Below are positions 1 to 30,028 of a stretch of DNA of 30,028 nt, piece after piece (positions within the stretch are counted from its first letter, which is position 1; every line of letters starts with the position of its first letter). The position numbers were made by a program, and so were the translations under genes. The notes below the pieces were generated by a model, which was not told where the DNA came from, did no database searches, and saw nothing but the letters and a program-made list of their open reading frames with translations. Source of the stretch: a virus; the IMG/VR virus record IMGVR_UViG_3300037136_000061, positions 1 through 30,028 of that record; one strand, written 5' to 3'.

Positions 1-1
1 A

Positions 2-2581
2 GCCATTAATCAAGTTACGGCTATGTACGGTTCGGGTCCGATCGTTGATGCTTTCAGGGCTATTGCTGCCCCTAGCAATGATCCGGATATCGTCGGGACT
101 TCCAATACGATTTACATCATGAAGACCAATAAGGGAACTCAGGCTACTTCGACTATCCCTAATTTTTCCGGCACGTACGGAAGCTTCACCGCCTTGAATT
201 ATGGTACCGGCGGCAACTTGTTCAATTTTACCGTCACTTCCACTAGTTCTGAGGTCCCTCCTCAGGTTACTGGGACTACGATTACTTCATTCGGCACAGC
301 TTTGGACGGAGATACTTTCTCCATTCGCCTAAACGGTGGCGCCGTAGATGTTGTTACTCTTAGCAGCGGCTCTTCTTCTCCAGTTAGCCCGACTGAATCT
401 GCTGCGGGTCAGTCTGCTGCAAGTTCTGCATATACTAGCTTGAATGCTATGACCTCTACTCCTATCGCAGCTGTTCTCGATGGTCAAACTCTGACTCCTG
501 GAGTTTACAGTACCGGTGCTGCTAACTTAGCCACTTCTGGTGCGGGCGCTATCACTTTCAATGGTGCTGGCGTATACGTCATCAAGACTGCAAGTACTCT
601 GGTAACCGGTGCTGGTGGGATTCCTACCATGACGCTTACCGGCGGCGCTACTGCTGCAAACATTTACTGGGTGGTTGGCACCTCTGCTACCATCAATTCT
701 GGCTTTACCGGAACCTTCCAAGGTAACGTTATTGCCGAAGACAGCATCACTGATACTCTTGGTGGAACTGTTAACGGTAGCATGATCGCTCTTACGGGTG
801 CTGTAACTCTCAGTGCCGCAACGGCAGTTAATGCTCAGAACTCACCACTGCTACACTACGCTGGTAGCTTCGGTCTGTTGGGCGCTTCCGCTGTAACGAA
901 TACTGGCTCTTCGACTGTGACCGGAAACGTTGGATCTAGTCCAACCAATTCGATCACTGGCTTCCCACCTGGAACCATTGTTGGGGCTGCTCATTCTAAT
1001 ATCGCTGAATTGATCTCGGAACTGAACATTCTTCTTCCTGCTGGGATAGTGGCTTCGGCTGGCGCTTCCAATAGCGTCGTTCTGACGATGGCAGTTGAAA
1101 CCGGCCCATATGCTAGCGGATCTGGTCAATCGTTTGAATTGATCGATTCTACTCCTGGAGATCTAGCTGCTTTAGGCCTCACTGCTGGACTGTATACTTC
1201 TAGCGAAGAGCCTAGTGTTGAAGTTCAGGTCATTAACACTACGACTGGCCTTAACGAGCTTTTCAATGTTAGTCCTAATGTTGCGATGACCGTAGGCTAT
1301 CAGGGTACTAGCGGAACCATGACGATTAACGCTACTACGCTGACCACGACTGTTACTGGCGGAACTGGTTCGAATCTTTCGATCACTCTTTCTCAGTATA
1401 CCACGATTAGCCAACTGGCCGCATTCATTAATTCACAGCCTGGGTACTCTGCAAGTGCGGCTCCTTCTGCCAACTCATTACCTCCTTCTGCTCTTGATCA
1501 GGTAACGGCAATTGGGATCGCCTCTACGGAAGCTGACACTCAGCCTGGACGAATCAAGGATTCTGCCTATACTTTCCAACAGCAAATGAATACCTCTACC
1601 GCTCTCGGCTTTACGCCTACGGCTACTGCAGGTCTTCCTCAGCCTGGATCTGTAACTTATCTCTCTGGCGGGGCACTTGGGCCAACATTGGCTATTGACA
1701 TTGTCAATTGTATCGCTCAGATGGCCGGTATCCAGGTGAACATTATCGTTCCTCTGTTTTCGCAGGATGCTTCTAAGGATATCGCCGCAGGGAATACGGA
1801 TCCTGGCTCAACGTATACGATCAACGCAATCAATGAATTGCTGAAATCGCATTGTATCCAGTACTCGACTCCTGCTCTGAAACGTAATCGTATGGCAATT
1901 TGTTCGTACAATGATACGTACGCAAATTGTAAGGCTCAGGCTCAAAGCTTGGCAACTTATCGCTGCACTTTGACTTTCCAGCAATGCACTCAGGTCAATT
2001 CGCAAGGCGTCAACACCTTGTTCCTCCCTTGGTACGGCGCATGTATCGCTGCTGGTATGCAAGAAGGTGGTTTCTACAAGTCGATTTGTAATCACTTGGC
2101 GAACATCGTTTCGTTTACGAATCCGACGGGATATGATGCTGGAGATCCTGCAGATGTGGCCGATGCCCTGATTGCTGGTTTGCTTCCTTTGACTCAGAAT
2201 ACTTCCGGTATCATCTGGGTTTCGGATCAGACCACTTACGGATTGGACACGAATTTCGTTTACAATTCGATCCAAGCTGTTTACCTTTCTGACATCCTCG
2301 CTTTGGACCTTGCACAAAGTTTCCAGACGGCGATCGTTGGAAAATCTGTGGCAGATGTGAGTGCGGCTTCGGCTCTCAGCTTCTTGCAGCAACGTTTCGA
2401 TTACTACAAGAAACTGAAAATCACAACCACTTCCAATGACGCACCTCTTGGGTACAAGAATGCTTCGATTCAAATCGCAGCGCCTTCTATGTACGTCAGT
2501 GTGGAAGCTAAACTAACGACGAGCATCTACTTCGTAGCGATTCAGCTTGCTCTCTCATCTGTTCAGCAGTCGGCTGGTTAA
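2..2581 (+). CDS. Tail sheath protein with inserted DUF3494 (ice-binding-like) domain, 5' partial
   Basis: The reading frame is open to the left edge, so the N-terminus is missing; residues below count from the first ATG at 23. The C-terminal half (about 350-852) matches contractile-tail sheath proteins I know from myoviruses, for example SDQTTYG followed by NFVYNSIQAVY near 734-754 and the segment FKRNR-like 'ALKRNRMAI' near 618-626. The sheath polymerises around the tube and contracts at injection. Residues about 128-335 form an inserted domain with DUF3494 signatures: TLTPGVYS (157-163), IYWVVGTSATI (214-224), NVIAEDSIT (235-243), TVNGSMIALTGAVTL (249-263), then LGASAVTNTG (286-295) and ITGFPPGTI (311-319). 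In normal DUF3494 proteins the last two motifs come first, so the domain looks circularly permuted. It interrupts a sheath beta-strand/helix pair (VDVVTLSSG ... HSNIAELISELN). A role in surface decoration or binding is inference. Confidence 0.85.
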   Translation, partial: AINQVTAMYGSGPIVDAFRAIAAPSNDPDIVGTSNTIYIMKTNKGTQATSTIPNFSGTYGSFTALNYGTGGNLFNFTVTSTSSEVPPQVTGTTITSFGTALDGDTFSIRLNGGAVDVVTLSSGSSSPVSPTESAAGQSAASSAYTSLNAMTSTPIAAVLDGQTLTPGVYSTGAANLATSGAGAITFNGAGVYVIKTASTLVTGAGGIPTMTLTGGATAANIYWVVGTSATINSGFTGTFQGNVIAEDSITDTLGGTVNGSMIALTGAVTLSAATAVNAQNSPLLHYAGSFGLLGASAVTNTGSSTVTGNVGSSPTNSITGFPPGTIVGAAHSNIAELISELNILLPAGIVASAGASNSVVLTMAVETGPYASGSGQSFELIDSTPGDLAALGLTAGLYTSSEEPSVEVQVINTTTGLNELFNVSPNVAMTVGYQGTSGTMTINATTLTTTVTGGTGSNLSITLSQYTTISQLAAFINSQPGYSASAAPSANSLPPSALDQVTAIGIASTEADTQPGRIKDSAYTFQQQMNTSTALGFTPTATAGLPQPGSVTYLSGGALGPTLAIDIVNCIAQMAGIQVNIIVPLFSQDASKDIAAGNTDPGSTYTINAINELLKSHCIQYSTPALKRNRMAICSYNDTYANCKAQAQSLATYRCTLTFQQCTQVNSQGVNTLFLPWYGACIAAGMQEGGFYKSICNHLANIVSFTNPTGYDAGDPADVADALIAGLLPLTQNTSGIIWVSDQTTYGLDTNFVYNSIQAVYLSDILALDLAQSFQTAIVGKSVADVSAASALSFLQQRFDYYKKLKITTTSNDAPLGYKNASIQIAAPSMYVSVEAKLTTSIYFVAIQLALSSVQQSAG

Positions 2582-2603
2582 GAATTTTTAAGGAGAACTA
2601 TAT

Positions 2604-3086
2604 ATGGCAATTTCACCTCAAGCATCTAAAGTACTTACTGGCGGAAGATCAGTCGTAAGTATCGACCAGGGTTCAGGCCCAGTGGTTATTGGGATCTTCG
2701 ATTCCTGTACCGTCAACGAAAGTATTTCCAGTGAAGACATTCATCTTCTTGGGCGTTATTCGCCTGATGAAATCACTTTGACTGCATATAATGCGGTTAC
2801 TGTTCAATGTGCAGGATTCAGAGTCTATGGACACGGCGTGAAGATTCTGGGAGCTTTTCCGACTCTTAACGCTCTTTTGGGACTTGGGCCAGTTACGATT
2901 ACCGTGAGTGATAGGGAGAATCCTTCGATTCCGATGGCGACCATAATTGGTTGCTTGCCTGACACCAACAGCAATTCTTTTCAGAGCAGGGCTACTTCCA
3001 AAATCAATATAACATACAAGGGGATAGCCTTAAGCGATGAAAGTGCGCCGAATGACGCCGAGTCTGGTGCGGTTTCTTTACCTTAA
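2604..3086 (+). CDS. Probable tail tube protein
   Basis: This 160-residue protein begins at an ATG with an AAGGAG ribosome site, 22 bases after the sheath stop. It sits exactly where contractile-tail phages carry the tube gene. Its size and its start (MAISPQASKVLTGGR), the segment LGRYSPDEITL (about 50-60), the 'GFRVYGHG' strand and a C-terminal KINITYKGIALSDES strand resemble the small beta-barrel tube proteins that follow this sheath type. The tube forms the inner conduit that the sheath surrounds. A rho-independent terminator follows, so sheath and tube probably end a transcription unit. The family call rests on remembered similarity plus position; a different small tail protein is possible. 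Confidence 0.62.
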   Translation: MAISPQASKVLTGGRSVVSIDQGSGPVVIGIFDSCTVNESISSEDIHLLGRYSPDEITLTAYNAVTVQCAGFRVYGHGVKILGAFPTLNALLGLGPVTITVSDRENPSIPMATIIGCLPDTNSNSFQSRATSKINITYKGIALSDESAPNDAESGAVSLP

Positions 3087-3111
3087 TCTCCAAAATAAGT
3101 CAAATATATTT

Positions 3112-3144
3112 AAACCCCACATATTTACGTATGTGGGGTTTTTT
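3112..3144 (+). terminator. Rho-independent terminator after tail tube gene
   Basis: A perfect 12-bp stem (AAACCCCACATA at 3112-3123 with its complement at 3130-3141) closes a six-base loop and is followed by a T run to 3144. It lies 26 bases after the tube stop codon and just before the HNH promoter. Confidence 0.9.
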
Positions 3145-3145
3145 A

Positions 3146-3174
3146 TTGACTTATCCTTATAAAGGTACTACAAT
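3146..3174 (+). promoter_or_regulatory. Sigma70-like promoter of HNH endonuclease 1
   Basis: TTGACT (3146-3151), a 17-base spacer and TACAAT (3169-3174) form a near-consensus promoter. The expected start point, about 7 bases downstream, falls at 3181-3184, on or next to the ATG at 3184. The transcript would be leaderless or nearly so, and no Shine-Dalgarno sequence is present. Confidence 0.75.
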
Positions 3175-3183
3175 CTTATCTAT

Positions 3184-3861
3184 ATGAAGAAATATTGCCC
3201 CGATTGTAAGATGGAAAAAGAAATAGGGTTTTTTGGAAAAGAAACGGCCAATAAGGACGGTCTTAGGTCTATATGCAAATCCTGCAATTCGGCTAGGGCT
3301 CTAAAATGGCACAGTGCGAATGTAGAGCGTGTTAATGCTAGAGAAAGGGCCTTCTATGCAAAAGACCCCTCTAAGTCATCAGAAAAGAATAAAAAATGGC
3401 GCAAGGAAAACCCAGAGAAGGTGACCGCATCTAATAGAAAACGATGGAAAAATAGAGACATAGAAAAAACCAAAGAAAAAGACAATGCTTGGAGAAAAAG
3501 CAATCCCGATAAGGCCAGCGTTAACTCAAAAAGGGACTACGAAAAAAATAAGGAAAAACGCAAACCAGTCCGTAGAAAATGGGAACAGGCGAATAAGGGT
3601 AAACGTCGGGCCATTGTTGCCAAGCGACGAGCGGCTAAGCTACAGGCTACCCCTAAATGGCTAACAAAAGAGCAATTATTGGACATTCAGACAATTTATA
3701 TAGAGGCCGATAGGCTATCGCGAGAAACTGGCGTTCCTAGAGAAGTTGACCACGTCGTGCCGTTACAGGGTAAAAATGTATGCGGTCTTCATGTCTCATG
3801 GAATTTAGAGATCCTGACTAAGGAAGAAAACGCCCGTAAGCACAATAAGTTCTCATTTTAA
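3184..3861 (+). CDS. HNH homing-type endonuclease 1 with N-terminal zinc finger
   Basis: The 225-residue protein starts with a four-cysteine zinc-binding module (C5, C8, C31, C34). A long basic linker of Lys/Arg-rich repeats follows, then a C-terminal HNH nuclease core: EVDHVVPL (D189-H190), LHVSWNL (H203, N207) and a final Asn/His pair (N216, H220). HNH enzymes cut DNA with one metal ion; free-standing phage versions usually act as selfish homing endonucleases that spread their own gene. It is isolated between the tube terminator and a small structural gene and has its own promoter, which fits an independent insert. Two relatives lie at 13656-14504 and 25988-26632. Confidence 0.85.
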   Translation: MKKYCPDCKMEKEIGFFGKETANKDGLRSICKSCNSARALKWHSANVERVNARERAFYAKDPSKSSEKNKKWRKENPEKVTASNRKRWKNRDIEKTKEKDNAWRKSNPDKASVNSKRDYEKNKEKRKPVRRKWEQANKGKRRAIVAKRRAAKLQATPKWLTKEQLLDIQTIYIEADRLSRETGVPREVDHVVPLQGKNVCGLHVSWNLEILTKEENARKHNKFSF

Positions 3862-3876
3862 TCCAATCTTATCCTT

Positions 3877-4266
3877 ATGCCTGTTACCCTCCCAAACGCT
3901 ACCACAGCCAATACCGAGTCCTTTGCCAGTATCGCTGCTGCTACAGCTACAGCTGAAGCCGCCTTTATCGCTTCAACAACTGTTTTAATTAACCAGGCTA
4001 CGGCCTTAGGTATATTCCAGATTCAACCGTATCTTCCTGCTTTGGTTACAAGCGCCTATGTAACGACCTATTTCACCGGCTTAGGCTATTCTGTTCTCTA
4101 CCCCATTCTCCCTCCTAGTCCATTCAATTGGTGCGGAATTCCTGCAGGATTTCCAGAAGTAGTACCCAAAAATTGGGTTAATTGGGGGTGTGGATGCGGT
4201 TATACGGGCCTCCCACGCATACAGCTCAGTTGGCCTCCTTTTCCAGTCATCCCGCCTGGCCCTTAA
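3877..4266 (+). CDS. Hypothetical protein, Ala/Thr-rich N-terminus and Pro/aromatic C-terminus
   Basis: I do not recognise this 129-residue protein. The first 45 residues are Ala/Thr-rich and probably helical. The C-terminus is rich in Pro, Trp and Gly with a Cys cluster (WGCGCGYTG, about 102-110) and ends PVIPPGP. No ribosome binding site precedes the ATG; instead the motif CAATCTTATC ends 4 bases upstream, as for several neighbours. It lies between HNH endonuclease 1 and virion-type genes, so a structural or assembly role is possible but unproven. The absence of a strand-matched overlapping gene and the good spacing support it being real. Confidence 0.55.
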   Translation: MPVTLPNATTANTESFASIAAATATAEAAFIASTTVLINQATALGIFQIQPYLPALVTSAYVTTYFTGLGYSVLYPILPPSPFNWCGIPAGFPEVVPKNWVNWGCGCGYTGLPRIQLSWPPFPVIPPGP

Positions 4267-4326
4267 AAACGCCCTAATCTTAAGTATGTCCATATGGTTG
4301 GATCTTAGGGTTAAGGAAATGGTGTC

Positions 4327-5199
4327 ATGGCTACAGAACCGAATTTTAATGCGGTCTCTCCAATTGCGCTTACAGCCGATGGCACTGCTAATGGCGTCCT
4401 CCAAGTAGCTGATACTATTGGTTTTTATTTTGGAATGCAGGCCACCCTTCTAAATAACGCCTCCCTCCAAAAAACAGTCTACATCAAAAGGGTCGTAAAT
4501 AGTACGACCTTGTGGGTCGGTGCTAGCAAAGGCGGAATCGACCATAATGTGGACGTGAGCGCCTTTACGGTCGCCACCTCTTCTACTATTGGAGCGGACG
4601 AACAGAAAAAAGCCTCCGTTCCAATGGAAGCTAGGCTACTTTCAACGTATGAAACGGATCCGGTTGATGCCTGGCGTACCGTACCCGTAGATAGCTACGG
4701 AAACCACTATACCAATGACAATCCCTTTCCTGTTGCCCTTGAAGGCTCTATTTCAATTTCTACGGTTGAGGTTAAGGGGCCAAACGGTAACTTCATAGAG
4801 CCCAATGCCGATGGTTCCATTAATGTCATAGTGGAAAGCGTTCCTAGTCCTAATAGCACTGTCATAAGCACTTACAATGCCGTCTCATCAGTAGCATCTG
4901 GGGCTACCACTCAAATCATATCCTATACCGTCCCACCGGCCATGCAGGCGGTTTTACAGCGTTGCCCCGTCTCTGGCACCAACGTAGCGACTTATACCCT
5001 TTTAATCAATGCTACCACACAAGATACCTTGAGGACCATGTTTGGGGCTGATTTGACTCAAGAGTTCAATTTTACTACTGGAAATGATTCGGGATTGATT
5101 CTAAATGCTGGAGATGTAGTGGCTATTCAAGTCTTACATATGCGACCTTATACTGGCGATTTTAACGCCAGAATCCAAGTCCTTCAGATCCCGGCTTAA
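4327..5199 (+). CDS. Virion-associated protein, fibre/baseplate-like C-terminal beta domain
   Basis: This 290-residue protein has an AAGGAAA ribosome site 9 bases before the ATG. The N-terminal half has repeated short beta-strands (GFYFGMQATLLNN, KTVYIKRVV). A central strip, 'DSYGNHYTNDNPFPV', resembles the LPVR and PVPV segments of the fibre-like proteins downstream. The C-terminal part (about 185-290) shares its plan with residues 445-548 of the 5436-7082 product: a Tyr/Val-rich lead, ASGATTQIISYTVPP, and a closing 'GDVVAIQVLHM' strand. It is therefore probably a component or relative of the same tail-fibre assembly. No enzymatic motif is visible. Confidence 0.6.
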   Translation: MATEPNFNAVSPIALTADGTANGVLQVADTIGFYFGMQATLLNNASLQKTVYIKRVVNSTTLWVGASKGGIDHNVDVSAFTVATSSTIGADEQKKASVPMEARLLSTYETDPVDAWRTVPVDSYGNHYTNDNPFPVALEGSISISTVEVKGPNGNFIEPNADGSINVIVESVPSPNSTVISTYNAVSSVASGATTQIISYTVPPAMQAVLQRCPVSGTNVATYTLLINATTQDTLRTMFGADLTQEFNFTTGNDSGLILNAGDVVAIQVLHMRPYTGDFNARIQVLQIPA

Positions 5200-5225
5200 C
5201 ACAATCTTATAGGAGAGGAAATCTT

Positions 5226-5411
5226 ATGACAGCTTACGAATTGAAAAAGCTCCAAGTTGAGTATAAACGAGTTAATGCTGCTAGAGAAGAGCAGGAACTT
5301 AAAGTGTTAGAGTTCCAAGAGCAGATCGCCCGCATCGAGGCCAGTATCGCTATTTCTATAGCTAAAGAAGAAGAACTTTCTGCGAAGCTCGCCGCCGCTA
5401 AAAATAATTAA
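5226..5411 (+). CDS. Small coiled-coil protein
   Basis: This 61-residue protein is almost entirely heptad-like (LKKLQVEYKRV, then alternating Glu/Lys/Leu/Ile) and ends in a short Ala/Lys tail. It begins after an AGGAGAGG ribosome site spaced 7 bases from the ATG. It lies between two virion-type genes and probably forms a coiled-coil oligomer, perhaps a fibre assembly or trimerisation helper. That role is inference from shape and context. The AATCTTAT octamer occurs twice in front of it (5203 and 5220). Confidence 0.65.
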   Translation: MTAYELKKLQVEYKRVNAAREEQELKVLEFQEQIARIEASIAISIAKEEELSAKLAAAKNN

Positions 5412-5435
5412 TTAAGATCCTAGGGGGATTAGAAT

Positions 5436-7082
5436 ATGTCAGATTTTAATAGCAGTTTACCGGTAAGGACCCAAACTAACGGCGACGTAGTTGCCTTTTT
5501 AGCAGACGGTACTACACCTACCCAGTTATTGGCCATTACAGCCGCAGGTCACATTCTTACGAATTTGTCCGATGGGGCTGGAACGGCCATTACATCAGAA
5601 ACAAATGGAGCCCATCAAGCTCTTGACGTAATGACACAAAGTTCTGGCTCTGTAACGGGCGGTACAGCAGCTGCTTTCTCAGATCTTGCTGGTGCTATCT
5701 ACAATAGCACTCCTCCTACATTGACGACCGGTCAGCAAGTATCATTGCAAGTAGACTCTGCTGGTAGGCTCTTGGTCGATGCTATGATCACCTTTCCCTA
5801 CGATACCAATTGGGGAACTGTTGATGCAACTACTCTAAGAACTGCTGCTGAAATCGGTAATGCTACCGGAGCGGCTGATTTCAACGCTGGTGCTACTGGT
5901 GCTCAAACTCTTAGGGTTGCCGCTAATCAAGGTGCTCCCAATACCATCGCAAATGCATGGCCTACTTTAATCACAAACGGCACCAATACCGTTAGTGTAA
6001 ATGCTTCTGGTCAACTCAGCACGACTAACACGTCCCTTGGTTCTCCTACTGGTGGTGCTGCCGGTACTCAATCCAGTTTAGCCGGTGGTATCTATAATAG
6101 TACTCCTCCTACCCTCACCACTGGTGAGCAGGCCTCTTTACAACTTGATTCTGCTGGTAGATTGCTTGTTGATGCTAGCGTTGTTTTCCCATATGATGAA
6201 AACTGGGGCGTCGTCGGTGCAACTACTCTTAGAACGGCAGCACAAATCGGCAATGCAACTGGTGCAGCTGATTTCAACTGGGGTGCAGTTGGTGCCCAAA
6301 CTTTAAGAGTTGCTGGTCAAATCGGCAATGCAACTGGTGCAGCTGATTTCAACGCTGGTGCTACTGGTGCTCAAACTCTTAGGGTGGCTGCTAATCAAGG
6401 CGCCCCTAACACTGTAGCTAACGCATGGCCTACTTTAATCACAAACGGTACCAATACCGCCTCTGTTTCTGCTGGTGGTGAACTGAGCGTAACCGTTTCA
6501 ACTCCTTTGCCCGCTGGTACTAATACCATTGGTAATGTTGGTGTAACTAATTTACCGACCACTGTTGATACTAACTGGGGAACGGTTGGAGCTAGCACTA
6601 TTAGAGCTGCTGCTGAAATCGGCAATGCTACTGGCGCTGCGGATTTCAATAATGGCGCTACTGGTGCTCAAACTCTTAGGGTTGCTGCTAACTTGGCAGT
6701 TGCTGGTGCAGATGTAACCAGTGCTAATCCTGTGCCTGTTTCTATCGTATCTACGACCGCCGGTACAGCTGTTCAAAATTATCAGACTTACGTAAACTTG
6801 GCAGCTGGTGCTTCAACTACTTTCACGTATACTGTGGCAGCTGGACACACTTTCAATCTAGAGAGAGTCTGGTCATCGGGATCTGGTAAGATCAAATCTC
6901 TTGTTCAAAATAACGGAAGTACGATTTTTGTTGGATTCAACAGCACGGCCAATCCAAACATTGATATGACCGTCGTTGTTCCTCCACTGATTGCTGCCGG
7001 TAACACTGTTACTGTAACAATCACCAATAACGATTTGCTCGCCTTTGATGTGTATGTAACTATTGAAGGAAATCAGAACTAA
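5436..7082 (+). CDS. Repeat-containing tail fibre-like protein A
   Basis: This 548-residue protein is low-complexity and Ala/Thr/Gly/Asn-rich, built from recurring modules. The unit NWGTV-x-A-T-x-LRTAA-x-IGNATGAADF ... AQTLRV occurs at about 125-161, 257-292, 380-416, plus a shortened copy at 295-317. The unit IYNSTPPTLTTG occurs at 88-100 and 219-230. The C-terminal 100 residues form a beta-rich cap resembling the C-terminus of the 4327-5199 product. Such arrays are typical of phage fibres or virion appendages; receptor or surface binding is the likely role. DNA repeats inside the gene are almost identical, suggesting recent copy-number change. An AGGGGGAT ribosome site precedes the ATG. Confidence 0.7.
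   Translation: MSDFNSSLPVRTQTNGDVVAFLADGTTPTQLLAITAAGHILTNLSDGAGTAITSETNGAHQALDVMTQSSGSVTGGTAAAFSDLAGAIYNSTPPTLTTGQQVSLQVDSAGRLLVDAMITFPYDTNWGTVDATTLRTAAEIGNATGAADFNAGATGAQTLRVAANQGAPNTIANAWPTLITNGTNTVSVNASGQLSTTNTSLGSPTGGAAGTQSSLAGGIYNSTPPTLTTGEQASLQLDSAGRLLVDASVVFPYDENWGVVGATTLRTAAQIGNATGAADFNWGAVGAQTLRVAGQIGNATGAADFNAGATGAQTLRVAANQGAPNTVANAWPTLITNGTNTASVSAGGELSVTVSTPLPAGTNTIGNVGVTNLPTTVDTNWGTVGASTIRAAAEIGNATGAADFNNGATGAQTLRVAANLAVAGADVTSANPVPVSIVSTTAGTAVQNYQTYVNLAAGASTTFTYTVAAGHTFNLERVWSSGSGKIKSLVQNNGSTIFVGFNSTANPNIDMTVVVPPLIAAGNTVTVTITNNDLLAFDVYVTIEGNQN
6243..6353 (+). repeat. Near-identical module duplication inside fibre gene A
   Basis: A 36-base stretch starting CAAATCGGCAATGCAACT is identical at 6243-6278 and 6318-6353, a period of 75 bases. 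The second copy continues into sequence matching 5880-5920. This produces the shortened third copy of the IGNATGAADF module and looks like recent slippage or unequal recombination. Confidence 0.8.
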
Positions 7083-7111
7083 TAATTAGGGTTCCTGATA
7101 AAAGTTAAAAT

Positions 7112-7142
7112 TTGTTAACAAATCATACCCTTGTGATATATA
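7112..7142 (+). promoter_or_regulatory. Possible promoter of fibre gene B
   Basis: TTGTTA (7112-7117) and an extended minus-10 (TGATATATA, 7134-7142) lie just before the ATG at 7149. Spacing from the minus-35 is 19 bases, longer than ideal. The expected transcript start is near 7149, which would explain why this gene has no evident ribosome binding site. Confidence 0.4.
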
Positions 7143-7148
7143 AATGGT

Positions 7149-9989
7149 ATGGCAGATTTAAATGGCGTTAACGATACACTTCCTGTAAGGCTAGGCGGCG
7201 TAAGCACTACAAGTGGCTTACCCGATAACTATGCTGACGTCACTGTCAATGGGCAGCTCCTCGTATTGCCTGCTGATAACGGCCCAGTAGTTCCTGGTAC
7301 TGCAGCGAGCTATTCTGCTTTGATAGGCGGTCAATACAATAGTACTTTGCCTACTTTAACTACTGGACAGCAGAGTGCTATCCAAGTTGATTCTCGTGGG
7401 CGCATACTGATTGTAAGTACCAACTTTCCAACTACGGTTGATACCAATTATGGAACAGTTGGAGCGAATACATTACGCACAGCTTCTCAAATAGGTAACG
7501 CTACTGGCGGAGCTGATTTTGCAGCAGGTAACTCTAGTGCGCAGACGCTAAGGGTAGTTGTTGCCACAAACCAAGCGACGTTGCCTATTTCAGCTGCTTC
7601 TTTGCCTTTACCTACTGGCGCTTCTACTGAAGCAACTCTGGCAAAATTACCACTAGCGCAGGCATCTACTACGAGTGGGCAATATGGTATTCTAGTACAA
7701 GGTGCAGTTACAACTACAGCTCCAACATATTTCAACGGAGCGACAAGTCCTCTATCTTTAACTACGACAGGGGCACTGCGTGTTGATAACTCTGCGGTAA
7801 CTCAGCCGGTTATTGGTACTCTTACAAACAATAGCTCTTCTCCTTTAGCAGACAATGTGGGCGTGTTGGGTGCATGGGCACAGAATACTGTGAATCCTTC
7901 TCGCTATACTTCTAATACTCAAGTATTGCCAATTGTTGACATAGCGGGAAACACAAATGTTGACTTGCAGTACTTTAATAGTGCTGCAATAAGTGCATCC
8001 AATCCGGTAATAACAACGCTATCTGATGGTGTTCACACACTCAACCAAGCATTTTCTTCTTATGGTACGGCTCCAATTGGTACCTATGTTCAGGGCGTTA
8101 ACGCATACATTACTAATGCTCCAGAGATAAGTGCGGTATATAATTCCACCGCGCCGACATTAAGTAATGGACAATTAACTCCATTACAAACAGATATTAA
8201 CGGCAATCTAAAAATATCTGGAACTTTTAGCGCAATAAATCTGTCTGTAAGTCAAATCGCAGTAACCTCTCCTTCCTATGCTACCAATGTTGGCGGGGCT
8301 GTAACAACTGCCGCTCCCAGTTATGTCTCTGGTCAACTGGATGCCCTATCTCTTACTACTGCAGGTGCTCTAAGAGTAGATGGATCTGGAGTAACTCAAC
8401 CAGTAAGTGGAACGTTTTGGCAGGCAACGCAACCAGTTTCTGGCACTGTGACGGTCAATCAAGGAACCGCTAACGCAACTCCCTGGAATGAAAATGTGGC
8501 CCAGTTTGGTGGGAGCGCAGTGGTTACTGGAACTGGCGCGTCTGGTGCCGGTATTCCTCGTGTTACAGTATCGAATGATTCAAATATTTTAGCTACTCAA
8601 TCTGGGACATGGACGGTAGAGCCTGGCAATACAGCTAACACGACAGCTTGGTTTGTAAAAGATAATTCTCTTGGTACTGTAGCCGCTGGTACAGCAGGCA
8701 CTCAGTCTTCGTTGGTGGGTGGAGTATTCAATACTGCACTGCCTACATTGACTACAGGTCAACAAGTTGCTTTACAGTTAGATTCTAGCGGTAGATTAAT
8801 TATAGCCCCAACAACTCAGGGTCTTCTTGCCGAAGATCATAACTATGGAACGGTTGGCGCCAATACGTTGCGCACAGCTTCTCAAATTGGTAATGCAACT
8901 GGTGCAGCTGATTTTGCTGCAGGCAATTCAAGTGCTCAAACACTGCGCGTAGTAATAGCAACAAATCAAGCGGTTTTGACCATACAGGGTGACTCTGCTA
9001 GCGGAGCAGCGAAAGCAGGTAACCCAGTTCAAATTGGCGGCGTATTCAATACCACACAGCCTACGGTCACAACTGGAGAAACCGTTGAAGCTCAATCTAC
9101 TGCAAGGGGCGCTTTGATAGTCGCTACAGGAGTAGATGCTTTCAATATTGACAACATTACGGGCACTGTCTCATTGCCTACTGGCGCATCCACTTCAGCA
9201 AATCAGGCAACTGAGATAACTTCCTTACAGCTGATTGACAACATAGTTGGATCAGGTCCAGGAGCAGGAACTGCGGGTACTGGGTCAGCTCTTATGGGTG
9301 GCGTATTTAACACGGCGCTACCAACACTCACCAATGGTCAGCAGGCGGCAATACAGCTAGATTCTAGCGGTAGATTAATTATAGCCCCATTAACTAACAC
9401 GAGCGTTGTTAAGTCTCAACTGCAAGATAATGCGGGGAATGGGCTCACTTCTACTACATCTGGCGCTTATCAGTCATTAGATGTGATGATCACCCCTCCA
9501 GCAACAACTACATACATGGCTGCGTCTGGAAATTTTACCCCTCCAGCAACTCCAACAGATATGTGGGTAATACAGGGCAGTGGAACTAAAACAATTAAGA
9601 TTCTAAGTATTAAGATGTCTACCACCCAGACAACTGCTGGTACGAACACCTTTTTTCTAAAAAGATATTCCACTGCTGACACAGCGGGAACGGCTACTAC
9701 CATCGCCTCTTTCCCACTAGATACTAACAATGCTGCCGCTACGGCGACAATAAAAAACTATACAGCCAATCCTACCTTGGGCACTCTTGTAGGTTCTTTA
9801 GATAAAGCTTATGTAAGCTCGACAGCGGTCGGAGGAGCAATACAACCTTATGAATGGGATTTCACAAACAGCTTAGGGCAACCTCTTACGTTGAGGGGTG
9901 CCGCAGATCAAATTGCTATTAATTTCAATGGTGCCGCTTTGCCTGCAGGGTTACAAGTAGCAGTAACAGTTATGTACTTAGAGGTGTAA
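7149..9989 (+). CDS. Repeat-containing tail fibre-like protein B
   Basis: This 946-residue protein extends the module family of the preceding fibre gene. YGTVGANTLRTASQIGNATG units lie at about 101-136 and 566-601. Units of the form GG-x-[YF]N[ST]-x-x-PTLT-x-GQQ ... DSSGRL lie at about 59-87, 523-553 and 716-746, with diverged copies near 327-356 and 628-657. A separate 'GAVTT-APxY ... SLTTxGALRVD' unit occurs near 186-213 and 383-411. The last 160 residues (from about 787) form a different, non-repetitive beta-rich domain and probably the distal or oligomerising tip. It begins LPVR like protein A, suggesting a shared attachment end. A role as long fibre or virion appendage is inferred. No Shine-Dalgarno sequence precedes the ATG. 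Confidence 0.7.
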   Translation: MADLNGVNDTLPVRLGGVSTTSGLPDNYADVTVNGQLLVLPADNGPVVPGTAASYSALIGGQYNSTLPTLTTGQQSAIQVDSRGRILIVSTNFPTTVDTNYGTVGANTLRTASQIGNATGGADFAAGNSSAQTLRVVVATNQATLPISAASLPLPTGASTEATLAKLPLAQASTTSGQYGILVQGAVTTTAPTYFNGATSPLSLTTTGALRVDNSAVTQPVIGTLTNNSSSPLADNVGVLGAWAQNTVNPSRYTSNTQVLPIVDIAGNTNVDLQYFNSAAISASNPVITTLSDGVHTLNQAFSSYGTAPIGTYVQGVNAYITNAPEISAVYNSTAPTLSNGQLTPLQTDINGNLKISGTFSAINLSVSQIAVTSPSYATNVGGAVTTAAPSYVSGQLDALSLTTAGALRVDGSGVTQPVSGTFWQATQPVSGTVTVNQGTANATPWNENVAQFGGSAVVTGTGASGAGIPRVTVSNDSNILATQSGTWTVEPGNTANTTAWFVKDNSLGTVAAGTAGTQSSLVGGVFNTALPTLTTGQQVALQLDSSGRLIIAPTTQGLLAEDHNYGTVGANTLRTASQIGNATGAADFAAGNSSAQTLRVVIATNQAVLTIQGDSASGAAKAGNPVQIGGVFNTTQPTVTTGETVEAQSTARGALIVATGVDAFNIDNITGTVSLPTGASTSANQATEITSLQLIDNIVGSGPGAGTAGTGSALMGGVFNTALPTLTNGQQAAIQLDSSGRLIIAPLTNTSVVKSQLQDNAGNGLTSTTSGAYQSLDVMITPPATTTYMAASGNFTPPATPTDMWVIQGSGTKTIKILSIKMSTTQTTAGTNTFFLKRYSTADTAGTATTIASFPLDTNNAAATATIKNYTANPTLGTLVGSLDKAYVSSTAVGGAIQPYEWDFTNSLGQPLTLRGAADQIAINFNGAALPAGLQVAVTVMYLEV
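8779..9389 (+). repeat. Dispersed identical repeat in fibre gene B
   Basis: A 32-base stretch beginning TAGATTCTAGCGGTAG is identical at 8779-8810 and 9358-9389 and encodes LDSSGRLIIAP. It marks module boundaries and could support recombination within the gene. Confidence 0.75.
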
Positions 9990-9990
9990 C

Positions 9991-10680
9991 ATGGAAATTA
10001 ACGTTGGATGGGCAGACATAAAAGCTTTTATAACTACTAAAAGCATATCTATTCAATATGTGGTGGCCAACAATTCGTATTATCTGTTTGCGGCAGATGG
10101 ACCTATGCAAATGACTGCCCAGATAAGAATGGATGGAACGGAATCTGACAATCAGACTGATTTTGAAACTAACTATAAATCTACAGCCAATTCTCCTCTT
10201 CTGCCACTTTTAACAACGGTTACTACTCAATTTGAACTTAGAAACAAAACCATTAAGCTCGCTAATGTCTCTGGGACAGTTCAATCGGATGGAACTGTGA
10301 CTGCCTATTTACAAGTACCTGGAACAGTTAATCCCACAGGGGATGCAACTCTTGATGGTAGATGGATATCTAGTGGGACTGCTTTCTTCGATATTGCCAC
10401 TCCTGGAGATGTCGTAAACTCTGTTCGCTTTGTGGACCATGACAATATTCTAGGTCAAGGTGTAGACTTCGTAGTCGGATCTTACACTGATGACGAGGCA
10501 CCAAGTGGAAGTCAAGGGTGGTTTATTCCTCCTGCAAAAGGAGAAATTAAGGCAGAAGCAATCGGTGGATATGGTTTTGCTCCTGCTGGGTTTTACATTA
10601 TGATTACTGCTAAAAAAGGTGGGGGACTAACCACTGGAACCCTATATGTCAACTTGGAATGGGGAAAACTAGGGAGCTAA
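9991..10680 (+). CDS. Hypothetical virion protein, beta-rich
   Basis: I do not recognise this 229-residue protein. It starts 2 bases after the fibre B stop and is probably translationally coupled to it. It is rich in alternating hydrophobic/polar strands and Thr/Gly turns, has no Cys, no signal peptide and no enzyme motif, and ends with FYIMITAKKGGG and 'LYVNLEWGKLGS'. Position directly after the large fibre gene and before the papain-fold gene suggests a fibre chaperone, tip or baseplate-linked protein. Its last bases include the GGGAG ribosome site of the next gene. Confidence 0.6.
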   Translation: MEINVGWADIKAFITTKSISIQYVVANNSYYLFAADGPMQMTAQIRMDGTESDNQTDFETNYKSTANSPLLPLLTTVTTQFELRNKTIKLANVSGTVQSDGTVTAYLQVPGTVNPTGDATLDGRWISSGTAFFDIATPGDVVNSVRFVDHDNILGQGVDFVVGSYTDDEAPSGSQGWFIPPAKGEIKAEAIGGYGFAPAGFYIMITAKKGGGLTTGTLYVNLEWGKLGS

Positions 10681-10682
10681 AT

Positions 10683-11255
10683 ATGGACTACGGACACGTA
10701 TGTTTTGCATATACTCAAGGTAAATGGTACGATTGGTGCATTGCCAAAATGACTGGATCTCAATGGTCTCACTCTTTTCTTACCTGTCCTCCAATTCTGG
10801 GCGAGGAAATGGTGATGGAAGCAGATAATGGTGGGGTATCGATTTGCTCATTTGACAGCCACTATAGACAAGACGCCACTCAAACTTATCAGATCTTTAG
10901 GCTCAAAACAGACCAAGACTTAAAAGATTTCTCTATCAAAAATAGAATAAAAGAACTCGAAGTTTCTTATGGATTCTTGGAATATCCATGGTTCATGTGG
11001 AGAACTTTGAATAAGCTTTTTGGAAGAGATATCAAATCTCAAAACAATTGGTGCCAAAACGGTACTGAGGTCTGTTCGCAGCTTCTTAGAGAATACATCG
11101 AAGACTGCATCGGAACTACAATTTTTGCTGCATACGGTAAGGGCTCAATGGCGCCTCAGGACATATACAATATCGTCTTGATGTGTCCTTCCCTGTTTGA
11201 GCTTATTGAAGAAAAAGACTCAACAGGTAAAATTACCTACTATCCAGCAGCTTAA
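10683..11255 (+). CDS. Permuted papain-fold hydrolase (YiiX/NlpC-P60-like)
   Basis: The 190-residue protein carries the expected order of a circularly permuted NlpC/P60 (YiiX/YebB-type) enzyme: an early His in WSHSFL (H30), an acidic residue in VMEAD (E46), and a late catalytic-type Cys in EVCSQLL (C131), followed by SMAPQDIYNIV, which matches the family's '..P.DI' closing motif. These enzymes cleave amide or ester bonds in peptidoglycan or lipids. I chose the ATG at 10683 because GGGAG lies 7 bases upstream; an in-frame ATG at 10659 lies inside the previous gene. Next to fibre genes, it could be a virion-associated wall hydrolase or an entry or exit factor; the substrate is unknown. It lacks a signal peptide. 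Confidence 0.6.
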   Translation: MDYGHVCFAYTQGKWYDWCIAKMTGSQWSHSFLTCPPILGEEMVMEADNGGVSICSFDSHYRQDATQTYQIFRLKTDQDLKDFSIKNRIKELEVSYGFLEYPWFMWRTLNKLFGRDIKSQNNWCQNGTEVCSQLLREYIEDCIGTTIFAAYGKGSMAPQDIYNIVLMCPSLFELIEEKDSTGKITYYPAA

Positions 11256-11264
11256 CCCGAAAGA

Positions 11265-11642
11265 CTATCGCACCACGACTTCGTGGAGAAGGATAAGGTC
11301 TTCTACGCTGATAAAAGCCTTGGCGCCTACATCGCTAATCTTTACGGTTTTGACTGAGACTTCCGAATCTAGAAGAGCTGTGAACTGATCCTGATAGCTT
11401 TTCAGATTGTCTCCGTCCAATTTAGCCATTCCTTCTGCGTCTACAAATAGAGAGCCGTCTTCATTCTTATTGGCTAGACGCTGAATGGCTTCTTTCCTAG
11501 TTTCGTCATATTTTTTAAGCTCAACATTGAAATCCAAAATATTCTCTTTCAGCGTCATTGCCGCTTCTGGGGAAATTTCTTGTGCGGCCAATTTCGCAAG
11601 CGCGTTCTGGAACTTGGGGTCTACAATTCTACCTAATTTCAT
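11265..11642 (-). CDS. Small helical phage protein, possibly DUF1617-like
   Basis: This 125-residue protein has AAGGAGAATAT before its ATG and is convergent with the papain-fold gene, separated by 9 bases. It is predominantly helical with a Lys/Glu-rich stretch (LKKYDETRKEAIQRL, about 42-56) and a C-terminal beta part (VKTVKISDV). The layout, with short N-terminal helix, long charged helices and a 'LLDSEV' segment, is reminiscent of DUF1617-type phage proteins, but I cannot confirm this. It is the last gene of a leftward set of four whose other members are membrane proteins. Confidence 0.55.
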   Translation of the reverse strand: MKLGRIVDPKFQNALAKLAAQEISPEAAMTLKENILDFNVELKKYDETRKEAIQRLANKNEDGSLFVDAEGMAKLDGDNLKSYQDQFTALLDSEVSVKTVKISDVGAKAFISVEDLILLHEVVVR

Positions 11643-11653
11643 ATATTCTCCTT

Positions 11654-12043
11654 TTATTTTCCTAACATTCTAGCGGCCATGAATCCTGCTCCCAGCGTCG
11701 CGGCCACACCTAATCCAAAATACAACCAATCGTTCTTTTTTTCAAGTGAATCTATTTTCATGACGCGCTCTTCCATATTCTGGGATGTTGTCTGCCATAA
11801 CTGTACTCGGGCATCGCTATTCTGTAAAGCCAAATCTTTCAATTGAATTGCTTTAGTCAAATCAGTGATTTGAGCGGCTTGGGTTTTGTTTGTTTGAACC
11901 AATTGTCCTACTTGGAGATGGCACCCTTCGGTGTAAATAAAGGTATGATTAGGGCCTGGTGTAATATCGGTCTTGAAATTGCAGTCGGCAAAAGCGATAT
12001 TGGAAATAAGACTAACTAATACAAATACACATAGTTTTTTCAT
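11654..12043 (-). CDS. Exported coiled-coil protein with C-terminal membrane anchor (spanin-like candidate)
   Basis: The 129-residue protein has a clear Sec signal (MKKLCVFVLVSLISNIAFA, cleavage likely after A19). A periplasmic region with two Cys (C21, C41) follows, then a coiled coil (about 50-103) and a C-terminal hydrophobic segment (LYFGLGVAATLGAGFMAA, about 107-124). The residue before C21 is Asp, so it is not a normal lipobox. Its start overlaps the upstream stop as ATGA. Signal, coiled coil and membrane end resemble lysis accessory proteins that span the periplasm, but no family is recognised; a superinfection or envelope role is also possible. Confidence 0.55.
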   Translation of the reverse strand: MKKLCVFVLVSLISNIAFADCNFKTDITPGPNHTFIYTEGCHLQVGQLVQTNKTQAAQITDLTKAIQLKDLALQNSDARVQLWQTTSQNMEERVMKIDSLEKKNDWLYFGLGVAATLGAGFMAARMLGK

Positions 12044-12354
12044 TGTTTATTCCAATCATCTGTAACTGGTTTCTCTTTAGTGGGCTCTTCATTCGCTTGT
12101 TGAACCAAGGAGTTGGCGGCGGCGTTATCTGTATTCTCTTTCTTAACCAAGTCTGTATCTTTTGTCTGTGATTCATCTTCAATATGCTTCATAGAGCTAA
12201 GCAGAATACTGATAAGTACCTCTCGAAACTTGATGATCAGAACAATAGCTCCAGCAGCGAAAAAAAATGCCTTGTCACCGTTCCAGATGTCCTTCCAATC
12301 CTGACTAGCCTTTGCTTTGAATGCCTGTAGCCAGGTCTGAATCTTCGCGAACAT
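12040..12354 (-). CDS. Single-pass membrane protein with charged tail
   Basis: The 104-residue product has an amphipathic N-terminus (IQTWLQAFKAKASQDW), one membrane segment (FFFAAGAIVLIIKFREVLISILL, about 30-52) and a hydrophilic Asp/Glu/Lys-rich tail. I start it at 12354, in TAATATG, because AGAAGG lies 9 bases upstream; a frame-matching ATG at 12363 has no proper spacing. It overlaps the end of the preceding gene's stop region and the ATGA of the next. It may be an i-spanin, antiholin or other lysis membrane component by position only. Confidence 0.5.
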   Translation of the reverse strand: MFAKIQTWLQAFKAKASQDWKDIWNGDKAFFFAAGAIVLIIKFREVLISILLSSMKHIEDESQTKDTDLVKKENTDNAAANSLVQQANEEPTKEKPVTDDWNKQ

Positions 12355-12355
12355 A

Positions 12356-12631
12356 TTAGCCATCCTTCTCTGGGGTAGTCTCAATTTCGGTAACTACTTT
12401 GGCTAGGCCAGTCTTTGACTCAAGATGGGTTTTGACCATAGCGGTGTAGTGTTCGATACCATTGGCACCGAAATAAGCAATCACGGTAGACTTCAAAATG
12501 CCCTCAAAGTTGTCTGGGGCAATCAAGCCTTTAGCTCTGAAAACAGAGGTAATGGCAATAAGAGCGAGCATGACAACGCTCTTACGAATTCCCTGGAACA
12601 AGTTAAGAAAATTTACCACATATTGTGCCAT
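12356..12631 (-). CDS. Holin-like small membrane protein
   Basis: The 91-residue product starts after GAGGAG spaced 5 bases from the ATG. It has a hydrophobic helix (SVVMLALIAITSVF, about 18-31), a short turn (LIAPDNF) and a second, weaker helix (ILKSTVIAYFGANGIEHY), then a charged tail. Small phage membrane proteins with the pattern 'helix - G/D-rich turn - llk..v.ayf.gN..eh' are often annotated as holins, which form the lesions that start lysis. It heads a four-gene leftward unit of small envelope-type proteins. Membrane location is well supported; holin activity is not. Confidence 0.5.
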   Translation of the reverse strand: MAQYVVNFLNLFQGIRKSVVMLALIAITSVFRAKGLIAPDNFEGILKSTVIAYFGANGIEHYTAMVKTHLESKTGLAKVVTEIETTPEKDG

Positions 12632-12648
12632 AATAACTCCTCATGAGG

Positions 12649-12657
12649 CTTATATCA
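12649..12657 (-). promoter_or_regulatory. Possible extended minus-10 for the leftward membrane-protein unit
   Basis: On the minus strand TGATATAAG lies 18-26 bases upstream of the ATG at 12631. A usable minus-35 is not clear (TTGAGG is only 14 bases away). The AATCTTAT motif of the divergent rightward gene lies next to it, at 12673-12680. Confidence 0.3.
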
Positions 12658-12696
12658 TAACTCATTTCCCTCAATCTTATCATGAGAGGTTATTTA

Positions 12697-13071
12697 ATGT
12701 TCCATTTTTCTTGGGCTGCCATAGAGGCTACAGGATCGGCGCTTGCAGCTATCTATCCTATATTTATAGGGATTAGGCACTTTTTAGGTTCATTTAGAAA
12801 AAAGAGAGAAGCTCGCCGAGATGCCATTTTAAAACAGGCTGGCGATGAAATGAATAAGATCAAAAAAGATCTAGAGAGCAAGATCCAGGTTCTTAGAGAT
12901 GAGCTGGATACCCAAAAAGATAAGGTTTCCACGGAGTTAAGTCATATGAAAGAACTTTATGGCACAGAAATCCGCGTTTTGGGAGAGAAAATAGAGGCAC
13001 TTAGGCAAGATATTTCCCAACAACATCAATCACTTGTGAACCTACTCACAAAGTTAGTTGATTCTAAATAG
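12697..13071 (+). CDS. N-terminal membrane anchor plus coiled coil (Rz-like candidate)
   Basis: The 124-residue product has a hydrophobic N-terminus (WAAIEATGSALAAIYPIFIGI), a basic stop-transfer (KKREARR) and a long coiled coil to the end (DEMNKIKKDLESKIQVL and on). I prefer the ATG at 12697 because GAGAGG lies 7 bases upstream; an in-frame ATG at 12682 would add five residues and has no ribosome site. Inner-membrane anchor plus coiled coil is the plan of i-spanins, but also of other phage proteins. It is divergent from the holin-like gene and its 3' end overlaps the convergent gene by 8 bases. Confidence 0.55.
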   Translation: MFHFSWAAIEATGSALAAIYPIFIGIRHFLGSFRKKREARRDAILKQAGDEMNKIKKDLESKIQVLRDELDTQKDKVSTELSHMKELYGTEIRVLGEKIEALRQDISQQHQSLVNLLTKLVDSK

Positions 13072-13312
13072 GCCCTAAACAAAAAGAGCCGATAGCGCCT
13101 TCAAGCAATTCCAGGTCGGCATGATCTACGACCAAATCAACCGATCCTCCATCCAAAAACAGAACCGTAACTTGTCTCAATGCCCTACCGTTGATCTTAA
13201 TATCTTCGATACCAGCGGCTACCAAGTTGATCTTATCTGGGCTTAGAGTAATACGCTTTTCATTTTCTGGCAGCTCATCGTAGTTTCTAACGGTCAATTT
13301 TTGTAGTTCCAT
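13064..13312 (-). CDS. Hypothetical 82-residue protein
   Basis: I do not recognise this protein. It is acidic and beta-rich (KINLVAAGIEDIKI, QVTVLFLDGGSVDLVVDHADLE), with the pattern of a small SH3- or PH-like barrel, and has no signal peptide or membrane segment. GAGGG lies about 10 bases before the ATG. Its stop overlaps the end of the convergent rightward gene. It is a single leftward gene facing the non-coding gap at 13313-13655. Confidence 0.55.
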   Translation of the reverse strand: MELQKLTVRNYDELPENEKRITLSPDKINLVAAGIEDIKINGRALRQVTVLFLDGGSVDLVVDHADLELLEGAIGSFCLGPI

Positions 13313-13532
13313 CGTTTTGGTCCCTCAAGTACCGTATATCATATGATCGGGCACCACACAAAAATCGCGCCAAAAAATTGGTTAGGTCTTATTTGGTAGG
13401 GTCTTTTAGTCCATGGAATTATTTTGAAAATATATTTAAGTAGTAACTTTTTGTAGTTATTACTTTTATTGGTATTGTTAAGATTTCTTCTTAAGATTTC
13501 TTCGATTTCTTCTCTTCTTATATGATATATAC

Positions 13533-13554
13533 GGAGTATCTTAACTCCTTTTTT
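13533..13554 (+). terminator. Probable rho-independent terminator
   Basis: GGAGT (13533-13537) and ACTCC (13544-13548) form a 5-bp stem with a six-base loop, followed directly by six T (13549-13554). The stem is short, so the call is moderate. It would stop rightward transcripts before HNH endonuclease 2. Confidence 0.45.
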
Positions 13555-13626
13555 CTAACCAAGATAAAACCCAAATCGGGGAACCCGAAATCATTGGACT
13601 TTTCCTCATTTGGAACGTACAATAGA

Positions 13627-13635
13627 TGGTAGAAT
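13627..13635 (+). promoter_or_regulatory. Extended minus-10 promoter of HNH endonuclease 2
   Basis: TGGTAGAAT is a TGN extended minus-10 with TAGAAT as the hexamer. A start near 13642 would give a leader of about 14 bases containing AATCTTAT and no ribosome binding site. No good minus-35 is visible. Confidence 0.45.
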
Positions 13636-13655
13636 AATAGGAATCTTATAGATAT

Positions 13656-14504
13656 ATGAAATCATGTAGCAATCCAGAATGTAAGAAGATTAATCCGCAA
13701 GAACTGACTGCGTTCTATAAAGACAAAAGTCACAGCAAAGGATTCTCATCTCAATGTAAGGCTTGTATTTCTACATATCGGGCCGATCACTATAAGGAAT
13801 ATAGAGAAGAAAAACTAGCACAAAGCACCGCTTACTACGAGAAAAATAGAGAAAAAATCCTTATTCGTCAAACTGATTACTACGAGAAAAATAGAGAAAA
13901 AATCCTTATTCGTCAAACTGATTACTACGAGAAAAATAAAGAAGAAATAGATAAGCGAACCGCTATTTATAGAGCAGAACACAAAGAAGAAATAGCCATT
14001 TATAATGCCTCTTATCGTGCTACACATAAAGAAAAGATAGCTGAATATCAAGCGGCCCATAAAGAAGAAAGAGCCGTCTATCGAGCAGAATATAGAGAAA
14101 AACATAAAGAAGAAATGGACGCTTGGCAAACTGCTCATAGAGCTGAAAATTCTGCCCGTACACGTAAATGGCAAAAGGACAATCCTGGTAAGGTTAATGC
14201 CAATAGTAACAAAAGGCATGCCGCTAAACTTCAAAGGACTCCTCCTTGGGTAACGCAGGAACAACACGAGGAAAATCAACAATTTTATGTAGACGCTAAA
14301 GCTTTCGAATTTCAATTTGGAAGCCCTCTTGAAGTCGATCACATTATACCGATGCGCAGTAAAAACGTATCTGGCTTGCACGTACCCTGGAATCTTCAGA
14401 TATTGCCGGAAGCAGTAAATAACCACAAGAAGAACAAATTTAATCAAGAAGAGTATAACAAAAAATACCTCCTTGAATTAATGGAAATCGCAAATGGAAA
14501 ATGA
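13656..14504 (+). CDS. HNH homing-type endonuclease 2 with long charged repeat linker
   Basis: The 282-residue protein has an N-terminal zinc-binding module (C4, C9, C34, C37). A long Lys/Glu/Tyr-rich helical linker (about 40-175) of repeated units such as YYEKNREKILIRQTD and 'YRAEHKEEIA' follows, then an HNH core: EVDHIIPM (D228-H229), LHVPWNLQIL (H242, N246) and a closing Asn/Lys stretch. It is related to the enzymes at 3184 and 25988. Two linker units are exact DNA duplicates. The last 11 bases overlap the start of the next gene in another frame, so it has become embedded at the head of the following operon. Homing endonuclease function is the family expectation. Confidence 0.85.
   Translation: MKSCSNPECKKINPQELTAFYKDKSHSKGFSSQCKACISTYRADHYKEYREEKLAQSTAYYEKNREKILIRQTDYYEKNREKILIRQTDYYEKNKEEIDKRTAIYRAEHKEEIAIYNASYRATHKEKIAEYQAAHKEERAVYRAEYREKHKEEMDAWQTAHRAENSARTRKWQKDNPGKVNANSNKRHAAKLQRTPPWVTQEQHEENQQFYVDAKAFEFQFGSPLEVDHIIPMRSKNVSGLHVPWNLQILPEAVNNHKKNKFNQEEYNKKYLLELMEIANGK
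13833..13937 (+). repeat. 45-bp perfect tandem repeat in HNH linker
   Basis: Copies at 13833-13877 and 13878-13922 are identical (15 codons, YYEKNREKILIRQTD); a third begins at 13923 and diverges after about five codons. This is an in-frame expansion of the helical linker. Confidence 0.9.
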
Positions 14505-14949
14505 TAACAATATCACAATAGAAGGTTCAACCGCTACGTGGATTATGCCTCGACTGGAAGGCGACAATGGTGGGTCATATGTCGGAACGTTTGTGTTTAA
14601 TTGCTACCTCCGACCCATGGATCAATTGAAAGCTGGTCGTGATTTTCGCGAACTACTTGGAAACTTTGCGAACCAAGCAACAGAGACGGAAATTAAACTC
14701 GCTTTAGCTCTCAGCCAACTTAAATATAAGATCATTAAGGCCCCAGTTTTTTGGAATGCTACGCTCGAAGAGAGCGGTATAGCTGGAAACATTGGCGATT
14801 TAAATGTAATAGCGGCAGTCTCCAATGCTTCAATTTTGGCCGAAGAGATGTATATCGACAAAATTGAAAAAGAACGAAACGACCTCCTAGACAAATCTAT
14901 TAAACTGGCTGAAGCTAAACTTCAAAAGCGTGCTGAGGATGAAAAATGA
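14494..14949 (+). CDS. Hypothetical phage protein, 151 residues
   Basis: The ATG lies inside the last codons of HNH endonuclease 2 (11-base overlap), with GGAAA upstream, and the stop overlaps the next ATG (ATGA). The N-terminal part is beta-rich (TATWIMPRLEGDNGGSYVG, TFVFNCYLRPMDQL). The C-terminal third is a charged helix (DKIEKERNDLLDKSIKLAEA). I do not recognise a family. Small proteins of this size in a tightly coupled trio with the next two genes could be tail assembly factors or virion parts. That is inference from context only. Confidence 0.65.
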   Translation: MENDNNITIEGSTATWIMPRLEGDNGGSYVGTFVFNCYLRPMDQLKAGRDFRELLGNFANQATETEIKLALALSQLKYKIIKAPVFWNATLEESGIAGNIGDLNVIAAVSNASILAEEMYIDKIEKERNDLLDKSIKLAEAKLQKRAEDEK

Positions 14950-15296
14950 GTACTGAAGAACAATTGATCGAATCTCTCAGACAAACCATTGCGGTTCAAA
15001 ACGACCTTATATCGCATCTGAAGTCTCGTATAGACGATTTAAAGGCCTCTCAGACCATCATATCCCCTATTACAGCGCCAAATCCGCCAATTGGCACCCA
15101 ACCCCTGTCTATTAACCCATCGCCCTTTATAGAGCCATTCGCCCCTTCTGCATTCTATCCTTATGGCCCTGGGCAGCCCTTCTTCCCTCCTGTGGTCCCT
15201 TGGTATGGGGACGTAATTATATCAATTAGTGAGACGGTAACTATTCCAACCGAAGGTACAAGCCTACCCACCGAATTTACTTCCTGTACCCACTAA
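14946..15296 (+). CDS. Leucine-zipper plus proline-rich small protein
   Basis: The 116-residue product starts in an ATGA overlap with GAGGATG upstream. Residues 1-35 form a short coiled coil (EEQLIESLRQTIAVQNDLI). Residues about 40-90 are Pro/Phe/Tyr-rich (PFIEPFAPSAFYPYGPG, then QPFFPPVVPWYG), a likely disordered binding strip, and the end is Thr-rich. No known family is recognised. The design, with an oligomerising helix followed by an extended proline segment, suggests a connector or scaffold partner for its operon neighbours. Confidence 0.6.
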   Translation: MSTEEQLIESLRQTIAVQNDLISHLKSRIDDLKASQTIISPITAPNPPIGTQPLSINPSPFIEPFAPSAFYPYGPGQPFFPPVVPWYGDVIISISETVTIPTEGTSLPTEFTSCTH

Positions 15297-15304
15297 GGCA
15301 TTCA

Positions 15305-15796
15305 ATGCTCGACTTCTATAGCTTATTTGAACTCGCAGAGATCAAAGCCATCAATGCCGCCTTGCAGCCATCCTTGGAGTCGGTGTGGAGGATGAGATGC
15401 CGTGAGTACAGCACCTTATTCCATACCCCGCTCCATGTGGTCATGTATGAATTGGATCCCGAAATGGTCCTACAAGCCCTTAACGAGGAAAAATTCCCTC
15501 CTCGGATCGTAGAGGAAGAATTAGAAGAGTTAGCTGAGATCCTTTATAAGATCAAAGATCCTAAGTACTCCAGACTCTCCAAAGAAGATCTCGAAGAAAT
15601 GGTCGATGCAGTTCTTAATCGTGAGATTGCTAGGGCCGAGAAGAAAAAGAAAGCACCAACTCAGCAAGAAATCACTTCTGAAGTTAAAGCTGCCGAGGTT
15701 AAATCTAAAATTCCTAAATCAGGCGGAATGAACTTTAGCAATTTGGAAAAAATCGATTCTGATAGCGAAGCGAATGGACCGGGTTTTAAAGACTAA
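15305..15796 (+). CDS. Acidic helical phage protein, 163 residues
   Basis: An AAGG ribosome site lies 7 bases before the ATG. The N-terminal part is helical and hydrophobic (FYSLFELAEIKAINAAL). The middle is strongly acidic (EEELEELAEILYKI), followed by a Lys-rich segment (RAEKKKKAPTQQE) and a flexible tail. The helical head with a charged disordered tail resembles phage tail assembly chaperones in general form, but I cannot assign it. It ends the rightward operon; its stop codon overlaps the stop of the convergent gene (CTAA). Confidence 0.6.
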   Translation: MLDFYSLFELAEIKAINAALQPSLESVWRMRCREYSTLFHTPLHVVMYELDPEMVLQALNEEKFPPRIVEEELEELAEILYKIKDPKYSRLSKEDLEEMVDAVLNREIARAEKKKKAPTQQEITSEVKAAEVKSKIPKSGGMNFSNLEKIDSDSEANGPGFKD

Positions 15797-15957
15797 TCCT
15801 CATCGTCCTCAGACTCTTCATCATCAATAGAGAATTCCAGCGCATCTGATTCCAGCATGGCCTGGATCTTTTCATAGACATCCTCTTTTAGGGTATCCAT
15901 ATCCTCGGAATCGCCTTTAATACGAAAACTATTAATATTAATCTTGAGATGTTTCAT
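15793..15957 (-). CDS. Small acidic protein, 54 residues
   Basis: The likely start is the ATG at 15957, with TGGAG 5 bases upstream; a frame-matching ATG at 15987 lies further inside the preceding gene and lacks a site. The product begins MKHLKININSFRI and ends in a very acidic tail (SIDDEESEDDED). It is last in a leftward chain of overlapping genes. Strongly acidic phage miniproteins sometimes mimic DNA, but nothing specific can be claimed here. Confidence 0.55.
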   Translation of the reverse strand: MKHLKININSFRIKGDSEDMDTLKEDVYEKIQAMLESDALEFSIDDEESEDDED

Positions 15958-16162
15958 AATACTCCACTGTTGTTTTATATTCTTCAATCACTCTTTTAGC
16001 ACATGCTTTGCCAAATGGAAAGCCGCCCTGAGACACATTCGAGGGAACGTCTTGGTCGGTATAGCCATTAAATCGTTGATCGTATTCCAGCCAGACCTCT
16101 CGATCTGGATGAAGTAGCTCACCACAACGTTCACATCTGTTTCTTTCTTGTTTTTCTTTCAT
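15938..16162 (-). CDS. Small Cys-containing protein, 74 residues
   Basis: The start is taken at the ATG at 16162, preceded by AAAGTGAATTTT, a recurrent start signal in this block; a GTG at 16171 overlapping the recombinase stop is the alternative. The N-terminus has a CERCGELLHPD knuckle and a third Cys in FGKACAKRVIEEY (about 51-63), so a metal-binding fold is plausible but a fourth ligand is unclear. The C-terminal helix is basic then acidic. Function unknown; translation appears coupled to the serine recombinase. Confidence 0.6.
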   Translation of the reverse strand: MKEKQERNRCERCGELLHPDREVWLEYDQRFNGYTDQDVPSNVSQGGFPFGKACAKRVIEEYKTTVEYYETSQD

Positions 16163-16167
16163 AAAAT

Positions 16168-16758
16168 TCACTTTTCACTATTAAGGGTCCTATAAACGGT
16201 GTTCCTGCTTAGATTGGTGTGTCGTGCGATCTCAGAAACACTTTTGCCCTCTTCTTTAAGCTTTTTGATTACCGAATGACCCGGCTTGAACGGCCTGCCA
16301 AGCTTCACACCTTTGGACTTAGCATTGGCCAATCCACTCAAAACGCGCTCCTTGATGGTAGCCGCTTCAAACTCTGCAAAGGATCCTAAGATACTGAAAA
16401 GCAAACGTCCAGTCGCTGTACTCATATCAATGGAATCTTTGACCGAGATGAACTCGACTCCATGTTCTTGGAATAGAGAAACCATCTCTAGTAAATCTCG
16501 CAAACTTCTGGCCAAACGATCTAACCGATATACGACCACTCTTGAAATCTTTTTAGACCGGCAATCGGCTAACATTTTATTGAGGGACGGTCGGTCTCTT
16601 TTGGTCCCACTTATGCCCTTGTCTTGGTAGATCTCAAAATCTGTAATTTCTTTGGACTCCAAATACTTTTTAATATCAACAAGTTGAGAACCGGTATCTT
16701 GTTCCCGACCGTTTTTTTCGCCTTCTGTTGAAACTCTCGTATATACAGCTGTTTTCAC
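16168..16758 (-). CDS. Serine recombinase (resolvase/invertase family)
   Basis: The 196-residue protein has the full small serine recombinase layout. The N-terminal catalytic segment is AVYTRVS with nucleophile S10. The conserved arginines lie in VVYRLDRLARS (about 75-85), and the SILGSFAEFEAATIKERV segment leads into the long dimer helix. A C-terminal helix-turn-helix follows (GKSVSEIARHTNLSRNTVYRTL, about 171-192, after GRPFKP). These enzymes invert or resolve DNA between short sites. It starts at a GTG that overlaps the previous stop, with GGAGG just upstream. No paired recombination sites were found in the window. Possible roles are concatemer or plasmid-dimer resolution, gene inversion, or an acquired mobile gene. 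Confidence 0.9.
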   Translation of the reverse strand: MKTAVYTRVSTEGEKNGREQDTGSQLVDIKKYLESKEITDFEIYQDKGISGTKRDRPSLNKMLADCRSKKISRVVVYRLDRLARSLRDLLEMVSLFQEHGVEFISVKDSIDMSTATGRLLFSILGSFAEFEAATIKERVLSGLANAKSKGVKLGRPFKPGHSVIKKLKEEGKSVSEIARHTNLSRNTVYRTLNSEK

Positions 16759-17315
16759 ATTGCCTCCAAAAATTCGCTTTTATGTTTCATTTCATGAAAC
16801 TCTTTCACAACGTCCACAATGATTTTAAATTGCGTATCCCTGCGATAGGCGGCGGCGTAGGTGGCGGCGTTGGCGGCGGCGTTGGCGGCGGCGTAGGCGG
16901 CGGCGTAGGCGTAGGTGGCGGCGTCGGCGGCGTAGGCGGCGTAGGTGGCGGCGTAGGCGGCGTAGGTGGCGGCGTTGGCGGCCTGACATTTTTTAAGGTT
17001 TTCAGGAGTTGGATTTTTGATATATTCTCTGGCAGCCTTAATGGCGTCCCTCGGGCGTTGGTCTTTCGGGAATTCTTTTTCAAAAATAGGAAGTACGTCT
17101 TCAGCAAAGCGAATAGCGCATTCCTTAACGACGTTTTCGGGTAGAATCTTAAAAGCACTCCTAATGCTATCTTCAGGATTTAATGGGGATAGCTGAAAAT
17201 ATGCATCCCAAGCGTCGGCATCCCCAATGTGTCGGGACATATAATCGGAGATCACTTGAGGATCATTTGAACTGAGTAGCCGCAAGGTAACAATATGTGT
17301 TTTAATAGATAGCAT
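16755..17315 (-). CDS. Imm-5-like protein with Ala/Tyr repeat tract
   Basis: The start at 17315 is supported by GAGGA a few bases upstream and by the stop of a small upstream gene; a longer TTG frame is unlikely. The 186-residue product has an N-terminal helical part. A conserved-looking segment PIFEKEFPKDQRPRDAIKAA (76-95) follows, then an Ala/Tyr/Asn tract (about 112-157, units AATYAAYAA and AAANAAANA), then a charged helix. The 'lplfE..pP.D.RPR.AI.aa' segment followed by Ala-rich helices is typical of proteins annotated as putative immunity proteins of the Imm-5-like group. In a phage the partner is unknown. The tract is encoded almost only with GCC alanine codons. Confidence 0.6.
   Translation of the reverse strand: MLSIKTHIVTLRLLSSNDPQVISDYMSRHIGDADAWDAYFQLSPLNPEDSIRSAFKILPENVVKECAIRFAEDVLPIFEKEFPKDQRPRDAIKAAREYIKNPTPENLKKCQAANAATYAAYAATYAAYAADAATYAYAAAYAAANAAANAATYAAAYRRDTQFKIIVDVVKEFHEMKHKSEFLEAM
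16846..16983 (-). repeat. GC-rich short tandem repeat encoding Ala/Tyr/Asn tract
   Basis: Units of GGCGGCGTA, GGCGGCGTT and GTAGGTGGC (plus-strand reading) repeat through this stretch in an otherwise AT-rich area. The array is a clear candidate for length change between related phages. Confidence 0.85.
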
Positions 17316-17322
17316 ATTTTCC

Positions 17323-17427
17323 TCAATGACTCGTTCTCGATCCACAATCCGATACAATGGCCAATAAATCGCTTACCCAAAACCAAGTTTGGTCGCCTTC
17401 AAACATCATATCGTAAACTTCTTCCAT
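17323..17427 (-). CDS. Tiny ORF, 34 residues
   Basis: The frame MEEVYDMMFEGDQTWFWV... starts one base after the preceding small gene's TAG and stops 7 bases before the Imm-5-like gene, where its TGA contributes to that gene's GAGGA ribosome site. No strong ribosome site precedes its own ATG, so re-initiation would be needed. It is included because it fills the gap in perfect register with its neighbours. Confidence 0.4.
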   Translation of the reverse strand: MEEVYDMMFEGDQTWFWVSDLLAIVSDCGSRTSH

Positions 17428-17428
17428 T

Positions 17429-17542
17429 CTACGTCAGTACGATGCAAATCCATGGCCAAACGAGACTCATGGTTTCATTGGTCTTTTGCATATCGCTTCG
17501 TATAAGAAATAGACATAAGAGTAAAACTTGTACACTTTTCAT
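17429..17542 (-). CDS. Tiny hydrophobic ORF, 37 residues
   Basis: The frame begins MKSVQVLLLCLFLIRSD, a short hydrophobic or signal-like start, and ends WPWICIVLT. Its ATG overlaps the upstream stop as ATGA, with GGAAAG upstream. It is probably a membrane or exported micropeptide; function unknown. Confidence 0.42.
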   Translation of the reverse strand: MKSVQVLLLCLFLIRSDMQKTNETMSLVWPWICIVLT

Positions 17543-17652
17543 TCTTTCCACCAACCAAGTCGCACCCAAAGTCGATACAGCAGCCATCCTGAGGTTTTAA
17601 TAATAGCAGTCCAAACAAGAACGATTAATGCAAATTTAACTAGATTGCACAT
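17539..17652 (-). CDS. Tiny membrane protein, 37 residues
   Basis: The frame MCNLVKFALIVLVWTAIIK forms one membrane helix followed by a Trp/Arg-rich end (LYRLWVRLGWWKE). The ATG lies two bases after the TGA of the secreted-protein gene upstream, consistent with coupled translation. No family is recognised. Confidence 0.48.
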   Translation of the reverse strand: MCNLVKFALIVLVWTAIIKTSGWLLYRLWVRLGWWKE

Positions 17653-17654
17653 AT

Positions 17655-17984
17655 TCAGTCCGTACACCAAATGACGTCATAGTTTTCACCATAGGGTTCG
17701 TATCGCATTACGGTGTAGTCTAATTTCTCCAGCTCCTTCACCTTATTAGCGATCACCTTTTTAGTAACGCAACCCCCGTCTGGTCCCATGAAAACCATCT
17801 GGTCACAGTCTCCTTGTTCGATCGCCTTGTTGATCTTATCGTTGATGTCGTCGCTCCATTCTTTGACACACTCGCCCTTGCGATCTTTTATGATCTTATG
17901 CGCCTCCTTGGACGCCTCTTTGGCCGAGACTAGCTCCGAGCCTTGGGCTGAAATTGCCAACAATAGAATCAAAAACGTTTTCAT
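17655..17984 (-). CDS. Secreted/periplasmic hypothetical protein
   Basis: The 109-residue product has a Sec signal (MKTFLILLLAISAQG) and a mature, Lys/Glu-rich helical domain with four Cys (GECVKEW, GDCDQM, GGCVTKK, IWCTD) that could form two disulfides in the periplasm. AAGGAG lies 7 bases upstream of the ATG. No known family is recognised. A phage-coded exported protein in an early-type block could alter the envelope, for instance by blocking superinfection; this is inference. Confidence 0.6.
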   Translation of the reverse strand: MKTFLILLLAISAQGSELVSAKEASKEAHKIIKDRKGECVKEWSDDINDKINKAIEQGDCDQMVFMGPDGGCVTKKVIANKVKELEKLDYTVMRYEPYGENYDVIWCTD

Positions 17985-17987
17985 AGT

Positions 17988-18281
17988 TTACTCCTTCTTG
18001 GCACATCTTCTTTGGAATTCAACAGTCTCTGTGCTTATATGTCCGGATCCACCTTGATTACACTCTCTTGTGAGCCGCCCTATGGACATATCGTGGCTAT
18101 GTAGCAAGTTATTGTAGCCAGCCTTCCACGCACTGATCTCAAGCCTCAGCGCGTCGATCTCAGCCAATAGCTCTTTGATATCATGCGCGAATGGGGCCGC
18201 TTGGGTTAAGCGATAGAAACGATCTTCGTTGGCTTCACGGATCTCTTTTTCTCTTTCTGGGGTAAGAGTTCTCATACTCAT
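17988..18281 (-). CDS. Hypothetical protein, 97 residues
   Basis: This is a soluble helical protein with a coiled-coil centre (ELLAEIDALRLEISAWKAGY, about 38-57), resembling the C-terminal part of common phage accessory proteins of the Ead/Ea22 type in composition only. Its ATG overlaps the previous stop (ATGA). Function unknown. Confidence 0.6.
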   Translation of the reverse strand: MSMRTLTPEREKEIREANEDRFYRLTQAAPFAHDIKELLAEIDALRLEISAWKAGYNNLLHSHDMSIGRLTRECNQGGSGHISTETVEFQRRCAKKE

Positions 18282-18481
18282 TCTTTCACTTCAATCCGCT
18301 TAACGCTATAATGAACCCGTAGAGTGTCACCAGGATGGCTGATCCCGGTATCCATTTCTGAATCCCAAGAACTAGTGGCACCTTCAATTAGGTCCCTCAG
18401 AGCCTTCAATGCAGCTGGCAAGGAAGCATAGTAGGCTACAGAATCTCCATCGGTTTCATACAACTCATAAACGTATTTCAT
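18278..18481 (-). CDS. Hypothetical protein, 67 residues
   Basis: A small mixed alpha/beta protein (MKYVYELYETDGDSVAYY, LPAALKALRDLIEG, then LRVHYSVKRIEVKE) linked to both neighbours by ATGA overlaps. The beta-helix-beta order resembles small phage proteins that follow the plan 'strand, helix, strand', but no family is assigned. Confidence 0.6.
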   Translation of the reverse strand: MKYVYELYETDGDSVAYYASLPAALKALRDLIEGATSSWDSEMDTGISHPGDTLRVHYSVKRIEVKE

Positions 18482-18705
18482 TCCATCACCAGCTCTTCCA
18501 GTTCATCCGTAGCTTTCTTAATTCCCTCTAATACTCTCATTGCGTTCTTCACGTCCTGTTTCAGAGACAATAAACTTGGGACGTACAACCCACAGGAACA
18601 GCAGTACCATGCCGACCCAGAAGAACGGAAGTGTAGATCTCCACATTTTACGCATTTGTCAGGACTCCCATTTGAACCTCCAGTGGTTTTAGCTAGTTTG
18701 ATCAT
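18478..18705 (-). CDS. Zinc-ribbon miniprotein
   Basis: The 75-residue product carries CVKCGDLHF (C18, C21) and WYCCSCGLYVPS (C35-C36, C38), a typical four-cysteine zinc ribbon, followed by a helical tail (LKQDVKNAMRVLEGIKKATDELEELV). It may bind nucleic acid or a host protein. Start and stop overlap neighbouring genes by four bases. Confidence 0.65.
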   Translation of the reverse strand: MIKLAKTTGGSNGSPDKCVKCGDLHFRSSGSAWYCCSCGLYVPSLLSLKQDVKNAMRVLEGIKKATDELEELVME

Positions 18706-18965
18706 AAACGGTTGATCTCTTTTGCCAATTCGTCACAGCTTTCATATACATACCCGCGACTCACCCACTGGTCTGTAAGGAGACCGGCTACTGTAATTTC
18801 GCAGACAGCTGATGATTCGGTTCCTTCTTTGTAGGAATGACCACCCTCGATAGAAACTATTTTTTCGACATTGAGATATTTCCACTCGAAGTCGTGAGCA
18901 TAGTTCTCATGAACCGTAGTGAAATTAAGGGAATGGACGCACATAAACAACGTAATAATCTTCAT
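18702..18965 (-). CDS. Small beta-rich protein, weakly FlbD-like
   Basis: The 87-residue product has the order YLNVEKIVSIEG (about 30-41), CEITVAG (55-61) and VYESCDELAKEIN (about 73-85). This resembles the small family in which a strand 'lNpd.Iv.iE' is followed by 'v.ES.dEl...i' (FlbD-like and many phage miniproteins). AGGAAA lies 5 bases before the ATG, which also overlaps the preceding stop. The resemblance is weak and the function unknown. Confidence 0.55.
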   Translation of the reverse strand: MKIITLFMCVHSLNFTTVHENYAHDFEWKYLNVEKIVSIEGGHSYKEGTESSAVCEITVAGLLTDQWVSRGYVYESCDELAKEINRL

Positions 18966-19147
18966 ATTGATTTCCTATCACACCAAGCCCAAGCAGAAAG
19001 ACCGACACCTTGCTTGGCATTGTTAACTCCAAAATCGTTAAGCCTATCTATCAAGTCATGGCACCCATTTGACTTCCCTAAGTCATAGGCCAATTCGCCT
19101 AAACCTAAAAAAACTATTAAAGTTAATATAATGATTATCGTTTTCAT
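18962..19147 (-). CDS. Small exported or membrane protein
   Basis: The start at 19147 is chosen for GAGGA 6 bases upstream; an in-frame ATG at 19168 lacks a site. The 61-residue product has a hydrophobic N-terminus (MKTIIIILTLIVFLGLGELA), followed by a short domain with two Cys (GCHDLIDRL, WAWCDRK). It is a signal peptide or single anchor with a small periplasmic domain. Function unknown. Confidence 0.55.
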   Translation of the reverse strand: MKTIIIILTLIVFLGLGELAYDLGKSNGCHDLIDRLNDFGVNNAKQGVGLSAWAWCDRKSI

Positions 19148-19148
19148 A

Positions 19149-19427
19149 TCAATCCTCATCTCCTGCAAAAAAAGCTTTCAAGAACGGATCATTCTCTGTC
19201 ATAAACTTCACTTTTCTGGCCCAATATTTTCGCCCTCTGAAATACATCACTCGGCACCGTTCATCACAGAAATCAAATCTTCGGGTATGGCCCTGGCTAC
19301 CTTTTCTTGGCTTATTGATTACTTCCCAAGTCGGCTTACATGTACCATACTTGAAGTTAGTCGCTAAGATGCATCGGCATCGGTCGCATAGAGTATGAAA
19401 GCCTTGGCTCACCGTGTTCTTGATCAT
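19149..19427 (-). CDS. Cys-rich, probably zinc-binding protein
   Basis: The start is taken at 19427, where ATG overlaps the preceding stop and a purine tract (GAAGAAGAA) acts as ribosome site. The 92-residue product has two cysteine pairs, CDRCRC (about 14-19) and FCDERCRVMYFRGRKYWARK (about 52-71), in a basic, aromatic context, typical of a small treble-clef or zinc-ribbon nucleic-acid binder. The family is not known to me. Confidence 0.58.
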   Translation of the reverse strand: MIKNTVSQGFHTLCDRCRCILATNFKYGTCKPTWEVINKPRKGSQGHTRRFDFCDERCRVMYFRGRKYWARKVKFMTENDPFLKAFFAGDED

Positions 19428-19579
19428 TTCTTCTTCTTTTTCTTCTTCTTTTTGCTGTAATCGACTGCGACCGTATTGGCTACAGTCATTAGCCAATTAC
19501 ACAGCACCAAACAAAGATAGACGATTTGACCCCTAAACCATTCAACACTCTTTTTAAACTTCTTAACTAGCTTTTTCAT
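19424..19579 (-). CDS. Small membrane protein with poly-lysine tail
   Basis: I take the ATG at 19579, inside the end of the upstream gene, giving 51 residues. It has a basic N-terminus (MKKLVKKFKKSVEW), one membrane helix (about 17-40, FRGQIVYLCLVLCNWLMTV) and a tail of nine Lys directly before the stop. The AAG/AAA run that encodes the tail also supplies the purine-rich ribosome site of the next gene. Function unknown. Confidence 0.5.
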   Translation of the reverse strand: MKKLVKKFKKSVEWFRGQIVYLCLVLCNWLMTVANTVAVDYSKKKKKKKKK

Positions 19580-19832
19580 GTTTGAAATCTTTCTGGAAGG
19601 TGAAAATGAATCTACGACCGCCACCGAAATGCGCGCCATTGTGGGACTTGGCTAGCATTTCATTGACGGCAATTTCGATTTCATTCACATTAAACCCAAT
19701 GGTTACCGCATACCGAACAACATCTTTGAATGATCCGCCAAAGATCTCATCGCTCCTGTTATCCAGGATCCATTCGTCATGGGCGACCTCGTAAAGATCG
19801 TATCCTTTGGGATTGAATTCTTTATTTATCAT
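19563..19832 (-). CDS. Hypothetical protein, 89 residues
   Basis: This is the first gene after a strong promoter, with AGGAAG 6 bases before its ATG. The product is mixed alpha/beta: WILDNRSDEIFGGSFKDVVR, a helix (VNEIEIAVNEMLAK) and a C-terminal strand (GGGRRFIFTFQKDF). It is soluble and without known motifs. Being promoter-proximal, it is probably the most strongly expressed gene of the leftward unit below 19.85 kb. Confidence 0.62.
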   Translation of the reverse strand: MINKEFNPKGYDLYEVAHDEWILDNRSDEIFGGSFKDVVRYAVTIGFNVNEIEIAVNEMLAKSHNGAHFGGGRRFIFTFQKDFKHEKAS

Positions 19833-19854
19833 ATCGTCTTCCTTTCATAATCCC

Positions 19855-19883
19855 ACTATACACCATTATGGGACAACAGTCAA
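19855..19883 (-). promoter_or_regulatory. Strong sigma70-like promoter, leftward
   Basis: On the minus strand TTGACT (19878-19883), a 17-base spacer and TATAGT (19855-19860) precede the gene at 19832. The start point would be near 19848, giving a short leader that holds the AGGAAG site. It should drive the chain of overlapping genes from 19832 down to 15793. Confidence 0.75.
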
Positions 19884-19885
19884 AC

Positions 19886-20080
19886 CTATTCCTCTAGTTT
19901 CTCTTTAATTTGTTCAAGGGCTTTTAATTCAATCTCCTTGAAGGTGATATGGGCATCCCATAGCCTTATTTCATCCCTATCCCATGGATGAGCTACCTTA
20001 TCGTAGTACCTTTCCTTCAACATATGGATTTCCGTCGTTAATGTCGCGATCTTTTCTGCTCGGAATGATTCTGCTTTCAT
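19886..20080 (-). CDS. Small helical protein, 64 residues
   Basis: This is a fully helical, charged protein (AEKIATLTTEIHMLKERYYD, then FKEIELKALEQIKEKLEE) with AAGGAG 6 bases upstream. It likely forms a helical hairpin or dimer. It ends just before the promoter serving the next unit. Function unknown. Confidence 0.6.
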   Translation of the reverse strand: MKAESFRAEKIATLTTEIHMLKERYYDKVAHPWDRDEIRLWDAHITFKEIELKALEQIKEKLEE

Positions 20081-20304
20081 GGCTTCTCCTTATACCTTCC
20101 CAATATAGACTCAGCCTGCCTAGAAGCCCAGTCGTAATGAATCGTCTTCTCCAGTTTACTGATCCTGGTGAGGGTTTCCCTATAGGCGTCCCGTTCACCT
20201 TCAGCACAAAGGAGCCTTTGTTCGTATTCTCTACGGCTCACGCAATAGGCTCGATCACAGTGTTCGAATTGACACATGAGATAGTGCATCTCAGCCTTGT
20301 TCAT
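20077..20304 (-). CDS. Hypothetical protein, 75 residues
   Basis: The start at 20304 has GAGG 8 bases upstream; a longer frame from 20406 would overlap the neighbour by over 100 bases. The product is helical with three Cys near the N-terminus (LMCQFEHCDRAYC) and a coiled-coil-like C-terminal half (ISKLEKTIHYDWASRQAESI). It overlaps the next gene's ATG region. Function unknown. Confidence 0.55.
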   Translation of the reverse strand: MNKAEMHYLMCQFEHCDRAYCVSRREYEQRLLCAEGERDAYRETLTRISKLEKTIHYDWASRQAESILGRYKEKP

Positions 20305-20512
20305 AGTACCGGCCTCTGTATTCTCCCGATTCGTCGTAGCAGAACACCCTGTTTCTTTGGAGCTTTTTGTGCTCATGGAATTCGACCCAGTGAGTTTTAC
20401 TGCCAAAGACCCTCAGCTTGTAAACATAGGTTGAATTCCACTTCTTTCTTCCCACCACTTTGACTTTGTGGCCGTCATCCCAACCGATTTTATTCGTTTT
20501 AAACGGTTTCAT
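20291..20512 (-). CDS. Small basic beta-rich protein
   Basis: The 73-residue product is basic and aromatic with a small-barrel pattern (GHKVKVVGRKKW, YVYKLRVFGSKTHWVEF, EYRGRYYEQG). This could suit RNA or DNA binding, but no family is recognised. Its ATG overlaps the preceding stop (ATGA). Confidence 0.58.
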   Translation of the reverse strand: MKPFKTNKIGWDDGHKVKVVGRKKWNSTYVYKLRVFGSKTHWVEFHEHKKLQRNRVFCYDESGEYRGRYYEQG

Positions 20513-20781
20513 TTTTTCACTTTTTCCAATACATCCTTAGCCATACTGTGCCACCTAGCATAATACTCTAGAACTTCCTTATAAGAGGCAACTTCTTCTT
20601 GAAGCTTCTTAGTTGCGCTTTCATGCTCTTCCACGCTCATATACTCGGTGAACCTATCCGCCCATTGAGTAGTCTTTGGCCCTCTCTTACTGGCACACCA
20701 CCACGGCTCATCCGGTTCATTTCCTCTATGCTTTTCTTCCAAATCAATCACAACTCTAGGTTTCTTCTTGGGGGAAGCCAT
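20509..20781 (-). CDS. Hypothetical protein, 90 residues
   Basis: A basic N-terminus (MASPKKKPRVVIDLEEKHRG) and a Trp-rich centre (DEPWWCASKRG) precede a coiled-coil C-terminus (EHESATKKLQEEVASYKEVL). AGGAATAAT stands directly before the ATG. The Trp/Cys centre may be a binding strip. Function unknown. Confidence 0.58.
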   Translation of the reverse strand: MASPKKKPRVVIDLEEKHRGNEPDEPWWCASKRGPKTTQWADRFTEYMSVEEHESATKKLQEEVASYKEVLEYYARWHSMAKDVLEKVKK

Positions 20782-20782
20782 A

Positions 20783-21181
20783 TTATTCCTTTATCGCCTT
20801 CAAGGCATCCTGCGCAGCAGTAACCCTGTCAGAGCGATCCTTCCAGATCTCGTCCGCAGTGGGCCAAACCGCTTTTGGAACCAATGGAGTATGCCCACAC
20901 TTATTCAATGCTGCAATAGCAATGTCTAGCTTCTTCTGAAGATCTCTGATTCCTGCCGTTAGGAACGGCACATCATTTCTAGCATTGGCCATGAACCTGA
21001 AATTTTGGAGCTTCGTGTTGACCCACCATGAATCATCAGGTCCATAGCTACAAATCACTTTTGAGCTAGGCGCAACAACAGACCCTCTTCTACCATCCAG
21101 GGAGGCGCTGAACACCCACGGTCCCTCCACGGCAGAGTTAGCTCGTCCCTCTATCTCCAACAACAGGTTTTCGTTAATCAT
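20783..21181 (-). CDS. Ead/Ea22-like phage accessory protein
   Basis: The start is the ATG at 21181, which overlaps the previous stop (ATGA). The 132-residue product shows the pattern common to Ea22-type and related phage proteins: LLLEIEGRANSAVEGPWVFS at the start (compare 'IEARA.AATPGPW' in relatives), a central strip VICSYG, then FMANARNDVPFLTAGIRDLQ (compare 'FIA.ARTDVPALL.EIR.L') and a helical tail. Function in phage biology is poorly known; lambda Ea22 and Ead lie in early accessory regions. Family resemblance is good in motif order. Confidence 0.65.
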   Translation of the reverse strand: MINENLLLEIEGRANSAVEGPWVFSASLDGRRGSVVAPSSKVICSYGPDDSWWVNTKLQNFRFMANARNDVPFLTAGIRDLQKKLDIAIAALNKCGHTPLVPKAVWPTADEIWKDRSDRVTAAQDALKAIKE

Positions 21182-21402
21182 ACCGCACCGCACTTACTTG
21201 CTTCAATCAGCTCCAAATGCTTTCGGATATAGCGCATAAACAACATAGCCTTATCCTTGGCACGGAATGTAGCATTCCCAATATCAGAGATAGGGACTGG
21301 AAACTCAAAGCCGCATTCGGTTTCGTAGTACAGGTTACCATCTAGATAACGAGTGAATAAGACAACCTGATCGCCAATCACCATTTCTTTAAGGGTTCTC
21401 AT
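21178..21402 (-). CDS. Conserved phage miniprotein (FEFPVPISD type)
   Basis: I take the ATG at 21402, preceded by AAGTGATTTTT; an in-frame GTG at 21411 is the alternative. The 74-residue product has YYETECGFEFPVPISD (about 25-40) followed by NATFRAKDKAMLFMRYIRKH, a combination I associate with small phage proteins of unknown function. An N-terminal barrel-like part (TLKEMVIGDQVVLFTRY) is visible. Role unknown. Confidence 0.6.
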   Translation of the reverse strand: MRTLKEMVIGDQVVLFTRYLDGNLYYETECGFEFPVPISDIGNATFRAKDKAMLFMRYIRKHLELIEASKCGAV

Positions 21403-21407
21403 AAAAA

Positions 21408-21572
21408 TCACTTCTGGGTTTTGGCCAATAGCCGACGATATTCTTTGCCCTGGTAGGCTTCTTGCTTCTTTATCTTTTGGTCGATGGGAACCTTGTCATA
21501 AGCTTCTTGCCTTTCCTTTGCAGCTGCTCGTCGTTTTTCAATTCTCTGCGGGAAATTCGGTCGGGATGCCAT
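21408..21572 (-). CDS. Small basic helical protein, 54 residues
   Basis: The start at 21572 has AAGGAG 7 bases upstream; the frame-matching start at 21602 lies inside the neighbour. The product is rich in Lys/Arg (QRIEKRRAAAKERQEAYDKV), likely one long helix, perhaps nucleic-acid binding. Its stop lies within the start signal of the next gene. Confidence 0.55.
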   Translation of the reverse strand: MASRPNFPQRIEKRRAAAKERQEAYDKVPIDQKIKKQEAYQGKEYRRLLAKTQK

Positions 21573-21573
21573 A

Positions 21574-21729
21574 TTACTTCTCCTTCTTTTTTGCGTTACC
21601 ATATGCGGCTACCAGAAATGCGTTCATGAGCGTAAAAACAATCCAAAGAGCCGGACTATCTCGTAAAACCTGAATGCTAACTGTGCCAAACAGAAATCCT
21701 TGGGCCAGTATAAACGTGAGTGCTGACAT
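21574..21729 (-). CDS. Small two-helix membrane protein, 51 residues
   Basis: The product MSALTFILAQGFLFGTVSIQ... has two hydrophobic segments (about 3-20 and 27-43) and a Lys-rich end (GNAKKKEK). AAGGTGA lies 9 bases upstream. It sits in register between two other small genes, and its 3' end carries the AAGGAG of the next one. A phage membrane miniprotein of unknown role. Confidence 0.6.
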   Translation of the reverse strand: MSALTFILAQGFLFGTVSIQVLRDSPALWIVFTLMNAFLVAAYGNAKKKEK

Positions 21730-21732
21730 AGG

Positions 21733-21912
21733 TCATTTCACCTTGTTTTCGAGGTTGAAGACTTCGGTCAGCTCATCCAATTCTTCGATATATTCCATAT
21801 AAGCTGCCTTTTCTTTAGGCCAGCCTTCTGGAGTAAAATCCATATTTTCTAATATATTGCCTGCATTACGTACACTTTCACTTCGCAACTTTGTCCATTT
21901 TTCCCTATTCAT
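21733..21912 (-). CDS. Small acidic protein, 59 residues
   Basis: AGGAG stands 6-7 bases before the ATG, which overlaps the preceding stop by 8 bases. The product begins MNREKWTKLRSESVRNAGNI and has an acidic helical end (YMEYIEELDELTEVFNLENK). It is soluble. Function unknown. Confidence 0.62.
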   Translation of the reverse strand: MNREKWTKLRSESVRNAGNILENMDFTPEGWPKEKAAYMEYIEELDELTEVFNLENKVK

Positions 21913-22132
21913 TGAAAACTCCTACTTTGCTATAAACGGTTATTCGGCCACCACCAAGATCAATATACCATGCCTCAGACGCCGCTGCAAGTGCATAGGT
22001 ACCAAGCCGCTCAACATCCATTGCACCATCGAATTCCACTAACCCCTCATGGATCGCATCACGCAGTTCTGTGGTTGCGAATTTGATAGCTTTCTCTTTC
22101 TGCAAGACTGTGAGTTCATTGAAATTTTTCAT
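21905..22132 (-). CDS. Hypothetical protein, 75 residues
   Basis: The start at 22132 lies in TAATG, overlapping the preceding stop, with GAGG 7 bases upstream. The product has an N-terminal helix (NELTVLQKEKAIKFATTELR), a middle with LGTYALAAASEAWYIDLGGG and a C-terminal strand (RITVYSKVGVF). Alpha/beta and soluble; not recognised. Confidence 0.6.
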   Translation of the reverse strand: MKNFNELTVLQKEKAIKFATTELRDAIHEGLVEFDGAMDVERLGTYALAAASEAWYIDLGGGRITVYSKVGVFNE

Positions 22133-22347
22133 TACGCTGCCTCTTTCTTTAACATAGAATTCACTTCTGTTAAAATACACTTTTCAAGATAAGAAATCCA
22201 CGACTCCCTATTCATATACGGGCTATCTTTGGTAGCATTAGCTGCCCATTGATCATTCCATCCCGCACTCGTTGTTTGGTTTGCGGCCTTCAATTCGTCC
22301 ATATATACACGAAGTTTATAGTTTTTTTGGCTTCTACGATCCCGCAT
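22132..22347 (-). CDS. Hypothetical protein, 71 residues
   Basis: GGAGG lies in the end of the preceding gene, about 4 bases before the ATG. The protein is basic at the start (MRDRRSQKNYKLRVYMDEL), then has a Trp/Asn-rich centre (GWNDQWAANATKDSPYMNRE) and a helical end (YLEKCILTEVNSMLKKE). Function unknown. Confidence 0.58.
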   Translation of the reverse strand: MRDRRSQKNYKLRVYMDELKAANQTTSAGWNDQWAANATKDSPYMNRESWISYLEKCILTEVNSMLKKEAA

Positions 22348-22577
22348 TATTCCTCCGGTCTCTTAGGTTTAGGCGCTTGATTGGTGAACCAGGCTTCCCC
22401 AGTCCAGTAATGCTTTTCCATCGCTTCAAACAGAGCCTTATGGTCTTGAGACAACTCAGTTAGCTTAAGCAGTTCGAGTTCAGCCTTTTTCGCTTTTGAG
22501 TATGCCTTGGGGTCATCGCCCATTGAAGCATACCAGTCATGTTTGTCGAGCAAATCGTAATAATCACGAAGATTCAT
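22347..22577 (-). CDS. Hypothetical protein, 76 residues
   Basis: This is a helical, acidic/basic-alternating protein (LRDYYDLLDKHDWYASMGDD, then KKAELELLKLTELSQDHKAL) with a Pro/Lys-rich end (APKPKRPEE). The ATG follows the upstream stop region with a four-base overlap. Function unknown. Confidence 0.58.
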   Translation of the reverse strand: MNLRDYYDLLDKHDWYASMGDDPKAYSKAKKAELELLKLTELSQDHKALFEAMEKHYWTGEAWFTNQAPKPKRPEE

Positions 22578-22795
22578 TGGGTTTGTTCCTCATTTTCTAC
22601 TGTTCGCGTTTCTTCTGTATGCCATGACGCTTCGTCCACATAGCATCTTTTGTGTCTTGGCATCTGTTTTTTATTATCCTTTTCGAGATCTTCGAGCCAA
22701 GCCATTATTCCACGATCATCGGGATAGTCGAGGGTTTGGGTAGTAGAGAACCCATCTAAGCATTGAATTGATAGAATAAGAATGTAAGTAAGCAT
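22574..22795 (-). CDS. Small exported or anchored protein, 73 residues
   Basis: The start at 22795 follows GGAAGTGAATTT, one of the recurrent start signals; a longer frame from 22897 overlaps the neighbour and is rejected. The N-terminus (MLTYILILSIQCLDGFSTT) is a short hydrophobic anchor or signal, followed by an acidic helical part (GIMAWLEDLEKDNKKQM) and an acidic tail. Function unknown. Confidence 0.52.
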   Translation of the reverse strand: MLTYILILSIQCLDGFSTTQTLDYPDDRGIMAWLEDLEKDNKKQMPRHKRCYVDEASWHTEETRTVENEEQTQ

Positions 22796-22811
22796 AAATT
22801 CACTTCCCAGT

Positions 22812-23183
22812 TTACAGATACTTATAGTTCTTTTTGATCCACCCGGCAATGCTCTTGAAACTAGCGCCGCTATCGTTGGCGGCTGCAAGGTTGCCAAACT
22901 TCTGTATCTTCTTGCCCACTTTTAGCCTGACGCCACGCCCAGTAGCCTCATCATCGCTAAACATGGGAGTTCCGTCCGGTGTCTCGATACCGCATTTTTC
23001 CTGGTCAAAACCATCTTTAAGTAGTTGACCATGTAAAAGGTTAAATTCGCTCACCTTGCTGATTTCTCCCAATACGCCTAGGCAGCAATAGCAATCATCT
23101 TCATCTTTGAGTCTTTTCTGTCCTTGCTTATACTTGCCACTCAACAATGCCTTAATCCACTTGTCAGCTTTTGCTTTTTTCAT
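22812..23183 (-). CDS. Phage protein of the 'YCCLGVLGE' type
   Basis: The 123-residue product shows a pattern seen in many small phage proteins: an N-terminal KWIKALLSGKYKQGQKRLKD, then CYCCLGVLGEI (about 31-41), a central KCGIETPDGTP and a C-terminal NLAAANDSGASFKSIAGWI (about 98-116). AGGAAATT precedes the ATG. The conserved Cys pair and ND(S/G) strip are shared in spirit with the next-but-one gene (CCALGHCG, KINDGEHP). Biochemical role is unknown. Confidence 0.62.
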   Translation of the reverse strand: MKKAKADKWIKALLSGKYKQGQKRLKDEDDCYCCLGVLGEISKVSEFNLLHGQLLKDGFDQEKCGIETPDGTPMFSDDEATGRGVRLKVGKKIQKFGNLAAANDSGASFKSIAGWIKKNYKYL

Positions 23184-23310
23184 AATTTCCTACTTTCCTA
23201 TTCATTTGTTTAAAGTACGTTTTACAATCCCTGCACACCGGAAGCCTCATTCTCTTCTTTCGCTTCAGATGCTTGCCACACTGCACGCATGCATTTCGGA
23301 ACGATTTCAC
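23164..23310 (-). CDS. Zinc-ribbon micropeptide, 48 residues
   Basis: A GTG start at 23310 overlaps the preceding TGA (GTGA). The product has CVQCGKHLKRKKRMRLPVC-type spacing: cysteines 8 and 11, then 26 and 29, with nine Lys/Arg between, a compact zinc ribbon likely to touch nucleic acid. It overlaps the next gene's start by 20 bases. Real expression depends on the GTG being used. Confidence 0.55.
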   Translation of the reverse strand: MKSFRNACVQCGKHLKRKKRMRLPVCRDCKTYFKQMNRKVGNYEKSKS

Positions 23311-23591
23311 TTTTGAGCCTTTTTGAGATCCTTTAGCGCGGCGAGGATACGGGCACGGGGAGTCTTTTGGAGATAAAGAGGATGCTCGCCATCATTGATT
23401 TTGACTACCGTACTACCCGTTCTTAGCATCTCGCCCAAAGCCTTAGCTTCTGGCCCACCAACGCCAAGCCCGCGCTCTCCGCAATGGCCTAGAGCGCAAC
23501 ATTTGGTTCCTATGGTATATTGGCCCGTTGTCCATTTACTTGAGGGAATCGCCTTAAACTTATTGATAAAATAATCTACAGTGTACTTCAT
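23307..23591 (-). CDS. Phage protein of the 'CCALGHCGERG' type
   Basis: I take the ATG at 23591, preceded by AAGTGATTTTT. The 94-residue product contains IGTKCCALGHCGERGLG (about 27-43), VVKINDGEHPLYLQKTPRAR (about 62-81) and ILAALKDLKKAQ. The order 'C-A-L-G-H ... NDG ... tPr.RilaAL.dL' resembles small proteins near DUF6197 in phages and bacteria. It lies just downstream of a terminator, so it needs its own promoter or read-through. Function unknown. Confidence 0.62.
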   Translation of the reverse strand: MKYTVDYFINKFKAIPSSKWTTGQYTIGTKCCALGHCGERGLGVGGPEAKALGEMLRTGSTVVKINDGEHPLYLQKTPRARILAALKDLKKAQK

Positions 23592-23614
23592 AAAAATCAC
23601 TTTTGCCTTTCTTT

Positions 23615-23646
23615 AAAAACCCCTCCACTGTTTCCAGTAGAGGGGT
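23615..23646 (-). terminator. Rho-independent terminator of the PA14 lipoprotein gene
   Basis: On the minus strand a 7-bp GC-rich stem (ACCCCTC/GAGGGGT) extends through one mismatch into a further 4-bp stem (ACTG/CAGT) with a four-base loop, then a run of five T at 23619-23615. It lies 40 bases downstream of the PA14 stop. Confidence 0.85.
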
Positions 23647-23686
23647 CCGAGTGAGGTCATTCGGGGGAGAATGACCAGGGGGAAAA

Positions 23687-24376
23687 TTAATGATACAGAT
23701 TCTCTGAAGGAAGCAATGCGCTATCCATGTTCACGATAAGAGACTGATTGCCACCACCTTGAAAGTAATCAATCTCAAAAGTGTGAACCGTGTCCTGCAA
23801 GTGCCTTTGACCGGTTACATCGGTAGCCCCATGAAGTCCATCATTTGCGACTACCAAAGTTCCATCCACGTACAGATTTGACCCATCGTCACTAGTCACG
23901 TCAAACTCATGAAAACTGTCCGTTGCAATGACTAGATAGCCGGTACACTTCAAGATAAACCATGTTTGGTATACCGTAGCTAGAGCGGGGGGCAAAACAT
24001 TCAACCCGGCGGTTACCGACGCATTGGGTTGATTAAATGGCACCGAAGATGTAAATACGCCCACATTGGTTAGAACTGGCGCGACACCACCATTCGCTGT
24101 AGCCGTGATGCCCGTAGTCGTTTGAGGCACGGTATACAAGTTGCAGGTAAGCCCTGGGTCAATCGTTTCTTGCCCATTAGACGTTCGCCATGCATTATAG
24201 TCATTCACGATGCCTTGCACTGTATCAGGCGTTGTGGACGTAGCTGAGGCACCGGGGGCGCTAGCGGGTCCTTGCGCTCCCTGCCCGCACCCAGCGATAC
24301 CCCATGAAACGGCAATGATTGCCATGATAAAGAAAAGTGCTGCTTGTAGTTTATCTTCGATTCTGATTTTGTTCAT
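23687..24376 (-). CDS. Lipoprotein with PA14-like carbohydrate-binding domain
   Basis: The start at 24376 has AAGGAT 5 bases upstream; a longer frame from 24442 lacks a site. The 229-residue product has a signal peptide ending in a perfect lipobox (IAGC, C30), a Gly/Ala/Pro linker (QGAQGPASAPGAS) and a middle domain (NDYNAWRTSNGQETI, TCNLYTVPQTTT). A C-terminal PA14-like region follows: FHEFDVTSDDGSNLYVDG (155-172, with the Asp pair typical of calcium-linked PA14 folds), NDGLHG, and HTFEIDYFQGGG. PA14 domains often bind glycans on surfaces. It has its own terminator, an isolated 'moron' layout. Outer-membrane display and host-surface change are inferred. Confidence 0.75.
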   Translation of the reverse strand: MNKIRIEDKLQAALFFIMAIIAVSWGIAGCGQGAQGPASAPGASATSTTPDTVQGIVNDYNAWRTSNGQETIDPGLTCNLYTVPQTTTGITATANGGVAPVLTNVGVFTSSVPFNQPNASVTAGLNVLPPALATVYQTWFILKCTGYLVIATDSFHEFDVTSDDGSNLYVDGTLVVANDGLHGATDVTGQRHLQDTVHTFEIDYFQGGGNQSLIVNMDSALLPSENLYH

Positions 24377-24487
24377 AATATCCTTAGTCTCCTTGGTACT
24401 ATGTATTGCAGTTTCGAGGCCAACTTCGTATCTTGTTTTCATTCACGATTTTTTATTAGCACTGTTTAACTTATGATCAGGTGACAA

Positions 24488-24880
24488 TTAACGTTCATAT
24501 TTCGGACAATAATCTGAGTGAATGGAAGATTTTACAGAGTCCGAACCGCATTCACACAACTTTGCCTTAATGGGTTCTGGTTCAGCTTTAGCCAAATACT
24601 CTTTTGGCATAGGCGTATATCCAGCTATGGAGTGATTGTAGGCTCCTCCACTCGGGAGGGTATAGCTTCCATTCCCAGCTTGTAACTGTTGAAGAGTAGT
24701 ATTTTTGCCTACCACTCTAAACGTAGACTCGTGGTCATTGCCATCCACCACCTCCAAAGGCTCAATGAAGTCGCCAGTCGTACTAAGTAGCTTTTTTGCT
24801 ACGGTATAGAATTTGCCTTTAACCCAACCATCGCCAGTATGGTTGCCCAAATATTCTACGACATCACCCACTTGAATCAT
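24488..24880 (-). CDS. SH3-like plus Cys/His C-terminal motif protein
   Basis: The start at 24880 has AGAGGG 8 bases upstream. The 130-residue product begins MIQVGDVVEYLGNHTGDGWV, a small-barrel opening, with KFYTVAKKLL next. The C-terminus, LCECGSDSVKSSIHSDYCP (about 108-126), contains a CxC...H..YC metal-binding motif often seen in phage miniproteins. A related motif occurs in the 27473-27940 product. Function unknown; its ATG lies within the end of the upstream gene. Confidence 0.6.
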   Translation of the reverse strand: MIQVGDVVEYLGNHTGDGWVKGKFYTVAKKLLSTTGDFIEPLEVVDGNDHESTFRVVGKNTTLQQLQAGNGSYTLPSGGAYNHSIAGYTPMPKEYLAKAEPEPIKAKLCECGSDSVKSSIHSDYCPKYER

Positions 24881-25172
24881 ATGGATTCCCTCTCTTTCCA
24901 AAAAGTTTGTATTCTAAATCAAGCGCAGGAAGCGTAGCTTGAGCGCCTAATTTTCTCATGACTTCATATATATGCAAGTTCTTTTTTCTCTCTTCGCTGA
25001 CTTCTTCAGCTTTTATTAAGTTCTGAAATGTAAAACCGCCCTCACCGCATGTCGGATGGAGGAGCACTAAGATGGAATTGTCGGATATCCCAGACAACTT
25101 CACTATTTTCATAGGTCTTGTTCCCCACACGCTATTATTCAGAGAATAGACCTCATCGCCCACCTCGAACAT
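24864..25172 (-). CDS. SH3-like barrel protein, 102 residues
   Basis: GAGGTGA lies 5 bases before the ATG. The product starts MFEVGDEVYSLNNSVWGTRP and continues MKIVKLSG and SILVLLHPTCGEGGFTFQNL, the strand order of a small SH3/KOW-type barrel, then a charged helical tail (VSEERKKNLHIYEVMRKLG). It precedes a second barrel-type gene and may be a distant relative of it. Function unknown. Confidence 0.58.
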   Translation of the reverse strand: MFEVGDEVYSLNNSVWGTRPMKIVKLSGISDNSILVLLHPTCGEGGFTFQNLIKAEEVSEERKKNLHIYEVMRKLGAQATLPALDLEYKLFGKRGNPYDSSG

Positions 25173-25201
25173 ATTCTCACCTCACTGCCTTAGTTATAAA
25201 C

Positions 25202-25345
25202 CTAGCAGGCACAATCACACCCCCCCGTTAACATACACAAGATAAAAATCGCTATTGGATATTTTGCTTGAGCCCCGCTTGGATCTGGAAACCCCCAGGT
25301 AGCGACCCCTGCGATAACCCAATAAATCAACAATGCATAAAACAT
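25202..25345 (-). CDS. Small hydrophobic protein, 47 residues
   Basis: The frame MFYALLIYWVIAGVATWGF starts after AAAGGA 6 bases upstream, inside the end of the preceding gene. It has two hydrophobic segments (1-18, 31-42) and a Cys-rich end (GGCDCAC). This frame has the better start than the longer competing frame at 25215-25412. A membrane miniprotein of unknown role. Confidence 0.55.
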   Translation of the reverse strand: MFYALLIYWVIAGVATWGFPDPSGAQAKYPIAIFILCMLTGGCDCAC

Positions 25346-25512
25346 ATGTTTTCCTTTCGTTCAACCTCGTCCGAATAGAACCCAGTCGCAACCCATACCA
25401 TCGGCACACCATTTTGCACGTCTACCTTCAAAAAACTATGTAGTTTACCAGATAGTTTGATTTCTTGAGCTAGCTCGCCGACCTCAATGACAAACTTATG
25501 GATTACAAACAT
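25327..25512 (-). CDS. Hypothetical protein, 61 residues
   Basis: GAGGA lies 7 bases before the ATG. The product is beta-rich (FVIHKFVIEVGELAQEIKL, VPMVWVATGFYSDEVERK) with no membrane segment or Cys pair, and is probably a small barrel or sheet. Its end overlaps the next gene's ribosome site and start. Function unknown. Confidence 0.58.
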   Translation of the reverse strand: MFVIHKFVIEVGELAQEIKLSGKLHSFLKVDVQNGVPMVWVATGFYSDEVERKENICFMHC

Positions 25513-25515
25513 AAA

Positions 25516-25698
25516 TCAATCCTCGCTATCGTCATTGTCTTCAATGAAGTCAGAATCCGCCGCAATCTCACGGCATAGTTGAATCAGTCTTTTACGCGCC
25601 TTAGCCTCATTAGGTGACACATCATCTTCCAAGCTATCCTGACACTCCTGCAAGTCACCAATAGTATTCTGAAATTTGCAATACCCCATGTTACCCAT
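25516..25698 (-). CDS. Conserved phage miniprotein (MGYCKFQNT type)
   Basis: The 60-residue product begins MGNMGYCKFQNTIGDLQECQ, then SPNEAKARKRLIQLCREIA and an acidic end (EDNDDSED). The order 'MgyCkFeNT..dL..C ... EA.AR..Li.LcreIa' is one I associate with small phage proteins of unknown function. GAGGTG lies 6 bases before the ATG, and the gene overlaps the upstream stop by 8 bases. Confidence 0.65.
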   Translation of the reverse strand: MGNMGYCKFQNTIGDLQECQDSLEDDVSPNEAKARKRLIQLCREIAADSDFIEDNDDSED

Positions 25699-25843
25699 GG
25701 TTCACCTCATTACCCCATTGCGGAAGACCGCGCTTCCCAAAGTCCAGGCCCTCAAAAGTCATTTCCAGTTCGATAAGAGCATCTTCGATACTCTCATACT
25801 CTGGGCTTTCGTTCAATGCTTTATAGATATCATCTTGGTTCAT
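25691..25843 (-). CDS. Small acidic protein, 50 residues
   Basis: The start at 25843 has GGGAG 9 bases upstream; a longer frame from 25876 lacks one. The product is acidic and helical (DDIYKALNESPEYESIEDAL) with a glycine-containing end (FGKRGLPQWGNEV). It is the first gene of the leftward run below HNH endonuclease 3. A leftward promoter must lie in the AT-rich 25844-25987 gap but could not be fixed. Confidence 0.55.
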   Translation of the reverse strand: MNQDDIYKALNESPEYESIEDALIELEMTFEGLDFGKRGLPQWGNEVNHG

Positions 25844-25969
25844 AATGTGTTTCTCCCTTGTTTTAGTATCTTGCAATCACAATGCCATAAATAGTTCAAT
25901 AATATCAAGTATGTGTCTTTAATAAACTGTCTAAATTTTATACTAAAAGCCAATTTTTGACATTTTCTA

Positions 25970-25978
25970 TGATATAAT
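25970..25978 (+). promoter_or_regulatory. Extended minus-10 promoter of HNH endonuclease 3
   Basis: TGATATAAT (25970-25978) is a consensus TGN-TATAAT extended minus-10. The expected start near 25985 leaves a leader of about 3 bases before the ATG at 25988. A TTGACA at 25957-25962 is only 10 bases from the hexamer and probably not its minus-35. Confidence 0.65.
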
Positions 25979-25987
25979 CTTGTTATT

Positions 25988-26632
25988 ATGAAGGAATGCA
26001 GAAATCTAACCTGTAAACAAGTTAATCCGCAAGAACTGATGGAATTCGCTATGCGCAGAGCATCCAAGGATGGCCTTCAATCTAAATGTAAATCCTGCAC
26101 AGCTATTGAGATGAAAGAATATCGTCAGACCCCAAAAGGGAAAGCTGTTGATCGTCGAGCTGCTAAGAAATATAGCCAAACCCCAAAGGGGAAAATTACT
26201 GTAATTAAAGCGCGTGCCAAATATAAGAGCGGGCCTAAGTCGAAAATCGCCCATAAGCGATACGAACAAAGCCCAAAAGGTAAAGCAACTAAAAAGCAGT
26301 ATCTGAAATCCCCAGAAGGGGTTGCTATGCAGGCTCGCGCTCAAAAAAAATATGAGCAAACTCCACAAGGAAGGGCTAAAAGCATTGCTCGTGTCGCCAA
26401 ACGGAAAGCCATTAAATTGCAAAGAACCCCGAAAGGCTTAACAAAAGAACATCACAAAGAAATTGAAGCACTTTATATTGAATCCACCGAACGAACCAAT
26501 AAAACGGGGATTCCTTACGATGTAGACCACGTAGTGCCACTACAAGGTAAAAACGTATCGGGCATGCACGCGCCTTGGAATCTTCAGGTGATTACTGCTT
26601 CCGAAAATCGCAAAAAGGGCAATAAGTTTTAA
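25988..26632 (+). CDS. HNH homing-type endonuclease 3 with PKGK repeat linker
   Basis: The 214-residue protein shares the plan of the other two HNH genes: a zinc module (C4, C9, C34, C37), a basic repeat linker with QTPKGK-type units at about 47, 64, 94 and 124, and an HNH core, YDVDHVVPL (D180-H181), MHAPWNL (H194, N198), SENRKKGNK. It is the only rightward gene in the 15.8-30 kb leftward block, separating a leftward gene's promoter region from a second leftward run. This placement and an independent promoter indicate a late insertion. The core is closest to the first HNH gene (same LQGKNV strip). Confidence 0.85.
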   Translation: MKECRNLTCKQVNPQELMEFAMRRASKDGLQSKCKSCTAIEMKEYRQTPKGKAVDRRAAKKYSQTPKGKITVIKARAKYKSGPKSKIAHKRYEQSPKGKATKKQYLKSPEGVAMQARAQKKYEQTPQGRAKSIARVAKRKAIKLQRTPKGLTKEHHKEIEALYIESTERTNKTGIPYDVDHVVPLQGKNVSGMHAPWNLQVITASENRKKGNKF

Positions 26633-26668
26633 TACAAAATCTTCCATTCTACCCCTCGGCTATTTAGT

Positions 26669-26869
26669 TTAGAATTCATATAATGCTTCCCATTCATTCT
26701 TATCATCTACAAAATGTTCGATTAATTTAATAATACCATTGCTAAGGTTTTGGTGTATTTCATTTAATTCTACATCCGAAACCTCGCCTGTTACCCTACA
26801 GCCACTCGCATAAGTCACTCGGAGAATCCGATCAGAATAGAATAATGATACTTGGCGCGGATTTTGCAT
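26669..26869 (-). CDS. Hypothetical protein, 66 residues
   Basis: The ATG directly follows the upstream TAA, with GGGAG 9 bases before it. The product starts with strands (QVSLFYSDRILRVTYASGCR) and ends in a helix (LSNGIIKLIEHFVDDKNEW). It ends the leftward run and converges on HNH endonuclease 3. Function unknown. Confidence 0.58.
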   Translation of the reverse strand: MQNPRQVSLFYSDRILRVTYASGCRVTGEVSDVELNEIHQNLSNGIIKLIEHFVDDKNEWEALYEF

Positions 26870-27085
26870 TTACTTTTTCTCCCTATAAATCCCGTGCGCG
26901 TTCGCCTCAGCTTCAGAAAAATGCCAGCTCATTTTACTGGAACGGTAAAAAACGCGCCATTCAATACGATCGTCATAGTGGCAGCATACCCATTCGTCAG
27001 GACTCCATAGGCCATCTTGATATCCCCTTATTCTTCTCAGAACGGACAAGACTTTGTTTTGTTCTTCTGAAATCAATTTAACCAT
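26870..27085 (-). CDS. Tandem paralogue 1 (SEAEAN..GIY family)
   Basis: The start at 27085 has AGGAAA 9 bases upstream; a longer frame from 27193 would overlap the neighbour. The 71-residue product has LWSPDEWVCCHYDDRIEWRV (about 26-45) and ends FSEAEANAHGIYREKK. The two upstream genes end in the same way (SQAEANALGIYRK, AEAEANLFGLYV), so the three form a tandem family with a shared C-terminal domain. No outside family is known to me. Confidence 0.6.
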   Translation of the reverse strand: MVKLISEEQNKVLSVLRRIRGYQDGLWSPDEWVCCHYDDRIEWRVFYRSSKMSWHFSEAEANAHGIYREKK

Positions 27086-27089
27086 AAAC

Positions 27090-27467
27090 TTATTTCCTAT
27101 AAATCCCCAATGCGTTCGCCTCGGCCTGGGATAATTCGTCACCTTCTCTACGATTTTGACTCGCCTGAAACCATAAGTGTCCACGACGCTCAACTATGCA
27201 AACCCATTCGTCATCGCCCCACAGGTCACCCATCTTAGGCCCTAGTCTAGTTAACACCGTCAAAAGCTTTTTAGTTTCTTCACATCCGATTTTCTTGGCT
27301 CGCTCTATGGAGGTCAATAGCACATGCGGAAAATCCTTTGGATAGTTGTCACTCCAGTGAGCACGCTTCTTGAAAGGCGGAGGTTTCTGGGCATTATGAA
27401 TGTTGTTAATTCCCTCCGCATCCTCGAATGCTTGCATCAACTCTCTAACTTGTTGTAGGATTGACAT
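27090..27467 (-). CDS. Tandem paralogue 2 (SEAEAN..GIY family)
   Basis: The ATG at 27467 follows AAGTGATTTTT and overlaps the preceding stop region. The 125-residue product has an N-terminal helical part (LQQVRELMQAFEDAEGINN) and a middle with KKLLTVLTRLGPKMGDLWG. The family C-terminus follows: DDEWVCIVERRGHLWFQASQ and LSQAEANALGIYRK. It is the middle copy and longer than the first by an extra N-terminal section. Function unknown. Confidence 0.6.
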   Translation of the reverse strand: MSILQQVRELMQAFEDAEGINNIHNAQKPPPFKKRAHWSDNYPKDFPHVLLTSIERAKKIGCEETKKLLTVLTRLGPKMGDLWGDDEWVCIVERRGHLWFQASQNRREGDELSQAEANALGIYRK

Positions 27468-27472
27468 AAAAA

Positions 27473-27940
27473 TCACTTCTCACTCTCTAACACGTACAAG
27501 CCAAATAAATTAGCCTCTGCCTCTGCTAATTCATTGTCTGCACGTAAAGTAAAACGGCCTTCCTCATCATACACCTTATACCAGGAAGGCGGCCTATTTC
27601 TTTGTATGACACAAACCGCCTGTCCCACGGACCAAGCCTCGTCCATCTTAGGTAGCATCTTTCCTAATACTTCCATTGTCCTTGCAATCTCCGGCTTGCC
27701 TCGAATCCCGCTATCAATAAATCCCTGCAAAAATTCACTTCTGGGGCGCACCCAACCCGAACCTTCATAAACAGCGTTAACATAAACCGTGCCACTTCCA
27801 CCACCACCGCCCGCACTCCCACCCGATCCGCCAGTGCCACCGTTGCCCACACTAAAAGGCGCATTAATTACGCAATAAGGCATATGATGTTTTGGGTCCG
27901 ATCCAATCATGCCTGGGTAAGCGTGGCATGTACATTGCAT
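27473..27940 (-). CDS. Tandem paralogue 3 with Cys/His head and Gly-rich linker
   Basis: GAGGAG lies 6 bases before the ATG. The 155-residue product begins with a CTCHAYPGM...HHMPYC metal-type motif (residues 3-23) and a glycine linker (GNGGTGGSGGSAGGGGGSG, about 32-50). The family body follows: a helix with EIARTMEVLGKMLPKMDEAW, then AVCVIQRNRPPSWYKVYDEE, ending LAEAEANLFGLYV. It thus adds a zinc-type head to the shared domain. Function unknown. Confidence 0.6.
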   Translation of the reverse strand: MQCTCHAYPGMIGSDPKHHMPYCVINAPFSVGNGGTGGSGGSAGGGGGSGTVYVNAVYEGSGWVRPRSEFLQGFIDSGIRGKPEIARTMEVLGKMLPKMDEAWSVGQAVCVIQRNRPPSWYKVYDEEGRFTLRADNELAEAEANLFGLYVLESEK

Positions 27941-27955
27941 ACGATTCTCCTCAGT

Positions 27956-28120
27956 TTAAACGATCTCTTCAACCGTTTCGTCACAGAATTCTTGACCGCC
28001 GACCGTTTCAGGGGGGAACTGTCCACCCGCTACCATATCGACTGCCTCTTGCTCACTATCTGCATTGACCTCAAATGTTTTAGCTACAGTATAATATTCA
28101 ACTACGCGATATCGTTTCAT
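27956..28120 (-). CDS. Small protein, 54 residues (MKRYRVVEYYTV type)
   Basis: The product begins MKRYRVVEYYTVAKTFEVNA, followed by ADSEQEAVDMVAGG and an acidic end (CDETVEEIV). The strand-then-helix plan, 'kryrVteY.tv...ievEAdseeEAle', is frequent among phage miniproteins. AAAGGA lies 6 bases before the ATG. The stop lies in a GTTTAAAC palindrome, just before the next gene's GAGGAG. Confidence 0.72.
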   Translation of the reverse strand: MKRYRVVEYYTVAKTFEVNADSEQEAVDMVAGGQFPPETVGGQEFCDETVEEIV

Positions 28121-28184
28121 ATAAATCCTTTCAGTTGAAAAACACTTCTCAGATTATTGCAAGCCCTATGCCAAAAAATGACCC

Positions 28185-28355
28185 CTACCCTTCTTCCTTA
28201 TACTCAATTAGTTTAGTATCTTCCGCCGCGTCTAGGGCTTCCGATAGCCTCTCATAAACTTCCCTATAGCGCGCATCGGTTTCGCCTAGCGTGCCGATTT
28301 CCCCGGCAAGCTTCCAAAGTTTTAACATGTGTTTATTATACTTAATTTGACTCAT
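28185..28355 (-). CDS. Small helical protein, 56 residues
   Basis: The start at 28355 has AAAGGG 6 bases upstream; an ATG at 28370 overlapping the previous stop is the alternative. The product is helical (LKLWKLAGEIGTLGETDARY, then YERLSEALDAAEDTKLIEYK). It is followed by a 64-base spacer before the next gene. Function unknown. Confidence 0.55.
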   Translation of the reverse strand: MSQIKYNKHMLKLWKLAGEIGTLGETDARYREVYERLSEALDAAEDTKLIEYKEEG

Positions 28356-28366
28356 ATAGTTCCCTT

Positions 28367-28600
28367 TCATTCTTCAAAAGTCAGGCCCAGTGCATTCAAG
28401 GCATGCACATAAACATGGTTTGATTGCATTTTGCCGTCTATCTCGCGAGGGTTAAGATCATTATCCTCGCACCACGTATAATAGTTTTCTCCCTCAGTTT
28501 CAAGAATATAGTCGGCGAGCTTCATTAATGCGTTAAACCGTTCCATAGTTGACTTAATGGCATCTACGGTTGTCAGGGTATCGTTTTTTAGTTTACCCAT
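28367..28600 (-). CDS. Hypothetical protein, 77 residues
   Basis: The start at 28600 has AAAGGG 6 bases upstream, within the end of the preceding gene; an ATG at 28615 overlaps that gene's stop. The product is helical (TTVDAIKSTMERFNALMKLA), with YYTWCEDNDLNPREID near the middle and a helical end (VYVHALNALGLTFEE). Function unknown. Confidence 0.58.
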   Translation of the reverse strand: MGKLKNDTLTTVDAIKSTMERFNALMKLADYILETEGENYYTWCEDNDLNPREIDGKMQSNHVYVHALNALGLTFEE

Positions 28601-28611
28601 ATAAAGCCCTT

Positions 28612-28974
28612 TCATTTAATCCGATTAACAGTGTTAAAAGCAACCACGCCCGAAAATAAATCCTTTCTTATGACTTTCAAGCCCAGTTTTTCGGCGTTTT
28701 CCAAGTTACTGCCATAGTAGTTTAGCTTAATGGTTTTGACTCCCTTGCTAGCCCGCGCAGTATCGTCAACCGTCGGGTTAATGGCAGGTATTGCCCTGTT
28801 AATGGCATAGACGGCGTTAGATATCTCGACGCCATACAAATGACCTAGATTGCCTGATTTTCTGGCATTAGCCCATTCTTTTGAATCCATTTCCACGACG
28901 ACGGTAACAAGAAACCCCACCCCCAAAAACTCTTTGTCATGGTCTGAGGCATATACCGATTTAATTTCAAACAT
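28612..28974 (-). CDS. Hypothetical protein, 120 residues
   Basis: AAGGAG lies 7 bases before the ATG. The product is alpha/beta (FEIKSVYASDHDKEFLGVGF, VTVVVEMDSKEW, helical VEISNAVYAINRAI) with a C-terminal strand pair (KTIKLNYYGSN, KVIRKDLFSGVVAF). No signal peptide or membrane segment. It is separated by 13 bases from the clamp-like gene upstream and may be expressed with it. Function unknown. Confidence 0.6.
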   Translation of the reverse strand: MFEIKSVYASDHDKEFLGVGFLVTVVVEMDSKEWANARKSGNLGHLYGVEISNAVYAINRAIPAINPTVDDTARASKGVKTIKLNYYGSNLENAEKLGLKVIRKDLFSGVVAFNTVNRIK

Positions 28975-28987
28975 GACTTAACTCCTT

Positions 28988-29632
28988 TCAAACATACAAC
29001 GGTTTTTTATCTTGTTTTGAATCTCGCATAGGCATAGCTAAAGAAAACCAAGGCGCTACGTCAAAAGACGCCCCGCACGGCAAAAACACAAATGCATTGC
29101 CCGGTCCGGTTTCGCCACTAGACGGCGTCGAAACATACGCGTCAATTTCCTGCCCGGCAAAAGGCTTTAGCAGGTTGAGATTAATCAACCGCGAGTTATC
29201 ATAACCGCCGCCTAAAGCAATCATGGGGATATTGCTTAGAATGATACTAACGTCAACCCCTTTTGTGTTTTTCGATAAATCGGCAACCCATGCCGGAACT
29301 AGCAATTGCAACCGCTTGTAGCCCGTTTTCAATTTCTCGCTATTCGGTAGGATTGCGTCAACGTCCGGCGTGTTATAAGACTCGCCTTTGACGACCTCAA
29401 GAGTATCATTTGGACCTAGTGTTAAAGCCGTGGTATCCGGTTCGCCGATGAGGCGCGCCAAAACTTTAATTTCATTGTATAGGTCACGGCGTGCTAGCAG
29501 TCTAACGCCGTTAGTCGCGGCGACGCATTGGGATTTATCGCAGATAAAGATTTTGTTATGGTATCTATCGTCTTTAGTCCCTGAGAATTCTAACAGGTCG
29601 GCATATTTTGAAACGGGTTTTTTCTTTGACAT
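28988..29632 (-). CDS. Possible sliding-clamp-like DNA protein
   Basis: The 214-residue product has features of DNA polymerase beta-clamp domains: KIFICDKSQCVAATNGVRLLA (about 27-47, compare 'g.l.ATDG.RL'), a second such strip near ISNIPMIALGGGYDNSRLIN (about 134-154), helix NLLKPFAG, and a C-terminal AFVFLPCG...LAMPMR close (compare '..imPmr' in clamps). It is shorter than a full three-domain clamp and lacks obvious internal repeats. AAAGGAT lies 6 bases before the ATG. A decoy clamp or a partner of phage replication is possible; the family call is moderate. Confidence 0.42.
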   Translation of the reverse strand: MSKKKPVSKYADLLEFSGTKDDRYHNKIFICDKSQCVAATNGVRLLARRDLYNEIKVLARLIGEPDTTALTLGPNDTLEVVKGESYNTPDVDAILPNSEKLKTGYKRLQLLVPAWVADLSKNTKGVDVSIILSNIPMIALGGGYDNSRLINLNLLKPFAGQEIDAYVSTPSSGETGPGNAFVFLPCGASFDVAPWFSLAMPMRDSKQDKKPLYV

Positions 29633-29643
29633 AAATTATCCTT

Positions 29644-30028
29644 TCATTTCAATATTTTAGAACACTGTTTTACAAAACTCAGATACATTTTTATCTGTTT
29701 AGGGGAATATTTTTCCTGAATCCCAATTTGTTTATAGTTTTTTAGCCAATATTTAATTGTATGGGTATGACAACCTATAGTTACATTTTCAGTGCCATAA
29801 AAATAGGCCGTATGTTTTTCAAATTGAAAACTTAATATTGCCTTACCCTCCAATATAGTTTTAGACAGGTTAGCCCCAGACAGGTTAGCCCCAGACAGGT
29901 TAGCCCCATACAGGTCAGCCCCAGACAGGTTAGCCCCAGACAGGTTAGCCCCATACAGGTCAGCCCGAGACAGGTTAGCCCCAGACAGGTTAGCCCCAGA
30001 CAGGTCAGCCCGAGACAGGTTAGCCCCA
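29644..30028 (-). CDS. Pentapeptide-repeat protein, 5' partial
   Basis: The frame is open to the right edge. Eleven complete pentapeptide units ([20 protein letters not shown]) lie next to the edge, then a unique C-terminal domain ([20 protein letters not shown], then [19 protein letters not shown] and [20 protein letters not shown]). Pentapeptide repeats fold into a right-handed quadrilateral helix; some protect DNA gyrase by mimicking DNA. The C-terminal part with 'IGC.tHtI..W..NY..IG....YS..QI..Y' is usual for phage members. The start lies outside the window, so only the last part can be described. Confidence 0.85.
29863..30027 (-). repeat. 15-bp tandem repeats encoding pentapeptide units
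   Basis: Eleven consecutive 15-base units of the form GGGGCTAACCTGTCT, with CGG/GGG, GAC/AAC and TAT/TCT variants, run to the edge of the window. Their near identity points to recent array growth. Confidence 0.92.

Follow-up and report, generated by a model that had tools for sequence, protein, structure and literature searches.

A circularly permuted DUF3494 domain in a phage tail sheath: a mobile cassette and candidate adhesin

The window analyzed here, an IMG/VR virus record 30,028 bases long, opens inside a gene for which the 5' end is missing: its first ORF (2-2581) is in a frame still open at the 5' edge. Its identification as a contractile tail sheath is supported by the match of its core to the PHROG 279 tail sheath family (E 7.9e-16, with 12 of 13 relatives matching likewise), by a profile match to the phi812 sheath (5LI2, E 2.7e-10) and by sheath folds; the nearest annotated protein, at 39.7% identity, is the “tail sheath protein” of Myxococcus phage Mx1. 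A full-length model of a near-identical sheath (L003) is weak overall (pLDDT 55.5). Its best sheath match, with a large rmsd, is phi812 (Z 9.9), followed by phiCD508, XM1, Mu and P1; because these matches come from a low-confidence model, they are supportive only beside the sequence match. In the same model, the strands flanking the insert described below and the region downstream correspond to a segment of the E217 phage sheath (8fvg, chain 87-212). The gene adjoining the sheath, probably the tail tube gene to judge from its position, is 32% identical (E 7e-24) to the gene beside the Mx1 sheath, there annotated as hypothetical, and has a weak PHROG structural match. The features of the locus are collected in Table 1.

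Table 1. Features of the sheath locus, with positions in the window.
Feature	Position	Strand	Evidence
Gene of the contractile tail sheath, lacking its 5' end (859 aa read)	2..2581	+	PHROG 279, 5LI2, sheath folds, Mx1
Sheath beta-hairpin directly before the insert, LDGDTFSIRLNGGAVDVVTLSSG	302..370	+	Aligned in empty-site sheaths; two strands predicted
Inserted circularly permuted DUF3494 domain, ~207 aa	~371..991	+	Empty-site homologues; fold pLDDT 90.8; swapped two-part 6EIO match
Alpha helix, first here but mid-protein in normal DUF3494	389..445	+	Model residues 14-32
C-part: end of the helix plus coils b2-b6, ending TGAVTLSAATAVNA	416..835	+	HMM E 5e-65
Five-residue joint QNSPL, old C end to old N end	836..850	+	Five-residue gap in permuted copies
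N-part, normally N-terminal: coil b1 with its cap, LGASAVTNTG to ITGFPPGT	851..976	+	HMM E 5e-21; 6EIO residues 22-81
Native sheath helix after the insert, HSNIAELISELN	992..1027	+	In empty-site sheaths; helix in models
Sheath core, C-terminal half	1118..2578	+	PHROG 279, E 7.9e-16
Probable tail tube gene adjoining the sheath	2604..3086	+	Identity inferred from position

Upstream of its core, this sheath contains a second domain. Pfam family PF11999 (Ice_binding, DUF3494) matches the first ORF with 102.6 bits (E 3.1e-29) in two stretches, and a scan of the DNA with the same profile places profile positions 25-206 (at 269-823) ahead of positions 2-111 (at 878-1219), with 91.4 and 31.1 bits, both above the family cut-off of 28.7. 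Separate HMMs for the two halves of the domain find first the C-part (residues 139-278, E 5e-65) and then, after a gap of five residues, the N-part (residues 284-325, E 5e-21), and neither half has a second copy elsewhere in the sheath protein. Searched against the PDB with phmmer, the insert matches the ice-binding protein EfcIBP (6EIO) in two swapped pieces, residues 160-219 of the query on 22-81 of the chain and residues 36-160 on 105-227, which together span nearly the whole insert; AnpIBP (7BWX) is matched in the same manner, and in all three solved ice-binding proteins matched the halves appear in swapped order. The chain thus runs helix, b2-b6, five-residue joint, b1, cap, and makes up one complete DUF3494 domain. 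The normal chain order being absent, the insert is a circular permutant derived from the DUF3494 family and not a canonical member of it. The earlier note had read this rotation from a series of family motifs, all of which are found in the first ORF as quoted and in the order given. It had also placed the insert between two sheath pieces at 404-1027; the insertion is borne out, and the boundaries shift to about 371-991 on comparison with empty-site sheaths, since the empty loop of one of these (L171) reads VTLSNTPANHSNIATLVTEL, which makes HSNIAELISELN native sheath.

The predicted structure agrees with the chain order. AlphaFold2 was run on residues 117-357 with an alignment of 55 rows in which permuted domains stood beside normal-order copies cut into separate fragments, a choice that kept the fragments from imposing a chain order on the model. 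The result (mean pLDDT 90.8, pTM 0.84) shows one helix, then an unbroken beta-solenoid across the joint, then the sheath helix; the insert is accordingly predicted to be a right-handed beta-solenoid with a helix alongside. In VIA-align, about 25 DUF3494 entries match it with Z 15.4-17.9 and rmsd 1.7-3.1. Almost all of these alignments stop at model residue 163-167, where the moved segment starts (the exceptions, 3UYU and 3UYV, reach residues 226-227), whereas ordinary, unrelated beta-solenoids align further, to residues 204-214. For a model of a permutant, a sequential alignment that stops at the moved segment is the expected behavior. The predicted fold could have spoken against the permutation proposed in the earlier note; as modeled, it is the solenoid of the DUF3494 family.

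In normal DUF3494 structures the chain order is b1-cap-helix-b2...b6 and the spatial order b1-b6-b5-b4-b3-b2, the N-terminal coil b1 being stacked on the C-terminal coil b6 (PMC7966756, PMC7277481). Since b1 already lies on b6, joining the two yields a plain continuous solenoid; for the same reason, the ends of a normal domain are adjacent too. The suggestion that a permuted domain sits in a loop therefore holds, but not the reason offered for it, that permutation was needed to bring the ends together. Permutation would instead relocate the attachment, which normally lies between b1 and b6, to the capped tip, and the domain would be mounted end-on. In the present sheath, the old C end (b6) is joined to the old N end (b1) by the five residues, and the new ends, one preceding the helix and the other following the b1 cap, plug the domain between the sheath beta-hairpin and the next helix, with the solenoid nested in a loop of the sheath's own insertion domain.

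A scan of IMG/VR with the sheath core gave 393 relatives, of which 80 were kept and 69 distinct sheaths compared. DUF3494 is absent from 47 of the 69, present at the site found in the window (site A) in 18 and, in the remaining four, present in a different loop that immediately precedes the homologous beta-hairpin (site B). Permuted order and five-residue joint occur in all 22 domain-bearing sheaths, and a normal-order DUF3494 domain in none of the 69. Each sheath thus holds one permuted domain or none, and the halves of two separate normal-order domains, the arrangement that would have told against the permutation, were not seen in these relatives. Explaining the pattern of presence and absence on the sheath tree takes seven or more gains or losses, and well-supported branches impose five of these. 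A smaller tree, built with more care, places one empty clade within the carriers, an apparent loss.

Sheath and insert also differ in their histories. Among 15 A-site sheaths, the flanks of the insert follow the core of the sheath (Mantel r 0.68 and 0.48), while the insert itself does so weakly (r 0.20 for the C-part, 0.32 for the N-part). Individual pairs depart from each other in both directions: L116 and L163 have cores 60% identical and C-parts 87% identical, and L116 and L117 have cores 87% identical but first halves of the insert only 34% identical. These comparisons show an insert that has been exchanged between phages independently of the surrounding sheath. A narrower idea, that the b2-b6 block alone is swapped, was dropped: the N-part had seemed to track the sheath (r 0.78), but this was driven by the distant B-site group, and within the A-site group the correlation falls to 0.32.

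The permuted form is not confined to sheaths. It also occurs, beside normal-order copies, in two other phage protein families: a protein of 530-542 aa (L024, L032), whose relatives L040, L066 and L097 have that loop empty and a normal-order domain further along, and, as a third placement, a long protein (L084). Its presence in two sheath loops and two other families, its repeated gain or loss and its exchange show by comparison that the permuted domain is a mobile, dispensable cassette.

These phages have another mobile module as well, some 66 residues long (YTFTVTSANATAGATYTNNGQTFTV...GTGDATITFSAF), at varied positions in sheaths and other large proteins (L166, 203-268; L119, 434-499; L109, 121-186; also L028, L048, L094, L096, L098 and L099).

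As to function, one copy on each sheath subunit would give a dense array of solenoids along the tail, which would probably serve as a multivalent adhesin or decoration toward an extended hydrated surface such as host or biofilm polysaccharide, or ice. The position and dispensability of the insert argue for surface decoration on every subunit; with a whole-sheath model too poor to locate it on the tail, its outward exposure would follow from the sheaths of other phages and from that same dispensability. The whole explanation, a permuted solenoid in a sheath loop that moves as a cassette and acts as multivalent adhesin or decoration, is considered probable. Taken by itself, adhesion or decoration of some kind is a fairly likely role for the insert, and one that overlaps with the two alternatives taken next; binding of polysaccharide or ice is plausible. 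A wider version, in which the permuted DUF3494 domains of these myophages (contigs up to about 170 kb) form a transferable virion cassette that plugs end-on into loops of sheath and tail proteins, is lost and gained again, is re-sorted by recombination with normal-order copies in other virion proteins and turns the tail into a multivalent ice- or polysaccharide-binding array, is put forward tentatively, as something rather short of an even prospect.

One alternative is that the insert binds nothing outside the virion, and is a structural stabilizer or spacer acting in sheath-sheath or sheath-tube contacts. Beta-solenoids are rigid and stable, and what hints at binding is homology and the Thr/Ser face alone. 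Yet more than two thirds of the distinct related sheaths (the 47 of 69) do without the insert, some of them nested among carriers; it is tolerated in two different loops; and its sequence is swapped independently of the sheath, unlike that of a domain packed on conserved sheath surfaces. A purely structural role is thus a doubtful alternative, though one to be kept in mind.

Another possibility is that the insert is a true ice-binding module, holding virions on ice or protecting them during freezing. By sequence alignment alone, the residues equivalent to the ice-binding face of AnpIBP are SAVTNT, GAVTLS, DSITDT and TSATIN; four coils in a row share a Thr at the matching position. In addition, one study has reported Arctic viral contigs that carry PF11999 genes (PMC11515562). 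Against this, coil b5 puts a charged residue, Asp, on the putative ice-binding face, and the family name is no proof of ice binding. The Thr-rich face is common to the normal-order phage copies, and may be an inherited scaffold rather than a selected binding site. Ice binding in the strict sense therefore seems unlikely; adhesion or decoration in the broader sense remains the preferred reading.

How the permutation arose can be considered from the normal-order copies in the same phages. One contig of 162 kb (G002) encodes a permuted sheath domain and three normal-order domains in two other proteins, and identity between normal-order and permuted copies reaches about 75%. The protein L045 has a tandem normal-order array, N-C-N-C, with an 11-residue linker; such an array is a plausible precursor, since trimming it to the middle C-N would leave a permutant. 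Trees reject a single clade for all permutants (AU p 0.043; p 0.0046 on the C-part). The joint, however, has a constant five residues of similar sequence, which suggests one origin with recombination, and one origin followed by recombination is as good a reading as several origins.

The same tandem arrays could in principle leave a remnant of two separate normal-order domains, each partly lost, that merely resembles a permutant. This is very improbable here: there is one copy of each half, the two together form one complete, confidently folded domain, the joint stays at five residues in the 22 carrier sheaths and in L024, L032 and L084, and the arrangement is kept across many contigs at a site that is otherwise empty. 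Nor, although the record is of metagenomic origin, can the odd order credibly be an assembly or sequencing artifact, with the frame open throughout and the same order found at the same site in 18 distinct sheaths drawn from different metagenomes, and in four more at the second site.

The one permuted copy with a different joint is in L098 (residues ~1040-1290): it is cut after the helix rather than before it, with an unrelated joint of 10 residues, in a protein that also holds a normal-order DUF3494 copy, and is likely a separate event. Among the normal-order copies, the top PF11999 score seen, 204.8 bits, belongs to L044 (G006:C1, a 96 kb contig with an empty-site sheath), where an ORF of 619 aa has the domain at its C-terminal end. 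In L026, one frame of 1389 aa (4035-8201) includes two normal-order domains; in the near-identical L027 the same protein is split at the second domain into frames 4035-6794 and 6798-8201.

Beyond these phages, 84,980 cellular genomes were scanned twice with narrow degenerate-peptide patterns, and no close relative turned up; permutants outside those patterns may exist in cells. Plasmid matches span only about half of the query, and annotated phage genomes contain no close copy of the insert.

Both components have known relatives. With the bacterial and fungal ice-binding (antifreeze) proteins of DUF3494/PF11999 (such as EfcIBP 6EIO, AnpIBP 7BWX and ColIBP 3WP9) the insert shares clear homology (102.6 bits), coils and helix, with Z up to 17.9 over the helix and b2-b6, and sequence alignment would give it largely the same flat Thr/Ser-rich B-face; it differs in having b1 and cap last rather than first, and in being nested in a virion protein where those proteins are secreted. 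With other contractile sheaths (PHROG 279; phi812 5LI2, XM1, Mu, P1, E217; Mx1) the protein shares the core and overall fold. The XM1 sheath is one of those known to have an extra insertion domain, InD, which resembles FliD D3 (PMC10457771); what differs here is that the insertion domain in turn holds a second domain, the DUF3494 solenoid, in one of its loops. PF11999 “ice-binding-like” genes in Arctic vOTUs, viral like the present one, have been treated as auxiliary, with possible host cryoprotection, and the available portion of that report describes neither permutation nor sheath location (PMC11515562). Among the open-licence PMC papers searched, none was found that joins DUF3494 with circular permutation or with phage, nor one that brings together ice binding, bacteriophage and tail sheath. 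The DUF3494 fold and sheath insertion domains are both already on record; what appears to be new is the natural permutation, along with its use as a mobile virion cassette.

It is uncommon to find a solved fold in naturally permuted form. In this case permuted and normal forms coexist in related phages; alongside them there are unfilled sites, several host proteins to compare and a plausible route through tandem repeats, so that the rise and spread of a permutation should be directly traceable. The sheaths also indicate that contractile tails can bear large swappable surface domains, and they connect phage tails with a well-known antifreeze fold, which may help to keep virions attached to surfaces.

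Several other features of the window deserve mention. Three similar ORFs on the plus strand (3184-3861, 13656-14504 and 25988-26632) have CxxC pairs and an EVDH-VPL--KNV-G-H--WNL motif; with no Pfam match, they look, as read from their sequence, like HNH-type homing endonucleases. On the minus strand are a serine resolvase-type recombinase (16168-16758; PF00239, E 2.5e-44) and a lipoprotein-like ORF with a PA14 domain (23687-24442; E 1.7e-11), possibly a carbohydrate-binding protein. The minus-strand ORF at 16755-17357 includes an Ala/Tyr-rich low-complexity stretch, AYAATYAAYAADAATYA..., which on the opposite strand reads as GVGGGVGG repeats. Downstream of the sheath, 5436-7082 and 7149-9989 (plus strand) encode large repetitive proteins with NATGAADFNAGATGAQTLRVAANQGAPNT repeats; these lack Pfam and PHROG matches and are probably fiber-like.
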